In this document: piece by piece, positions 1 through 64,000 of the stretch
How positions within the stretch are numbered: the first letter of the stretch is position 1
Layout of the letters: every line of letters starts with the position of its first letter
NCBI RefSeq assembly: GCF_030518215.1
Contig: NZ_JAULRT010000052.1
Span: forward strand, 248,001 to 312,000
Length of the DNA: 64,000 nt
From: Gilvimarinus algae
GTDB taxonomy: Bacteria; Pseudomonadota; Gammaproteobacteria; Pseudomonadales; Cellvibrionaceae
Reading direction: 5' to 3'
The notes under the pieces: model-generated
Told to the model about the DNA's origin: nothing
Database searches by the model: none
What the model saw: the letters and a program-made list of their open reading frames with translations, nothing else
Translations under genes and position numbers: made by a program

Positions 1-47
1 CCATTCTCGCCATTGAGGCTGCTCTTGATTTGCAACAGGGTTGTCAT
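1..47 (-). CDS. azoR: FMN-dependent NADH-azoreductase, N-terminal fragment
   Basis: Only the first 15 codons are inside the window; the gene runs off the left edge. The reading MTTLLQIKSSLNGENG matches the start of AzoR/AcpD flavodoxin-fold reductases, where an SS(I/L)..(D/E)NG segment forms the FMN phosphate loop. An upstream in-frame ATG at 62 is possible, but GGAGA lies 8 bases before the ATG at 47, which decides the start. The gene is divergent from the LysR gene beginning at 168, a common azoR arrangement suggesting that the regulator controls it. Family members reduce quinones and azo compounds with NAD(P)H in the cytoplasm. The call rests on very few residues. Confidence 0.6.
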   Translation of the reverse strand, partial: MTTLLQIKSSLNGEN

Positions 48-127
48 TGTGGGTTTCTCCATCAGTGAATGTCGATGGGTCTATTTAAATATTTGCTGAG
101 TAGATGATAAATGGGGTAATTTACGGC

Positions 128-151
128 CAAATCATCGAAATATTCGATTTG
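128..151. promoter_or_regulatory. Candidate LysR operator between azoR and lysR
   Basis: The intergenic region holds CAAATC (128-133) and GATTTG (146-151) as perfect inverted half sites. Nested inside is the palindrome TCGAAATATTCGA (135-147). Its position just upstream of the LysR gene and between two divergent starts fits an autoregulatory LysR site. That role is inferred from symmetry and location only. Confidence 0.4.
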
Positions 152-167
152 AAGGGGAGGGCACCGA

Positions 168-1061
168 ATGTCCAGGGAAATGAAGGTGACGCTCGAGCAG
201 TGGCGCGCTCTGGTGGCCGTGATTGAGCATGGCGGTTACGCCCGGGCCGCCGAGCATCTGGGAAAGAGTCAGTCGACGGTGTCCTATGCCATCAGCCAGC
301 TGGAGCAGGCGCTCAATGTGGCGGTGTTCAAGATTGAAGGCCGCCGAGCCCTGGCCACCCCAACCGGCGAAAGCCTGTACCGGCGCGCTAAGCACCTCTT
401 GGCGGAGGCGGAGTCGCTTGAGGGCTGTGCCGAGCGAATGGGGCAGAAAATTGAGCCGGTGGTGCGACTGGCCGCAGATCTATTGGTACCCGGTGGGGTT
501 GTGCTGGATTGCCTGGAGCGCTTTGCCGAGCACTTTCCGGCCACCCGGGTGGATGTGCTCGAGTCGGTGTTGAGCGGGACTGAGGACGCACTGGTACAAA
601 AGCAGGTGGACCTGGCCATAACGGCCCGTATGCCTCCGGGGTTTATGGGTGATTACCTGGGGGATGTGTCGCTGATTGGGGTCGCCGCACCCGGGCATCC
701 GCTGCATCAAATGGGGCGCAGTATCTCCCAGGAGGATCTGCGCCATCACCGCCAACTGATTGTGCGCGACTCGGGTATCCACCGGCGCTACAGTGCCGGT
801 TGGCAAGAGGCCGAACAGCGCTGGACACTGGCCCATATCACCACTTCACTGGCCGCCGTGCGTCGCGGTCTCGGTTACGCCTGGTTGCCCGGCGGCTATC
901 TGCAAGACGACTTGCAAAACGGCACCTTAAAACGGCTACCCGTGGTTCAGGGTGGCGAGCGCAAGGTGGCGCTCTACCTGGTGTTTTCCGAGCCGGACAT
1001 CGCGGGTCCGGCGACCAAAACTCTGGCGGGCATTGTGAAAACTCGCCTGGAGTCACTCTGA
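168..1061 (+). CDS. LysR-family transcriptional regulator
   Basis: This 297-residue protein has the LysR layout: an N-terminal winged helix-turn-helix (about residues 7-65, with AAEHLGKSQSTVSYAISQLE as the recognition region) and a periplasmic-binding-like effector domain (about 90-295). The ATG at 168 follows GGGGAGG at good spacing. It is divergent from the azoreductase fragment and probably regulates it in response to an electrophile or quinone; the effector cannot be read from sequence. No other regulator lies nearby. Confidence 0.9.
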   Translation: MSREMKVTLEQWRALVAVIEHGGYARAAEHLGKSQSTVSYAISQLEQALNVAVFKIEGRRALATPTGESLYRRAKHLLAEAESLEGCAERMGQKIEPVVRLAADLLVPGGVVLDCLERFAEHFPATRVDVLESVLSGTEDALVQKQVDLAITARMPPGFMGDYLGDVSLIGVAAPGHPLHQMGRSISQEDLRHHRQLIVRDSGIHRRYSAGWQEAEQRWTLAHITTSLAAVRRGLGYAWLPGGYLQDDLQNGTLKRLPVVQGGERKVALYLVFSEPDIAGPATKTLAGIVKTRLESL

Positions 1062-1153
1062 CGGCTCTCTCCGGCTACGCGTCTTTTTAATCTTGAGCTT
1101 TTGCGGTGTTGTTTCTGTGGTGCTTTTCGCGCCACTTCTGGTGTGGTGTAAGG

Positions 1154-1519
1154 CTAGAGCGTTTTACTCATCGCCAAGTGCAGTATGCCCAAAATCCACA
1201 CCAGAGCCAGTAGCGCTGCGCCCCAGCGCTTGACTCGGCTGGTGGCTTTCATGGCGATAATCCCGCAGACGATATACGCAATCACCAGCAGAATTTTAAC
1301 GCTCAGCCAGTTTACCGGCCAGAGCGGGTAGCCGACGACAATGACCAAGCCAATACCGGTAGCGAGAAGGCAGGTATCGATGATGTGCGGTGCAATTTTA
1401 AAGAATTTTGCCTGGGTAAACCGGGCTCCGGCTTCGCGGGCGATAAAGCGCAAGAAGAACAGCCCGATGGAAAGGACCACAAGTAGCAAATGGGAATGTT
1501 TCAGGGCCATATAGCTCAT
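1154..1519 (-). CDS. SirB2-family integral membrane protein
   Basis: A 121-residue protein with four hydrophobic segments over nearly its whole length and the opening MALKHSHLLLVVLSIGLF, typical of SirB2 (invasion gene up-regulator) proteins. The family sits in the inner membrane and its biochemical role is not settled. The ATG at 1519 is preferred because the upstream in-frame alternative at 1564 is a TTG that adds a charged stretch before the first membrane segment. It stands alone and points away from the efflux genes. Confidence 0.75.
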   Translation of the reverse strand: MSYMALKHSHLLLVVLSIGLFFLRFIAREAGARFTQAKFFKIAPHIIDTCLLATGIGLVIVVGYPLWPVNWLSVKILLVIAYIVCGIIAMKATSRVKRWGAALLALVWILGILHLAMSKTL

Positions 1520-1989
1520 AGGTGTAGCAGCCTCACGAGTTGAGTTTGTTTTTTTATTGGGCAATCAGTCGACCAACGAGATTTCTTCAGCACTCGGCCC
1601 AGGCCTTCAAAGCGCTCTCAGCACCATTGTCAGTCTATGGTTAGCGGTCAAATCCCCCGGCGCAGGTGAGCGACAGTCTGTCAGCGAGTCGCTGAATGCG
1701 GTTGATTTCCTTCACGGTTGGGGTTGAAGGGCCTCTGCACCTTTGCTGCCAAACCGACCAACCACCGGGCGGGATATTCAGCCTTGGCGCTTAGAGTACC
1801 ATGAACGGGCAAACGCGAGTATCGGTGTTGGGCCATGCGGGTAGAAGGATCACGATCGTTTCTCGCAGGTGCAACCAAAGGGTGGGATAATGCGTCTCTA
1901 TGCAAGAGGAGGGTCGAGCCTTTCGGGCTGACCCGTTAAAACGTTGCCACGAGCCCCCGAAACTGTCGTGAGCGCCCAAAGGAGTCCCC
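1520..1989. other. Intergenic region with no convincing gene
   Basis: About 470 bases separate the SirB2-like gene from the divergent efflux operon. Short open frames here lack ribosome sites and recognisable products. It contains a palindrome CAGCGA-G-TCGCTG at 1682-1694, a possible operator, and an extended -10-like TGGGATAAT at 1883-1891 about 100 bases before the adaptor gene. Nothing else stands out. Confidence 0.5.
1883..1891 (+). promoter_or_regulatory. Possible extended -10 promoter for the RND operon
   Basis: TGGGATAAT reads as TGn followed by GATAAT, a 5/6 match to the sigma70 -10 hexamer. No good -35 is visible, as is common for extended -10 promoters. It lies about 100 bases before the adaptor start. 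This is a weak call. Confidence 0.25.
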
Positions 1990-3201
1990 ATGAAAAAGTT
2001 TGCTTTGCCCCTGGCGATTGTCGTGGCTGGTGTACTGACCATTTCCGTATTGGTCGTTGCCAAACCCAAGCCGGTGCCGCAGCCGGCGCCCGAAGCGCCA
2101 GCGAATGTGCAGGTCAATGTGGTCGAAATCCGGCCAGACACTCTGCAGTTGGCGGTAACAGCTCAGGGCACAGTGACGCCGCGGCGGGAAATCAGCCTTG
2201 TGGCTCAGGTATCGGGCCAGGTGGTCAGCGTGGAAGATCACTTTGTCGACGGCGGCTTTTTTGCCGCCGATGAGCGTTTGATTCAAATCGATGATCGGGA
2301 CTACCAGGCGGCTCTGCTGGCGGCCAGTTCCAGACTGGCTGCCGCTGAGCAACGCCTCGCCGAGGAAGAGGGCTTGAGTCGTCAGGCCAGACGCGAGTGG
2401 CGTGATCTCGGCGATGACAGTGCCAATGATTTGTTTATGCGTAAGCCGCAGCTTGCCGCCGCCAAAGCGAACCTCGCCGCTGCCAAAGCTGACCTTGAGG
2501 TGGCGCAGTTGAACCTGGAGCGCACCCGCATCAGTGTTCCTTACCCGGGCAGGCTGAAAGAAACTCAGGTGGACTTGGGGCAGTACGTCTCGGCGGGGAC
2601 CACATTGGCCACGGCCTACGATTCATCGGTAGTGGAGGTGCGCTTACCTCTAACCGAGCAACAGGCCGCTCTGATTGATTTGCCCTTCGCCCGGAGCACA
2701 GCGGCCAATCAGCGCCCGGAGGTGACCGTCATAGGCACGGTTGCCGGTCATACCCAACGCTGGCAGGGTAAGCTCGTGCGCACCGACGCCTATGTTGATC
2801 GCGATACGCGGATGTATTACGCCGTGGTCGAAGTGCCTGAGCCTTTCGCTCAGCAAGTGCCGTTGTTGCCGGGCCTGTTTGTCGAGGCCTTGATCGAGGG
2901 CAGGGCGCTAAACAATGTGGTCAAGCTGCCACGCGCGGCACTCTACAAACGCGACAAACTACTGAGCCTCAATGACGACAATGCCATTGTCGAAACGCCT
3001 GTGAACGTGCTGCAGAAGTCAGAAGAGTACGTGTGGGTTCAGGGCGATTTTGTCGCAGGAACGCAAGTGACTCTGGAAAAGCAGAGTCTTACTCCGGTCG
3101 GCATGATTGTAGATCCTCAGCGGCCACTACCGGCCGAGCAAAACGCTGAACCTGCGCAGCTGGCCGATACCGCTGCTGCTGTCACCGCAGCGGAGGAATA
3201 A
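1990..3201 (+). CDS. RND efflux periplasmic adaptor (membrane fusion protein)
   Basis: A 403-residue HlyD/AcrA-type adaptor. It has an N-terminal membrane anchor or signal (about residues 3-24, no lipobox), a barrel-sandwich half (ISLVAQVSGQVVSV), an alpha-helical hairpin rich in Ala, Leu and Glu (about 100-175), the returning lipoyl half, and beta-barrel and membrane-proximal domains. It should link the inner-membrane pump encoded next to an outer-membrane channel. AAGGAG precedes the ATG, and the pump gene starts 3 bases after the stop, so the pair is co-transcribed. No outer-membrane factor is encoded here, so a TolC-type channel would come from elsewhere. The substrate cannot be assigned. 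Confidence 0.93.
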   Translation: MKKFALPLAIVVAGVLTISVLVVAKPKPVPQPAPEAPANVQVNVVEIRPDTLQLAVTAQGTVTPRREISLVAQVSGQVVSVEDHFVDGGFFAADERLIQIDDRDYQAALLAASSRLAAAEQRLAEEEGLSRQARREWRDLGDDSANDLFMRKPQLAAAKANLAAAKADLEVAQLNLERTRISVPYPGRLKETQVDLGQYVSAGTTLATAYDSSVVEVRLPLTEQQAALIDLPFARSTAANQRPEVTVIGTVAGHTQRWQGKLVRTDAYVDRDTRMYYAVVEVPEPFAQQVPLLPGLFVEALIEGRALNNVVKLPRAALYKRDKLLSLNDDNAIVETPVNVLQKSEEYVWVQGDFVAGTQVTLEKQSLTPVGMIVDPQRPLPAEQNAEPAQLADTAAAVTAAEE

Positions 3202-3204
3202 GCC

Positions 3205-6200
3205 ATGCGCGCGCTGATCAAATGGTTTGTCGATAACCCCATTGCCGCCAACTTGCTGATGCTGGCCATGTTGGTGGGTGGTTACGCCAGCTACTCCAGT
3301 GTTGAGAAAGAGGCTTTTCCCCGCTACGAGGGCAACATCATCACCATCGGTATGCCTTACCCGGGGGCCGCACCCGCTGAGGTAGAGCAGCAGATCGTGG
3401 TGCGTATTGAAGAGGCGATCGCCGACTTGCCCGGCATTTATCAGATAACCTCTGAGTCCCGCGAGGGCTATGGCAACGTCAATGTACAGGTCACTGAGGG
3501 ATTCGATCTGCGTGAGTTGCTCAATGATATTAAGGGGCGGGTAGATGCCATCAACACCTTTCCGCCCTCGGCAGAGCGGCCGGTGGTAAGTCAGTTGATC
3601 GAACGCCAGACCCTGATGTGGGTGGCGTTGTTTGGCGATGCAGATCGGCGCCAGCTAAAAAATTGGGCTTACCAAATTCGCGATGAAATGGCGCTGCTTG
3701 AGGGCATATCCGAGGTCCGCATTAACGGCACCAAAAGCGATGAAGTGAGCATTGAGGTGTCGGAGGATACCCTGCGCCGGTACAACTTGAGCTTTGATGA
3801 GCTGGCCGCGGCCATAAGAGGCTCCTCGGTGAATGTGCCGGCCGGTGTGATTCGCACCAAGGACGGCGACTTGCAGATTCAAACTCGCGCCCAGGCATTT
3901 GAATACAAGGATTTTGCCAGCATCGTGGTCCGCAGTGGGCGCGATGGCAGCCAGCTATTGCTGCAGGATATTGCCGACATCGACGACGGTTTTAGTGAAG
4001 AAAATATCGACTTTTTTATGAACGGCAAGCCCGGCGTCAACCTCGAAGTGAAGATGAGCGACGATCCGCTGTTGTTTGAAGGCACTGCTAACGCCCGGGC
4101 CTATGTCGAGCAGTTTCGCGAGCTCTTGCCGCCCGGTGTGGAGTTGAAAATTAACTTTGAAGCCAAGGACATCTTCGACAGCCGGTTTAATCTTTTGACA
4201 GACAACGCCATGAGTGGTCTGGTGTTGGTGTTTATTATTCTCATGTTGTTTTTACGCCCATTATTGGCGTTTTGGGTGGTGGCCGGTATCGCTACAACCT
4301 TTGCCGGTTCCATCTGGCTGTTGCCCTACTTGGGCGTGTCGATCAATATGCTGTCCATGTTCGCTTTTTTGATGGTGCTGGGTATAGTCGTGGACGATGC
4401 CATTATCGTTGGCGAGAGCGTCTACCGGCATCAGCAACGCGGCGAAAAAGGGCGCTTGGCGGCCGTTGCCGGCACGCGCACGGTGCTGGTACCCGTGTTC
4501 CTGGCGGTGGTGAGTACCATTGTCTTCTTTTTACCCATGATCGATGTGCCTTCCGATGTGGTGGTCTATACCCGCTCGATTTTTTGGGTGGTATTCTTGT
4601 GCCTGGTGTTTTCCCTGCTTGAATCGCTGCTGGTCCTGCCTTCGCATTTATCGCACATGAAGCCCGAGACTCCGAGCCGTTTTCGGGTGTTGCAACGTTT
4701 GGGGCAGTTGCGGTATCGCTTTTCCGACGGAATGGAGCGCTTTGCGCAGCAGCGCTACCAGCCGGCGCTTGCAACGATGTTGCAGCGCAAGGGCAGTGCC
4801 TACCTCGGCTTTTTCTTTACCTTTGCCATCGCCTTGACCATTGTCATTGTCGGTTGGGTGAACATGAGTTTCTTCCCCCAGGTTCCCCAGCCAATGGTGC
4901 ACGTCAATATCGCCTTTTCTGAAGGAGCGCCCTTTTCGCAGACAGAGAAGATCGCCCAGTATGTCCGCGACCAAGTCGATGCGGTGAGCGAGGACGAGAC
5001 CTTGCTTGAGCGCAATAACGGCCAGCCGTTTGTACGCGAAATCAATCGTACGCTGAACGGTACCAGTGCCACCGTGTTTGTCGGCTTGACCCCGGAGGAG
5101 GAGCGCAGTATCGGTGCGCAGGATGTTGCCGATCGCTTGCGCGAGCTGATCGGGCCACTGCCCGAGGCCAAAAGTTACTCCCTCAGTGCCACCATGAGCG
5201 GTGGCGGACCAGACATTACCCTCAACATGAGCATGCTGGAGAACCGGCGCGACATTCAGCAGTCTGCCGTTGATGAGGTATCGGCGGCGCTTGCTGCCTA
5301 CCCCGGGGTATTTAATGTGCGCAACAATTTGGACACCGAGCGCACCGAAGTCGAGGTTGAACTCAAGCCTTATGCGCAGGCGCTGGGCATTAGTCTGAGC
5401 GATGTCGCCACGCAGGTGCGCCACGGCTTCTACGGTGTCGAGATTCAGCGCATCCCTCGGGCGAAAGAAGATGTGCGTGTTATGTTGCGGTACTCGGCGG
5501 ATGAGCGCAGCACCCTGGATACGTTGGACCGCATCCGTATTCGCACGCCCGATGGGCGCGAAGTGCCCATCGCAGCGGTGGCTGATTTGAAATTGGTACC
5601 CGGTACCAGCACCATCCGGCGGGTGGATCGCAAGCGCAATATCACCATTACCGCTGAGGTAGAGGAAGGGCAAGATGCCAATAGAATCACTCAGCAAATG
5701 CTGAGCGATAATGTCGACCAGTGGCGCTCCGAGTACCTTGGCTTCAGCTTAACACTCGACGGAGCACTGCGTTCTCAGGCTCAGTTTGGCGATAATTTCT
5801 CAGCCAATTTCCTCAAGGTGTTTTTGGCGGTCATGGCGATTTTTGCGGTCGCCTTCCGCTCGCTCTTTCAGCCGCTGCTGGTGATGTTGGCCGTGCCCTT
5901 TGGTTTTGTCGGTGCTGTGCTCGGTCATTTGATTGTCGGTGTGGACTTCAGTTTGTTTTCCGGTTTTGGGTTTCTCGCCTGTGCCGGTGTGGTAGTCAAC
6001 GACAACCTGGTGCTGCTCGAGCGCATCAACACGCTGCGCGAACGCGGTGAAGACAGTTTTCAGGCTGTGCTAAACGCCGGTGTCGATCGTTTCCGACCCA
6101 TTGTGTTGACGTCGATCACCACCTTCGTCGGGTTAATGCCGATTTTGTTTGAGCGCAGTTTGCAGGCTCAGTTCTTAAAGCCCATGGTGATCTCTCTGTC

Positions 6201-6342
6201 CTTTGGTGTGCTCTTCTCTTCAGTAGTCACACTGTTTCTCGTGCCCTGTGCCTATTACGGTGGCAATCGGTTGTCGCTGTGGTTGAGCGCGCGTTTTCGC
6301 ACGGACACCCGTGACTCTATGCCCGCGCCCGGAGATGCCTAG
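3205..6342 (+). CDS. RND-family efflux pump permease (HAE1-like)
   Basis: The 1045-residue length is normal for tripartite RND pumps. The first membrane helix (about residues 9-30) is followed by a porter domain, helices 2-6, a second porter domain and helices 8-12. The transmembrane helix 4 motif VLGIVVDDAIIV carries the paired aspartates of the proton relay. GGAGGAATAA before the ATG gives a strong ribosome site. The protein would use proton-motive force to expel hydrophobic or amphiphilic compounds. A heavy-metal type is less likely because the methionine-rich and metal-relay features are not evident. Confidence 0.95.
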   Translation: MRALIKWFVDNPIAANLLMLAMLVGGYASYSSVEKEAFPRYEGNIITIGMPYPGAAPAEVEQQIVVRIEEAIADLPGIYQITSESREGYGNVNVQVTEGFDLRELLNDIKGRVDAINTFPPSAERPVVSQLIERQTLMWVALFGDADRRQLKNWAYQIRDEMALLEGISEVRINGTKSDEVSIEVSEDTLRRYNLSFDELAAAIRGSSVNVPAGVIRTKDGDLQIQTRAQAFEYKDFASIVVRSGRDGSQLLLQDIADIDDGFSEENIDFFMNGKPGVNLEVKMSDDPLLFEGTANARAYVEQFRELLPPGVELKINFEAKDIFDSRFNLLTDNAMSGLVLVFIILMLFLRPLLAFWVVAGIATTFAGSIWLLPYLGVSINMLSMFAFLMVLGIVVDDAIIVGESVYRHQQRGEKGRLAAVAGTRTVLVPVFLAVVSTIVFFLPMIDVPSDVVVYTRSIFWVVFLCLVFSLLESLLVLPSHLSHMKPETPSRFRVLQRLGQLRYRFSDGMERFAQQRYQPALATMLQRKGSAYLGFFFTFAIALTIVIVGWVNMSFFPQVPQPMVHVNIAFSEGAPFSQTEKIAQYVRDQVDAVSEDETLLERNNGQPFVREINRTLNGTSATVFVGLTPEEERSIGAQDVADRLRELIGPLPEAKSYSLSATMSGGGPDITLNMSMLENRRDIQQSAVDEVSAALAAYPGVFNVRNNLDTERTEVEVELKPYAQALGISLSDVATQVRHGFYGVEIQRIPRAKEDVRVMLRYSADERSTLDTLDRIRIRTPDGREVPIAAVADLKLVPGTSTIRRVDRKRNITITAEVEEGQDANRITQQMLSDNVDQWRSEYLGFSLTLDGALRSQAQFGDNFSANFLKVFLAVMAIFAVAFRSLFQPLLVMLAVPFGFVGAVLGHLIVGVDFSLFSGFGFLACAGVVVNDNLVLLERINTLRERGEDSFQAVLNAGVDRFRPIVLTSITTFVGLMPILFERSLQAQFLKPMVISLSFGVLFSSVVTLFLVPCAYYGGNRLSLWLSARFRTDTRDSMPAPGDA

Positions 6343-6418
6343 TACGCTTGGGCGGGCATTGGGGAAATGGTAAAAACAGGCTATGCTCATCTTAGATTGA
6401 GAATGCGAGGAGTGCAGA

Positions 6419-6619
6419 GTGAAGTTTAGCTATGTGTTGATCACCACGGTCTGCCTGGCCGCTTGCGGGCCGACCGAGGATACAGATGCAAAAGCGGAAA
6501 AAGGGGCGTTTGAATCCTACACCGCCAGCCAGAAGCAGGTACTGGACAAAGCTAAGGCGTTGAAAACGGACATTGAAAAAGCCGAAAAGGAGCGTCAGGA
6601 GCGCTATCAGGATCTTTAA
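6419..6619 (+). CDS. Small lipoprotein of unknown function
   Basis: A 66-residue reading frame starting with GTG after GAGGAG. The N-terminus MKFSYVLITTVCLAAC is a classical lipoprotein signal with lipobox LAAC, so Cys16 would be lipidated. The mature part is short, acidic then strongly helical (K/E-rich, about residues 38-66), suggesting a small coiled coil. I do not recognise the family. It follows the RND pump by 76 bases and may be read from the same transcript. Confidence 0.65.
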   Translation: MKFSYVLITTVCLAACGPTEDTDAKAEKGAFESYTASQKQVLDKAKALKTDIEKAEKERQERYQDL

Positions 6620-6633
6620 CGCCGTTTCGCTGC

Positions 6634-6665
6634 GCCAAGGCTTTAGGGGGCCCTTGAGCCTTGGC
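6634..6665 (+). terminator. Hairpin downstream of the small lipoprotein gene
   Basis: GCCAAGGCT (6634-6642) and AGCCTTGGC (6657-6665) form a perfect 9-bp stem, and GGG/CCC in the loop can extend it. No T-tract follows, so it may be a weak or factor-assisted terminator separating the efflux region from the next operon. Confidence 0.45.
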
Positions 6666-6712
6666 ACCAGGTCCTTCCGCTTATCTCAATCTGCTTTTAC
6701 CCCTCAGGCGAC

Positions 6713-6741
6713 TTGCTCTTACAAATAATAATTATTATCAT
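6713..6741 (+). promoter_or_regulatory. Sigma70-like promoter overlapped by a Fur-box-like palindrome
   Basis: TTGCTC (6713-6718) and TATCAT (6736-6741) are spaced by 17 bases. The perfect 14-bp palindrome ATAATAATTATTAT (6725-6738) covers the spacer and -10 and resembles the A/T-rich hexamer repeats of Fur boxes. Binding there would block RNA polymerase. The Fur assignment is inferred from the site and from the iron-associated families downstream. Confidence 0.5.
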
Positions 6742-6773
6742 CGCTGCCTTTGGGTGTGAGCTGGAGCGGTGAG

Positions 6774-7406
6774 TTGAGCGATAAGAAGGGGGCCGCAAAA
6801 GGCGGCAAGGTCAATAAGAAGAGCCAGTGGGCACGCTGGAGCCGGACCTTGCACTGGACCAGTTCCGCGCTGGGGCTTGTCAGTCTGCTGTTTTTCTCCA
6901 TCACCGGTATCACCCTCAATCACCCCGAGTGGTTTAAAGCCGACCGGCACACCGAGACGGCAACATTGACGCTTGAGGCCGAGGCCTTCGAGCGCTGGCA
7001 GAGTGCATCCGAATCCACCCAGTTGCAGCAGCTGCTGAGTGTGATTAACGATGAGTTTGGGTTGGGCGTCCCCCGGCAGATTGATCGCGATGAGGTGGAG
7101 TGGTTTTTCGATTACCCGCGCCCCGGGGGCGTAGCCTCGGTGGTATTTGACGTTGAATCCGGTGAGATTTTCTACGAGTCCACCAGCGACGGCGCCGTGT
7201 CCCTGATCAACGACTTGCACAAGGGGCGTCACAGTGGTTTCGCCTGGAAGCTGTTTATCGATGTGGCCGCCTTGCTTGGCATCTTTATGTCCATTACCGG
7301 CATTTTTCTCTTAGTGGTTTACGCCGGCAAGAGGACCAGTACTTGGCCGCTGGTCGGGCTGGGGTTGGTCATTCCCCTGGCGTTGTACCTCTGGCTGGTT
7401 CCTTAA
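6774..7406 (+). CDS. PepSY-associated TM helix domain protein
   Basis: A protein of about 210 residues with an N-terminal membrane helix containing HWTSSALGLVSLLFFSITGI, a PepSY-like extracytoplasmic region and two C-terminal helices. It belongs to the PepSY-associated TM (PiuB/FsrB-related) group often encoded with siderophore receptors. The TTG at 6774 has GGAG 7 bases upstream; in-frame GTG at 6756 and TTG at 6750 lie too close to the predicted transcription start. Next downstream is a DUF2271 gene at 10 bases. A role in electron transfer or iron release at the inner membrane is inferred from relatives. Confidence 0.8.
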   Translation: MSDKKGAAKGGKVNKKSQWARWSRTLHWTSSALGLVSLLFFSITGITLNHPEWFKADRHTETATLTLEAEAFERWQSASESTQLQQLLSVINDEFGLGVPRQIDRDEVEWFFDYPRPGGVASVVFDVESGEIFYESTSDGAVSLINDLHKGRHSGFAWKLFIDVAALLGIFMSITGIFLLVVYAGKRTSTWPLVGLGLVIPLALYLWLVP

Positions 7407-7416
7407 GGAGTTTTAC

Positions 7417-7884
7417 ATGAAAAAAGCGATGGTTCTTGGAAGTCTGCTGCTGGCGGCCCTGTCCGTACGCGCCGAGACGGTCTCGGTGGAGCTGGCAATC
7501 CCGCAGCTGGACGTGGCTGAGTATCACCGCCCTTATGTGGCGGTGTGGATCAGCAATGAGGAGCGAGAGATTGTCGAGCATATTGGCATCTGGGTGGAGC
7601 AGGAAAAGTGGTGGCGCGATCTGCGCAGCTGGTGGCGCCGTGGCGGTGCCTATACCGAGCTGCCGCTGGATGGCGTCTCTGGCGCCACCCGCAAGCCCGG
7701 CGTGTACACCCTGAATTGGCAGGGGGATCTGCCCGAGGGCGAGCTGACGCTCAATGTCGAGGCGGTGCGCGAGGTGGGCGGGCGAGAGCATCTGCGCCTG
7801 CCACTGCCGTCCGACCGAAATGGCCAGGTTGAGCAAACCGGCGACAGCGAATTGGGCCGCATCGCGGTGACTATTACCCAGTAA
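7417..7884 (+). CDS. DUF2271 domain periplasmic protein
   Basis: 155 residues with a cleavable signal peptide (MKKAMVLGSLLLAALSVRA) and a mature domain matching DUF2271, with the segment YVAVWISNEE and a tryptophan-rich EKWWRDLRSWW. The biochemical role of the family is unclear, but it recurs beside PepSY and DUF4198 genes and flavin- or iron-related functions. AAGGAG lies before the ATG, and the gene is the middle of a tightly packed trio. Confidence 0.8.
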   Translation: MKKAMVLGSLLLAALSVRAETVSVELAIPQLDVAEYHRPYVAVWISNEEREIVEHIGIWVEQEKWWRDLRSWWRRGGAYTELPLDGVSGATRKPGVYTLNWQGDLPEGELTLNVEAVREVGGREHLRLPLPSDRNGQVEQTGDSELGRIAVTITQ

Positions 7885-7897
7885 GGAGCACATACGA

Positions 7898-8704
7898 ATG
7901 AAAAGAACACTGATCGCAGCACTGATGGTTTCCGCCTTCTGGCCTCTGGCGGCCGATGCGCACAAGCGTTGGCTCTTGCCCACTGATTTCAGCTTGAGCG
8001 ATGCCGAGCAAGTAAGCATCGACCTGACGGCGTCCAACAATTTGTTTTACGTCGATAAAGGCATGCCGCCGGTGGGCATCAGCATCATCGACCCACAGGG
8101 GGTGACACACGAGCCCATTAACCCGGTAAAGCGCAAGCGCCGCTCGGTGTTTGATGTGGATATCGAGCAGCCGGGCACCTATCGTATTTTACAGGGCGGC
8201 GTGCCCATGTACTTTGTCTCTTACAAGGTGCCGGGTGAAGAGCAGCCTCAGCGCGGCCGCGGTGCATTGGAAGAGCTCAAAGCTGGCCTGCCCGACAATG
8301 CTCAGGAAATCAGCTTTGCCGAATCCGTTAGCCTGGTGGAAACTTACGTGACCCTTGGGGCGCCCAGTAAAAACTTTGGCAGCAGCAAAAAAGGCATAGA
8401 ACTCACCGGTGGTGATCACCCGAATATGCTCTACGCCGATGAGCCCTCGCGCTTTGAGTTTAGCCTTAACGGTAAACCGGCCAAGGGGCTGACGCTGGAA
8501 GTGACACCGGATGGCACCCGCTATCGCGATTCTCTGGGAACCGTCAGTTACACCTTGGATGCCAAGGGCGGAGCTGAGGTTGAGTGGAGCACGCCGGGGC
8601 GTTACCTGCTTGAGGTGGCCACGGAACAAAAGATGCCCGAAGGCAGTGAAATCGCTAAGCGTTACTACAGCTATTTTGTGACTGTGGAAGTGCTCAAGCC
8701 CTAG
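7898..8704 (+). CDS. DUF4198 domain periplasmic protein
   Basis: 268 residues, signal peptide ending near ADA, then HKRWLLPTDFSL. The conserved N-terminal His of the mature protein and the two beta-sandwich-like halves match DUF4198, distantly related to NikM-type periplasmic metal-uptake components. AAGGAG precedes the ATG 13 bases after the DUF2271 stop, so this is the third gene of the probable Fur-regulated operon. Metal handling is inferred from family and context; a partner TonB receptor is not in the window. Confidence 0.82.
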   Translation: MKRTLIAALMVSAFWPLAADAHKRWLLPTDFSLSDAEQVSIDLTASNNLFYVDKGMPPVGISIIDPQGVTHEPINPVKRKRRSVFDVDIEQPGTYRILQGGVPMYFVSYKVPGEEQPQRGRGALEELKAGLPDNAQEISFAESVSLVETYVTLGAPSKNFGSSKKGIELTGGDHPNMLYADEPSRFEFSLNGKPAKGLTLEVTPDGTRYRDSLGTVSYTLDAKGGAEVEWSTPGRYLLEVATEQKMPEGSEIAKRYYSYFVTVEVLKP

Positions 8705-8714
8705 CTATTGATAT

Positions 8715-8738
8715 AAAAAAGCCCCGCTTGGCGGGGCT
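8715..8738 (-). terminator. Intrinsic terminator for the leftward small exported-protein gene
   Basis: AGCCCCGC (8720-8727) and GCGGGGCT (8731-8738) form an 8-bp GC-rich stem with loop TTG. Six A residues at 8715-8720 become a U-tract on the minus transcript, so it chiefly ends transcription from the gene at 8797-9084. It may also slow rightward transcripts of the DUF4198 operon. Confidence 0.8.
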
Positions 8739-8796
8739 AAAAGACGAAGCTAAAACAACCTGACAGGGGTTGAATCAACGATTGATTCCAGTGGAC

Positions 8797-9084
8797 TTAG
8801 CTTTGCAATTTCTTGAATTCGCGGATCGTTTTGTTGAACTCTTCGGCGTAAGCGCGCAGATCGTCTTCTGCCTGACGCACTTCGGCTGAGCTCAGCTTGG
8901 CGCAGGACAGATAATCTTCTGTCGCTTTCACGTAAGCTTTGACTTCATTGTTTGATTTCACCATTTGCGCGGTGACCGCAGTGGCGGGATTGGGAATAGC
9001 AGGCTTGTTTTGCGGCTTATCGCAGGCAAAACTCGGGGCGGCTACAACAGCCAACAGAGCGGCGGCAAACAGAGATTTTTTCAT
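8797..9084 (-). CDS. Small exported protein of unknown function
   Basis: 95 residues starting MKKSLFAAALLAVVAAPSFA, a clear Sec signal peptide, then a mature helical domain with two cysteines (CDKPQNKP and YLSCAKL) that could form a disulfide. An upstream in-frame TTG at 9102 is less likely. I recognise no family. It has its own terminator and an A/T-rich upstream region and appears monocistronic. Periplasmic location is inferred from the signal. Confidence 0.65.
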   Translation of the reverse strand: MKKSLFAAALLAVVAAPSFACDKPQNKPAIPNPATAVTAQMVKSNNEVKAYVKATEDYLSCAKLSSAEVRQAEDDLRAYAEEFNKTIREFKKLQS

Positions 9085-9444
9085 AACAAGTATCCGTATC
9101 AATTAAGGGCTGGTCGCGGGATCTTTTGGATGCCTGTCCCAGCCGGGACCGTAAAGTCGTTAGTCGCAAAGCCATGAGTGGTGTGATGAACCTCTCAAAC
9201 TTGGAGCGCATTCTGCCAGCAAACTTGACACTGGGAAATACCCTATAACTAATCAATTTGTTATGGATTTGGCGAAAAAGTAAACACTTAGTTATTATTA
9301 TTGCGTCTAAAAAGAATTTATTTATATTCCATAACGAAATTATGGCGGTGGTAATCAAGTGGTCTTTTTGACCATTAATCTTGTCGGTTTTTTGACGTCG
9401 CTTCTTACCCTGTTCAAGGCGTGGTGCGCGGAAGTAAGCCAAAA
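9085..9444. other. A/T-rich intergenic region, no gene seen
   Basis: The stretch upstream of the small exported-protein gene is markedly A/T-rich around 9235-9345, unlike its neighbours. It contains CCATAA and TTATGG half sites near 9330-9345. A leftward open frame overlaps the exported-protein gene but has no ribosome site or recognisable product, so I leave it out. A promoter for the leftward gene is expected here but not clear. Confidence 0.4.
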
Positions 9445-9467
9445 AAAGCCGGTCTGGGACCGGCTTT
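9445..9467 (-). terminator. Intrinsic terminator of valS
   Basis: AAAGCCGGTC (9445-9454) and GACCGGCTTT (9458-9467) make a 10-bp stem with loop TGG. The A-tract from 9441 becomes a U-run on the minus strand. It lies about 20 bases past the valS stop and is a strong rho-independent terminator. Confidence 0.9.
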
Positions 9468-9486
9468 GGAACATCGGGGATTGCGG

Positions 9487-12342
9487 CTAGAGGGTTTCCA
9501 GCGCCTTGAGTTGCTCACTGAGCGCATCAAGGCTGGTGCCAATGTCCTCGAGCTTGGCTTTTTCTTTGTCCACCACCTCAGCAGGCGCCTTATCGACAAA
9601 GTTGGGATTGTTAAGTTTGTCGGCGACCCGCTCCTTGTCTTTTTTAAGCCGCTCCACCTCTTTATTGAGCCGGGCCTTTTCGGCCTCCACATCAATCAGC
9701 CCGGCCATGGGCACCAGAATTTCCAGCTTGCCCACCAGGGTAGTGGCGGAGGGAGGCGCTTGCTCGTCGGTGCCGAGCCAGGTAATGGTCTCGAGGTTGG
9801 CGAGCTTTTGCAGGAACTGGCGATTGGCTTCGAGCCGTTGTTGATCGGCGTCGCTGCCTTGCTGCATGAACAGGGGGATAGCCTTACCCGGTGCGATGTT
9901 CATTTCGCCTCGAATGTTGCGCACACCGACGATCACGCCCTTGAGCCACTCGATATCACTGGTGGCCTGCTCATCGAGTTTGCCGGCATCGGCGATCGGG
10001 TAGGGCGCCAGCATAATGGTCTCGCCGCTTTGGCCTGCGAGAGTTTTAACGCGCTGCCATATCTCTTCGGTGATAAACGGAATCAGCGGATGGGCCAGGC
10101 GCAGTGCCGTCTCCAGAACCCGAATCAGCGTGCGGCGTGTGCCTTTTTTCTGGGCGCCCGAGGCGTTATCGTCCCAGAGTACAGGCTTGGAGAGCTCCAG
10201 GTACCAGTCGCAGTACTCGTTCCAGAAGAACTCGTAGAAGGCTTGGGTGGCCAGATCCAGCCGGTAGCTGTCTAAAGCCTCGGCGACGGCTTTTTCGGCC
10301 TCTTGCAAACGGCTGATGATCCAGCGATCGGCCAGCGACAACTCGAAGTCGCTGGCGCCGTCTTGGCCGCAGTTCTGACCTTCGGTATTCATCAGCACAT
10401 AGCGAGCGGCGTTCCACATTTTGTTGCAAAAGTTGCGGTAGCCCTCGACGCGACCCATATCGAATTTGATGTCGCGGCCGGTAGACGCCAGTGAACAAAA
10501 CGTCATGCGCAGGGCATCGGTGCCAAAGGCGTCTATGCCTTCGGGGAATTCCTTGCGCGTTTGCTTTTCGATCTTAGGGGCATCTTTCGGGCGCATCAGG
10601 CCCTTGGTGCGCTTGGCCACCAGGCTCTCAAGATCTATGCCGTCGATAATGTCCAAGGGGTCGAGCACATTGCCCTTGGATTTACTCATCTTCTGGCCCT
10701 GGGCGTCGCGCACCAGTCCGTGAACGTACACTGTTTTAAAGGGGATCTGGCCCTTGCCCTGTTCATCTTTGACCAAGTGTAGGGTGAGCATCATCATGCG
10801 AGCTACCCAGAAAAAGATGATGTCAAACCCTGTTACCAGCAGATCGGTCGGGTGAAATTTTTTCAGGTAGTCGGTCTGTTCTGGCCAGCCGAGAGTGGAG
10901 AAAGTCCAGAGCCCGGAGCTGAACCAGGTGTCGAGTACGTCTTCATCCTGCTCCAGCTCTACCTCGCTGCCCAGATGGTATTTGGCGCGAACTTCGGACT
11001 CGTCGCGGCCGACATAGACGTTGCCCGCCTTGTCGTACCAGGCAGGAATGCGATGGCCCCACCAGAGCTGGCGGGAAATGCACCAGTCCTGGATATCGCG
11101 CATCCAGGAGAAATACATGTTCTCGTACTGCTTGGGAACAAATTGAACCTCGCCGTCTTCGACCGCCCTGATGGCCGGTTCGGCCAGTGGCTTGGTGCTT
11201 ACGTACCACTGATCGGTGAGCCAGGGCTCGATCACCACGCCCGAGCGATCGCCCCGGGGCACCTTTAGATCGTGGTCGTCAATTTTTTCCAGCAGGCCGG
11301 CCGCTTCAAAGTCCGCGACGATCAGCTTGCGTGCCTCGTAGCGATCTTTACCGGCGTAAGCGGCGGGCAAACTGTTGTCTATGTCATTGCGGGCGCTGCC
11401 ATCCAGGTTAAACGGCTGGGCCTCGGCGAGCACGCAGGCGGAGGCATCCAGCACGTTGATCAGTGCCATGCCGTGGCGCTTGCCCACCTCGTAGTCGTTA
11501 AAATCGTGTGCCGGGGTAATCTTGACGCAGCCGGTGCCGAACTCGCGCTCGACATAGTCATCGGCGACGATGGGAATACGGCGCCCGACCAGGGGCAGAA
11601 TGATCTCTCTGCCAATCAGCGCCTGATAACGCTCGTCCTCTGGGTGCACTGCCACCGCGGTATCGCCGAGCATGGTTTCCGGCCGGGTCGTGGCGACCAC
11701 CAAGTAGTTCTTGCCTTCGGCCGTAGTGGCGCCATCGGCGAGCGGGTAGCGCAAATGCCAAAGAGAGCCTTTCTCTTCGTGGTTCTCTACCTCGACGTCC
11801 GAAATGGCGGTATGCAGTGCCGGGTCCCAGTTCACCAGGCGCTTGCCGCGGTAGATCAATCCGTCGTCATAGAGGCGGACAAAGGCTTCTTTGACGGCCT
11901 CAGACAAGCCATCGTCCATGGTGAAGCGCTCGCGGGACCAGTCCAGCGATGAACCCAGGCGACGCAGTTGGCGAGTGATGTTGCCACCGGACTCCTCCTT
12001 CCACTGCCAGACTCGATCAAGAAACGCTTCGCGCCCCAGGTCGTGGCGGCTGATATTGTCGGCGGACAGCTGACGCTCTACCACCATCTGTGTGGCGATA
12101 CCGGCGTGGTCGGTACCCATTTGCCACAGAGTGTCCTTGCCCAGCATGCGCTGATGACGAATCATGGCGTCCATCACAGCGTTGTTAAAGCCGTGACCCA
12201 TGTGCAGACTGCCCGTCACATTCGGTGGCGGAATCATGATGCAGTAGGGCTCGTCTCCGCCCTGAGGCTTGAAATAACCCTGTTCTTCCCAGGTTTGGTA
12301 CCACTGGGTTTCGATGGCCTGGGGCTGGTAGGTTTTATCCAT
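9487..12342 (-). CDS. valS: Valyl-tRNA synthetase
   Basis: A 951-residue class I aminoacyl-tRNA synthetase that charges tRNA-Val. The HIGH-type motif is in [15 protein letters not shown] near residue 40 and the KMSKS motif in [14 protein letters not shown] near residue 550. Between them are the editing (CP1) domain that removes Thr-tRNA-Val and the helical anticodon-binding domain; a C-terminal coiled-coil arm occupies about the last 65 residues ([20 protein letters not shown]). Length matches bacterial ValS. It is monocistronic with its own terminator and is divergent from the large membrane protein gene. Confidence 0.98.
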
Positions 12343-12501
12343 GGACTGTCGGACCTTTTGCCTTGCGCTAAACGGAATGAAAGGGCGCGATTATAGCGGG
12401 TTTGGCGCGGCAAGTAGAGGGGCGCGGCTGGATAATGCCTTGAATTCACACGGTTAATAAGACAGAGTAATCGGCTGAAAGAAGTCATGGGGAGAGGGAG
12501 T

Positions 12502-15500
12502 ATGTTCAGGCTGGTTTTCGCCGGGGAACTGATAACAGGGTTTGACCGCGAATCAGTGATTCGCAACCTCGCCAAGCTGCTCAAGCAGGAGGAGCAGACC
12601 GTCCGTGAGAGACTGTTCGCCGGCCAGCCCGTAGCGGTGAAAAAGGTCGACACCAAAGAGCAGGCACTTAAGTGGCGCAAGGCCTTTGCCAATGCAGGCG
12701 CCGTGCTGATTGTGCTCAAGCAAGCGGGGGAGGACGCATCGGCACAAGAGTCTTTGGCAAAAGGTTCGCCGGCCGGACATCTCCCCGCAGAACGCGAGCC
12801 GGCGCCCAGTGAACAGCCATCCCTCAGTATGGATTCACAAGACGCGTCCGATACGCCGATAGACGTCGATGAAGACGACCCGTCGGCGACCCACTACGAA
12901 GAGCCCACGCCCGCCAGCGAGGCGGCCCGCAGCGCCGGCATTCGCAAACGCAACAAAGTCTATGTATTGCTCGGTGCTGTGGCGCTGGCGTTGATTGTCG
13001 TCATCGTTCTGGTGCTCTGGTCCACCAAGGCGCTCTGGCAGGGTATTGAACTTGAGCCCAATCGGCGCGACCTCGGGGCGGCGCTGTTGACCCCACAGAC
13101 CTACGCTCTGGCTCGTGTGGATATCGACCGGCTCAAGGCGCTGGAGGAGCTCTCCGGGCGAGCCGCTAACCTCAGCGCTTTGCCCGGCGATACCGACAAG
13201 CTGTTCGATTCGCTGGCGGCGGCGGGTATCGATATGCGTGCCCAGTCCTCCTACTTGTGGCTGGCCGGCTATGCCTCGGGCCGCAAAGGCGACGGCCTGA
13301 TGGTCGTGGAGGGGCAGTTTGATGCTTCCAAGCTCAGCCGCTGGTTGGGCGAGCGTTACAGCGTAGAGCAACCGCTGCCCGATGGCCTGCTGTTCACCAC
13401 CACCAACGAGAGCACTTGCGAGAAAAGCGAGCCGCGCCGTGCGCTGATCCGTGACGATCTGTTGGTGATCGGCGGGCCGGAGGCGGTGGAAGCCTTTGCC
13501 CAGCGCCTCGAGCAGGGAGTGGCGATTGCCCCTCAAGTGCAGCACTGGTACGACCTGAGCGCTGAGCAGCTGGCCTCGCTTGCGGTATTTGAGCCGGCCA
13601 ACATCGGCAAGGCGGCCGGAGGCATGCCGGGCTTTATGCTGAAAAGTCTTGGCGCTGCGGCCAGTCCGGCCAGTGGGCTCTACCTTGGCGCCGAGACGGT
13701 TGCCTTGCCGCCTGGGGTCGAGTTGAGTGTGCTGGTGGAAAGTCAGGACGAGGATTTTCTGAATCAGTCCAAAGACGCTATAGACGCACGTTTATCCGAG
13801 TTGCGCCAGCAAGCGGCGACGAATTTTCCCGAGACGCTTAGCCTCTATGATCGGCTGTCGGTAAACCGCACTGACAGTGGCGTGCGCGCCGCCATGCGCT
13901 TTGACGAAAACCTCTATCGAGAACTGGAGCAATGGATCAATTCGTTATTCAGCCAGGCTTTTTCCATGGGCGGTGATGATCAGGCGCCGGTGGAGGAGCA
14001 GCTCGACGAAGACCCGCCGGTTTTCACTGAACAAAGTGCCGAACCCAAGCCCTTTGAACACTTTAGCGCGCTCAGCGACGCATTTTTCAAACCTGTGGCT
14101 GCGGTGGGCCCTTTTGCGCTGGCCGTGGATTCGCTCGAGCTGGGCGAGGATAACCGCATTCACGTCAACCTGAGTGCACGCGCTTACGAGCTGCCCAATG
14201 TCCCAGGCCGCGGTGCGGCGGCCCAATTGTACATCGGCGATGTCGTCGATAGTGCGGGCGAGTCTCTATTGGTGGTGCCCGAGTGCGGCCCGGATGCCAA
14301 CCGCGATGCCGGCGACATCGGCAACCCCATCAATCACAGCAGCTATATCGACGGCGAGATGGTCAGCTATCTCAGAGTCAGCGGTGAGAAATCCATTGTG
14401 TTGCGCGAGGGTACTTCGCTCGGTGCCATTGCTCAGCTGTCGGGCTATATCCGCTACCCGCAGGTAACCGCAACGGAGCGCATCCGTTTGCGCCAACCTC
14501 TGGCCGGGCAGGTGGTTGAGCGCGAGGGTGTGCAAATTCGTTTTATGGAAAGTGGCAAGCACTCGCTGAGCTATCGCTTTAGCGGTGATACCGATAGGCT
14601 TCTGCACGTGGCGGCTCTCAATGCACAAGGCCAGCCGCTGTCATCCGGCGGTGCCCTGTGGGGCGATGTTTTGTTTGGCGCTGGCAAGTCCGCTTCGGTG
14701 GACTTTCGTGGAGAAATCGCGAGCGTCGAGGTGGTGCTCGCGAGCGACATTGAAGAGCGTCGCTACCCCTTTACCCTGGATCGTTTGCTGCCTCAGCCCC
14801 AGGCCTCCGATTTCCCCAAGCGGCAGCAGAGCTGGCAAGACGCCGGGTCTTGGTCAGCCCTCGCCGAAGCCGAGCCGCCGAGCGTCAGTTACGACTGGAG
14901 TCAGCCCGCTCAGGAAGTGAGTGTCGGGCCGGTTCTGATGGCGGTTAATGAAGCCTCGGCAAGCGGCGGGTTTGGCTTCTCGTTGGCCGCTGACTTGTAT
15001 GTAACAAACCAGATACCCCTGCATACGCTTTTGAGTGGTGTGCGCTTGTCCGTTGACCAATTGGTCTTGGCAGGCGGCGAAAAGCGCGCGGTTGAGGTGA
15101 CGGGCTTCGCCGCTTTTTCTCACGATGGCGGCTATTGGATGAACGGCGAGTACCAGCCGGACGATGAGAGACCCTGGCTTAAAGCCGGGGTGCGACTCGG
15201 GGATCGCGATATTAAAGCGCAGGAGGCGCAAGCCATAGAGGGGCACCTGAGTATTGCGATCCCTGAGTCGGCCAGCACGCACGAGTTAGCCTTTGATCTC
15301 GGTGCCAGTTGGTCCAGCGACGATTTTTCGCTAACGGTCACCAAATTCACGGCCGAGGCACTCTATCTGTCGTTCAGCGGTGACATTTCGGCACTGATCG
15401 GTGTTGAGGCCTACGCGGATAAGCAGCGAGTGTCAGAGCAGGCCGAGCTCGAACAGTTTTTTGGCGATGCCCAAATCAAGTTGCCATTAACGGCTGTGCC

Positions 15501-15576
15501 CTCTCACTTGATCATCGAAGTGGGCGAGACTGTGCAGCGCAGCCGCTTTGAGTTTACTGCGACACTGGAACCCTGA
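12502..15576 (+). CDS. Large membrane-anchored protein of unknown function
   Basis: About 1024 residues. A small N-terminal domain (1-73, MFRLVFAGELITGFDRESV then a Lys/Ala-rich helix and GAVLIVL) resembles a short module that precedes membrane proteins in marine gammaproteobacteria; this is from memory. An acidic, Pro-rich linker (75-145), one transmembrane helix (about 152-173) and an 850-residue extracytoplasmic part follow. The outer part has alternating beta segments, an acidic insertion near 475-500 and no motif I can name. The ATG at 12502 follows GGAGAGGGAG; the ATG at 12487 overlaps that site. It is divergent from valS and ends without a clear terminator. Confidence 0.8.
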   Translation: MFRLVFAGELITGFDRESVIRNLAKLLKQEEQTVRERLFAGQPVAVKKVDTKEQALKWRKAFANAGAVLIVLKQAGEDASAQESLAKGSPAGHLPAEREPAPSEQPSLSMDSQDASDTPIDVDEDDPSATHYEEPTPASEAARSAGIRKRNKVYVLLGAVALALIVVIVLVLWSTKALWQGIELEPNRRDLGAALLTPQTYALARVDIDRLKALEELSGRAANLSALPGDTDKLFDSLAAAGIDMRAQSSYLWLAGYASGRKGDGLMVVEGQFDASKLSRWLGERYSVEQPLPDGLLFTTTNESTCEKSEPRRALIRDDLLVIGGPEAVEAFAQRLEQGVAIAPQVQHWYDLSAEQLASLAVFEPANIGKAAGGMPGFMLKSLGAAASPASGLYLGAETVALPPGVELSVLVESQDEDFLNQSKDAIDARLSELRQQAATNFPETLSLYDRLSVNRTDSGVRAAMRFDENLYRELEQWINSLFSQAFSMGGDDQAPVEEQLDEDPPVFTEQSAEPKPFEHFSALSDAFFKPVAAVGPFALAVDSLELGEDNRIHVNLSARAYELPNVPGRGAAAQLYIGDVVDSAGESLLVVPECGPDANRDAGDIGNPINHSSYIDGEMVSYLRVSGEKSIVLREGTSLGAIAQLSGYIRYPQVTATERIRLRQPLAGQVVEREGVQIRFMESGKHSLSYRFSGDTDRLLHVAALNAQGQPLSSGGALWGDVLFGAGKSASVDFRGEIASVEVVLASDIEERRYPFTLDRLLPQPQASDFPKRQQSWQDAGSWSALAEAEPPSVSYDWSQPAQEVSVGPVLMAVNEASASGGFGFSLAADLYVTNQIPLHTLLSGVRLSVDQLVLAGGEKRAVEVTGFAAFSHDGGYWMNGEYQPDDERPWLKAGVRLGDRDIKAQEAQAIEGHLSIAIPESASTHELAFDLGASWSSDDFSLTVTKFTAEALYLSFSGDISALIGVEAYADKQRVSEQAELEQFFGDAQIKLPLTAVPSHLIIEVGETVQRSRFEFTATLEP

Positions 15577-15664
15577 CAGGGTTTTACGACAAGCCATTAG
15601 CAGGCTTTAGAAATATTAATGTTATTTAACTGGCGTTACTCGTGCGCCGGGGCCATAGTTCCGG

Positions 15665-15710
15665 CCGATAGCTGCTGAGCTATCGGTGGTGGCAGAGGGT
15701 TCTGCACCAC
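15665..15710 (+). promoter_or_regulatory. Two tandem hairpins in the leader of the exported RidA-like gene
   Basis: CCGATAGCT (15665-15673) pairs perfectly with AGCTATCGG (15678-15686) around loop GCTG. Immediately after, GTGGT-g-GCAGA (15686-15696) pairs with TCTGC-ACCAC (15701-15710) with one bulged base. They end 24 bases before the start codon. The loops do not match the ACGR loops of guanidine-II riboswitches, and I cannot assign a known class. A regulatory leader is inferred. Confidence 0.5.
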
Positions 15711-15733
15711 TTGGCAGAACACGAGGAAAAGCA

Positions 15734-16168
15734 ATGAAGCGAGTATTTTTGGCAGGTTTAGGGTTGGCCCTTGCGTCACTCAGCACACAGGCGGAAGAGG
15801 TTAACGAGCTGAGCCGGACGTTTGCCGGCCCGTGGGAGAAAGAGATCGGCTATGCGCAAACCGTGCAGGCCGGACGGCATTTATATCTCGCCGGATTGGT
15901 AGGGCCCGGAGAAACGGTTGAAACGCAGCTTAGCAATATTTACGAACGTATCGTCCAGATATTGAGCACTCATGGCGCCGACACCAGCCACATCGTGAAC
16001 GAGGTGATCTACACCACGGATATGGCGGCGCTGCAAGAGGCCATATCCACGCGCAAAGCATTCTTTACCCTAGATCGCTACCCGGCCGCCACCTGGGTAG
16101 AGGTCAGCCGTTTGTTTGAGCCTGGCCTCAAAGTCGAAGTGCAGGTGACTGTGTATTTGCCGGAGTAA
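15734..16168 (+). CDS. Exported RidA/YjgF-family protein
   Basis: 144 residues: a Sec signal peptide (MKRVFLAGLGLALASLSTQA), then one RidA (YjgF/YER057c/UK114) domain. The ATG at 15734 follows GAGGA. Archetypal cytoplasmic RidA hydrolyses reactive enamine/imine intermediates using an arginine in the PARS segment (Arg105 in E. coli). Here the aligned segment is YPAATWVEV, so that arginine is replaced and deaminase activity is unlikely. This places it among the Rid subfamilies without the catalytic Arg, whose functions are largely unknown. Periplasmic location is inferred. Confidence 0.85.
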   Translation: MKRVFLAGLGLALASLSTQAEEVNELSRTFAGPWEKEIGYAQTVQAGRHLYLAGLVGPGETVETQLSNIYERIVQILSTHGADTSHIVNEVIYTTDMAALQEAISTRKAFFTLDRYPAATWVEVSRLFEPGLKVEVQVTVYLPE

Positions 16169-16180
16169 TCCGCGGAGCAC

Positions 16181-16204
16181 GCGATCGCCCGGCAGGGCGA
16201 TCGC
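16181..16204. terminator. Hairpin between convergent ridA-like gene and dapD
   Basis: GCGATCGCCC (16181-16190) and GGGCGATCGC (16195-16204) form a perfect 10-bp stem with tetraloop GGCA, centred in the 43-base gap between two converging genes. Neither strand has a T-tract after it. It is best read as a shared bidirectional terminator. Confidence 0.6.
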
Positions 16205-16211
16205 TATGATC

Positions 16212-17246
16212 CTAGGCGTTTTTGTGCAGTTCTTCGTTCAGTTGCACAGACGATTTGTTGGTCAGACACTCGGTGCGACCGGTCAGAGAGTTGCGGCGAA
16301 ACAGCAAGTCATTTTTATTGGCCAGCTCGCGCGCTTTGACGACTTCCACTTCATTGCCGCTGTCATCCAATACGGCGACTTTGGTGCCGGCGGTGATGTA
16401 GAGGCCCGATTCGATGGTGCACCGATCGCCCAGGGGAATGCCCGTGCCGGCGTTGGCGCCGAGCAAGCTCTCTTTGCCAATGCTAATGACAATATTGCCG
16501 CCGCCCGACAGCGTGCCCATGGTGGAGCTGCCGCCGCCAAGATCTGAGCCCGACTCGACAAACACGCCCGCCGAAATCCGACCTTCAATCATGCCCGGGC
16601 CTGCGGTGCCCGCGTTAAAGTTGACGAAGCCCTCGTGCATGATGGTAGTGCCTTCACCGAGATAGGCGCCCAGGCGCACGCGCGCAGTGTGGGCAATGCG
16701 CACACCGGCGGGTACCACGTAGTTGGTCATCTTCGGGAACTTGTCAACGCAGGCGACTTCCAGCACTTCACCGTTCAGGCGCGCCTGCAGCTGGCGCTCG
16801 GGCAGCTCTTCAAGATCAATAGCGCCCTGATTGGTCCAGGCGACGTTTTTCAGTACACCAAACAGGCCGCTCAAATCAGTGTCGTGAGGTTTGACCAAAC
16901 GGTGTGAAATCAGGTGCAGCTTGAGAAAACCTTCGGGCACCGAGGCTGGCGGCGCGTCTGTGCCCAGCAGTGTCGCTACCAGCGGCTGCTGGCTGGCGGC
17001 CAGATTATCCGCCACATGTGCCAGTTCGCTGTCACCGGCGGCTCGCAGCGCCTCGGCCAGCTTGCCTGCGCTCGCAGGGCTCAATTCAACCACTTGGTTG
17101 CCGCCGGTGTAGCCAAGCGCGTCAGCCAGGGCCTTGGCTGTGGAGGCCTTCGGCTGCAGCAGGGGGGTTGGATAGAAAACTTCCAACCATTCGCCTTTGC
17201 GGTTTTTGGTGCCGACGCCGAGGCCGACGCTGAATAACTCAGTCAT
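16212..17246 (-). CDS. dapD: Tetrahydrodipicolinate N-succinyltransferase
   Basis: 344 residues, the longer DapD type found in Pseudomonas and relatives. It transfers succinyl from succinyl-CoA to tetrahydrodipicolinate in lysine and meso-diaminopimelate synthesis. The C-terminal two thirds shows the left-handed beta-helix hexapeptide pattern (VRLGAYLGEGTTIMHEGFVN, GGGSSTMGTLSGGG). It is the last gene of the leftward run and sits with dapC and an ArsC-like gene, a conserved lysine-pathway neighbourhood. Confidence 0.96.
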   Translation of the reverse strand: MTELFSVGLGVGTKNRKGEWLEVFYPTPLLQPKASTAKALADALGYTGGNQVVELSPASAGKLAEALRAAGDSELAHVADNLAASQQPLVATLLGTDAPPASVPEGFLKLHLISHRLVKPHDTDLSGLFGVLKNVAWTNQGAIDLEELPERQLQARLNGEVLEVACVDKFPKMTNYVVPAGVRIAHTARVRLGAYLGEGTTIMHEGFVNFNAGTAGPGMIEGRISAGVFVESGSDLGGGSSTMGTLSGGGNIVISIGKESLLGANAGTGIPLGDRCTIESGLYITAGTKVAVLDDSGNEVEVVKARELANKNDLLFRRNSLTGRTECLTNKSSVQLNEELHKNA

Positions 17247-17261
17247 GGTGTGTCCTGTGTC

Positions 17262-17618
17262 TTAAGCGTTAAACAAAGTGGAGTAGTCGTCCGCCTTGAA
17301 GCCGACTCGAAGTTCTGAGCCGGTTTCAAGCAGTGGACGTTTGATCAGGGTGGGGTGCTCGGTGAGCAGGTTAACGGCTTTGTCGGCGTTGTCCGCCGCG
17401 CCTTTTTGCTCATCGCTCAGGCCCTTCCAGGTGGTTGAGCGGCGATTGATCAATGTCTCGGCGCCAACACGGTCGAGCCACTGGCGCACCTGCTTGTCGC
17501 TGAGGCCATCGCTGCGAAAATCGTGGAATTGATACTCGAGGCCGCGATCTTCCAGCCAGCGCCGGGCTTTTTTCACGGTATCGCAGTTTTTGATGCCGTA
17601 GAGAGTGGTCTGTGCCAT
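17262..17618 (-). CDS. ArsC/Spx-family reductase (YffB-like)
   Basis: 118 residues with the thioredoxin-fold opening TTLYGIKNCDTVKKARRWLE. It has a single Cys in NCDT rather than CxxC, and an RSDGL then RP(L/I)LE segment typical of the ArsC/YffB group. The start MAQTTLYG is chosen because GGAG lies 6 bases upstream; an earlier ATG at 17630 overlaps that site. YffB-type genes commonly sit by dap genes. A glutathione-dependent reductase role is suggested for the family; arsenate reduction is not established. Confidence 0.88.
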   Translation of the reverse strand: MAQTTLYGIKNCDTVKKARRWLEDRGLEYQFHDFRSDGLSDKQVRQWLDRVGAETLINRRSTTWKGLSDEQKGAADNADKAVNLLTEHPTLIKRPLLETGSELRVGFKADDYSTLFNA

Positions 17619-17664
17619 GGGCCGCTCCATTCAAAAGGCGGCTATGATAGCAAATTGCCGCCGG

Positions 17665-18336
17665 CTATGGCTTGTGGACTTTTTTCGGGTACTTGCGCGC
17701 GGGGAAGCAGGCCCGGCACAGTCCGCATATCAAACCATTGCAGCCGCGTGCGGTGCAGTGCTCGCGACCGTAGTAGATAATCTGCAAATGCAGCTTGTTC
17801 CAGCGCTCGCGCGGAAACAGGCGTTTGAGGTCTTTTTCTGTCTGCACGACATTTTTGCCGCGAGTCAGTCCCCAACGCTGCGCCAGGCGATGAATGTGGG
17901 TATCCACGGGGAAGGCGGGCACGCCGAAGGCCTGGCTCATCACCACGCTGGCGGTTTTATGGCCCACCCCAGGCAGGGATTCCAGCGCCTCCATGTCGGC
18001 GGGCACCATGCCGTTGAATTCGCTGACCAGTCTTTGCGAGAGCACAGAAATGGCTTTGGATTTCTGTGGCGAGAGACCACAGGGGCGGATGACCGCCTGA
18101 ATGGTTTCGACCGGAACCTTGGCCATATCAAAGGGGTTGTCGGCGAGCTGCCAGAGCGATGGGGTAACCTGGTTGACGCGCTCGTCGGTGCACTGAGCGG
18201 ACAGAAGCACGGCCACCAGCAGGCTGTAAGCGTCGAAATGCGCGAGCGGAATCGGGGTGGTGGGGTAGAGTTGATCCAGAGTCTGCTGAATCAGCTCTAC
18301 GCGCTCGGCAATGTTGAGGTTTTTCAGTTCGCTCAT
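17665..18336 (-). CDS. nth: Endonuclease III (DNA glycosylase/AP lyase)
   Basis: 223 residues with the helix-hairpin-helix LPGVGHKTASVV, the catalytic Lys in that segment and the Asp in VDTHIHRLAQR. It removes oxidised pyrimidines in base excision repair. The C-terminus should carry a [4Fe-4S] cluster, but the spacing HCTARGCNGLICGLCRAC differs from the usual C-x6-C-x2-C-x5-C. The start MSELKNLN at 18336 is chosen because an upstream extension would run into dapC. It is 16 bases after dapC in the leftward run. Confidence 0.95.
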   Translation of the reverse strand: MSELKNLNIAERVELIQQTLDQLYPTTPIPLAHFDAYSLLVAVLLSAQCTDERVNQVTPSLWQLADNPFDMAKVPVETIQAVIRPCGLSPQKSKAISVLSQRLVSEFNGMVPADMEALESLPGVGHKTASVVMSQAFGVPAFPVDTHIHRLAQRWGLTRGKNVVQTEKDLKRLFPRERWNKLHLQIIYYGREHCTARGCNGLICGLCRACFPARKYPKKVHKP

Positions 18337-18352
18337 AGGCTCAAGTTGGGCG

Positions 18353-19555
18353 TTAGAGTCCGTGAGCACTGACAAAGTCGCGAATGCGTTTTGCCGCTTC
18401 AATGCACTCACTTTCGGTGGCTACCAATGCCATGCGCACATAGTGCTCGCCCGGGTTCAGACCGTCGCACTCGCGCGAGAGGTAAGCGCCTGGCAGTACG
18501 GTTACATTCTTTTCGGCAAACAACCTTCTGGCAAATTCCTCACCTGGCATTGACAGTCGGGGCCAGAGATAAAAGCCCGCCTGAGGTGCACTGACGTCGA
18601 GACAGTTATCGAGGATGCCGAGTACCGCGTCAAACTTGGCGCGGTAGGCATCGCGGTTTGCCAGAACATGGTCTTCATCAGACCAGGCCGCCATACTCGC
18701 CAGCTGCGCCGGTACCGGCATGGCGCAGCCGTGATAGGTGCGGTAGGTGAGAAATTTTTGCAGTATCCGGGCATCGCCGGCGACAAATCCAGAGCGCAGT
18801 CCCGGCAGATTCGAACGTTTCGAGAGGCTGTGGAATACGACACAGCGCTCAAAGTTGTCCCGGCCCATAGCACTGGCTGCCTGCAGCAGGCCCGGCGGTG
18901 GGCTGTTCTCATCGCGGTAGAGTTCGCTGTAGCACTCGTCTGAGGCAATCACAAAGTCGTAGCGCTCGGCAAGCTCGATCAGTGTTTGAAACTGCTCACA
19001 GGATATCACGGCGCCGGTGGGGTTTCCCGGTGTGCACAGGTACAGCAGTTGGCAGTCGCGCCAGACGGCTTCGGGCACCGCGCTGAAATCCGGGATAAAT
19101 TGATTGTCGGCCGTGCAGTTTAAAAAGTGCGGCCGGGCGCCGGCGAGAAAGGCAGCGCCTTCATAGATTTGATAGAAGGGATTGGGGCTCACCACCAGCG
19201 GGCGCGGCGCATCTCGGTTGATGACTGCCTGGGCGAAGGCGAAAAGCGCTTCGCGGGTGCCGTTCACGGGTAGCACCTGTGTCTCGGCATCCAGCGGCTT
19301 GGCGAGCGAAAAGCGTTTGCCGGCCCACTGGGCGATAGTGCTGCGCAGTTCAGGCAGGCCTTTGGTGGCCGGATAGTTGGCAAGCCTGCCGAGGTTTTCG
19401 CTCAACAGCCGCAGGACAAAAGCGGGCGGCTCGTGCTTTGGCTCGCCAATGGATAGCGCAATGTGCTCGAGTTCAGCCGGCGGCTGGCAACCGGCTTTTA
19501 GGGCCGCCAGTTTTTCAAAGGGGTAGGGGTGCAGTAAATCCAGATCGCTGTTCAT
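18353..19555 (-). CDS. dapC: Succinyldiaminopimelate transaminase
   Basis: A 400-residue class I/II PLP aminotransferase. It makes N-succinyl-diaminopimelate from the keto precursor in lysine synthesis. The PLP lysine lies in VFHSLSKRSNLPGLRSGFVAGD, and the substrate/cofactor motifs NPFYQIYEGA and PGNPTG are present. The ATG at 19555 begins MNSDLDLLHPYPFEKL, the usual DapC start. Its neighbours dapD and glnD support DapC over a generic aminotransferase. Confidence 0.93.
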   Translation of the reverse strand: MNSDLDLLHPYPFEKLAALKAGCQPPAELEHIALSIGEPKHEPPAFVLRLLSENLGRLANYPATKGLPELRSTIAQWAGKRFSLAKPLDAETQVLPVNGTREALFAFAQAVINRDAPRPLVVSPNPFYQIYEGAAFLAGARPHFLNCTADNQFIPDFSAVPEAVWRDCQLLYLCTPGNPTGAVISCEQFQTLIELAERYDFVIASDECYSELYRDENSPPPGLLQAASAMGRDNFERCVVFHSLSKRSNLPGLRSGFVAGDARILQKFLTYRTYHGCAMPVPAQLASMAAWSDEDHVLANRDAYRAKFDAVLGILDNCLDVSAPQAGFYLWPRLSMPGEEFARRLFAEKNVTVLPGAYLSRECDGLNPGEHYVRMALVATESECIEAAKRIRDFVSAHGL

Positions 19556-19568
19556 TCGCTGTCGGTCG

Positions 19569-22268
19569 TTAAAAGCCCGCCGCCTGGTCCACCCGGTCGT
19601 CCAGCTGGCGGCATATTTCTGCTTGCAGCTGCCGGCACAGTTGTGGGTCGGACAGGGGTTGGCCCTGGTTATCAGTGATAAAGAAGATGTCTTCCACCCG
19701 CTCACCGAGTGTGGCGATTTTGGCGTTTTGCAGGTGAAGGTCGAACTTGATAAACACCCGGCTGATGCAGGCGAGCAGCCCAGGGCGGTCCGGGCTGATG
19801 ACTTCCAGCAGGGTATAGCCGCTGATCATATCGTTGCGGATACTGGTGCGCGTGGGCATGTTGAAATGCTTGAGCCGGCGTGGCGTGCGCCGCACAACGA
19901 TATCGCGATACTCGTCCACCAGTGCCAGCTCTTTTTGCAGGGCATCGTGAATGTGTTTGAGCACACCCGGGTCGGTACCCACGGGTTCACCGTTTTGGTT
20001 TAGTACAAAAAACGTATCCAGAGTGTAACCGGACTTGGAGCTGTAGATGCGCGCATCCTGCACGTTGAGATTGAGCTGATCCAGGCCCGAGGCCATGGCG
20101 GCAAACACATTGTCGCGCCCTTTGCTGCGCACGAAAATCTGGGTGGCGCCCTCCAGCTCGCGGCTGGAGGTCTCCTGGATCAAGATCAGCGGCCCGTTTT
20201 CATCGCGGTGTTGCAAAATGGCCTCGGTATGCCAAGCGATATCGAGATAGGACTCGCGCAAAAAATATTCGTCGTTGACGTCCTCCCACAACTTGAGGCA
20301 CTGCTCGGTGCTGATGTTGTGGCGATTGAGACGTAAGATCGCGGCCTGTTGAGTTTCTTCAATCCAGTCCTGTTTGTCGATGGGGTTTTCCAGGCCCCGG
20401 CGCAACGCGCGCTTGGTCTCGAGGTACAGGGTGCGCATCAGGCTGGCACGCCAGGTATTCCACAAGTCCGGATTGGTGGCGTTGATATCGGCCACCGTCA
20501 GAGCGTAGAGGTAATCCAGGTGCATCTGGTCGCCCACGGTCAGGGCAAAATTGTGAATTACTTCCGGGTCGGAGATGTCCTGCTTTTGCGACACGGCAGA
20601 CATCAGCAGGTGCTTCTCTACCAGCCAGCTGATCAGCCGCGTTTCGCGCGGAGACAATTGATGGCGCGCGCTAAAATCCTCGGCATCCACTGCACCGAGG
20701 ATTGAGTGATCACCGCCTCGGCCCTTGGCGATATCGTGGTAAAGCCCGGCGACCAGCAGGGTTTCGATTTTCGGCAGTCGGCGCATCACATGCCAGGCGA
20801 CAGGGAAGTCTTCCCGCGCCTTGGGGAGCAAAAAGTTACAGAGGTTTTGCACCAGCAACAGTGTGTGTGCATCGACGGTATAAATATGAAAAAGGTCGTG
20901 CTGCATTTGACCTGTCACCCGGCCAAACTCTGGCAGGTACAATCCGAGAATGCCATAGCGCAGCATACGCTTTAGATTTTCAACCAGCTGGTCCGGGTAA
21001 CTGAACAGCTGTAGGAAGAGGTCAGTGTTGCGCGGATCGGTGCAAAAATCCTGGTCGATCAAGTGGCGGTTTTCCCGCATCAGGCGAATCGTTGATGCAC
21101 GCACGCCCTTGATGTCTGGGTTTTGCGCCATCAGCAGGAAAATTTCCAGCAGCGCCGATGGCGACTCTTCAAACACATAAATATGGGCGACTTCGATGTA
21201 ATCATCGCGGCGCTGAAAGCGTTCGTTGATCGGGGTGACGGTTTTCTTCACGCCCCGCTGCAAAATGGCTTCGTAGAGAAACTGCAAGAGCACATCGTTG
21301 AGTTCACGCAGTGACATGACCAGCCGGTAGTAGGTGTGCATAAACTGCTCAACGGCCAAGCTTTCGTCGGTATCTTTGTAGCCGAAGAGTTTGGCGAGCT
21401 CGCGTTGGTGATCAAACAGCAGGCGATCTTCAGGGCGATTGGCGATCATGTGCAGGCCGTAGCGCACGCGCCAGAGAAATTCCTCACCGTTTTGCAGCAG
21501 AGAAAATTCCTCTTCGGTGAAAAAGCCTTTGCCTTCGAGCTGTTTGAGGGTACGCACTTCAAAAAAGCGTTTGGCAACCCAGGCGATGGTTTGAATGTCC
21601 CTTAGGCCGCCGGGGGCGTTTTTGATGTTGGGTTCTAAGTTGTACTCGCTGTTTTTATATTTTTCGTGGCGCCGGTTTTGCTCGTCAAATTTGGCGCGAA
21701 AGAAATCGTCAGCCGGCCAGAGTTGATCCTGAGTCGTATAAGACAACAGCTCCACCCGCAGCGAAGGGTCGCCGACCAGAGTGCGGGACTCCATCAAATT
21801 GGTGGCCACGGTGATGTCGTCGCGGGCAATGGCCACACATTGGGCAACGGTGCGCACGCTGTGGCCGATTTCAAGCCCGATATCCCACAGCAGGGTCAGG
21901 AGCTTTTCCAGGTTGTCTCTGCACTGTGCCTCCAGACCCTCCTCAAGTAAGATGAGCAGGTCAATGTCGGAGTGAGGGTGCAGTTCACACCTGCCGTACC
22001 CGCCTACGGCTTCCAGGCTGATGCCCTCGGGCCAGTCGAACTGGTACCAGGCATAGTGCAGCAGGCAATCGACAAACAAAGCGCGCTCATGAATCAGTGC
22101 GCGTATGTCTTCGCCCTCGCGAAACCGTACATCAAACTGGGCGTTGGCCGCGGTGATGGCGTCTTTGAATACAGTAATGACCGGCTGATCCTCCAGAGCC
22201 CGGCGGAACCGGCTCTGGTCAAAGAAAAACAGCGGACGGGTAAAGTAGGGCAGGCTCTCAGGGGCCAT
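19569..22268 (-). CDS. glnD: [Protein-PII] uridylyltransferase
   Basis: 899 residues with the full GlnD order: nucleotidyltransferase domain (VGGYGRCELHPHSDIDLLIL near residue 95), the helical GlnE-linked domain, an HD domain (LYHDIAKGRGGDHS) and two C-terminal ACT domains that sense glutamine. It uridylylates PII at low nitrogen and reverses this when glutamine is high. The map stop is 3 bases upstream, so map-glnD are co-transcribed, as in many gammaproteobacteria. Confidence 0.97.
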   Translation of the reverse strand: MAPESLPYFTRPLFFFDQSRFRRALEDQPVITVFKDAITAANAQFDVRFREGEDIRALIHERALFVDCLLHYAWYQFDWPEGISLEAVGGYGRCELHPHSDIDLLILLEEGLEAQCRDNLEKLLTLLWDIGLEIGHSVRTVAQCVAIARDDITVATNLMESRTLVGDPSLRVELLSYTTQDQLWPADDFFRAKFDEQNRRHEKYKNSEYNLEPNIKNAPGGLRDIQTIAWVAKRFFEVRTLKQLEGKGFFTEEEFSLLQNGEEFLWRVRYGLHMIANRPEDRLLFDHQRELAKLFGYKDTDESLAVEQFMHTYYRLVMSLRELNDVLLQFLYEAILQRGVKKTVTPINERFQRRDDYIEVAHIYVFEESPSALLEIFLLMAQNPDIKGVRASTIRLMRENRHLIDQDFCTDPRNTDLFLQLFSYPDQLVENLKRMLRYGILGLYLPEFGRVTGQMQHDLFHIYTVDAHTLLLVQNLCNFLLPKAREDFPVAWHVMRRLPKIETLLVAGLYHDIAKGRGGDHSILGAVDAEDFSARHQLSPRETRLISWLVEKHLLMSAVSQKQDISDPEVIHNFALTVGDQMHLDYLYALTVADINATNPDLWNTWRASLMRTLYLETKRALRRGLENPIDKQDWIEETQQAAILRLNRHNISTEQCLKLWEDVNDEYFLRESYLDIAWHTEAILQHRDENGPLILIQETSSRELEGATQIFVRSKGRDNVFAAMASGLDQLNLNVQDARIYSSKSGYTLDTFFVLNQNGEPVGTDPGVLKHIHDALQKELALVDEYRDIVVRRTPRRLKHFNMPTRTSIRNDMISGYTLLEVISPDRPGLLACISRVFIKFDLHLQNAKIATLGERVEDIFFITDNQGQPLSDPQLCRQLQAEICRQLDDRVDQAAGF

Positions 22269-22271
22269 GGA

Positions 22272-23042
22272 TCAGAATGACTCCTCGGTCCGCGCGGTCA
22301 ATACTTCAACGCCGTCGGCAGTAACGGCCAGGGTATGCTCCCACTGGGCGGAGAGGCGTCCGTCTTTGGTTTCTACGGTCCAGCCGTCGCGCTTGAGTTT
22401 GGTTTGCGGCTTGCCGGCGTTGATCATTGGCTCAATGGTAAAGGTCATGCCCTCTTTGAGCTCAAAGCCCGTGCCGGCGCGGCCGTAGTGCAGCACCTGA
22501 GGCTCTTCGTGAAACACTGTGCCTATGCCGTGCCCGCAGTACTCGCGCACCACCGAGTAGTAGTTGGATTCGGCGTGCTTTTGGATGACCTCGCCGATGT
22601 CGCCCAGCCGACAGCCGGGTTTAACCAGTGCTATGCCCTTATAGAGGCACTCCTGAGTGACCTCTACCAGCCGCTTGGCGTGGGGGGCGGGCTCGCCGAC
22701 AAAGTACATTTTACTGGTGTCGCCGTGGTAGCCATCGAAAATCACAGTGACGTCGATGTTGATGATATCGCCGTTTTTCAGGATTTTCTTTTCCGACGGG
22801 ATGCCGTGGCAAATGACCTGATTGACAGAGGTGCAAACGGATTTTGGGAAGCCGCGGTAACCCAAGCAGGCGGGAATGGCTTTTTGTTCATCGACGATAT
22901 AGTCGTGGCAGATTTTATCCAGCTCGGCGGTGGTGACGCCAGCCTGAACGTGGGGTTCGATCATTTCCAGCACTTCGGCGGCCATACGGCCAGCTACGCG
23001 CATTTTGGCAATGTCTTCGGGCGTTTTAATGGATACGGTCAT
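22272..23042 (-). CDS. map: Methionine aminopeptidase, type I
   Basis: 256 residues that remove the N-terminal Met from nascent proteins. Metal-binding residues are seen in DIINIDVTVIFDGYHGDTSKM (two Asp), GHGIGTVFHEEP (His and Glu) and the final Glu near residue 235. Length and sequence match E. coli-type Map. The usual divergent partner rpsB is nearby, but uxuA lies between. Confidence 0.98.
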   Translation of the reverse strand: MTVSIKTPEDIAKMRVAGRMAAEVLEMIEPHVQAGVTTAELDKICHDYIVDEQKAIPACLGYRGFPKSVCTSVNQVICHGIPSEKKILKNGDIINIDVTVIFDGYHGDTSKMYFVGEPAPHAKRLVEVTQECLYKGIALVKPGCRLGDIGEVIQKHAESNYYSVVREYCGHGIGTVFHEEPQVLHYGRAGTGFELKEGMTFTIEPMINAGKPQTKLKRDGWTVETKDGRLSAQWEHTLAVTADGVEVLTARTEESF

Positions 23043-23107
23043 GCTGTCTCGCTTGTGATGCCCGCGGAGCGGACCACTGGGATCAAAACCGTTAGTTTAA
23101 CCGATAG

Positions 23108-23132
23108 GCGGCCGGGACTACAGCCCGGCCGC
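23108..23132 (-). terminator. Hairpin downstream of uxuA
   Basis: GCGGCCGGG (23108-23116) and CCCGGCCGC (23124-23132) form a perfect 9-bp stem with a 7-base loop. It lies 14 bases past the uxuA stop and before map. There is no strong U-run, so it is a probable terminator or partial attenuator separating uxuA from the map-glnD unit. Confidence 0.55.
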
Positions 23133-23145
23133 TGTTTGGCGGGCG

Positions 23146-24333
23146 TCAAGCACGCTGCGCCAGGGCCTCAAGTGTATGGATCACGCCGCGCAGCTCCGCC
23201 AGTCCGCGCATGCGTCCGGCGTAGGAATAACCAGGGTTGATACCGGCCTTGCCGATTTCATCGCCCATCAGGTGGCCGTGGTCCGGACGCATGGCGATGG
23301 GGGGCAGGCTGCTGCCAGAGCTCTTGCGGCGGCGCTCCTCGCTGAGCAGTGCGTCAATCAGCCCCACCATATCGTTGTCGCCGTCCAGGTGATCGGACTC
23401 GTAAAAAGAGCCATCGGCCTCGCGCTTGATGTTGCGCAGGTGGACAAAATAGATGTTGTCGCCAAACTCGTGCACCATGCTCACCAGATCGTTGTCGCCT
23501 CGTGCGCCGTAGGAGCCGGCGCAGAGGGTCAGTCCATTGGCGGGGCTTTTGGCGGCGGCCAGCAGAGCGCGGGCGTCATCTTGCGTGGAGACCACCCGGG
23601 GCAGGCCAAACAGGGAAAACGGCGGATCGTCCGGGTGAATGGCAAGGCGCACACCCACCTCCTCGGCTACGGGTACCACCTCGCGCAAAAAGGCAAAGAG
23701 GTTGGCGCGCATGCCCTCATCGCCCAGGGCGATAAACTCGGCAATGGCGGCGCGTATACCCTCTCTGTCGTAGCTGCCCTCACCGCCGGGTAGGCCGGCA
23801 ATGATGTTTTTCTCCAACAGCTCTTTTTCCTGCGCACTCATGGCTTCCAGCCGTGCTCGAGCACGCTCGAGTACCTCGGGCTGGTAATCTTGTTCGGCGC
23901 CGTCGCGCTGCAGGATGTAAACGTCGTAGGCGGCAAAGTCGCTCATCTCAAAGCGCAGGGCCTGAGAGTGGTTGGGCAGGGTGTAAGACAGATTGGTGCG
24001 GGTCCAGTCCACCACCGGCATAAAGTTGTAGCAGACATCGTAAACGCCGGCTTCGGCTACGTTTCGCAGCGATTGCTGGTAGTTGGCGATGTGGCGCTGA
24101 TAGTCGCCGGTGCGGGTCTTGATGTCGTTGTGCAGGGGAATGCTCTCAATCACGCTCCACTCCAGGCCCGCGGCCTCGATCTCGGCTTTTCTGGCACGAA
24201 TCTCCTCGAGAGGCCATACCTCGCCGGTGGGAATGTGATGCAGTGAGGTGACGATCCCCGTGGCACCCGCCTGGCGGATGTTGGACAGGGTGACGGTATC
24301 CTTGGGGCCGAACCAGCGCCAGGTTTCTTTCAT
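23146..24333 (-). CDS. uxuA: Mannonate dehydratase
   Basis: 395 residues, from MKETWRWFGPKDTVTL, close to the E. coli UxuA opening. The enzyme dehydrates D-mannonate to 2-keto-3-deoxygluconate in glucuronate catabolism. Conserved stretches include TSLHHIPTGEVWPLEEI, LAIHPDDPP and MRPDHGHLMGDE, with the metal-binding His and Asp residues. The ATG at 24333 is preferred over one 24 bases upstream on homology. No other hexuronate genes are near; its position between map and rpsB is unusual. Confidence 0.94.
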   Translation of the reverse strand: MKETWRWFGPKDTVTLSNIRQAGATGIVTSLHHIPTGEVWPLEEIRARKAEIEAAGLEWSVIESIPLHNDIKTRTGDYQRHIANYQQSLRNVAEAGVYDVCYNFMPVVDWTRTNLSYTLPNHSQALRFEMSDFAAYDVYILQRDGAEQDYQPEVLERARARLEAMSAQEKELLEKNIIAGLPGGEGSYDREGIRAAIAEFIALGDEGMRANLFAFLREVVPVAEEVGVRLAIHPDDPPFSLFGLPRVVSTQDDARALLAAAKSPANGLTLCAGSYGARGDNDLVSMVHEFGDNIYFVHLRNIKREADGSFYESDHLDGDNDMVGLIDALLSEERRRKSSGSSLPPIAMRPDHGHLMGDEIGKAGINPGYSYAGRMRGLAELRGVIHTLEALAQRA

Positions 24334-24437
24334 AGTGGGCCTCTGTGGGGTAGTCATGGCATGTCGTTATGGCGGTTATCTTAGGGGCGCGCGCCTTGCG
24401 GGTAAAGGGTTGTTTGCCCTTCTGGAGTGTGCCGGGC

Positions 24438-24466
24438 TTTCACTCGAGCTCTTGATGTGGTATAAA
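24438..24466 (+). promoter_or_regulatory. Candidate rpsB promoter with GC-rich discriminator
   Basis: TTTCAC (24438-24443), a 17-base spacer and TATAAA (24461-24466) are followed by GCGCGCC, a GC-rich discriminator typical of stringently controlled ribosomal promoters. It gives a leader of about 150 bases, in which S2 autoregulation could act. The evidence is motif-based. Confidence 0.45.
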
Positions 24467-24619
24467 GCGCGCCTCCTGCGCAAGTGGTCCGTTTTTTGGC
24501 TGGCCCTGGCAGGGTATTTACTTAAACGTCACACATATACCGACACGCTCAGTCTGGGTGCCCGCAAGGGTTGGCTGGTGGGGTATATGGAGGCCTAACC
24601 CGATACACAGGAACACACT

Positions 24620-25363
24620 ATGCCTACTGTAAGCATGCGCGATATGCTGCAAGCCGGTGTCCATTTTGGTCACCAAACCCGCTACTGGAACCCAAAGATG
24701 GGTCGCTACATCTTTGGTGCTCGCAACAAGATTCATATTATCAACCTTGAGCACACGGTACCGGCGTTCAATGAAACTCTGGAGCTGGTCAAGCAAATGG
24801 CCTCCCAGAAAAAGAAAATTCTGTTCGTAGGCACCAAGCGTGCGGCTCAGAAAATTGTTAAAGAGCAAGCCGATCGTGTGGGTATGCCCTACGTTAGTCA
24901 CCGCTGGTTGGGCGGCATGCTCACCAACTACAAGACCATCCGTGCTTCAATCCGCCGCTACCGCGAGCTGGAAGCCCAGTCTCAGGACGGTACTTTCGCC
25001 AAGCTGACCAAAAAAGAAGCTCTGATGCGCACCCGTGATATGGAGAAGCTTGAGCGCTCCATCGGTGGTATCAAGGACATGGGTGGTCTTCCTGACGCGC
25101 TGTTCGTTGTCGATGTGGACCACGAGCGTATCGCTGTACAGGAAGCCAATAAGCTGGGCGTGCCTGTGATTGGTGTGGTGGATACCAACTCCGACCCCGA
25201 TGGCATCGACTATGTTATCCCTGGTAACGATGACGCTATCCGCGCCGTTCGTCTGTACGTGACCGCCATCGCCGACGCCTGCGCCGAAGGCGCCGCTCAA
25301 GCGCAAGCCGTACCGAACAAAGACGAGTATGTCGCCGCTGACGGTGAAGCTGCTGCGGAGTAA
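24620..25363 (+). CDS. rpsB: 30S ribosomal protein S2
   Basis: 247 residues beginning [25 protein letters not shown], the canonical bacterial S2 start, with [14 protein letters not shown] and [26 protein letters not shown] further on. S2 joins the small subunit late, near the mRNA exit. It is followed by tsf, the standard operon, with a terminator-like hairpin between the two. Confidence 0.99.
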
Positions 25364-25403
25364 TGCCGCGAGCTTGTAACTTTTAAGCAGTAAAGTGCGA
25401 CAC

Positions 25404-25437
25404 AAAAGGGGTGGGCCTACCGGTTTGCCCCTTTTTT
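25404..25437 (+). terminator. Attenuating hairpin between rpsB and tsf
   Basis: AAAAGGGG (25404-25411) pairs with CCCCTTTT (25428-25435), followed by more T residues, 35 bases before tsf. A partial terminator in this gap is known in other gammaproteobacteria and would lower tsf relative to rpsB. Confidence 0.7.
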
Positions 25438-25471
25438 CAATAGACATCTGGAAAATCGAGAGGACAGATAA

Positions 25472-26341
25472 ATGGCAGCTATCTCTGCTTCACTGGTAAA
25501 AGAACTGCGCGAACGCACCGGCCTTGGCATGATGGAATGTAAAAAGGCACTGGCGGAAGTCGATGGCGATATCGATCAGGCCATTGAAAACCTGCGCAAG
25601 GCCAGTGGCCTGAAAGCCTCCAAAAAAGCTGGCCGTACCGCCGCCGATGGTGTTGTCAGTGCCAAAGTGGCTGACGACAACAGTTATGCCGTTATCGTTG
25701 AAGTTAACAGCGAAACTGATTTTGTGGCGCGTGACGAGGGTTTCCTCGGCTTCGTAAACACTGTCGTCGAGAAGGCTTTTGCCGACAAGCAGCAGGACGT
25801 GGCGGCCTTGATGGCCGGTGAGCTGGAATCAGCCCGCGAAGCGCTGGTGCAAAAAATAGGCGAGAACATTGGCGTGCGTCGTGTTGCCCTGATTGAGGGT
25901 GGTCTGGTTGACGTTTATGTTCACTCCAACAACCGTATCGCCTCAGCGGTGCAGCTCAGCGGTGGTAGCGCCGAGTTGGCTCGCGATATCGCCATGCACA
26001 TCGCCGCGGTTAACCCTCAAGTGGTCAAGCCCGAAGATATGCCGGCCGATGTGGTTGAGAAGGAAAAAGAAATCATCCGCGCTCAGCCCGACATGGAAGG
26101 CAAGCCCGCCGAAATCGTTGAAAAGATGATGGGTGGGCGGATCAACAAGTTCCTCAAAGAGGGCAGCTTGATTGAGCAACCGTTTGTGAAAAACCCGGAA
26201 GTGACCGTTGGCAAACTGGCGAAAGACGCTGGCGCCTCTGTCGAGAGCTTCACCCGCTTTGAAGTGGGCGAGGGCATCGAGAAAGAAGAAACGGATTTTG
26301 CTGCCGAAGTCGCCGCCCAGGTGGCTGCTTCCAAAGGCTAA
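25472..26341 (+). CDS. tsf: Translation elongation factor Ts
   Basis: 289 residues with the N-terminal UBA-like module containing [20 protein letters not shown] and the core [10 protein letters not shown] motif that contacts EF-Tu. EF-Ts releases GDP from EF-Tu. It closes the rpsB-tsf operon at a strong terminator. Confidence 0.99.
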
Positions 26342-26392
26342 ATCCCCGGGGTTTGTACCCCGCGCTCCGGCAATCAGTGCCGGGCACCCCAA

Positions 26393-26426
26393 AAAAGGAG
26401 GCCGGATACCCATCCGGCCTCCTTTT
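26393..26426. terminator. Strong intrinsic terminator after tsf
   Basis: AAAAGGAGGCCGGAT (26393-26407) and ATCCGGCCTCCTTTT (26412-26426) form a perfect 15-bp stem with loop ACCC and T residues after it. With A and T tracts on both sides it can act in either direction. It separates rpsB-tsf from the pyrH operon. Confidence 0.92.
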
Positions 26427-26474
26427 GTTGTAAACTGCCCCCCGTTTTAGCCCCAGCCCTGCAGGAGACCCGCC

Positions 26475-27218
26475 ATGCCCAATTCCCGAGACAAGAAATA
26501 CAAGCGTATCCTGCTAAAACTCAGCGGTGAAGAGCTCATGGGGGCTGAGGGCTTTGGAATCGATCCCAAGGTGCTGGACAAAATGGCGCTGGAGATTGGC
26601 CAGCTGGTGGGCATTGGCGTGCAAGTGGGTCTTGTGATTGGGGGCGGCAATCTCTTTCGGGGGGCCGCCCTGAACGCGGCGGGCCTGGATCGGGTTACCG
26701 GGGACCACATGGGTATGCTGGCGACCGTGATGAACGCGCTGGCCATGCGCGATGCCCTTGAGCGCTCCAATATTTCTTCCCGTGTGATGTCGGCCATTCC
26801 CATGAGTGGGATCGTCGAACACTACGACCGTCGCCATGCCATACGGTGCCTGAATGCCGGCGAAGTGGTGATTTTTGCTGCAGGCACTGGCAATCCGTTT
26901 TTTACCACCGACTCGGCCGCCTGTCTGCGCGGTATTGAGGTCGAGGCGGATATCGTCCTGAAGGCAACAAAGGTGGACGGTGTCTATACGGCCGATCCGA
27001 TGAAGGTGGCTGATGCCACCAAGTACGAGCGTCTGACCTATGACAAGGTGCTGGAGGAAAAGCTGGGTGTGATGGATTTAACGGCTATTTGTTTATGCCG
27101 TGAGCACGAGATGCCGGTTAGGGTGTTTCGTATGAACAAAAGCGGTGCTTTGCTGAACATCGTGGTGGGCAGCAACGAAGGCACTTTGATTGAGGAGGGT
27201 AGTCCCCATGCTGAATGA
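26475..27218 (+). CDS. pyrH: UMP kinase
   Basis: 247 residues of the amino-acid-kinase fold, with [14 protein letters not shown] and [12 protein letters not shown], the bacterial UMP kinase signature. It phosphorylates UMP to UDP and is allosterically controlled by UTP and GTP. AGGAG precedes the ATG. The stop overlaps the frr start, so the two are translationally coupled. Confidence 0.98.
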
Positions 27219-27765
27219 TCTGAAAAAAGACGCCGAAGAGAGAATGAAAAAAGCCCTGCAGGCGATGGGCAATAACATGAATAAAATTCGCACCGGGCGC
27301 GCTCACCCTAGTCTGCTCGATGGTATTACGGTGTCTTACTACGGGACCGACACGCCCCTGTCGCAAGTGGCCAACGTTATGGTCGAGGACGCGCGCACAC
27401 TGTCTATCAAGCCCTGGGAAAAGCAACTGGTGCCGGATATCGAAAAAGCTATTATGAAGTCCGATCTGGGGCTCAACCCGTCAACATCTGGTGACAACAT
27501 CCGCATCCCCCTGCCGGCGCTGACCGAAGAGACCCGCAAAGGCTACATTAAGCAGGCGAAAGCCGAAGCCGAGAATGGTCGGGTGGCGATTCGCAACGTT
27601 CGCCGCGATGTACTGTCCGATGTAAAGGCCTTACTCAAAGATAAGGAAATCTCAGAGGATGAAGAGCGCCGTGCACAGGACGATGTGCAGAAAATTACTG
27701 ACAAGTACGTGGCTGAGGTGGACAAGGTTCTGAGCCAGAAAGAAGAAGAGCTGATGACCGTATAA
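27208..27765 (+). CDS. frr: Ribosome recycling factor
   Basis: 185 residues, the standard RRF length, with [17 protein letters not shown] and the long alpha-helical arms. It splits post-termination ribosomes with EF-G. The ATG at 27208 overlaps the end of pyrH by 11 bases and has AGGAGGG upstream, which fixes the start. Confidence 0.98.
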
Positions 27766-27771
27766 CGGTCT

Positions 27772-27790
27772 GCCGGCCGTAAAGGCCGGC
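27772..27790 (+). terminator. Hairpin after frr
   Basis: GCCGGCC (27772-27778) and GGCCGGC (27784-27790) form a 7-bp GC stem with loop GTAAA, just past the frr stop. There is no T-tract. It probably trims or partly terminates the pyrH-frr transcript before uppS. Confidence 0.45.
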
Positions 27791-27923
27791 GTATAAGACG
27801 ATAAAAAGCCTGTGCGTTTTTCAGTCGTTGCGGGAGCTGCCCAAGTGCCCGGGCTCGCTCCCTGTGCTGACAAGTGAGAGTACGGGACCACCAATGGGCT
27901 TGTTTTTTGCCCAGGAGCTTTGA

Positions 27924-28682
27924 GTGACTGACAGCTTGTTACGTCATATTGCCATCATTATGGACGGCAACAACCGCTGGGCTAAGCAGCGGAGCTTGTC
28001 TGGCATTGCCGGTCATCGCGAAGGTGTCGAGCGCATCCGGGATGTGATGGCGGCGTGTCAGGAACTCGGTGTCGAGGTACTGACGCTGTTTGCCTTTAGC
28101 AGTGAGAATTGGAAGCGTCCAGCTCGCGAGGTGGACGCCCTGATGTCGCTGTTTCAGGTGTACCTGAAAAAGGAAGCCCGCCTGTTGAAAAAGCGCGGTG
28201 TGCGGTTAAAAGTGGTCGGCAGTCGCGAGCGCTTTAGCAAAGCCTTGAACAGCGCCATTGTTGCCGCCGAACAGCTCACCAACGTGCCCGAGGCAAAGAC
28301 AACACTGGTGATTGCGGCGGATTACGGCGGCCGTTGGGACATTGCCCAGGCTGCAGCGCGGCTGGCCGAAGCGGTGGCCAGTGGTCATCTGCAGGCCAGC
28401 GAGATTGACGAGCACCGCTTTGCCGAGTACACCTCTTTGGCGGGTTTGCCCGAGCTTGACCTGCTGATTCGCACCGGTGGCGAACACCGTATCAGTAACT
28501 TTGTGCTCTGGCAGGCGGCTTACGCCGAGCTGTACTTTTCTCCCGCGCTCTGGCCTGATTTTAATGGCGATATGCTCAAGGCTGCTGCCGATAATTTCTA
28601 TCAGCGCCAGCGGCGTTTTGGCCGCACCGCCGAGCAGTGTGCTGAGCCATCACTGGGGCAGGGCGGGAGTTCTCATGCTTAG
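27924..28682 (+). CDS. uppS: Undecaprenyl diphosphate synthase
   Basis: 252 residues of the cis-prenyltransferase family, with the diphosphate-binding IIMDGNNRWAKQR and FAFSSENWKRP. It makes C55-PP, the lipid carrier for peptidoglycan and O-antigen. The GTG start follows AGGAG at good spacing. The last 8 bases overlap the cdsA start, indicating coupling. Confidence 0.98.
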   Translation: MTDSLLRHIAIIMDGNNRWAKQRSLSGIAGHREGVERIRDVMAACQELGVEVLTLFAFSSENWKRPAREVDALMSLFQVYLKKEARLLKKRGVRLKVVGSRERFSKALNSAIVAAEQLTNVPEAKTTLVIAADYGGRWDIAQAAARLAEAVASGHLQASEIDEHRFAEYTSLAGLPELDLLIRTGGEHRISNFVLWQAAYAELYFSPALWPDFNGDMLKAAADNFYQRQRRFGRTAEQCAEPSLGQGGSSHA

Positions 28683-29520
28683 ACAACGGGTGGTAACGGC
28701 CCTGATTCTGGCCGCCGTCTTTCTCTCAGTTCTCTTTTTTCTGCCGGTTGCGCTGTTTTCCGCTTTTGTGGCAACCATTGTGCTCATCAGTGCCTGGGAG
28801 TGGGCGAACCTCAGTGGTTTTGAAAAAACCTACTCGCGCATTGCCTATGTACTGGCTCTGGCTGTGAGTATCGCTCTGGTGGCGGCCTACGTGGGGCTCC
28901 TACCCTTGGACGGCGCGGCCGGGGCGAGCCAGCAGCGTTATCAGAATGTTCTGATGGTGGGTTGCACTTGGTGGGCGTTGGCGCTTTTGTGGGTGCAGGG
29001 CTACCCCAGCAGCGCGCTGCTCTGGGGGCGCCGCGCCCTGCGTGCGCTTATGGGTTTTTTCGTCCTCGTGCCCACCTGGGCGGCGTTCAGCTATGTGCGC
29101 GCCCATGAGTTCGGGGCCTGGCTCGTGTTGCTGATTGTGTTGGTGGTCGCCAGTGCAGATATCGGAGGCTATTTCGTGGGTCGGCGCTTTGGCCGCCATA
29201 AGTTGGCTCCCAAGGTCAGCCCAGGTAAAACCTGGGAGGGCTTTGCCGGCGGTGTCTGCGCCAATCTGTTGCTTTCCGGGCTGCTATGGTTGCTGACCAA
29301 TAATACCCTGTTGGCGGTCATAGCGCTGGTGGTGCCGACCTCTCTGGTGTCGGTGCTCGGGGACTTGCTGGAAAGCATGCTCAAGCGCGAGCGCGGCATC
29401 AAAGACAGCAGCGCCTTGCTGCCGGGCCACGGCGGGGTGTTGGACCGTGTGGACAGTCTGACAGCTGCTGCGCCAGTGTTCGCACTGGCGCTGATTGCGC
29501 TTGATATTTCCTTTGGATAA
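28675..29520 (+). CDS. cdsA: Phosphatidate cytidylyltransferase
   Basis: 281 residues, multi-pass membrane enzyme making CDP-diacylglycerol from phosphatidate and CTP. The family signature is visible as [18 protein letters not shown] followed by VLDRVDS. The ATG at 28675 overlaps uppS and has GGGCGGGAG upstream. It is part of the envelope operon. Confidence 0.97.
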
Positions 29521-29527
29521 TTCTCTC

Positions 29528-30727
29528 ATGCAGCGGGTGACGATTCTCGGCTCGACCGGCTCCATCGGTGTCAGTACGCTGGATGTGCTGAGCCGCCATC
29601 GGGATCGATTTGAGCTCTATGCGCTGAGCGCCAGCAGCCGCTGGGAGCCGCTCGCCGAGCAGTGCCTTGAGCACCAACCGCGCTACGCGGTGATGGTTGA
29701 TCAGGTGAGTGCGCAGAAGCTGCGCGAGCGTCTGGCCGAGGCTGGCTCAAAGGTTGAGGTCTTAAGTGGCAGTGAAGCGCTTTTGGAAGTGGCTGGTGGC
29801 ACCGAGGTGGATGTGGTGATGGCTGCCATTGTCGGCGCAGCGGGATTGCTGCCAACTTTTGCCGCGGTGGAGGCGGGCAAGCGGGTGTTGCTGGCGAACA
29901 AGGAGGTGCTGGTTATGGCTGGCGGCTTGTTTATGCAAACAGCACGGCGCGCGGGCGCCGGAATTCTGCCCATTGACAGTGAGCACAACGCCATTTTTCA
30001 GTGCCTGCCCCTGGCGGCTCCCCTGGCCGCGGGTCTGGATCTGACCGCTCTCGGCGTCCGCAAAATTATTCTTACAGCCTCGGGTGGTCCCTTTCGCAAC
30101 CATTCTTCCGAGTCCCTGGCGGATGTGACTCCGGCCGAGGCCTGTGCCCACCCCAATTGGAGTATGGGGCCGAAAATTTCAGTAGACTCCGCAAGTATGA
30201 TGAATAAGGGGCTGGAGTTTATCGAGGCCTGCTGGCTCTTCAACGCCCGACCCGATGAGCTTGAGGTGCTGATTCACCCGCAGAGCGTCATTCATTCGCT
30301 GGTGGAGTATGTAGATGGCTCGGTGCTCGCTCAGCTGGGCAACCCGGATATGCGAACGCCCATCGCCCACGCGCTCGGATTGCCTGAGCGGTTGCAGTCG
30401 GGGGTGGAGCGGCTGGACCTGGTCGCCAGTGCTCGCTTGGATTTTGAGGCGCCGGATCTGTCTCGCTTCCCCTGCTTGGCCTTGGCCATGCAGGCCGCAC
30501 AGCAGGGGCAGACGGCGCCGGCTGCGCTGAATGCCGCCAACGAAGAGGCCGTGGCGGCTTTTCTGGCGCAACAGCTGAGTTTTACCGATATCCCGCGGGT
30601 GATCTCCAAAGTCCTGGAGCGGGTAGACTTCACTGAACCGCGCGATTTAGCCGTTGTCCAACACGCCGACGCAGAGGCCAGGCGCGAAGCGCAGCGCCTT
30701 ATTGCCAGGCTCGGCTGCCGTACTTGA
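29528..30727 (+). CDS. dxr: 1-deoxy-D-xylulose 5-phosphate reductoisomerase
   Basis: 399 residues, committed step of the MEP isoprenoid pathway (also called ispC). The NADPH-binding [14 protein letters not shown] is at the N-terminus, DSEHNAIFQ carries the metal-binding Asp, and [13 protein letters not shown] forms the substrate site. It starts 7 bases after cdsA. It supplies isoprenoid precursors used by UppS upstream. Confidence 0.98.
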
Positions 30728-30734
30728 GGTACCT

Positions 30735-32090
30735 GTGAACATATTGCAAATGGTCTTTTGGTTTTTTGTGGCGATTCTCGTGCTGGTGACCGTGCACGAG
30801 TTTGGTCACTTCTATGTGGCCCGCCGCTGTGGTGTGAAGGTTCTGCGTTTCTCCATTGGCTTTGGCAAGGTGTTGACTAGCTGGCGGGACAAGCAGGGTA
30901 CGGAGTTTGCGCTCTCGGCCATCCCCCTCGGGGGCTATGTAAAAATGCTGGACGAGCGCGAGGGGACCGTGGCGGAGGACGAGCTGGACCGGGCGTTTAA
31001 TCGCAAGAGCGTCGGCAAGCGGATCGCCGTGGTACTTGCGGGGCCCCTCGCCAACCTGATTCTGGCGGTGTTGATTTTCTGGTTGCTGTTTGCCGTGAGT
31101 GGCGAGCGGGGGCTGGCCCCCATTATAGGTAAGGTAGAGCCGGGCTCGGTGGCCGCGGCTGCCAACCTTGAGCCGCGCCAGGAAATTCTTGCCGTCGACG
31201 GCGTGAGCACGCCCTCCTGGCAGGCAGTGCAGAAGCAATTGTTGCGACGCCTGGGTGAGAGTGGCCCGCTCACCTTTACCGTAAGCTACCCGAATTCGAG
31301 CCTGCGTTACCAGTCTGAGGTTGAGCTCGACGGCTGGCTGCGCGGCGTGGGCGATCCCGACCCGTTGCAGGGGCTGGGCGTCAGACCTTATATTCCGGAG
31401 TTGCCGCCCATCGCCGGTGAGGTTGTGGCCGGCAGCCCGGCAGAGCGCGCCGGGCTACAGTCTGGCGATGTGATTGTCGAGGCCGATGGTCAGCCGATTA
31501 GCAGCGCTCAGCAATGGATTGATTACGTGAAACCGCGACCTGGGACCAGCATTAACCTGGTGGTGGAGCGCGGAGGCGAGCGCCGCGAGCTTGCCATTAC
31601 CCCGGAGCGAATCCTCGGTGAGGACGAGCCCTTTGGCCGGGTGGGTATGGGTTTCGCCGCCTATGAGTGGCCCGAAGAGCTGATACGCCAGTGGAGTTAT
31701 TCCCCGGTTTCGGGGTTTGTCGCGGCTGTGGACCGCACATGGGAAACTTCTGCCTTTGTTCTGTTGTCAGTTAAGAAGCTGATTTTTGGGGAAATTTCCA
31801 CAAAGAACTTGAGCGGAGCCATCACCATTGCTAAGGTTGCGGGTTCTGAAGCCGAGAACGGCTGGCGCAGCTTTTTGCGGTTTCTGGCGGCGCTAAGTGT
31901 GATGCTGGGGGTCTTTAATCTACTGCCCATCCCCGTGCTGGATGGTGGTCATTTAATGTACTACCTCGCCGAGTTGGTCAAGGGCAAGCCGGTATCAGAA
32001 AAAGTGCAGGTGGTGGGCTACCAGCTTGGATTGATGATGGTGGTAGGCCTGACGGTACTGGCACTCTACAACGACATCATGAGGCTCTAA
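30735..32090 (+). CDS. rseP: Site-2 protease RseP
   Basis: 451 residues, inner-membrane zinc protease that releases sigma-E by cutting RseA. HEFGH in the first helix (about residue 21) is the zinc motif, two PDZ domains lie about 110-310, and NLLPIPVLDGGHL holds the third ligand. The start is a GTG preceded by GAGGT; upstream in-frame codons lie in dxr. It is placed directly before bamA, linking stress sensing with outer-membrane assembly. Confidence 0.97.
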   Translation: MNILQMVFWFFVAILVLVTVHEFGHFYVARRCGVKVLRFSIGFGKVLTSWRDKQGTEFALSAIPLGGYVKMLDEREGTVAEDELDRAFNRKSVGKRIAVVLAGPLANLILAVLIFWLLFAVSGERGLAPIIGKVEPGSVAAAANLEPRQEILAVDGVSTPSWQAVQKQLLRRLGESGPLTFTVSYPNSSLRYQSEVELDGWLRGVGDPDPLQGLGVRPYIPELPPIAGEVVAGSPAERAGLQSGDVIVEADGQPISSAQQWIDYVKPRPGTSINLVVERGGERRELAITPERILGEDEPFGRVGMGFAAYEWPEELIRQWSYSPVSGFVAAVDRTWETSAFVLLSVKKLIFGEISTKNLSGAITIAKVAGSEAENGWRSFLRFLAALSVMLGVFNLLPIPVLDGGHLMYYLAELVKGKPVSEKVQVVGYQLGLMMVVGLTVLALYNDIMRL

Positions 32091-32183
32091 CCCTGAAGGA
32101 AAAGCAGCGCTGCCAGGAGGACCTGGTGGCAGGTGGGCGTTGTGTTTGTGCAAACTCGATAATCCAAAAATAGAACGAATTAT

Positions 32184-34847
32184 ATGATGCAAGTTTTCTC
32201 GCGACTGTTCGGCCTGGTTTTTGCCGTTTCTTTGTCTCTGGCCGTTCACGCGCAAACCTTCCGGGTCAATGACATCCGAGTAGAAGGCCTGCAACGGGTT
32301 TCCGCCGGTACTGTCTTCAGCGCTCTGCCGATTCGGGTGGGCGACACCCTGACCGATCTCGATATTCAAAAAGCCACTCGCGAATTGTTTAAAGTCGGCT
32401 TGTTCACCGATGTTTCCATTGGCCGCGATGGCGATGTGCTGGTGTTGATCATTAAAGAGCGTCCCGCCATTAACGAGATCGTTATTGAAGGCAATAAAGT
32501 CATCAAAACCGAGCAGTTGATGGAAAGTTTGACCGACAACGGTTTGTCCGAAGGTCAGATTTACCAGAGCGCCACGTTGAACATGATCAGCCAGGCGCTG
32601 GAGCGCGAATACATCGGCCAGGGGCGTTACGGGGCGTCGGTGGATATCGAGATTGAAGACTTGCCGCGCAACCAGGTCAAAGTGCTGGTGACCATCGATG
32701 AAGGTGAAACCGCCCGGATTAAAAAAATCAATATTGTCGGTAACAAGGCTTTTGACAACGAAGAGCTGCTTGATCTGTTTGAGCTGCAGACCACTGGCTG
32801 GTTCTCCTGGATCACTGGCGATGACAAATACAACCGCGAAAAACTGACAGGCGATATCGAGCGCGTCGAATCCTACTACCTCGACCGGGGTTATCTGGCG
32901 TTCAGTCTTGATTCTACCCAGGTATCTCTGAGCCCGGACAAATCCAAGGTCTTTATCACCTTGAACGTCACGGAAGGCGACGTTTATACCGTCAGCGAGG
33001 TGAGCCTCGCCGGTGATCCGGCCATTGATGAGCGCTTTATTCGCCGTCTGATTTTGATGCGCGAGGGGCAGACCTTCTCGCAAACACTGATGACCACTTC
33101 CTCGGAATACATCACCAACCGGCTGGGTAACGAAGGTTATACCTTTGCTGAGGTCGAGGGCATCCCCGAGCGCGACGACGAAGACAAAACGGTTAAAGTG
33201 ACCTTCTTTATCGATCCGAAAAAACGGGCTTACGTCCGGCGCATCAATTTCCGCGGCAACACCAGTACCAAGGACAATGTCTTGCGCCGGGAGATGCGGC
33301 AGATGGAAGGTGGTGCGGCATCCACCGCGCAAATCGAGCACTCCAAGGTGCGTTTGGAGCGTTTGGGTTTCTTTAAGGAAGTCACCGTAGACACCGTTGA
33401 AGTGCCAGGCGTGGCCGACCAAGTTGACGTGGACTTTACCGTGGAAGAGCAGCCCTCAGGCAGTATGGGCCTGCAGGTCGGCTATGCCGAATACTCGGGT
33501 CTGCTGCTGTCGGGCAATATCCAGCAGAACAACTGGTTTGGTACCGGTAAGCAGGTGGGCATCTCTGCCAGCCATTCGCGCTATCAAACCGCCTACAACT
33601 TTACCTATAACGACCCGTATTTTACCCCCGATGGCGTGAGCCGGGGCTTTAGCGTCTATTACCAAAGCAGTGACTATGCTCGTATCAACGTTGCCGGTTA
33701 CAGTACGGATATCTTTGGCGGTAACGTGAGTTTTGGCTACCCCATTTCGGACGTGGAGCGCCTGAGCTTTGATGTAGGCTTTCGCAACCTCGAGGTCAAA
33801 CCGAGCCAGTATTCGGTGCGCGAAATCATCAATACGCCGCTGTATCCGGCCAACGCGGGTTATATCACTCAGAGCGAGTACCTCGAGATTCGGGAGCAGG
33901 ATGCTACAGGGAACGACTATCCTACCGTGCCCTATGATCCCTCGCCGATTCCGAGTCTGGAAAATGACGTAAACGGTATTCGTGGTGAGCCCGGCTTTCT
34001 CGATGTGCACGGCACTGAGTTTCATGATTTTGTCGCCAATGCCGCCTGGGCCAAGTCCACGCTCAACCGCGGTATTCTCGCTACCCGCGGCGCCTCTCAG
34101 CGCTTGGGGGTAGAGGTGGCGCTGCCAGGTGGGGATCTGGAGTACTACAAGCTGACCTACGATGCGCAAATTTTCCAGCCGCTGACTCGCCACTTGACCC
34201 TGCGCCTGCGAACCAGCCTGGGTTGGGCCGACTCCTACGGTAAAACCGAAGAGCTGCCCTTTTTCGAGCACTACTACGCCGGTGGCTTTGGCTCGGTGCG
34301 CGGTTTTGAGCGCAACAGCCTCGGCCCCCGTGGTACTTACCCCGAGGGAGCCTTCCGTCCAGCGCTTATCTGGGATGACCTCGATGGCGATGGGGAAAAA
34401 GATGAAGGCGAGCAATCTGCCCCCTATGGCATCCTGTGCGAAGATCCAGAGCTCGGCGGTTACAACCCCTTTCAGGTGAGCTGTCGCCCCGGCGAGCTGA
34501 TGACCACTCTGCAACAGCAGGTGACTGACCAGAGCCGCTCGTTCGGCGGCAATTTCCTGGTGGAAACCAGCATGGAAGTCATCTTCCCGCTGCCCTTTAT
34601 TGAAGATCAGCGCTCCTTCCAGGCGGCATTTTTCATCGATGCGGGTAATGTTTTCGATACAAGCTGTAGTTCTACCCAAGTTAACTGTTATGATTTCGCC
34701 CTCGATCGTATGAGCATCGCGGCCGGACTGGGTTTGACGTGGATTTCCACCTTCGGGCCCATGACCTTCTCCGTTTCCGAGGCCTTACAGAAAAACGAGT
34801 TTGATGACGAGAAGGGCTTCAACTTCTCTCTGGGCCGTACCTTTTAA
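32184..34847 (+). CDS. bamA: Outer membrane assembly factor BamA
   Basis: 887 residues, longer than the roughly 810 of E. coli. A signal peptide ends near HAQ, five POTRA domains span about 25-425 and a 16-stranded barrel follows. The loop-6 signature GGFGSVRGFERN is near residue 700. Shortly after it is an insertion containing a 12-residue EF-hand-type loop (Asp732, Asp734, Asp736, Glu743) and Cys pairs in CEDPELGGYNPFQVSC and CSSTQVNC. The C-terminus ends NFSLGRTF with the terminal Phe. It inserts outer-membrane proteins with other Bam subunits and Skp. Confidence 0.98.
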   Translation: MMQVFSRLFGLVFAVSLSLAVHAQTFRVNDIRVEGLQRVSAGTVFSALPIRVGDTLTDLDIQKATRELFKVGLFTDVSIGRDGDVLVLIIKERPAINEIVIEGNKVIKTEQLMESLTDNGLSEGQIYQSATLNMISQALEREYIGQGRYGASVDIEIEDLPRNQVKVLVTIDEGETARIKKINIVGNKAFDNEELLDLFELQTTGWFSWITGDDKYNREKLTGDIERVESYYLDRGYLAFSLDSTQVSLSPDKSKVFITLNVTEGDVYTVSEVSLAGDPAIDERFIRRLILMREGQTFSQTLMTTSSEYITNRLGNEGYTFAEVEGIPERDDEDKTVKVTFFIDPKKRAYVRRINFRGNTSTKDNVLRREMRQMEGGAASTAQIEHSKVRLERLGFFKEVTVDTVEVPGVADQVDVDFTVEEQPSGSMGLQVGYAEYSGLLLSGNIQQNNWFGTGKQVGISASHSRYQTAYNFTYNDPYFTPDGVSRGFSVYYQSSDYARINVAGYSTDIFGGNVSFGYPISDVERLSFDVGFRNLEVKPSQYSVREIINTPLYPANAGYITQSEYLEIREQDATGNDYPTVPYDPSPIPSLENDVNGIRGEPGFLDVHGTEFHDFVANAAWAKSTLNRGILATRGASQRLGVEVALPGGDLEYYKLTYDAQIFQPLTRHLTLRLRTSLGWADSYGKTEELPFFEHYYAGGFGSVRGFERNSLGPRGTYPEGAFRPALIWDDLDGDGEKDEGEQSAPYGILCEDPELGGYNPFQVSCRPGELMTTLQQQVTDQSRSFGGNFLVETSMEVIFPLPFIEDQRSFQAAFFIDAGNVFDTSCSSTQVNCYDFALDRMSIAAGLGLTWISTFGPMTFSVSEALQKNEFDDEKGFNFSLGRTF

Positions 34848-34901
34848 TTGGTTTCGGTTAGCCAGACGGTTTAATACACGATAATGAAAGAGGAATAGGT
34901 A

Positions 34902-35414
34902 GTGAATATTGTTAAGAAGATCCTGCTGGCCGCCACCTTTGCCGCTGTAAGTTCTGGAGCCATGGCTGCAGAGAAAATTGTTACTCTGGATATGCAGGCC
35001 GCTATGCTGGGCACTGACGTGGCCAAGAAAAGCGTTGAAGATCTGCAGAAAAACGCCGAATTTACCGCCTTGCGCGCCAAGGTAGAGAGCCTGGTCGCCG
35101 ACATCAAAGCCCTGCAGGAAACTGCCGAGAAAGACGGCATGACCTGGTCAGAGGACAAATTGGCTGAACACCGCAAGAAAATCGAATACTTGCGCGCCGA
35201 TTATGAGCTGGCGACCAAGAAAATGCAGGCCGAGCAGCAGCAGGTGCTGCAGCGTGTGCAACAGCAATTGACGCCCAAGGTTCGCCCGGTATTGGAAAAG
35301 CTGATTGAAGAGGAAAAAATTGGCATGATCATCAATGCTCAGTCAGTGTTCCACGCGGATGCGGATCACGATATTACCGCCAAGCTGATTGAGCGCTTGA
35401 ACAAAGCCAAGTAA
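34902..35414 (+). CDS. skp: OmpH/Skp family periplasmic chaperone
   Basis: 170 residues: a signal peptide ending AMAA, an N-terminal beta strand with KIVTLDMQAAM, then long helices rich in Lys, Glu and Gln that form the tentacles of the trimer. It keeps unfolded outer-membrane proteins soluble before BamA. GTG start with GAGGAATA upstream. Its position between bamA and lpxD is universal in gammaproteobacteria. Confidence 0.95.
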   Translation: MNIVKKILLAATFAAVSSGAMAAEKIVTLDMQAAMLGTDVAKKSVEDLQKNAEFTALRAKVESLVADIKALQETAEKDGMTWSEDKLAEHRKKIEYLRADYELATKKMQAEQQQVLQRVQQQLTPKVRPVLEKLIEEEKIGMIINAQSVFHADADHDITAKLIERLNKAK

Positions 35415-35434
35415 GCGACCTGTGGATAGAATGA

Positions 35435-36457
35435 GTGACTAGTATAACGCTCCGCGAACTGGCGGACTCTCTTGGTGCTCGACTTGAAGGCAATGCCGGT
35501 TTAACCATAACCGGCATTGCTGGTTTGGCGACTGCCAAAATCAGCGACATCAGCTTTCTCGCCAATAAGGCGTATGCCAAGCTGCTGGAGCAGACCCAGG
35601 CCGGGGCCGTGATTCTGCGCGAGACTGAAGCGCACCTGTTCTCGGGCAGCAAGCTGATCGTGGAAGACCCCTATCTGTGCTATGCCCGCTTGAGCCGGCA
35701 TTTTGATGCCTCTTACGATCATGTCTCCGGTATTCATCCAACTGCGGTGATTGATGGAAAAGCCGAGGTCGGACAAAACGTCAGTATCGGCCCCTATGTT
35801 GTTATTGGGCGTGGGGCGGTGATTGGCGATGAGGTCTCTATTGGCTCGGGCACCAGCATTGGCGAAGGCACAATCGTCGGTAATCGAACGCGGTTGGCGG
35901 CTAACGTCACTGTCTATCATGGCGTTTTTATCGGCGAGGATTGCGTGGTGCACAGTGCCACGGTGATCGGTGCTGATGGCTTTGGGTTTGCCCCCGACCG
36001 CGAAAACGGCGGTTGGTGCAAAATTCATCAACTCGGCGGGGTGCGTATTGGTAACCGGGTTGAAATTGGTGCGTCTACAGCGATTGATCGCGGGGCGCTG
36101 GAAGACACGGTGATCGAAGACGGCGTTATTATCGATAACCAGGTGCACATCGCCCACAACTGTCATATCGGCGAAAATACCGCCATTGCGGCCAACTGCG
36201 GCATTGCCGGTAGCACCCGGATCGGGCGCAACTGCACTATGGCGGGTGCCGTGGGCATTGTTGGCCACATTGAAATCACCGACAATGTTCATTTTACCGG
36301 TATGAGCATGGTCACCAAGTCGGTCAGTGAACCGGGCAGTTATTCCTCTGGCACCAGCGCCGTGCCCACCCGGGAGTGGCGCAAAAATGCGGTACGTTTT
36401 AACCAGCTGAACGATCTCGCGACGCGCCTGAAAGCGCTTGAAAGCAAACACAACTAA
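35435..36457 (+). CDS. lpxD: UDP-3-O-(3-hydroxyacyl)glucosamine N-acyltransferase
   Basis: 340 residues with an N-terminal uridine-binding domain and a left-handed beta-helix of hexapeptide repeats ([20 protein letters not shown]). It adds the second hydroxyacyl chain in lipid A synthesis; the catalytic His lies in the [12 protein letters not shown] segment. GTG start, as an ATG four bases earlier is out of frame. Followed by fabZ and lpxA. Confidence 0.98.
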
Positions 36458-36469
36458 TCGATATCACAA

Positions 36470-36494
36470 TGCTCAGCAGCGATTACGCTGAGCA
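36470..36494 (+). repeat. Hairpin in the fabZ leader
   Basis: TGCTCAGC (36470-36477) and GCTGAGCA (36487-36494) make a perfect 8-bp stem with a 9-base loop, 41 bases before fabZ. It sits where an upstream ATG (36469) would be, arguing against that start. A role in mRNA processing or translation of fabZ is possible. Confidence 0.45.
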
Positions 36495-36534
36495 CTATAA
36501 CAGCGCACATGGCGCAAAAAAGGCCACAAAGCAA

Positions 36535-36972
36535 ATGATGGACGTAAACGAAATTAGGCAATACCTTCCGCACCGTTACCCGTTTCTGTTGGTGGACAGA
36601 GTGGTAGAACTGGTCGAGGGAGAATCGATTGTTGCCTACAAGAATATATCGGTGAACGAGGACGTCTTTAACGGTCACTTCCCCGACTTCCCGGTATTCC
36701 CCGGTGTGTTAATTCTTGAAGCGCTGGCGCAGGCGTCGGGCATCCTCGGTTTTAAAACCATGGATAAAAAGCCGCAGGATGGCTCAATTTACCTGTTTGC
36801 TGGGATAGATGACGTGCGTTTCAAGCGCCAGGTAATTCCGGGTGATCGCTTGCAGCTGGAGTCACAGGTGATTTCCTCCAAGCGTGGTATTTGGAAGTTT
36901 GCCTGTAAGGCGACAGTGGAAGGTGAGCTGGTTGCCTCGGCGACCATTCTCTGCGCTGATCGCAAGATATAA
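36535..36972 (+). CDS. fabZ: 3-hydroxyacyl-ACP dehydratase FabZ
   Basis: 145 residues from [20 protein letters not shown], the typical FabZ opening; an upstream in-frame ATG at 36469 would add 22 atypical residues. The hot-dog-fold active site [20 protein letters not shown] contains the catalytic His and Glu. It dehydrates hydroxyacyl-ACP in fatty acid elongation and competes with LpxA and LpxD for the same substrate, which explains the conserved gene order. Confidence 0.97.
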
Positions 36973-36996
36973 TCGATCCGGATAGGGGCCAGGCCT

Positions 36997-37767
36997 TTGA
37001 TTGATCCTCAAGCGATTGTTCACCCGGATGCCAAGGTGGCCGATGATGTCAGCATCGGCCCTTGGACGACAATCGGTCCCGATGTTGAAATCGGACCCGG
37101 ATGTGTTATTGCCTCTCATGTTGTCATAAAGGGTCCGACCGTTATCGGGGCCAACAATCAGATATATCAATTTTCGTCGGTGGGTGAAGATACGCCCGAT
37201 TTGAAATACAAGGGCGAACCCACACGCCTGGTGATTGGTGATAACAACATCATTCGCGAAGGGGTGACCATCCATCGCGGTACGGTACAGGACCGCTCCG
37301 AAACGACCATCGGTAGTCATAACCTGATCATGGCCTACGTGCATATTGGCCACGACAGCGTATTGGGTGATCACTGTATTTTGGTGAACAACGCCGCCTT
37401 GGCCGGTCACGTAGTGATTGGCGATTGGGCCATTCTCAGTGGCTTTACTCTGGTGCATCAGTTCTGCAGCATCGGCGCGCACAGCTTTACCGGTATGGGT
37501 AGCGCTGTCGGCAAGGACGTACCCGCTTTTGTTATGGTTAATGGGGCCCCGGCGGCGGCGAAAAGCATTAACTCCGAAGGTTTGCGCCGACGCGGCTACA
37601 CCAAAGATCAGGTGGCGGCCATTAATCGGGCTTTCAAGATCATTTATCGCCGGGGTTTGACGGTTGATGAAGCGCTTGCACAGCTGGCAGTACTGGCCGA
37701 AGAGCAGCCCGTTGTTAACCTGATGATCGATTCTCTAAAAAGCTCCAAGCGCGGCATTGTCCGCTGA
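36997..37767 (+). CDS. lpxA: UDP-N-acetylglucosamine O-acyltransferase
   Basis: 256 residues of hexapeptide-repeat beta-helix with a helical C-terminal domain. It performs the first step of lipid A synthesis; the catalytic His is in MAYVHIGHDSVLGDHC. It starts with TTG at 36997 (MIDPQAIVHPDAKV), since no ATG or GTG is available near the conserved N-terminus. The preceding AGGGGCC is a reasonable ribosome site. A TTG start suggests low translation. Confidence 0.97.
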   Translation: MIDPQAIVHPDAKVADDVSIGPWTTIGPDVEIGPGCVIASHVVIKGPTVIGANNQIYQFSSVGEDTPDLKYKGEPTRLVIGDNNIIREGVTIHRGTVQDRSETTIGSHNLIMAYVHIGHDSVLGDHCILVNNAALAGHVVIGDWAILSGFTLVHQFCSIGAHSFTGMGSAVGKDVPAFVMVNGAPAAAKSINSEGLRRRGYTKDQVAAINRAFKIIYRRGLTVDEALAQLAVLAEEQPVVNLMIDSLKSSKRGIVR

Positions 37768-37776
37768 CAACCGCTT

Positions 37777-38925
37777 ATGAGCCAGGTCATTCGTATAGGC
37801 ATAGTCGCTGGTGAAGCCTCCGGCGATATTCTCGGCGCCGGACTGATCCGGGCTTTGAAAAAGCGCTACGATCATATTGAATTTTCCGGGATTGGCGGCC
37901 CTCTCATGTTGGCTGAGGGCTTTCATTCGTTTTTTCCGCAAGATCGCCTGGCGGTGATGGGGCTTATAGAGCCTTTAAAGCGGCTTCCGGAACTGCTGCG
38001 CATACGGCGATTTCTGACCGAGCACTTTTCCGAGCAGCAGCCAGATGTCTTTATTGGCATAGACTCGCCTGATTTCAATCTGACCCTTGAAGAAAAGCTA
38101 AAAAAAGCTGGGGTAAAGACGGCACACTACGTCAGCCCGTCCATCTGGGCCTGGCGTCAGGGGCGAATAAAGAAAATTAAGCGCGCCGTGGGTGTAATGC
38201 TGAATATTTTGCCTTTCGAGACGGCTCTTTATGAGTCGCATCAAGTGGCCGCTATTTTTGTCGGCCACCCGCTGGCTGATGAGATACCTCTTGAGGTGGA
38301 TAAACTCGCCGCGCGGCAAGCGTTGGAACTGGAGACTCAGGCGCCGACGGTAGCGATTATGCCAGGCAGCCGGCACTCTGAAGTCGAGCGCCTGGGTCCC
38401 GTGTTTTTTGCAGCAGCTCGCCGGATGTTGGCGCAACGACCGGGTCTCAAATTTGTTGTGCCAGCCGCTAGTGGTCAGCGCTACCAACAAATCCATCAGC
38501 AGCTGGGCGCGTTTAGTGATCTGCCTGTTCGTTTAATCAGCGGGCGATCCCAGGATGTGATGGCCGCTGCCGATGTGGTGCTGCTCGCCTCTGGCACCAC
38601 GGCGCTTGAGGCGATGCTGTTGAAAAAACCTATGGTCGTCAGCTACAAGATGGCGTGGTTGTCGTTTCAAATTATGAAAGCTATGGCGCTGGTGCGTTTT
38701 GTCTCGCTGCCGAATTTGCTGAAAGACGAACTGATCGTGCCGGAGCTGTTACAGGGCGATGCCACTGAACAGGGTATTAGTGATGCGGTCCTCGAGTTCT
38801 TTGCCAAACCCGCAAAAGCCGAGGCCCTGAAGACTGTGTTCCTTGAGTTGCATGAACAATTGCGTTGCGGGGCGAATGAGCGGGCCGCCGATGGTTTGGT
38901 CGCCCTGATGGAGAACAGGCTATGA
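37777..38925 (+). CDS. lpxB: Lipid A disaccharide synthase
   Basis: 382 residues, GT-B-like glycosyltransferase of family 19. It joins UDP-diacylglucosamine and lipid [17 protein letters not shown] opens the protein, and [20 protein letters not shown] is the nucleotide-binding region. The stop overlaps the rnhB start by 4 bases. Confidence 0.98.
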
Positions 38926-39530
38926 ACGAGCCTTTTGTCAGTGTCTACACCGGCAGCCTAATGGCAGGGGTGGACGAAGTGGGGCGGGGACCTTTGGCCG
39001 GCGATGTTGTTGCCGCTGCGGTTATTCTCGACCCTTTGCGCCCTGTTGACGGACTTGCTGATTCCAAAAAATTGACTGAAAAGCGCCGGGAAAGTCTCTT
39101 TGCCGAAATTTGCGATAAGGCGTTGAGCTATTGCATTGCCCGTGCGAGTGTCGCTGAAATAGATCGGATTAATATTCTGCAGGCCAGCTTGTTAGCAATG
39201 ACTCGCGCGGTCGATGGCCTGTCGGTCTCGCCCGAGCACGTGCTGGTCGATGGCAACAAAATACCCCGGTGGCGTTACGCCGCTGAGGCGGTTGTCAAGG
39301 GAGACAGTCGGGTGGCTGCGATCAGCGCCGCTTCAATTTTGGCCAAAGTTACCCGTGATCGGGAAATGGTTGATCTGGATTCGCAGTATCCGGGCTACGG
39401 TCTGGCGGGTCATAAAGGGTATCCGACCAAGTCGCACCTCGAAGCGCTGGCGCGCCTCGGTGCGAGCCCGGTGCATCGCACTTCTTTTGGCCCGGTAAAA
39501 CGCCAGCTTGAACAACTCGAGATCTTCTAG
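38922..39530 (+). CDS. rnhB: Ribonuclease HII
   Basis: 202 residues with the RNase HII motif [21 protein letters not shown] (Asp and Glu of the catalytic set) and [12 protein letters not shown]. It removes ribonucleotides from DNA. The ATGA overlap with lpxB shows translational coupling, and dnaE follows 8 bases later. Confidence 0.98.
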
Positions 39531-39538
39531 CAACGCTT

Positions 39539-42500
39539 ATGACGGCACAATTTGTTCACTTACGCCTGCACACTGAATACTCTCTGTCCGACAGTGTGAT
39601 TCGGATTAAACCGCTGGCGGCCCGGTTGGTGGAGTTGGGCATGCCGGCCTGCGCGATTACCGATCAAACCAACTTCTACGGCCTGATCAAGTTTTATAAA
39701 ACCATGCAAGGGCAGGGTATCAAGCCGATTGTTGGCAGTGATTTTTTGATCGCCGGGGCGGACAGTGAATCCAAACCGACCCTGATCACGCTGCTGGCGA
39801 TGAACGATCGCGGCTACAAGAATATTATCGCTCTTATTTCGCGGGCCTACCAGCAGGGGCAGCAGCAAGGCATTGCCTATATCCAGCGAGATTGGATCGG
39901 CGAAGCCGCCGATGGAGTGATTGCTCTGTCGGGTGGTCGCCTCGGCGATGTTGGCATGGCATTGCTGGCGGGCCGAAAATCCCAGGCAAGAGAAGAGCTC
40001 GAACGCTGGATGAGGGAGTTCCCCGGTCGTTTCTATCTCGAGCTGCAGCGCACAGGCCGTGAATACGAAGAGAGCTATCTGCACGAAGCCGTCGCGCTGG
40101 CGAGTGAGTGCGCCTGCCCGGTCGTGGCGACCAACGATGTGCGCTTTCTCCAGCAAGACGACTTTGAGGTACATGAAGCGCGGGTGTGTATTGCCGATGG
40201 CCGCACGCTGGATGATCCACGCCGTGAACGCCGGTACAGCGATCAACAGTATTTGCGCAGCGCAGAAGAGATGGCCGAGCTGTTTAGCGATATACCCGAG
40301 GCGCTCGAAAATTCCGTAGAGCTTGCCAAGCGCTGCACGGTCAATATCCATTTGGGCGAGTATTTCCTACCCCAGTACCCCATTCCGGAAGGCATGACGG
40401 AAAACGATTTTTTCGAGAAGGTCTGTTTCGAGGGGCTGTATAACCGTTTGGAAAAAATTCTCGACGCCAATGCAGAATACTACGCTGACAAGCGTAAAGC
40501 CTATGAACAGCGTTTGCGTTTTGAGCTGGACATCATTCTGCAGATGGGGTTTCCCGGCTACTTCCTGATCGTTATGGACTTTATTCAGTGGGCCAAGGAC
40601 AACGGCATACCGGTCGGACCAGGCCGTGGCTCGGGCGCGGGCTCACTGGTGGCCTATTCGCTGAAAATTACCGATCTGGACCCGTTGCAGTACGACTTGC
40701 TGTTCGAGCGGTTTCTCAACCCCGAGCGGGTGTCCATGCCAGATTTCGATGTGGATTTCTGCATGGAAAACCGCGACCGGGTGATCAATTACGTGGCCGA
40801 AGCCTATGGGCGCGAGGCGGTCAGCCAGATTATTACCTTCGGTACCATGGCTGCGAAGGCGGTGGTTCGGGATGTGGCTCGGGTGTTGGGTAAGTCCTAC
40901 GGCCTGGCCGATAAACTGTCCAAACTGATTCCGCCCACCCCGGGTATGACACTCAAGCAGGCACTCGAAGAAGTCGAGTTGCTGCGTGAAATGCTGGAGA
41001 CCGACGGCGATGCCCAGGAAATCTGGGAAATGGCCGTCAAGCTGGAAGGTCTGACGCGCAACGTTGGTAAACACGCCGGGGGCGTGGTGATTGCGCCCAA
41101 TAAACTGACGGATTTTTCTCCGCTGTACTGCGATGAGTCGGGCAAGGGCTTGGTCACTCAGTACGATAAAAACGATGTGGAAGAGGCCGGTCTGGTTAAG
41201 TTTGACTTTCTCGGTTTGCGCACCCTGACCATTATTGACTGGGCGATTGAGATGATTAACGCCCAACGCAGTAAGACAGGTGATGCGCCTCTGGATATCA
41301 CTGAAATCGATCTGGAAGACGCTGAAACCTTCGCCCTGCTCAAGCGGGCCGAAACCACCGCGGTTTTTCAGCTTGAGTCGCGCGGTATGAAAGATTTGAT
41401 CAAGCGCCTCAAGCCGGACAACCTCGAAGACATGATCGCTTTGGTGGCGCTTTTTCGCCCCGGCCCGCTCGACTCGGGAATGGTCACCGACTTTGTTAAC
41501 CGCAAGCACGGGAAGGCCGAGGTGGCTTATCCCGATGCCAAATATCAGCACAAGAGCCTTGAGCCCATTCTCAAGCCCACCTACGGCGTTATTGTGTACC
41601 AGGAACAGGTTATGCAGATCGCCCAGGAGTTGGCGGGCTATAGCCTCGGCGGGGCAGACCTTTTGCGCCGTGCCATGGGTAAGAAAAAGCCGGAGGAGAT
41701 GGCCAAGCAGCGGGAGATTTTTGCCGCCGGCGCCAAGGGTAAAAACATTGACCCCGAACTGGCGATGAAGATTTTTGATCTGGTGGAAAAGTTCGCCGGT
41801 TACGGGTTTAACAAATCGCACTCTGCCGCTTACGCACTGGTGTCTTATCAGACGGCCTGGCTCAAGGCGCATTATCCGGCGCATTTCATGGCGGCCACCA
41901 TGAGTTCGGATATGGACAAAACCGATAAGGTGGTGACCTTTATCGAAGAGTGTCGCAACATGGGGCTGACACTTCTGCCGCCGGATGTTAACCGCGGTGA
42001 GCTCAAATTTACGGTAGATGAAAACAACAATGTCATCTACGGCCTGGGCGCCATCAAAGGGCTGGGAGAAGGCCCTGTTGACAGTATTATTGCCGCGCGA
42101 GAGAAGGGCGGCCCCTTTAAAGATTTGTTTGATTTTTGCGCTCGGGTTGATCCGCGCAAGGTCAACAAGCGCGCGCTGGAAGCGCTGATTCGCTCCGGCG
42201 CTGCCGACAGCCTCGGCCCCGCACGCGACCTCGATGCCGACCGGGCGGTGATGTTTGCCGCCATTACCGAGGCGGTAAAGGCCGCCGAGCAGAGTGCGGC
42301 CAACGCCAGCGCGGGCATGGTTGATCTGTTTGGCGATGTGGTGCCAAGTGCGCAATCGGCTGAGGATGCCTATCGCGAGTTCAGCCGCGTGCGTCCCTGG
42401 TCGATGAAAGAGCGCCTGCAGGCGGAAAACGATACGCTCGGTCTCTACCTGACTGGCCACCCGATCGATGAGTACGAGCATGAAATCAATCATCTGGTGT

Positions 42501-43042
42501 CGACGCGCATTGCCAATCTGACGCCGGACAAAAACTCTCAGCGCATTGGCGGTTTGGTGGTAGCCTCCCGAACCATGAAAACCAAGCGTGGGGATACCAT
42601 GGCATTTATCACCCTGGACGATCGAACCGGGCGCATTGAAATCGCGGTATTTGCCGACACTTTTAATGAGTGCCGGGAGTTGCTGGTCAAGGATGCTCTG
42701 CTGTTAGTGGAAGGGCAGGTCAGCCACGACGACTATAACAATGCCCTGAAAATGCGCGCCGATGCGGTACGCAATCTGGCCGAGGTGCGTCAGGAAAAAG
42801 CTCGCGCCCTTCGTCTGGTGCTCAACGCCGGTGAGCTGGGCGCAGGCCTGGGCGCTCGTTTAAAAGATTGCCTTGAGCCCTACCGCGATGGGCGTTGCCC
42901 AATCGTCATCGATTACCTGCGCTCCGATGCCCGCTGCCAGTTGACCCTTGGCCAGGAGTGGAGTGTTAGACCTGAAGATGAATTGCTCCAGCGCCTGCGC
43001 CATGACTTTGGCCTGGGTAGCGTCAAGCTGCAATACGGCTAA
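39539..43042 (+). CDS. dnaE: DNA polymerase III alpha subunit
   Basis: 1167 residues, the replicative C-family polymerase. It has an N-terminal PHP domain (FVHLRLHTEYSLSDSV), a palm with the catalytic Asp pair at 402 and 404 (MPDFDVDFCMENRDR), finger and beta-binding domains, HhH and an OB fold near 980-1060. The last gene of the envelope block. In many relatives accA follows dnaE; here an SDR gene on the other strand follows. Confidence 0.98.
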   Translation: MTAQFVHLRLHTEYSLSDSVIRIKPLAARLVELGMPACAITDQTNFYGLIKFYKTMQGQGIKPIVGSDFLIAGADSESKPTLITLLAMNDRGYKNIIALISRAYQQGQQQGIAYIQRDWIGEAADGVIALSGGRLGDVGMALLAGRKSQAREELERWMREFPGRFYLELQRTGREYEESYLHEAVALASECACPVVATNDVRFLQQDDFEVHEARVCIADGRTLDDPRRERRYSDQQYLRSAEEMAELFSDIPEALENSVELAKRCTVNIHLGEYFLPQYPIPEGMTENDFFEKVCFEGLYNRLEKILDANAEYYADKRKAYEQRLRFELDIILQMGFPGYFLIVMDFIQWAKDNGIPVGPGRGSGAGSLVAYSLKITDLDPLQYDLLFERFLNPERVSMPDFDVDFCMENRDRVINYVAEAYGREAVSQIITFGTMAAKAVVRDVARVLGKSYGLADKLSKLIPPTPGMTLKQALEEVELLREMLETDGDAQEIWEMAVKLEGLTRNVGKHAGGVVIAPNKLTDFSPLYCDESGKGLVTQYDKNDVEEAGLVKFDFLGLRTLTIIDWAIEMINAQRSKTGDAPLDITEIDLEDAETFALLKRAETTAVFQLESRGMKDLIKRLKPDNLEDMIALVALFRPGPLDSGMVTDFVNRKHGKAEVAYPDAKYQHKSLEPILKPTYGVIVYQEQVMQIAQELAGYSLGGADLLRRAMGKKKPEEMAKQREIFAAGAKGKNIDPELAMKIFDLVEKFAGYGFNKSHSAAYALVSYQTAWLKAHYPAHFMAATMSSDMDKTDKVVTFIEECRNMGLTLLPPDVNRGELKFTVDENNNVIYGLGAIKGLGEGPVDSIIAAREKGGPFKDLFDFCARVDPRKVNKRALEALIRSGAADSLGPARDLDADRAVMFAAITEAVKAAEQSAANASAGMVDLFGDVVPSAQSAEDAYREFSRVRPWSMKERLQAENDTLGLYLTGHPIDEYEHEINHLVSTRIANLTPDKNSQRIGGLVVASRTMKTKRGDTMAFITLDDRTGRIEIAVFADTFNECRELLVKDALLLVEGQVSHDDYNNALKMRADAVRNLAEVRQEKARALRLVLNAGELGAGLGARLKDCLEPYRDGRCPIVIDYLRSDARCQLTLGQEWSVRPEDELLQRLRHDFGLGSVKLQYG

Positions 43043-43043
43043 A

Positions 43044-43074
43044 TGGGGTGGCGGCGCCTGGCCCACGCACCCCA
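43044..43074. terminator. Possible terminator between dnaE and the SDR gene
   Basis: TGGGGTG (43044-43050) and CACCCCA (43068-43074) form a 7-bp stem with a GC-rich 17-base loop in the gap between two converging genes. There is no T-tract, so this is a modest candidate. Confidence 0.35.
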
Positions 43075-43115
43075 GCAGTCACCTTGTGCTCATTGACGCT
43101 TGCTAAAGGCCAGGC

Positions 43116-43826
43116 TCAGACACCGGCGAACAGTCGCTCTACGGCTTTGTGATCGCTCCTCCAAAGTTGATACACCTCTTCGGCCGGACCTGGATAGATA
43201 TCCTCCCGGCCTTCTAACAGCCCTTGAATAATGTCCTCAGCTATGGCCTCGGGGGGCGCTTTATCCACATCCATACTGGCGGTCATGTCGGTGTCTATGG
43301 CGCCGGGGAAAACGCCGTGCACTTGAATGCCCCGGGGCTGCAGGCTGGCCCGCAGGGACAAGGTGGCTGACCAGGCCGCGGCCTTGGATAGGTTGTAGGC
43401 CGACAACCCAGGCATGCTTGCCAGCGACAAAAGCGACAGGATGTTGCAGATCCGGCCGTTGTGGCTGCTAGACAGCGCTGGCAGCAGGGCACGGCTGAGG
43501 CGCCAGACGCCTTTGAGGTTAACGTCCAGACAGTGGTCTAGATCTGCCTCACTGTCGCTGAGAATATCACCGAAGGTCAAAACCCCGGCATTGTTGATCA
43601 GCACATCCAGCTTGGTCACCCGCTCGGCGAGCTGCTGAATGCTGGCCGGATCGCAGACGTCGAGCAGCACGGGCGTGACCCGGTTATCGCTGTTGTCCAA
43701 ATGGTCGGGATGGCGCGATGCTGCGTAGACGCGCTCGACATCCGCTTGTAGGAACGCAGAAACAAGGGCCTTACCCAGTCCGCGGTTGGCGCCTGTGATC
43801 AGAACGGTGGTGTTTTGCAATGTCAT
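43116..43826 (-). CDS. SDR-family oxidoreductase
   Basis: 236 residues of the classical short-chain dehydrogenase/reductase fold. TTVLITGANRGLGKAL is the NAD(P)-binding glycine motif, NNAG is present, and the catalytic Tyr-Lys pair lies in SAYNLSKAAA with a Ser about 14 residues earlier. The ATG at 43826 gives the normal N-terminus. It is divergent from a LysR gene that probably controls it. The substrate is unknown. Confidence 0.9.
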   Translation of the reverse strand: MTLQNTTVLITGANRGLGKALVSAFLQADVERVYAASRHPDHLDNSDNRVTPVLLDVCDPASIQQLAERVTKLDVLINNAGVLTFGDILSDSEADLDHCLDVNLKGVWRLSRALLPALSSSHNGRICNILSLLSLASMPGLSAYNLSKAAAWSATLSLRASLQPRGIQVHGVFPGAIDTDMTASMDVDKAPPEAIAEDIIQGLLEGREDIYPGPAEEVYQLWRSDHKAVERLFAGV

Positions 43827-43897
43827 ACTCAGTACCTTTTTGGGTGAATGGGGGGGCGCTATTAAGAGTAATAATGGTGCCATCCGGTTAAAACACC

Positions 43898-43937
43898 TTG
43901 ATTGGCACTTCATTGATGTATAAATTGCATTAATGCA
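43898..43937 (+). promoter_or_regulatory. Promoter and palindrome at the LysR start codon
   Basis: TTGATT (43898-43903) and TATAAA (43919-43924) are spaced by 15 bases. The predicted transcription start falls about 2 bases before the ATG at 43933, suggesting a leaderless mRNA. The perfect palindrome TGCATTAATGCA (43926-43937) covers the start codon and could be an autoregulatory operator. Confidence 0.4.
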
Positions 43938-44877
43938 GGCAGGTCAGTTGAGTTTATTTGTTCGGGTGGCGCAAAGAGGCGGCTTTGCGGCCTTGGCGCG
44001 GGAGGAGGGCTTGGACCCTTCGGTGGTTTCCCGTCAAATCGCCGCGCTGGAACGGGAGCTGGGGTTTCGCCTTTTTCATCGCAGCACGCGAAAGGTCTCT
44101 CTCACCTCCGCCGGCGCCATTTACCTCCGGCAAGTGGCGCCCTTGCTGGAGGAGTTGGAGCAGGCTCGTGAGTGCGCTTTAACGCAGAATCAGCGCGCCC
44201 AGGGCCGGTTGGTGCTCACGGCATCAACGGCCTTTGGGCAAAGCTGTATCCTCCCGCATGTAGGGGAGTTCAGAAGCCGCTATCCCGAGGTGCAACTGGA
44301 TTTGCGCTTTACCGATGCGGTGGTGGATATTTTGGCCGATCAGGTGGATCTGGCCTGCCGACTCACCTCCAACGCCGACCCAAACCTTGTGGGGCAAAAA
44401 CTGTTTTCCATCGGCTTTTGGGTCTGCGCCAGTCCGGCCTACCTTAAGTGCCACGGAACACCCGAAGAGCCACAGGCGCTCTTGGGGGCTCACCGGATGC
44501 TGGCCATGAACCTGCCCAGCCATCGAGATCGCTGGTGGTTTAAAGCGCCTGGCGACGATAGCTTGGTAAAAATCCCCTTACGCTCGGATATTCTGGTTTC
44601 CAATGCCCTGGCTATGCGTGAACTTGCTTTACAGGGTGCGGGCTTGGCGCTGCTGGCCAATTGGTTGGTCGCGGAGGACATTGCCCGGGGTCGCCTTGTC
44701 AGGCTCTTCGCGGACTATCAGGTCTCGGCAACGGATTTTCAGTCGGCGGCCTGGCTTTTGTACCCCTCTCGCCGGTTTATTCCCGCCAAAACCCGGGCTA
44801 TGGTGGACTTTCTCAAGGAGAAGTTTGCTAGTGAAAATCCCTGGAGTGAGTCGTCAGGGTTTCTAGCAGGTGGCTGA
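43933..44877 (+). CDS. LysR-family transcriptional regulator
   Basis: 314 residues with an N-terminal HTH (GFAALAREEGLDPSVVSRQIA) and a C-terminal effector domain. It resembles the CrgA/DsdC-like group that regulates adjacent oxidoreductases. It is divergent from the SDR gene, the likely target. Its last 50 bases lie opposite the end of dnaE2. Confidence 0.9.
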   Translation: MQAGQLSLFVRVAQRGGFAALAREEGLDPSVVSRQIAALERELGFRLFHRSTRKVSLTSAGAIYLRQVAPLLEELEQARECALTQNQRAQGRLVLTASTAFGQSCILPHVGEFRSRYPEVQLDLRFTDAVVDILADQVDLACRLTSNADPNLVGQKLFSIGFWVCASPAYLKCHGTPEEPQALLGAHRMLAMNLPSHRDRWWFKAPGDDSLVKIPLRSDILVSNALAMRELALQGAGLALLANWLVAEDIARGRLVRLFADYQVSATDFQSAAWLLYPSRRFIPAKTRAMVDFLKEKFASENPWSESSGFLAGG

Positions 44878-47800
44878 GATCGGTCAGCTTGCCGGCAATG
44901 ACGTGAACAATCTCACCGCTGCGTTCCACTGTACCTTTCACCTGCAAAATTTTTGCGCCTAGAAAAGCCCGTTTTTGCGCACTGGCGGTGGCAGACCAGA
45001 CAATTACATTAACGTTGCCGGTGTGATCTTCCAGCGTCATAAACGTCACGCCGCTGGCGGTTCCCGGTCGTTGGCGACCGGTCACAAGACCAATAATCGT
45101 TACCAGAGAACCGTGCCGGCTCTGCTTGAGTTGCTCTGCACAGACAAAGCGCGGCAGCTTCTGTTCGTGCAGCAGCAGCGAGACAGGGTGATATTCAAGA
45201 CTGAGTCCAAGGTTGTGGTAATCCTCGAGGAGGGAGTGCACTTTTGAGGGTTGATGTAATTTATCCGCCCCCTGGGTGCTGTCGTTCAGTAGTGTTTTAT
45301 TGCGCGTGTACATCAATTGCCAGCGCGCCTGATGCCGGTTGCTCGATAGCGAGGCAAAAGCGTTAGCGCTTGCCAGAGCTGTTAGAGCCGCGTTCGACAT
45401 GCCAATTTGCCTGATACTCTCGACAGAGCCAAACGCGGATTTTCGGTGGCGTAGCAGGATATCGACGTCGTCTTGGCTGAGTCCTTTTACCTGACGAAAC
45501 CCCAGGCGCAAAGCCAGAGTATTTTCCAGTGGCTCGAGGCTGTGCTGATAGAGTGAGCGGTTGACGCAGACGGGTAAGACGAGAATGCCGTGGCGCTTGG
45601 CATCTTGCACCAGTTGTGACGCAGAGTAGAAACCCATGGGCAGGCTGTTGAGCAGGCCGGCGTAAAACGCTGCGGGGTAATAGTGTTTGAGCCAAGCCGA
45701 GGCGTAGGCGAGCAGGGCAAAACTCGCCGAGTGAGATTCGGGAAAGCCGTACTCTCCAAAGCCGAGAATTTGTTCAAACAATTGTTCGGCAAATTCGCGG
45801 GTATAGCCGCGCTCAAGCATGCCGAAGATCAATTTATCTTTAAACTGCAAGAGTTTTCCGGATTTCCCCCAGCTGCCCATGGCGCGGCGTAACTGGTCGG
45901 CCTCACCGCCGCTAAAGCCGGCGGCCACCATGGCAATTTTAATAACCTGCTCCTGAAAAATCGGCACACCGAGGGTGCGCTCAAGGACATTTTCCAGATC
46001 TTTCGATGGGTACTCAACCCGCTCCTCGCCAGCGCGCCGTCTGAGATAGGGGGTCACCATTCCGCCCTGAATAGGGCCGGGCCGGACAATGGCAATCTGT
46101 ACCACCAGGTCGTAATAGTTGATGGGTTTTAAGCGCGGTAGCATGGACATCTGAGCGCGAGATTCAATTTGAAACATGCCCACGGTATCGGCGCGGTGCA
46201 AAACGGCAAACACCGCCGGGTCATTCATTTCGGCCGTGATTTGATGGAGCTGGTAATCCTTTTGATGGTGCTGGCGGATGCTGTCCAGTGTTTTGCGTAT
46301 GGCGCTCAGCATGCCCAGGGCAAGAATATCCACTTTTAAAAGCCCGAGGCTTTCTAGATCATCTTTGTCCCACTGGATAACCGTGCGTTCGGTCATGGCG
46401 GCGTTCTCCACTGGCACCAGCTCGTACAGAGGGCCTCGTGAAATGACAAAACCGCCCACATGCTGCGACAGGTGACGGGGAAAGCCGATCAGCGTTTCTA
46501 CCAGCGCCAGCAGCTGTCGAGTGGTTTTTGCGCCCATATCGGGCCCTAGCTCGGCCAGTTGTGCATGCCAGTGAACCCTTTTATCCCGCCTGTCTATGTG
46601 TTTGATAAAAAAGCTGAGTTGAGTATCGTTAAAGCCCAGGGCCTTGCCGACATCGCGCAGGGCACTTTTAAAGCGATAACAAATCACCGTGGCGGCCAGC
46701 GCAGCGCGCTCCCGGCCGTATTTCTGGTAAATGTACTGGATAATTTCCTCGCGTCTTTCGTGCTCGAAATCCACATCGATATCCGGTGGCTCGTTGCGCT
46801 CGGGCGAGATAAACCGCTCAAAAAGAACTTTAATGTGCCGCGGATCTACAGCGGTGATTTCCAGACAATAACACACTACCGAGTTGGCCGAAGATCCGCG
46901 CCCCTGATAGAGAATGTTTTGCTCTCTGGCAAAGCGGGCAATGTCGTCAATGGTTAGAAAAAAATGGGCATAGTTCATCTGCTCGATAACGGCGAGTTCT
47001 TTATCTATGGTGTTTTGGATATCAGCCGGTACCTGCGAGCCGAAGCGCTTTAGGCTGCCCTCTTTGACTCTCTGCCTCAGATAGGTCATAGCCGTGAGCC
47101 CGGCTGGAATGACTTCCGTGGGGTATTCGTACTTGAGCTCGCTGAGATCAAAGTCACAGCGTTCGGCGATATCACAAGATGCCTGAAGTAAGTCTTGAGC
47201 AAATAATGACTGGAGAGTGGCAAAGCCTCTCAGGCTGCGCTCTGCATTACTCAGTAAGGCGCGGCCAGCGCATTTGACTGTCAGTCCCAATCGTCTGGCG
47301 CTCAGTACGTGCTGCAGGGGCAGGCGACTAGGGTCGTGCATCAGGACGCCGCCGCAGGCGACCAGCGGAATTTGATGCAAATCCGACAGCGTTTGCAACG
47401 CCTGGCAGCGTCTGGCCTCGCCATAGGTCAGGTGCTTTTGCAAGCCGATCCACAGGCGTTGGCTGTGGTATTTTTTTAGCCAACGACCAAGTGATGTGTT
47501 GTCGCGTTCAGTGTCCGGCAGCCAGATGAGCAGGCAGTGTTTCAGCGAGGCGATATCCCACTCGGACAGCTGATAATGATTTTTCTCGGCTCGACGCCGA
47601 GCGTTGCTGATGATACGACAGAGCTCGGCGTAGGCTTGCCGGTTGGGACAGAGCGCAATGAGCTCCAGCTGGTTGTCGACTTTCAGCAAGCTGCCCACTA
47701 TCAGTTTAATGGGTAAGCGATCCGCTTTAATGATGCTGTAGGCTTTTACCACACCGGCGACTGAGCATTCATCGGTGATGGCGATGGCCCGATAACCCAG

Positions 47801-47890
47801 TTCACAGGCTCGTGTGACCAACTCCTCCGGATGGGAGGCGCCCTGTAAAAACGAATAGTTGCTTTGACAAAACAACTCGGCGTAGAGCAT
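44828..47890 (-). CDS. dnaE2: Error-prone DNA polymerase DnaE2
   Basis: 1020 residues, C-family polymerase of the DnaE2/ImuC type. The PHP region reads CQSNYSFLQGASHPEELV, where the first metal-binding His of replicative DnaE is replaced, usual for DnaE2. The palm motif PPDIDVDFEHERREEI keeps the catalytic aspartates. It lacks the long C-terminal tail of DnaE1. With ImuA and ImuB it carries out damage-induced translesion synthesis. It begins 13 bases after imuB. Confidence 0.96.
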   Translation of the reverse strand: MLYAELFCQSNYSFLQGASHPEELVTRACELGYRAIAITDECSVAGVVKAYSIIKADRLPIKLIVGSLLKVDNQLELIALCPNRQAYAELCRIISNARRRAEKNHYQLSEWDIASLKHCLLIWLPDTERDNTSLGRWLKKYHSQRLWIGLQKHLTYGEARRCQALQTLSDLHQIPLVACGGVLMHDPSRLPLQHVLSARRLGLTVKCAGRALLSNAERSLRGFATLQSLFAQDLLQASCDIAERCDFDLSELKYEYPTEVIPAGLTAMTYLRQRVKEGSLKRFGSQVPADIQNTIDKELAVIEQMNYAHFFLTIDDIARFAREQNILYQGRGSSANSVVCYCLEITAVDPRHIKVLFERFISPERNEPPDIDVDFEHERREEIIQYIYQKYGRERAALAATVICYRFKSALRDVGKALGFNDTQLSFFIKHIDRRDKRVHWHAQLAELGPDMGAKTTRQLLALVETLIGFPRHLSQHVGGFVISRGPLYELVPVENAAMTERTVIQWDKDDLESLGLLKVDILALGMLSAIRKTLDSIRQHHQKDYQLHQITAEMNDPAVFAVLHRADTVGMFQIESRAQMSMLPRLKPINYYDLVVQIAIVRPGPIQGGMVTPYLRRRAGEERVEYPSKDLENVLERTLGVPIFQEQVIKIAMVAAGFSGGEADQLRRAMGSWGKSGKLLQFKDKLIFGMLERGYTREFAEQLFEQILGFGEYGFPESHSASFALLAYASAWLKHYYPAAFYAGLLNSLPMGFYSASQLVQDAKRHGILVLPVCVNRSLYQHSLEPLENTLALRLGFRQVKGLSQDDVDILLRHRKSAFGSVESIRQIGMSNAALTALASANAFASLSSNRHQARWQLMYTRNKTLLNDSTQGADKLHQPSKVHSLLEDYHNLGLSLEYHPVSLLLHEQKLPRFVCAEQLKQSRHGSLVTIIGLVTGRQRPGTASGVTFMTLEDHTGNVNVIVWSATASAQKRAFLGAKILQVKGTVERSGEIVHVIAGKLTDLSHLLETLTTHSRDFH

Positions 47891-47903
47891 GAGGCTGACC
47901 CTT

Positions 47904-49307
47904 TTAGCTGAAATAGCCGTGCAGATACCAGGCGGGCGATGACAGTTTGTCGCCTTGTGCCAAAAAAACCCATAGCCATGCTCCCTGCCGATTGCGGGCG
48001 ATGTAGTAATCGCGAATGACGCTATTCTGGTCCCACCAGCCAGTGGTAATGCGTTCGGGCCCCGTGACTATCGACAAGGGGTCGCGGTAAAGGCGGGGCG
48101 TTTTAAGTAGCAGGCTTGGTCTCAGTGCCAGGGCAGTGTCTGCGGTGACTGTGCCCGTGCCCGGTTGCGGAAAAGCCACACATTCAGGTCGGTGATCATC
48201 GGCCAGCGGGACGTACCCGAGGGCTTCGGCTCCGAGCTTGGCGCGCAACAGTGCGATGAGTTCGGCCCGGTTGCACGGGCCGCTGGCCTGGTCGAATAAA
48301 TCCCGATGCTCCGGTGAGTCGCAGTATCCGGGGTCGGCCCGCAGGGTAAAACCGGATGCCGGCGTGTCAAGATGAACCGACTCGAACTTTACATCGAGCA
48401 GACGCTGCCACACCCGAGCGCGGCATTCTCCTCTACCGGCTTCGATGCGAACGACTTTCGGCGCGAGCTGGTGTTGGTGCAGCGTCAGGCTGAACGCGTC
48501 GGTGACCTGTGCGCGGGCTTTTAAAAACTGCTCCAGCGATGTCAATGAGCGCTGTACATACTCGCGCAGTAAAAGACTTGTGCTCAGCTCCCAGGGCAGC
48601 TCCCGGTAATGCTCAAAGTAAGCCGGGGGCGCAAAATAATGAACAGGCGATGCCTTTTGGCCAGTGAGGGTGCGCAAGTAGCTTATGCTGTCTCTGTCCA
48701 GCCGGTTGGCCAGCTCGCTCATGGGCAGCTGCAGTAACTCGGCAAAGCGAAACAATCCGAGCTGGTGTAATTGGGAGAGTGTTTTGGCCGGCAGCTCGCT
48801 GTGCTGCAGGGCAATCCACTGCCACTGCTGCTCCAGTGGCTCGGGGGCGGTGTCGAGGCAGGCCTGGCCGGCACGCGCCATTAATCGTGCGTTGGCAGGT
48901 CGCAGGCCCGTGGCCGGGATAACCTCTACCTGCTCCGCGTTGAGCAGCCGCTCCAGCGTGCTCCAATAACGCGTAAAGCCGCCGTAGTAACGCAGCATCG
49001 ATTCGGCTTTAAACAGCAGGCCATCGGGCTCAAACAGCATAATCTCCGCCGAGGCTGCGTAGAGTTGCCGTGCCATCTCGTGTAGCCGCCGGGTGTTTAA
49101 TTCGGCGTTATAGGGGATGACTTCAAGTTGTCGGCACAGTGAGCTGGCCATGGCCAACCCCATGGCCGGCGTTAAGCCGGCGGCCCGGGCGGGCCCATTC
49201 AGCTGTACCAGCGTATGGCTGCGCTCGCACACAAGAGCCCGTGGTTGTTCGGTTGGCGCCAAGCTGTTCAGCTGCAAGGCCGGAAAATGCAGGTAAAGCC
49301 ACAACAT
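47904..49307 (-). CDS. imuB: Y-family polymerase-like protein ImuB
   Basis: 467 residues resembling Y-family polymerases but with the first active-site segment changed (LYLHFPALQLNSL instead of a D-x-x-x-F motif), so catalysis is not expected. In known systems ImuB is the hub that binds the beta clamp and ImuC (DnaE2). I could not spot a clear clamp-binding motif by eye. It follows imuA by 3 bases. Confidence 0.93.
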   Translation of the reverse strand: MLWLYLHFPALQLNSLAPTEQPRALVCERSHTLVQLNGPARAAGLTPAMGLAMASSLCRQLEVIPYNAELNTRRLHEMARQLYAASAEIMLFEPDGLLFKAESMLRYYGGFTRYWSTLERLLNAEQVEVIPATGLRPANARLMARAGQACLDTAPEPLEQQWQWIALQHSELPAKTLSQLHQLGLFRFAELLQLPMSELANRLDRDSISYLRTLTGQKASPVHYFAPPAYFEHYRELPWELSTSLLLREYVQRSLTSLEQFLKARAQVTDAFSLTLHQHQLAPKVVRIEAGRGECRARVWQRLLDVKFESVHLDTPASGFTLRADPGYCDSPEHRDLFDQASGPCNRAELIALLRAKLGAEALGYVPLADDHRPECVAFPQPGTGTVTADTALALRPSLLLKTPRLYRDPLSIVTGPERITTGWWDQNSVIRDYYIARNRQGAWLWVFLAQGDKLSSPAWYLHGYFS

Positions 49308-49310
49308 GGG

Positions 49311-49988
49311 TTAGATGCTCTGGAGGTGATGTGGCTGTAACGGGCGGCTGTTGTTGGGGATGGCGCTGGATAGGGCCAGATCGGGCCAAAGCTGCTGCCA
49401 GCCAATACATACCGGGCCTGCGGGCCAGCCCCCTTTGCGCTTGGTGATACTCACCTCCAGCCCCTTTGCTCTGGCTTGCAGCCGGAGGCTGAGTGTCAGC
49501 GGTAGTGATAGGGTGGTAGGCTGGGCCTGCATGATCCACAGGCAAGACTGCCCCTTGGCGGCCGCCAGCTGCAGGCGTTTTACGTCACTGAGGCGGATGG
49601 CTTCCTGCCAGAGGATGACGGCATTACAGCACCCGCTTTGCAGGCACTCCCGGGCGGTCCACAGCTTCTGCGGCACGCTCTGGGTCTCTATGCTCAGCAA
49701 TTGCTCTGCGGCGACCCCCCTGGCTTGCCAAAAGTCCGGATAGGCACTGCCGGGGGGGGATATAAACACCGATAATTTGGCCGTTTCGCTCAGCAGGCAG
49801 GGCAATAACAGGCGCAGTTCACCAATGCCCGGTGTGCTTCGTATACGGCAGACCCCCACTCTGGGGAAACCGCCGCCGAGCAGTTGGTCCAGAGGGGTAA
49901 AGCCGCTGGGCTGCAGGGTGCCCGGCGGCGCAAGGTCTCGCCCGCGATGAATAAGGCGGCTTTTCAGCAGTTGATCAATAGTGTGCAT
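49311..49988 (-). CDS. imuA: Translesion synthesis protein ImuA
   Basis: 225 residues of the RecA/SulA-like ImuA family. It has the RecA-like opening GFTPLDQLLGGGFPRVG, but the Walker A region (STPGIGELRL) lacks the Lys-Thr/Ser pair. It heads the imuA-imuB-dnaE2 cassette and has a LexA box 13 bases before its ATG. It is thought to help position the mutasome. Confidence 0.92.
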   Translation of the reverse strand: MHTIDQLLKSRLIHRGRDLAPPGTLQPSGFTPLDQLLGGGFPRVGVCRIRSTPGIGELRLLLPCLLSETAKLSVFISPPGSAYPDFWQARGVAAEQLLSIETQSVPQKLWTARECLQSGCCNAVILWQEAIRLSDVKRLQLAAAKGQSCLWIMQAQPTTLSLPLTLSLRLQARAKGLEVSITKRKGGWPAGPVCIGWQQLWPDLALSSAIPNNSRPLQPHHLQSI

Positions 49989-50001
49989 GGCTCACAATAA
50001 A

Positions 50002-50021
50002 TACTGTATTTATGTACAGTA
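50002..50021 (-). promoter_or_regulatory. LexA (SOS) box upstream of imuA
   Basis: CTGTATTTATGTACAG (50004-50019) matches the CTG-N10-CAG consensus of gammaproteobacterial LexA with flanking TA on both sides. It lies 13 bases upstream of the imuA start, where LexA binding would block transcription. SOS control of this cassette is established in other bacteria. Confidence 0.92.
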
Positions 50022-50052
50022 TAGTGGTTTGTGAGCGACTGGCAAATAGCAC

Positions 50053-50075
50053 GGCGCCAGCCAGTGGCTGCCGCC
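50053..50075 (-). terminator. Hairpin after ectR
   Basis: GGCG-c-CAGCC (50053-50062) and GGCTG-c-CGCC (50066-50075) form a 9-pair stem with one mismatch and loop AGT. It is past the ectR stop and before the LexA box. The U-content after it is modest, so termination is likely but not strong. Confidence 0.35.
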
Positions 50076-50096
50076 GTCAGCGAGGGGTAGAAAGAG

Positions 50097-50678
50097 TCAG
50101 GGTTTGTCGATTTCGCCGCGGTCCAGGGCGCCGATATCCAGGAAGGGCGAAGCGTCGAGTTTGTGCGCATCCATCATTTCGGCCACCCGCTGCAGGGAGG
50201 CGATGATCATGCTCTGCTCCCAGTTGTCCAGGCCCTTAAAGCGCCGGACAAAATCGTCCTGCAGGGCCGTGGGGGCGTTTTCGAGGATTTTCGCGCCTTT
50301 GTGGGTGAGTTGAGGATAGACCTTGCGTTTGTCCTGCTGAGAGCGCACCCGGGTAATCAGCTCACGTTTTTCCAGTCGATCTAATACAGTGGTGACGGTC
50401 GCCTGAGACAGGCTCATGTCCCGGGCCAACTCGCTGATGGTCATATCGCCTTTGTTGTTGAGAATTTGCATCAGCAGCAGCTGTGGACCGGTCACGTTGG
50501 CGGTTTTTACCAGCTTCTTAGAGTGCAAATCGGTTGCCCGGATGACCCGGCGCAGGGCCACCAGTACTTCTTCTATCTTGTCCATGGCGGTTCTCTGATG
50601 GGAAAGCGCGAAATTATAAGCAGCTTTTGCTTCGAGTCCTAATCTTTGCTCGGCCTGGGGCTTGATCGCCTGTGCCAT
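50097..50678 (-). CDS. ectR: MarR-family regulator EctR
   Basis: 193 residues with a MarR winged HTH (ISELARDMSLSQATVTTVLDRL and the wing RVRSQQDKRKVY). It is divergent from ectA, the arrangement of EctR1 in halophilic methanotrophs, where it represses the ectoine operon. AAGGTGA before the ATG at 50678 supports this start; an upstream ATG at 50735 adds a poor N-terminus. It probably binds the operators at 50738-50775 and also controls itself. Confidence 0.9.
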   Translation of the reverse strand: MAQAIKPQAEQRLGLEAKAAYNFALSHQRTAMDKIEEVLVALRRVIRATDLHSKKLVKTANVTGPQLLLMQILNNKGDMTISELARDMSLSQATVTTVLDRLEKRELITRVRSQQDKRKVYPQLTHKGAKILENAPTALQDDFVRRFKGLDNWEQSMIIASLQRVAEMMDAHKLDASPFLDIGALDRGEIDKP

Positions 50679-50723
50679 GTTGTCACCTTTTGGGTTGAAA
50701 TAATCGTGCTGGCCTTGGGTTGC

Positions 50724-50775
50724 TGGACAGCTCAATATCCTTAGTGTACTATAGATTAAAGCTTAGATCACTAAG
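50724..50775 (+). promoter_or_regulatory. ect promoter with two EctR-type operators
   Basis: TGGACA (50724-50729), 17 bases, then TACTAT (50747-50752) form a sigma70-type promoter. TCCTTAGT-GT-ACTATAGA (50738-50755) overlaps the -10; its core TTAGTGTACTATA matches, as I recall it, the pseudopalindrome bound by EctR1 in Methylomicrobium. A second, similar site CTTAGATCACTAAG (50762-50775) covers the predicted start. CTTAGTG/CACTAAG are also perfect outer repeats. Confidence 0.7.
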
Positions 50776-50901
50776 TAATGATTTTGGCGTTTAATGCTGA
50801 GTTTTGCTTAAAAAGACAGGAATTCAGTGATTTTGCCTAATTTTTGTCATGAAAGGTGTTTAGGTTCTTCTATTAACTGCATAGAGAAAGAAATACTTGA
50901 T

Positions 50902-51399
50902 ATGCCAGATCCTGACTCGATCGACTTGCGACACCCCACCGCCGAAGACGGTTACACCGTCCATCAGCTGGTAGAGGCCAACCCGCCTCTCGATCCCAAC
51001 TCCATTTACTGCAACTTGCTGCAGTGCTCGCACTTTGCCGATACCGCTATCGCTGCGTTTAAGGGAGAGCAAATGGTGGGTTTTGTCTCGGGCTATATCC
51101 TGCCCAATGCGCCCCATACCCTTTTTGTTTGGCAAATTGTGGTGGATAAGGCGGGGCGGGGCGCGGGCCTGGCCAAGCGTTTGGTAAAGGCCCAGCTGGC
51201 CAGTGACGCCTGCAAGCAGGTGACACACCTTCACACCACGATTACGCCGGACAATGAGGCCTCCTGGGGGTTGTTCAAATCTCTGGCGAGAGATCTGGGG
51301 GCCGAGTTGAACAGTCATGTTCATTTCGACAAACAACGACACTTTGGCGGTGTTCACGACGACGAGCACTTGCTCGAAATCGGTCCGATACAGCGTTAA
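50902..51399 (+). CDS. ectA: L-2,4-diaminobutyrate acetyltransferase
   Basis: 165 residues of the GNAT fold. It acetylates diaminobutyrate with acetyl-CoA, the second step of ectoine synthesis. The acetyl-CoA region is DKAGRGAGLAKRLVKAQL, and the N-terminus reads LRHPTAEDGYTVHQLV, typical of EctA. The ATG at 50902 is chosen over 50827 by length and homology. First gene of the ect operon. Confidence 0.96.
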   Translation: MPDPDSIDLRHPTAEDGYTVHQLVEANPPLDPNSIYCNLLQCSHFADTAIAAFKGEQMVGFVSGYILPNAPHTLFVWQIVVDKAGRGAGLAKRLVKAQLASDACKQVTHLHTTITPDNEASWGLFKSLARDLGAELNSHVHFDKQRHFGGVHDDEHLLEIGPIQR

Positions 51400-51448
51400 T
51401 GCATCCATCTGAAATTGCTATAGTTCTATTTACAGGAAGAGGTCAAGC

Positions 51449-52723
51449 ATGAATATTTTCAACGAAATGGAATCGGAAGTTCAGTCCTACGCCCGTTCAT
51501 TCCCGGTCGTATTCAATAAAGCAAAGGATTGTTTTCTCTACGGCGAAGATGGCAAACGCTATATTGATTTTCTCTCTGGCGCCGGCTCTCTGAACTACGG
51601 TCACAACAATGATGCCCTGAAACAGGCGCTGTTGGAGTATATCGCTGAAGATGGCATTACCCATGGCCTGGACATGCACAGTGCGGCTAAAGCTCGCTTT
51701 CTCGAAGTGTTCCGCGACAAGATCTTGCAGCCGCGAGATATGGAGTATGTCTTGCAGTTTACGGGGCCTACCGGCACCAACGCCGTTGAAGCGGCACTGA
51801 AAATTGCGCGTAAAGTGACCGGGCGTACGAATATTATCTCGTTCACCAATGGCTTTCACGGCTGCTCACTGGGTGCGGTAGCCGCTACCGGTAATCAGCA
51901 CCACCGCGGTGGCGCCCAGGTGTCGTTGAACGATGTTGATCGTATGCCGTTTTGTGGCTACTACGGCCGCGATGTGGACACCATTAAGATGATGGACAAG
52001 CTGTTGTCTGACCCGTCCAGCGGTATTGATAAGCCGGCGGCAGCCATTGTCGAGGCGGTTCAGGGCGAGGGTGGCTTGAATGTGGCCAGCACCGATTGGC
52101 TGAAAGCTTTGCAGGCACTGTGTAAAAAGCACGACATTTTGTTGATCCTGGATGATATTCAAGCCGGCTGTGGCCGTACGGGAACCTTCTTCAGTTTTGA
52201 GCCAGCGGGTATTGAGCCGGACATTGTCACCTTGTCCAAATCCCTGAGTGCGTATGGTTTGCCCTTTGCGGTAGTGATGATCAAGCCCGAGTTGGACAAG
52301 TGGTTGCCAGGCGAGCACAACGGTACCTTCCGAGGCAATAATCATGCGTTTGTGACAGCCGCCGCGGCGATTGAGCACTACTGGAGCAATGACGAACTGG
52401 AAACTGATATCAAAGAAAAGGCCAAGATTGTCAGTGCTCGATTCAAAAAAATTGCCGAAACCCACGGCGAGACCACTTTGCGCCTGAAGGGGCGGGGTCT
52501 GATGCAGGGCATCGATTGCAAAACCGGCGAGCTGGCGGCCAAAGTTTGTGCCAAGGCCTTTGAAAACGGTGTGGTCATTGAAACAGCGGGTAACCACAGC
52601 CAAATTGTGAAGTGCTTCTGCCCCCTGACTATCAGCGTTGACGCTTTGAACGAAGGCCTGGATAAGCTGGAGCAAAGTTTTGCCGAAGTGTTTGAGGCAG
52701 AGAAGCTGAAAAAAGCCTCGTAA
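51449..52723 (+). CDS. ectB: Diaminobutyrate--2-oxoglutarate transaminase
   Basis: 424 residues, class III PLP aminotransferase. It makes L-2,4-diaminobutyrate from aspartate semialdehyde and glutamate. The PLP lysine is in [26 protein letters not shown] precedes the ATG. It lies 49 bases after ectA; a terminator hairpin follows it. Confidence 0.97.
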
Positions 52724-52745
52724 TCCTTGCGAAATTTATCGGTAG

Positions 52746-52771
52746 ATGGCGGCCGCACGGTCGCCATTTTT
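52746..52771 (+). terminator. Intrinsic terminator between ectB and ectC
   Basis: ATGGCG (52746-52751) and CGCCAT (52762-52767) form a stem extended by G-T and CG pairs inside, directly followed by TTTTT (52767-52771). It has full rho-independent form and lies 29 bases before ectC within the operon. It should let only part of the transcript reach ectC and ask. Confidence 0.75.
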
Positions 52772-52799
52772 AATGAACAGTGAAACGTGGAGTGAGTCA

Positions 52800-53198
52800 A
52801 TGATTGTTAGACGTTTGAAAGATGCTGAAAAATCCGGTCGTAAAATTGTCTCCGAGGGCTGGGACAGTACCCGCCTCCTACTGAAAAACGACAATATGGG
52901 TTTTTCCTTTCATATTACGACCATCTATCGCGATGCCGAATTACACCTTCATTACCAAAACCACCTGGAGTCGGTGTATTGCATCAGTGGCTACGGCTCT
53001 ATCGAAGATCTCGCCGACGGCAAGGTATACCCCATTGAGCCGGGCACTTTGTACGTATTGGATAAGCACGACAAGCATATTCTGCGCGCTGAAGAAGAAA
53101 TGAAAATGGCCTGTGTATTTAATCCGCCTCTGCATGGAAAAGAAGTGCACAACGCTGAGGGTGCCTACGAGCTTGATGCCGAGGAGGTGAAGGATTGA
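52800..53198 (+). CDS. ectC: L-ectoine synthase
   Basis: 132 residues, cupin-fold enzyme that closes N-gamma-acetyldiaminobutyrate to ectoine. [20 protein letters not shown] is the typical start, and the metal-binding cupin segments [16 protein letters not shown] and [18 protein letters not shown] are present. GGAG precedes the ATG. No ectoine hydroxylase (ectD) follows. Confidence 0.98.
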
Positions 53199-53243
53199 GG
53201 GTTGGTCTGCAATAAACTTTCACTCAATCAATAAGGCGATACT

Positions 53244-54680
53244 ATGAACCATACGGTAGAGAAAATTGGCGGCACCTCCATGAGCGAATACGAGGCGGTG
53301 CGAGACAATGTGATTCTAAAGGGCAACAACAGCAACGATATCTATCAGCGGGTTTTTGTGGTGTCCGCTTACGGTGGCATGACGGATCTGCTGCTGGAGA
53401 ATAAAAAGAACGGCAAGCCGGGTGTGTATGGCCTGTTTGCCAATACCAGCAGTGGTGACGAGTGGCGTGAGGCCTTTGACGCCTTGCGCCAGCAGATGTT
53501 TGCGATGAATCAGTCACTGTTTGGCGAGACGGAGTTGGGTAAACAGGCGGACGAATTCATCTCTGAGCGTCTGAACGATGCCGAGCGAGTGTTGAGTGAT
53601 CTGGAGCGCCTGTGCCAGCATGGGCACTTTGAGCTACAGGCACACTTGTTTACAGTGCGGGAGATGCTCGCGAGTCTCGGCGAGGCCCACAGTGCCTGGA
53701 ACATGACGCACCTGCTGCAGCGCGATGGCATCAATGCCCGCTTTATGGACTTGTCCGGCTGGCAGGCCGATGGAGCCGAAAGCCTGGACAATATGATCAC
53801 CAAGTCCTTCGCCGGCGTGGACTACGCCAGTGAATTGCCAATTGCCACGGGCTATACTCACTGTGATAAGGGCCTGATGGCGAGTTTTGACCGGGGCTAT
53901 AGTGAGATGACATTCAGTCGAATCGCTGTGTTAACGGGTGCCAGAGAAGCCATTATTCACAAAGAGTATCATTTGAGCAGCGCCGATCCGCGCCTTGTGG
54001 GAGCCGATAAGGTTGTGCCCATTGGCCGGACAAACTACGATGTGGCCGACCAGCTGGCCAATCTCGGGATGGAAGCCATTCATCCGCGAGCGGCCAAAGG
54101 CTTGCGTCAGGCCGATATCCCGCTGCGGGTAATGAACACCTTTGAACCTGAGCACTCGGGCACGCTGATCACTGGCGATTATGTCAGTGATCAGCCGCGG
54201 GTTGAGATCATTGCCGGGCGGCGCCGAGTCTACTCTATTGAGTTGTTCGATCAGGATATGATGGGCAGTATCGATGAGTACGACACCGCCATTTTGAAAA
54301 CTGTGGCCCGTTTTAAGGCCCATGTGGTGAGCAAAGACATCAATGCCAATACCATCACCCACTATGTCGGAGCCAATTTGAAAACTGTGAACCGTATCCG
54401 TCGCACTCTGGAGGAGCTCTATCCGGATGCAGAGATCAACACCCGCAAGGTGGCCGTGGTGTCTGCTATCGGTAGCGACATGAAGGTTCCCGGCATGTTG
54501 GCGAAAACGGTATCGGCTCTGTCGGAGGTAAACATCAGCATCTTGGCTATGCACCAGTCGATCCGCCAGGTCGACATGCAGTTTATCCTCGATGAAGACG
54601 ACTATGATCTGGCTGTGCAGAGCCTGCACCGCTGTTTGATTGAGGTGCACGATCACGGAGAAGCAATATGCGCAGCCTAA
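53244..54680 (+). CDS. ask: Ectoine-specific aspartate kinase
   Basis: 478 residues of the Ask_Ect group. The kinase start VEKIGGTSMSEYEAVRDN is a variant of the usual KFGGTS, and there are two C-terminal ACT regions. It supplies aspartyl phosphate for the pathway and is less feedback-inhibited than housekeeping enzymes in known Ask_Ect cases. It follows ectC by 45 bases and overlaps the TPR gene by 13 bases. Confidence 0.95.
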   Translation: MNHTVEKIGGTSMSEYEAVRDNVILKGNNSNDIYQRVFVVSAYGGMTDLLLENKKNGKPGVYGLFANTSSGDEWREAFDALRQQMFAMNQSLFGETELGKQADEFISERLNDAERVLSDLERLCQHGHFELQAHLFTVREMLASLGEAHSAWNMTHLLQRDGINARFMDLSGWQADGAESLDNMITKSFAGVDYASELPIATGYTHCDKGLMASFDRGYSEMTFSRIAVLTGAREAIIHKEYHLSSADPRLVGADKVVPIGRTNYDVADQLANLGMEAIHPRAAKGLRQADIPLRVMNTFEPEHSGTLITGDYVSDQPRVEIIAGRRRVYSIELFDQDMMGSIDEYDTAILKTVARFKAHVVSKDINANTITHYVGANLKTVNRIRRTLEELYPDAEINTRKVAVVSAIGSDMKVPGMLAKTVSALSEVNISILAMHQSIRQVDMQFILDEDDYDLAVQSLHRCLIEVHDHGEAICAA

Positions 54681-55570
54681 AGGTGTTGGCGCTGGTTTTC
54701 CTGGCGCTGATGCCGCTGTCGGGTCTGGCTCAGTCCGGGTCCGACAGCAGCGAAACGACCGAGACAAGGGACGAGGCGGCTCAGGACAGAAATGCCCGGG
54801 AAACCGTGGAGAATCTTGAAAAGCCTCTCTACAATCCTTTTGTCGAGCGCTATGTGCTGGACGAGTTGAAACTGCTGCGCAGCGAAATGGCGCAGCAACG
54901 GGTTGAGCTGACCGAAAAAATTGTCGATCGGCAAATGGACTCCATCGATCGCGGAGTCAGCTACGCCACCAATACCATTACTTATTTCTTCTATCTGATC
55001 GCCGGGGTCAGCTCCATTCTGGTGCTGGTTGGCTGGACATCCGTACGCGATATTAAAGAGCGCATGAATAAGATTGCCGACGAAGAGGTTGGCAAGCTTG
55101 TCGAAACTTATGAAAAGCGGCTTGAGGCCATTGAACGGCAGCTGACGCAAAAGACCCGTCATATCGACGCAAACCGTGAAGAAATCGAGCGAACGCAGGA
55201 GCTTCATGCACTCTGGCTGCGGGCGGGCCAGGAAACGTTGTCCGCCAATAAAATCGCCATCTACGATCAAATTCTGGACATACGCCCCGATGATTGTGAA
55301 GCCTTGACCTACAAGGCTGATGAGGTTCTGGAACTGGGGGAAGTGCAGTGGGCCATTAACCTGTGCCAACAGGCCCTGACGATCGACCCCGACAATGCAC
55401 ACGCTTTTTTCCAGCTGGCCTGTGCCAAGACCATGCTGGGAAATTACGATCAGGCCATTCACTACCTGCGTGAGACGGTGAAGCGTTCTGATACCTACAG
55501 AGAGTCCATGACCGAAGACCCTGCGCTAGAGCCTCTTTACGGCATGGAAGAGTTCAAGGCCCTGTTATAA
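54668..55570 (+). CDS. Membrane-anchored TPR protein of the ectoine operon
   Basis: 300 residues: a signal peptide (1-21), an acidic then helical region, one transmembrane helix (about 103-124), a coiled coil (125-185) and two TPR-like units (about 190-270) with the C-terminal end-of-group form MTEDPALEPLYGMEEFKALL. The TPRs would be cytoplasmic. It overlaps ask and precedes a BCCT transporter, so it probably helps couple solute synthesis or transport at the membrane. No named family is recognised. Confidence 0.85.
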   Translation: MRSLKVLALVFLALMPLSGLAQSGSDSSETTETRDEAAQDRNARETVENLEKPLYNPFVERYVLDELKLLRSEMAQQRVELTEKIVDRQMDSIDRGVSYATNTITYFFYLIAGVSSILVLVGWTSVRDIKERMNKIADEEVGKLVETYEKRLEAIERQLTQKTRHIDANREEIERTQELHALWLRAGQETLSANKIAIYDQILDIRPDDCEALTYKADEVLELGEVQWAINLCQQALTIDPDNAHAFFQLACAKTMLGNYDQAIHYLRETVKRSDTYRESMTEDPALEPLYGMEEFKALL

Positions 55571-55580
55571 ATCGTCTGCT

Positions 55581-55606
55581 TCCAAGCCAGGAAAACCTGG
55601 CTTGGA
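55581..55606 (+). repeat. Perfect 11-bp hairpin between TPR and BCCT genes
   Basis: TCCAAGCCAGG (55581-55591) and CCTGGCTTGGA (55596-55606) pair perfectly around the tetraloop AAAA. No T-tract follows, so it is not a standard terminator. It could stabilise or process the mRNA between the two genes. Confidence 0.55.
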
Positions 55607-55655
55607 GGCTTCCCAAAGAATAATCACACATGCACAGCCCCGGCAGGAGGAGTCT

Positions 55656-57275
55656 ATGCTAGAAAAATTGGGTAACCGCCTGCAATTGAGTGCAATACCG
55701 CAGATATTCTTTGTATCTGTAGGGATTATTGTGCTTTTTATTGGTTTTGCTGTGCCATTTCATGAAGCCTTCGCTCGTTTTTTCGATGTGCTCGGTCAGT
55801 TTACGTTTACACGATTTGGGTGGTTTTATGTATTGAGCGTCAGCGGTCTGCTGCTGTTTCTTTTCTGGGTGGCGGCCAGCCGCTACGGTAGCATTCGTCT
55901 GGGGCCTGATGATCAAGGTCCGGAGTACGATACGCTCACGTGGTTTTGTATGTTATTCGCCGCTGGCATTGGCACCATATTAATGTTCTGGGGCGTGGCC
56001 GAGCCCATGTATCACTTTGCCAGTCCTCCCTACGGCAATGTAGAAAAAGAAACAGTGGGGGCAGCCAAGGTGGCCATGCAGATTTCCATGTTTCACTACG
56101 GCTTGCACACCTGGACAATTTTTACCGTACCGGCACTGGCCATAGGGTATTTTTCCTACCGCCAGGGTTTGCCCATGCGCATCAGCAGTGTGTTTTACTC
56201 CGTGCTGGGGGATCGTATCTACGGGCCGCTGGGCTGGACGATCGATATTATTGCCGTGTTGGGTACCTTGTTTGGCGTCGCCGTTTCAGTCGGCCTTGGC
56301 ACCTTACAGATCAACAGCGGTTTGCATTATCTTGTGGGCGTGCCCGACACCGAGCTGGCCAAGATGCTGATTGTGGCTGTGATTACCGGCGTGGCCACGG
56401 TTTCTGTGGCGCTCGGCCTGGATAAAGGTATTAAACGGCTCTCTGAGTTCAATATAGTGATTGCGGTAGCCATTTTGCTGTTTATCTGGTTTTCTGGTCC
56501 GACACTGTTTATCACCGAGGGAATGGTGCAGAACCTCGGCATGTATCTCGATCGCCTGCCATGGATGTCCTTTTGGACAGAAGCCTATAGCGACGCGGAT
56601 TGGCAGCGCAGCTGGACGGTGTTTTATTTCGCCTGGACGATTTCTTGGGCGCCCTACGTCGGTATCTTTATCGCCCGCATTTCCAAAGGGCGCACCATTC
56701 GCCAGTTTGTGGTCGGTGCTCTGGGCGCGCCATTGCTGTTTACCCTTGTTTGGTTCTCGGTATTCGGCTTGGCAGCCATTGATCTTGAGTTAAATCACGA
56801 TGTTCCGATTGCCAGCGAAGTGCAAGAGGACGTTTCCGTGGCGCTCTTCTCGTTTTTGGGGAATTTTCCGGCAGCCGAATTGGTTTCGGCACTGGCGTTG
56901 GTGGTCATTGTCGTTTTTATTACTACTTCGGCCGATTCGGCGGCTCTGGTGGTCGACTTGCTCTCACGTAAAGATCGGCAGCCTTCGAAAACGGCGCAGC
57001 GCGTCTTCTGGACGCTGCTGCTCGGTGCGACGGCGGCCACCTTGTTGTTGGGCGGCGGCTTGACAGCGCTGCAAAATGTGATCACGGCACTTGGCTTTCC
57101 CTTTTGTGTTCTCCTGGTGTTTATGGCGATATCGCTGACGCGAGCGCTGCATGCCGACTACCTCGGCTATACCATGAAGGAGCTGGCTGAAGGCAAGGCA
57201 CCCCCCATGCATCCCATGGGGTCACTGCCCAGCGAAGCAAAAGGCCGTAGCACCCATAACCCTGAAGACTCCTGA
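55656..57275 (+). CDS. BCCT-family compatible-solute transporter
   Basis: 539 residues with about 12 membrane helices. The BCCT signature WTISWAPYVGIFIARISKGR is in helix 8, and AAGIGTILMFWGVAEP in helix 3 matches the glycine-rich ion/substrate segment. It is a Na+- or H+-coupled importer for betaine, choline or ectoine; the substrate cannot be fixed by eye. GGAGGAG precedes the ATG at 55656. Last gene of the ectoine region. Confidence 0.93.
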   Translation: MLEKLGNRLQLSAIPQIFFVSVGIIVLFIGFAVPFHEAFARFFDVLGQFTFTRFGWFYVLSVSGLLLFLFWVAASRYGSIRLGPDDQGPEYDTLTWFCMLFAAGIGTILMFWGVAEPMYHFASPPYGNVEKETVGAAKVAMQISMFHYGLHTWTIFTVPALAIGYFSYRQGLPMRISSVFYSVLGDRIYGPLGWTIDIIAVLGTLFGVAVSVGLGTLQINSGLHYLVGVPDTELAKMLIVAVITGVATVSVALGLDKGIKRLSEFNIVIAVAILLFIWFSGPTLFITEGMVQNLGMYLDRLPWMSFWTEAYSDADWQRSWTVFYFAWTISWAPYVGIFIARISKGRTIRQFVVGALGAPLLFTLVWFSVFGLAAIDLELNHDVPIASEVQEDVSVALFSFLGNFPAAELVSALALVVIVVFITTSADSAALVVDLLSRKDRQPSKTAQRVFWTLLLGATAATLLLGGGLTALQNVITALGFPFCVLLVFMAISLTRALHADYLGYTMKELAEGKAPPMHPMGSLPSEAKGRSTHNPEDS

Positions 57276-57299
57276 AATCCGTTTTCGCTGAGCCGGATT
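57276..57299 (+). terminator. Weak hairpin after the BCCT gene
   Basis: AATCCG (57276-57281) and CGGATT (57294-57299) form a 6-bp stem with a 12-base loop in the short gap before uvrB. The T-rich GGCTTTTTGAG occurs about 15 bases later. A weak candidate for the operon end. Confidence 0.3.
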
Positions 57300-57343
57300 G
57301 GCGGGTTAGAATAGGGCTTTTTGAGTGTTAGGGTGCGTTGAGA

Positions 57344-59344
57344 ATGACGAAGCAGTTTGAAGTGGTAAGCGCCTATCAGCCCGCCGGCGATCAGCCCCAA
57401 GCTATTGAGGCGCTGGTAGACGGCATCGAGAGTGGCTTGGCTCATCAAACCCTGCTAGGGGTAACCGGTTCGGGCAAGACCTTCTCTATTGCCCATGTGG
57501 TAGCTCGTACTCAGCGCCCGACACTGGTCATGGCCCACAATAAAACCCTGGCAGCGCAGCTTTACGGTGAATTCAAAGAATTTTTTCCCGCTAACGCCGT
57601 AGAGTATTTTGTCTCCTACTACGATTACTATCAGCCCGAGGCCTATGTGCCCTCGTCGGACACCTTTATCGAGAAAGACGCCTCGGTCAATGAGCATATT
57701 GAGCAGATGCGCTTGTCTGCTACCAAGGCCCTGATGGAGCGCAAGGACGCCATAGTGGTGGCTACCGTATCGGCGATTTACGGCCTGGGCGACCCGGAAT
57801 CCTACTTGAAAATGATCTTGCACCTGGTGCGCGGTGACCGGATTGATCAACGCAAAATTCTCAGACGCCTGGCTGAGTTACAGTACACGCGCAATGATAT
57901 GGATTTCCACCGCGCCACCTACCGAGTGCGAGGTGATGTGATCGATATTTTTCCCGCAGATTCGGAGTTTGAAGCTGTTCGGGTTGAATTGTTTGATGAT
58001 GAAATCGATCAGATCTCTGTCTTTGACCCGCTGACCGGTGAGGTTATCCAGCGGGTTCCGCGCATGACGATTTACCCGAAATCCCACTATGTCACGCCGC
58101 GTGAGAGAATTTTGCAGGCGATTGATGAGATAAAAATCGAATTGGAAGAGCGCCTCAAGCAGCTACGGGATAATGATAAACTCGTCGAGGCTCAGCGGCT
58201 TGAGCAGCGTACCCGCTACGATCTGGAGATGATGCAGGAGCTCGGATACTGTAACGGCATTGAAAACTACTCACGCTATCTCTCTGGCCGGGACTCGGGC
58301 GAAGCGCCACCGACGCTGTTTGATTATCTGCCCGCCGACGCGCTCTTGGTGATCGATGAGTCTCACGTTACGATTCCTCAGATCGGTGCCATGTACAAAG
58401 GCGACCGCTCACGCAAGGAAACCCTGGTGGAATACGGTTTTCGTTTGCCCTCGGCTTTGGATAACAGGCCCATGCGGTTTGATGAGTGGGAGCAGCGGGC
58501 ACCGCAGATGATTTTTGTCTCGGCCACTCCTGGCCCTTACGAGGGTGAACACGCGGGGCAAGTGGTTGAACAAGTGGTCAGGCCCACCGGGCTGGTTGAT
58601 CCACAGATTGAAATGCGTCCGGCTTCCACCCAAGTGGATGACGTGCTGTCGGAAATCAAGCTGCGCATTGATGCGCAAGAGCGGATCCTGATTACCGTGC
58701 TGACCAAGCGCATGGCCGAAGATCTTACGGAGTATTTGAGTGAGCAGGGAGTTCGTGTGCGTTACCTGCACTCGGATATCGACACCGTCGAGCGAGTTGA
58801 GATTATCCGAGATCTGCGCCTCGGTGAGTTTGACGTTTTGGTAGGCATTAATCTGCTGCGTGAGGGGCTGGATATGCCGGAGGTGTCCCTGGTGGCTATT
58901 TTCGATGCCGACAAAGAGGGCTTTTTGCGCTCGGATCGCTCACTGATTCAAACCATCGGTCGGGCCGCGCGCAACGTCAATGGTAAAGCTATTCTCTATG
59001 CCGACAGAGTGACAGGCTCCATGCAAAGGGCGATGGATGAAACCGAAAGGCGGCGAGAGAAGCAGCTTGCCCACAACCAGGCCCACGGTATTACACCTCA
59101 GGGCATTCGCAAAAACATCGCCGATATTCTGGAGGGCGCGCAGGTGCCCGGGGCAGGTTTGCGTGGCAAGCGTCGCAGTGACAAGCGAAGCCAAGTGAGT
59201 GCCGTGGAGTTACCGGCTGACGGTGATGTGTTTAAACACATTGAAAAACTTGAAAGCGACATGCTGGCCGCAGCAAAAAATCTGGAGTTTGAGAAAGCCG
59301 CAGAGCTGCGCGATCAAATCAATCAGTTAAAAGCGTTGGGCTAG
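57344..59344 (+). CDS. uvrB: UvrABC excinuclease subunit B
   Basis: 666 residues with Walker [11 protein letters not shown] near residue 40, the beta-hairpin [12 protein letters not shown] that probes DNA damage, helicase motifs including IDESH, and the C-terminal UVR domain ([12 protein letters not shown]). It verifies lesions and recruits UvrC in nucleotide excision repair. The ATG at 57344 is preferred to TTG six bases earlier. I see no LexA box upstream. Confidence 0.98.
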
Positions 59345-59350
59345 CAGGCT

Positions 59351-61828
59351 CTAGAATTGCTCCACCACCAGCCGTATTCCAACATTCTCGTGGTAGGTGT
59401 GTTGCGGTTGGTAGCTTCTCGCGTAGACACGCAGTTCTTGTGCGTCGTCTTTCAGTGAGCCGCCGCGCACTACTCGTGCGGGGCAGTTGTCCTGATTAAA
59501 GGCTTCTGGGTTCTGGCCCGCATTTTGATAATTTTCCCGGTAGCAGTCCTGTACCCACTCGGCAACGTTACCGGCGGTATCGTGTATTCCAAATGCGTTG
59601 GCCGGAAATTCACCCACAGGGGCAGTTTCCCCGCTAAAAAGCCCGGTGTATGAGCTGTCACAGTAACGCCGGCAGTTGGCTTTTCCGGCTGCCTCTCGCG
59701 CTGAGTCGCCCCACCAGAAGGCGCTTTCTTTACCGCCACGGGCGACGTATTCCCACTCGGCTTCGCTCGGCAGGCGATAACGTTTGCCTGTCTGATCACT
59801 GAGCCAGTCGGCGTACATCTGCGCCTCTTCCCAGCTGACATTGATTACCGGTCTGTTATCACGTCCCCAGCGGTTGTCGCCCGGTAGCGGCATGGATTGA
59901 TGGTTGGCAAAACGCTCGTATTGGGCGAAGGTGACTTCGTATTTGCTGATGGCAAAGTCGCTATCGATTGTGACCTGGTGCACCGGGCTGGCGTTTTCAT
60001 CCGCACCGCCCATGGCAAAACTTCCTTCAGGGACTACCACCATGACCGGGCCTTTGCCCCCGTCTTTCAGCGAGTCGCTAAATTCACTGCCGGGTGAGCG
60101 AGAGGCGAGTAATGAGACTTTGTGGTTCAGGTCTGCCTCTTTGATACGCACCCATTCCAGATACTTGCGATAGCCCGGGTGGGTGACTTCAATATGGTAG
60201 TTTCCGGGTTTGAGTGCCATGGCGTCGGTGTACTTTTCGCGAATGTTCATCACACGCACCCGCGCTTCGCTGGGCGTTGGCGAAACCGTAAGAGCAAATC
60301 TCTGGGCGACTTCAGGCTCGCTTGCGCGACTGGAAGCTTCACTGACGCTGAGCGCTTCTGCAGGGGTTGCAGGTGCCGGCTCTGAGCTGGCCGAGGATGA
60401 CGCTTGAGCCGGCTCTACCGTAGATAGGAGCGGGACAGGCTCTTCACTCGGCATATTTGAATTGGTTTCAGTGCCGGCTTGCGTGTCGGCGGCAATGCTG
60501 TCTGTGTCCAGTTTTGTATCCAGGTCAAAGGCGGGCGTACTGGCGCTGGAAATCTCCGCGTCTGAGTGTTCAGTGGCACTGGCGGGTTCACTGGCTGCAG
60601 AGCGGGCGCTTTCATCTGAACTCTTTTCGCCAGTCAGGAGCGGCGTTGACGGTGCTGTGGGCTCATCGTGTCCCAGCCAGGCGAGCAACACAATGCTCAG
60701 CCCAACGAGTGCCAGCGCGCTCATCAGAATCATGCGCTGGCGGGTCGGAATGTCGCGCCAGAATCTGAGCCAAGCGGGCCCGCCAAACTGGCGGTGAATA
60801 CGGGTTTCGACCAGGGTGTTTTGCTGGGTGAGACTGTCAGAGAGTGATTGCTGAACCGTGGCAACCCGGTGAAAACCTCTTGCTTTGGAATACCGCAGCG
60901 AGCCGAGAAACGCGAGCCCCTGGCGCAGCTGGCTATTCAGCTTGGAGCGAATTTTACGCAGCAGGACACTGAACAGATTGCCGAACTGGCCTGCCAGGCC
61001 GGCACCGGATGCCAAAGATTGCTCGCCCTGATCGCGCATTAGCAATTGCAGCACTTCGATATCTGCCACCAAGTCCAACCCGCGCTGATAGCGACGCGCC
61101 GGGTCCTTATCGAGCAGTTTGTCCAAAATCGGCTGAAAGCGGATAAATTGAGCCGGCAGGGTGGGCAGGGGCGAGGCCAGGTGTTTGAGAGCGATGGAGA
61201 CGGCCTCCTCACCTTGATAGGGCACGGCCCCGGTGAGCATCTCGTAAAACACAATACCCAGGCTGTAGAGATCCGAGCGGGCATCGACCGCCTTGCCGCG
61301 GGTTTGCTCCGGACTCATATAGTGGGGAGTACCCACCACGGTTCCGGCGTGGGTGGCCCGCGAGTGCGTCGCCTGAGCCCGGGCCACACCAAAATCGGTG
61401 AGTACGGCCGAGCCGTCATCGCGGAACAGGATGTTCTCCGGTTTGATATCCCGATGCACGTACCCCTTTTCATGGGCGTGATCCAGCGCTGAGCCAATTT
61501 CCTTGAGGATACGCAGGGCTTGCTCGGCGCCGATGCCCGAGAGCATCTTGTCGTGAATGGAGCCGCCGGGCAGGTAGTCCATGGCAATGTAGTTGTAATT
61601 GTTGTGTCGACCAATGTCGTAGATGGACACGATATGCGGGTGGGATAATTGGCCGACGATGTTGGCCTCGCGCTGAAAGCGCTCGCTAAACGTCGGGTCG
61701 CCATTGAGCGCGGGGGACATGACTTTCAGAGCCACCACCCGCCCCACACTTTCCTGAATAGCAAGGTACACAGTGGACATGCCGCCGTGGTTGATCTTGC
61801 GAATGATTCGGTATCCGGGTATCTGCAT
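59351..61828 (-). CDS. Ser/Thr kinase with PEGA and FGE-sulfatase domains
   Basis: 825 residues. Cytoplasmic Hanks-type kinase (about 5-265): G-loop NHGGMSTV, Lys35, HRDIKPEN (125-132) and DFG (145-147), so catalytically intact. A juxtamembrane region, one helix (366-385), an Ser/Glu/Ala-rich linker, a PEGA-like domain (about 515-580, LKPGNYHIEVTHPGYRKY) and a formylglycine-generating-enzyme-type domain (595-822, RVVRGGSL) follow outside. It resembles PpkA-like kinases, but no type VI secretion genes are near. It is paired with PP2C. Confidence 0.92.
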   Translation of the reverse strand: MQIPGYRIIRKINHGGMSTVYLAIQESVGRVVALKVMSPALNGDPTFSERFQREANIVGQLSHPHIVSIYDIGRHNNYNYIAMDYLPGGSIHDKMLSGIGAEQALRILKEIGSALDHAHEKGYVHRDIKPENILFRDDGSAVLTDFGVARAQATHSRATHAGTVVGTPHYMSPEQTRGKAVDARSDLYSLGIVFYEMLTGAVPYQGEEAVSIALKHLASPLPTLPAQFIRFQPILDKLLDKDPARRYQRGLDLVADIEVLQLLMRDQGEQSLASGAGLAGQFGNLFSVLLRKIRSKLNSQLRQGLAFLGSLRYSKARGFHRVATVQQSLSDSLTQQNTLVETRIHRQFGGPAWLRFWRDIPTRQRMILMSALALVGLSIVLLAWLGHDEPTAPSTPLLTGEKSSDESARSAASEPASATEHSDAEISSASTPAFDLDTKLDTDSIAADTQAGTETNSNMPSEEPVPLLSTVEPAQASSSASSEPAPATPAEALSVSEASSRASEPEVAQRFALTVSPTPSEARVRVMNIREKYTDAMALKPGNYHIEVTHPGYRKYLEWVRIKEADLNHKVSLLASRSPGSEFSDSLKDGGKGPVMVVVPEGSFAMGGADENASPVHQVTIDSDFAISKYEVTFAQYERFANHQSMPLPGDNRWGRDNRPVINVSWEEAQMYADWLSDQTGKRYRLPSEAEWEYVARGGKESAFWWGDSAREAAGKANCRRYCDSSYTGLFSGETAPVGEFPANAFGIHDTAGNVAEWVQDCYRENYQNAGQNPEAFNQDNCPARVVRGGSLKDDAQELRVYARSYQPQHTYHENVGIRLVVEQF

Positions 61829-61834
61829 GGTGGC

Positions 61835-62686
61835 TTAGCGAAAAATCCAGTAGAGCAGTGCCACAAGCGCAAACAGAGCCGTAGCGTAAATCACCCCATC
61901 CAGCCGGCGGCTGTGGGTAAAAACAGGCACCCAGTGCGACAGGGCGGGCAGCAGGGCTCGGCGCTGAGTTGGCGCGGCGATCACCTGCACGGTCACATTG
62001 TCTCTGCCGCCAGCTTTGAGGGCCTCGGCGACCAGCTCGCGGGTGGCCTCGGCCGGGGTGCGACACTGCCTGAGAATGTGCTCGATGTCTCTGCCGCTGA
62101 GCTCGTCGGTCAAACCATCGCTGCACAGCAATAACCATTGCCCCTGGTGCCAGGGGCGAGTCACGGTATCAACGCGCACTTCATCCAGCTCCTGGGAGCC
62201 GAGGCACTGAGTAATGATGTTCTTGTCAGGGTGATTCTCGGCGTCTGCTGGCTCAATTGCGCCGCTCTCAAGCAGCATTTGCACGTAGGAGTGATCGGTG
62301 GTGAGTTGTTCAAGCTCTCCGCCACGGGAGTAGGCGTAGGCGCGGCTGTCACCGACCCAGGCAACATCGTAGTGGTCGCGCCGGTGCCGTATGGCCACAA
62401 CGGTCGACCCCATGCCCTGGGCGCCCACCCCTTGCTCGGCCGCCTTGAGCACGGCCCGGTGAGCCTCCTGAATCAGTCCGGGCAGGGCTTTGCCGGGGGA
62501 TTTGTCGAAGGTTTCACGGACGATGGCGCTGGCGACTTCACCCGCTTCGTGGCCGCCCATGCCATCCGCTACCATCCACAGGCCGTGCTCGGGCAGGCTG
62601 AGGAAGCAATCCTCATTGTTGCTGCGCTTGCGCCCTGGATTGGTCAGGGAGCTCGATTCCAGAACCTGCATAGCTGGCTTGTTCAT
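61835..62686 (-). CDS. PP2C-family Ser/Thr phosphatase
   Basis: 283 residues with the metal-binding motifs NNEDC, VADGMGGHEAGE, CSDGLTDELS and GGRDNVTVQV of Stp/PppA phosphatases, and a C-terminal membrane helix (about 262-282). It precedes the kinase gene by 6 bases and should reverse its phosphorylations at the membrane. The start may be 62686 or 62671; ribosome-site evidence is weak. Confidence 0.93.
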   Translation of the reverse strand: MNKPAMQVLESSSLTNPGRKRSNNEDCFLSLPEHGLWMVADGMGGHEAGEVASAIVRETFDKSPGKALPGLIQEAHRAVLKAAEQGVGAQGMGSTVVAIRHRRDHYDVAWVGDSRAYAYSRGGELEQLTTDHSYVQMLLESGAIEPADAENHPDKNIITQCLGSQELDEVRVDTVTRPWHQGQWLLLCSDGLTDELSGRDIEHILRQCRTPAEATRELVAEALKAGGRDNVTVQVIAAPTQRRALLPALSHWVPVFTHSRRLDGVIYATALFALVALLYWIFR

Positions 62687-62809
62687 CCTGATGGTCAACC
62701 TCTGCCCGGACACGGGGCCGGGCGATGACTTTACCTGTGTTATAACCTGTCGCCTCAGCGGACCGGCGTTTTTATAGATTAGCACGCCCGTGCAGGCACG
62801 AATCGAAGT

Positions 62810-64000
62810 TTACAGCTTTTTCAAGGTTAGCCCTAGCTGCTCAACCGCCTGGCGTTGGTCGGCCGGGGCGATCACCGCCACACTCGCGCGCTCCGGGCGC
62901 AGGTACTCGGCAGCGACACGCTTGATGTCGGCCTCGCTCACCGTGAGCAGCCGCTGGCGGAACGCCTCTCGCTTTTCCTTGGTGCGGCCGAACAGCTCGG
63001 CCTGAAACGTCTGCTTGGCCTCGCCGGCAGGGGAGGCCGGTTTGTCGATGCTGCTGACTACTCCCAGTATGGACTGCTCGATCTCATCGGCGCCGATGGT
63101 TTCGCGCTGCACCCAGTCCAGCGCCGCGTCAAAGTCTTGTAGGGTTTCTGCGAGCCGCGGGTCCCGGTACGAATAAAAGCGAAAGGCGCCACTGTTATTA
63201 TCCTGGCTGGCGCCGCCACCGTAGGCGCCACCCTGTTCGCGAATGCTGCGGTGCAAAAAGCCATTTCTGAGCACGCCGGCCAGTACCGTAAGCGCGGCGG
63301 CGTCCGGATGATCCGAGGCCACTGTGGGGTAGGCCTTGGCGCAAAAATTGACTTGGGTGTTGGTTAGCCAGGCTTCTTTCACTCGCTTGTCGACCGGGGC
63401 GAGGCTCAGGGGCGGGATCTCGCCGCTGGCAGGGCCCTGCCAGTGCTCGGCCAAGCTGGCGCGGTAGTGATCCAGTTGTTCCTGTTCACCTACCAGCAAC
63501 AGTTGTCGCGGGGCCTGGAGCATCAACTGGTGCAGTTCGGCCAGCTCATCGGCAAAGGCCTGGGTGTTTTCACGGTTCGCGTTATCGATGTCAATCAGTC
63601 GCGCAATGCCGGCCAGTCCGCCGAGTTCGTGGGAGAGCAGGGCAGAGGGCGACATGCCAGCGGTCGCCGCGCTCATGGCCAAGGCGTGGCCACTGCCGGT
63701 AACGGATTGCTCGCGTCGCGCGCGCTGCTGGGCCACCAGCTCGCGAATGCGGCCGAGCTCGTCAAACCGGGCAGTTTCAAAGGTGGCGCGAATCAGAGCG
63801 GCGCAGCTGGCGGTATTGCGTGCCAGCGCCTTGGCCGAGAGGATCAGGTAGCCGTCGGCGCTCTGCGGGTCTTCACCATTGCCCCGGATACTCGCCCGGG
63901 CGCTGAGTGAACCGACCGTTTGGGCCTGTAGCTGTTGCGCCTGTAGGTAATCCAGTTGACCGTGGCCGGTCTCGGTGAGACACAGGCTGTAAAGGCCCAG
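62810..64000 (-). CDS. M16C presequence-protease-like peptidase, C-terminal part
   Basis: The last 396 codons of a gene entering from the right edge. The reading frame is open to position 64000. The sequence REQGGAYGGGASQDNNSGAF and FYSYRDPRL is characteristic of the C-terminal M16 half of PreP-type insulinase proteins. The catalytic HxxEH would be in the missing N-terminal half. It degrades peptides in known cases. Its stop is 23 bases before the usual start region of the PP2C gene's upstream stretch. Confidence 0.9.
   Translation of the reverse strand: MGLYSLCLTETGHGQLDYLQAQQLQAQTVGSLSARASIRGNGEDPQSADGYLILSAKALARNTASCAALIRATFETARFDELGRIRELVAQQRARREQSVTGSGHALAMSAATAGMSPSALLSHELGGLAGIARLIDIDNANRENTQAFADELAELHQLMLQAPRQLLLVGEQEQLDHYRASLAEHWQGPASGEIPPLSLAPVDKRVKEAWLTNTQVNFCAKAYPTVASDHPDAAALTVLAGVLRNGFLHRSIREQGGAYGGGASQDNNSGAFRFYSYRDPRLAETLQDFDAALDWVQRETIGADEIEQSILGVVSSIDKPASPAGEAKQTFQAELFGRTKEKREAFRQRLLTVSEADIKRVAAEYLRPERASVAVIAPADQRQAVEQLGLTLKKL

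Follow-up and report, generated by a model that had tools for sequence, protein, structure and literature searches.

A Predicted Membrane TPR Protein Linked to the EctR-Type Regulator and the Ectoine Operon in Many Marine Gammaproteobacteria

Ectoine operons are among the best-studied operons of the salt response and of biotechnology. The closest described systems are the ectR-ectABC-ask_ect clusters, known with EctR1 in Methylomicrobium alcaliphilum and with CosR in Vibrio, which in the text of the accounts available to us have the same regulator type, enzymes, and gene order as the locus analyzed here. In the available portions of two reviews, the components of ect clusters are given as ectABC, ectD, ask_ect, ectR, and carriers, without a gene for a tetratricopeptide repeat (TPR) protein (PMC5924519, PMC7876524), and the first of these, from 2018, describes the cue sensed by EctR as not known. 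The 2018 review (PMC5924519) has neither "TPR" nor "tetratricopeptide" anywhere in its main text, and the genome paper of Microbulbifer sp. CCB-MM1 lists, in its available part, a regulator, ectABC, and ask and leaves the TPR protein unmentioned (PMC5501506). In four further papers, ectoine and tetratricopeptide are both present as unconnected subjects in the text available (PMC12491435, PMC8269258, PMC11968832, PMC5812351), and no description of a TPR protein in ect operons was found in the open-licence literature.

A gene for such a protein was found at the end of the ectoine operon in the window, the whole stretch of 64,000 nucleotides of Gilvimarinus DNA that was analyzed (Table 1). The gene order is ectA-ectB-ectC-ask-TPR, followed by a BCCT carrier, with ectR (marR) divergent from ectA. 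The original prediction that the TPR open reading frame (ORF) overlaps ask and precedes the carrier was confirmed, in that the last 13 nucleotides of ask are shared with the start of the TPR gene and the BCCT ORF is the next one downstream. The ect enzymes of the window matched Pfam or NCBIfam models above their cut-offs, while the MarR protein matched the general MarR family and owes the name EctR to context and homology. The carrier scored above the cut-offs of Pfam BCCT and TIGR00842 and below that of the glycine-betaine equivalog. The hairpin in the TPR-BCCT intergenic region was absent in the same form from the intergenic regions of seven other Gilvimarinus, some of which fold into other stems; with this hairpin and the likely BCCT start, coexpression of the TPR and BCCT genes is no more than plausible. 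By eye, an ImuA/ImuB-like pair (SulA-like and Y-family polymerase-like ORFs; 47904 to 49988, minus strand) was seen upstream of ectR, as was a serine/threonine kinase-like protein adjoining a PP2C-like phosphatase gene (59351 to 62785, minus strand); the C-terminal part of the kinase-like protein resembles a formylglycine-generating-enzyme-type domain.

Table 1. Coordinates of the ectoine locus features in the window
Feature	Position	Strand	Remarks
EctR-type MarR regulator, divergent from ectA	50097..50678	-	ORF opens at 50735; likely ATG 50678
EctR-box-like site TCCTTAGTGTACTATAGA	50738..50755	+	3 mismatches to the EctR1 operator in the sequence that we take it to have; 0 expected by chance in the window
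ectA, diaminobutyrate acetyltransferase	50902..51399	+	TIGR02406 above cut-off; ORF opens at 50827; likely start, residue 26
ectB, diaminobutyrate transaminase	51449..52723	+	TIGR02407 above cut-off
ectC, ectoine synthase	52800..53198	+	ORF opens at 52746; profile match from residue 19
ask_ect, aspartate kinase	53244..54680	+	NCBIfam PRK09181 above cut-off
TPR gene	54668..55570	+	300 aa; ORF opens within ask ORF
14-bp RNA hairpin, TPR-BCCT intergenic	55578..55609	+	Strong, no T-tract; z, -2.8 for the folded stretch
BCCT carrier	55656..57275	+	ORF opens at 55602; most likely start, ATG 55656

The TPR ORF is a real gene, since homologues align with it at 34 to 79% identity, and these, with their conserved positions, rule out a chance ORF; the nearest named relatives are in Gilvimarinus species (73 to 78% identity), followed by Marinimicrobium (63%). 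The protein comprises a signal sequence (about residues 1 to 21), a part predicted to be periplasmic (about 22 to 103) that contains a conserved PLYxPFxERYxLDE box, a membrane helix (about 104 to 123), a helix predicted to be cytoplasmic (124 to 188), and the TPR domain (about 190 to 299). Only two hydrophobic stretches, residues 1 to 24 (the signal) and 103 to 126, were found in a 53-row family alignment read in 17-residue windows, and an SPase-I-like motif, in a loose pattern, occurs in 99 of 120 sequences. Lysine and arginine number 2.1 per 18 residues before the membrane helix versus 3.4 after it (120 sequences), a modest positive-inside bias that fits a cytoplasmic TPR domain. On hydrophobicity and this bias, the protein may be a type I (N-out) single-pass membrane protein, its TPR domain probably lying in the cytoplasm. 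In the 53-row alignment, variability is lowest in the membrane helix (mean entropy, 0.90 bits, versus 1.48 bits in the TPR domain and 1.55 to 1.67 bits in the long helices), which suggests that the protein makes specific contacts within the membrane, with itself or with a partner.

The protein belongs among the TPR repeat proteins both by profile scores above cut-offs and by the TPR-type hairpins of its structure model. The Pfam models TPR_17 (38.3 bits; cut-off, 24.4), TPR_1 (36.2 bits; cut-off, 27.8), and TPR_2 (also above its cut-off) matched within residues 211 to 264, and NCBIfam TPR_END_plus (52.1 bits; cut-off, 32) matched residues 246 to 300. The AlphaFold2 model (mean pLDDT, 88.2; pTM, 0.57) has helices at residues 57 to 120, which include the membrane span, and 123 to 188, with a conserved Gly-Trp as the break between these two long helices, and the hairpins at residues 192 to 299. 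A helical hydrophobic period is clear in the periplasmic helix (9 of 1,000 permutations as strong) and weak in the cytoplasmic helix (77 of 1,000). The signal, single helix, and TPRs first proposed for this protein stand, the TPRs being cytoplasmic by prediction, and the proposed coiled coil is supported in part. The adaptor-like layout, too, is borne out and, as far as the open-licence literature goes, lies outside the described ectoine pathways.

Matches to a profile of the protein family were found in 111 of the 390 genomes of the order and in 72 of the 144 of the taxonomic family. Of the 12 matches among the 274 genomes of a class sample, one is the genome of the window and one covers the TPR part only, which leaves 10 clear ones. 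A phylum sample of 60 genomes included 45 from other classes, and none of these matched. The gene co-occurs with ectoine synthase. Among the 390 genomes, 102 have both the TPR gene and ectC, 9 the TPR gene only, 99 ectC only, and 180 neither, which puts ectC in 102 of 111 genomes with the TPR gene versus 99 of 279 without it (odds ratio, 20.6; Fisher P = 2e-26; relatedness uncorrected); the class sample has ectC in 8 of the 10 clear TPR genomes versus 38 of 274 overall. An EctR-like MarR, called at an E threshold of 1e-30 that may admit paralogues, is found in 108 of the 111 TPR genomes versus 125 of the 279 order genomes without the TPR gene (relatedness again uncorrected); when only ectC genomes are counted, 100 of the 102 that have the TPR gene carry it, versus 70 of the 99 that do not. 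The presence of this MarR in those 125 genomes indicates that EctR does not need the TPR protein. Seven of the eight TPR genomes with the MarR and without ectC gave a MarR match only at 1e-64 to 1e-67. Three TPR genomes (G025, G088, and G397) gave no EctR-like match, and G025, which has ect genes and the TPR gene, is rated 100% complete.

Among the 179 genomes that carry the gene, flanks were read at 160 loci, 2 of which (L188 and L224) are contig edges, leaving 158 informative loci; a TPR-only match in G582 (L223, 59 bits) was excluded from all locus counts, and L037 to L039 were omitted as copies of L040, L041, and L046. MarR, ect, and carrier genes were sought by tblastn at 1e-6 with few query proteins, so that divergent ones can be missed. 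The TPR gene stands behind codirectional ect genes at 109 loci, divergent from a marR-ectABC unit at 13, divergent from an EctR-type marR alone at 13, and with ask alone at 2, one of which has a broken TPR gene; 21 loci have no link to ect, ask, or marR, and 15 of these belong to a sister clade. Membership in the ectoine operon, as originally predicted, is thus supported by 122 of the 158 informative loci, at which the gene lies in, or divergent from, an ect operon; this conserved linkage, which is one of position and not of function, runs through many families and extends far beyond close relatives. A scattering of homologues with no tie to osmolyte genes fails for the main clade, where linkage is kept at 122 of 143 loci, and the sister clade is unlinked.

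EctR is the most constant neighbor of the TPR gene. Of the 135 loci with ect or marR genes, 131 have an EctR-type marR, as against 121 with ectA and 102 with ask; by arrangement, marR is found at 105 of the 109 ect-operon loci, at all 13 divergent loci, and at all 13 marR-only loci. Two loci (L132 and L155) have ect genes and the TPR gene with marR absent at the locus. One locus with an interrupted TPR gene (L236, genome G221) retains marR and ask, and ectC was not found in that genome; this apparent decay of an ect operon fits a dependence of the TPR gene on the pathway, as a single case.

The window resembles the EctR1 cluster further in that an EctR1-operator-like site lies between marR and ectA, the reference being what we take to be the EctR1 operator sequence. 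With this presumed operator, and with its divergence from ectA, the regulator has the marks of an EctR/CosR-type MarR protein. The box overlaps a -10-like hexamer, and promoter-like matches in the region are no commoner than in shuffles (5 versus 5.4). Of the 113 regions upstream of marR that were compared, 106 belong to TPR loci and 7 to ect loci elsewhere; an EctR-like box with at most 4 mismatches occurs in 43 of the 113 versus 0.8 expected from shuffles. At the marR-only loci, a different conserved palindrome (at most 3 mismatches) is present in 12 of 13 regions versus 1 of 100 other regions and adjoins marR on the side facing the TPR gene. With the boxes and palindromes, the TPR gene remains accessible to EctR-type control in each of three arrangements of the genes.

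With this linkage and these sites, it is very likely that the TPR protein is a genuine component of the EctR/ect regulon, and it very probably represents an undescribed part of the salt response in many marine bacteria. That it is a membrane adaptor that docks a soluble client is a reasonable expectation of somewhat better than even standing. Our overall reading, to which we give a probability of roughly 0.4, is of an inner-membrane adaptor dedicated to the EctR/ectoine regulon, with EctR as the favored client. The identity of that client is the more doubtful part, and EctR is put forward tentatively. The neighbor most tightly coupled to the TPR gene is ask, by gene overlap, and the carriers vary by family; EctR, the most constant neighbor, remains beside the TPR gene in one family at loci that lack ect and ask, which places it slightly above Ask/EctABC. 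Next in this order would come a general envelope role and then the carrier. EctR had no part in the original prediction, which considered a tethering of the synthesis enzymes or a control of the transporter.

In the adaptor that we propose, the signal sequence would place a short helical segment in the periplasm, and the strongly conserved helix would span the membrane and leave the TPR domain, perhaps as an oligomer, in the cytoplasm. The periplasmic and membrane part may respond to changes of the envelope or membrane on osmotic upshift, or it may merely anchor the protein. The TPR domain would dock a cytoplasmic client, preferably EctR, whose capture at the membrane would relieve repression; as the adaptor itself would be made from the EctR-controlled operon, a feedback would result. 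The strongest form of this proposal, in which an osmosensory membrane-spanning adaptor is the missing input of EctR and captures or modifies it through the TPR domain as the envelope or membrane changes at high salt, seems to us improbable, and we know of no such signaling route for any MarR-family osmoregulator. In any case, these operons carry a conserved terminal membrane gene in many marine Gammaproteobacteria, and a membrane protein that accompanies EctR makes the question of the EctR cue directly testable.

The alternative that survives best, though we consider it unlikely, is an enzyme scaffold, in which the TPR domain would recruit Ask_ect and/or EctABC to the membrane and channel or protect intermediates; if true, it would offer a means of steering flux in strains that produce ectoine. 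Among 103 measured loci, 91 have a TPR start codon that overlaps the ask stop codon, the overlap being 13 nucleotides in 50 loci and 16 in 27; the start was taken as the ATG nearest the ask stop, a rule that favors short distances, yet these two values recur in 77 loci. Moreover, ask is present at 102 of the 109 ect-operon loci, and L049 keeps an intact TPR gene and ask without ectABC at the locus. A protein dedicated to these enzymes is harder to reconcile with the 7 remaining ect-operon loci and the 13 divergent loci, none of which gave an ask match, or with the 13 marR-only loci, at which the TPR gene has no ect or ask gene nearby. At five loci (L121, L120, L125, L044, and L228), a small DksA/TraR-like zinc-finger gene was seen between ectC and ask, in three of them beside ectD.

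A rather unlikely account is that of a general envelope or stress adaptor, whose ancestral membrane housekeeping role was captured by the ect operon for its usefulness under salt. It draws on the sister clade, in which 10 of the rows lacking ect linkage group together with support (SH-aLRT, 99) in a tree of 56 chosen rows, 17 of whose 53 inner branches are open; loci outside the trees were assigned to a clade through relatives. The other 46 rows comprise all 36 ect-linked ones, six scattered unlinked ones, three marR-only ones (one clade), and the single ask-only one. Sister-clade genes are single and adjoin genes of unrelated function. Large replicons of Vibrio, Salinivibrio, and Pseudoalteromonas carry homologues, too (20 records; 81 to 99% query coverage and 35 to 45% identity for those named by PGAP "tetratricopeptide repeat protein" in Pseudoalteromonas and "alkyl sulfatase dimerization domain-containing protein" in Salinivibrio). 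These homologues differ from the ect type in that a direct search of five of their flanks, 7 kb on each side and two of them lacking a gene table, gave no ectABC, ask, EctR-type marR, SSS (sodium:solute symporter), or BCCT match. In a second tree of 52 of the 56 rows and 5 plasmid rows, the Pseudoalteromonas protein groups within the sister clade (SH-aLRT, 91), and the Vibrio and Salinivibrio proteins form a group of their own. The TPR protein thus reaches beyond ect loci, and its tie to the regulon is that of one clade.

When 10 sister-clade representatives were compared with the ect clade, leaving out L188 and L236 (broken gene), 51 positions were conserved in both, of which the TPR domain has 26 and the periplasmic part 13; the ect clade has 33 further conserved positions, the TPR domain holding 11 of these and the membrane helix 10. 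This pattern is compatible with a client kept from the ancestor in both clades and also with one that has changed. Because most core TPR residues are retained even in the sister clade, which has no ect linkage, the docking surface may have a more general use. The dedicated adaptor is favored over this account by the main-clade linkage, which survives rearrangement from the operon end to the divergent and marR-only arrangements, and by G221, a single case, in which ectC was not found and the TPR gene is broken. In sister-clade family f42 (L211 to L213), the proteins matched as two overlapping pieces, which suggests an insertion or a repeated stretch in the long-helix region.

Quite improbable is a transporter partner, that is, a TPR protein that controls or assembles the adjoining osmolyte carrier (BCCT, SSS, or ABC importer). 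A carrier gene of one of the three families sought follows within 400 nucleotides at 71 of 160 loci (49 SSS, 9 BCCT, and 13 branched-chain-type ABC), and SSS genes occur also at 5 of the 13 divergent loci; TPAT (TatT), as described in the available text, is a TPR protein found in assembly with the binding protein of a TRAP transporter and thus a precedent for a TPR protein beside a small-solute transporter (PMC5812351). A specific client, however, should not switch between unrelated folds as the carrier family does here, and TatT is a periplasmic lipoprotein of a binding-protein-dependent system, unlike the ect protein with its predicted cytoplasmic TPR domain. A special tie to the BCCT carrier, suggested by the window, is not supported, as the 109 ect-operon loci have BCCT within 400 nucleotides downstream in only 9, SSS in 49 (53 with SSS anywhere in the locus), and neither in 51; even among the 7 other Gilvimarinus loci, BCCT is next in only 2 (L034 and L035), the others having uvrB (L031, L036, and L053) or neither (L032 and L033). 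In family f19 (L152, L156 to L158, L160 to L166, L168, and L170), the TPR gene is divergent from an EctR-type marR and has a branched-chain-amino-acid-type ABC importer next to it downstream, and the six genomes of this family with an ectC locus read have ectC without an ectA or ectB match nearby.

Compared with known TPR proteins, the dedicated membrane adaptor that we favor has an ordinary TPR domain, and its TPR likeness is uninformative as to the client. Comparison with solved structures by sequence and fold gave generic TPR matches only (about residues 160 to 300), the best fold matches including the TPR domains of CHIP, SGT, RPAP3, and SycD (Z, 15 to 16; about residues 172 to 295); the membrane and long-helix parts were barely covered, and we claim no new fold. 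Among profiles of known families, no equivalog scored above its cut-off: LapB (PRK11788) reached 19.7 bits (cut-off, 363), MamA reached 34.9 bits (cut-off, 200), and the SycD equivalog missed its cut-off. The client-binding TPR fold is held in common with MamA, SycD/PcrH, and CHIP/SGT, the match being confined to the TPR part. LapB (YciM) is a small inner-membrane-anchored adaptor with cytoplasmic TPRs that brings its client to the membrane, and the ect TPR protein is alike in its predicted layout, with a membrane anchor and cytoplasmic TPRs, although its score falls far below the LapB cut-off. With the ect protein, a putative membrane TPR adaptor is newly tied to a known regulon.
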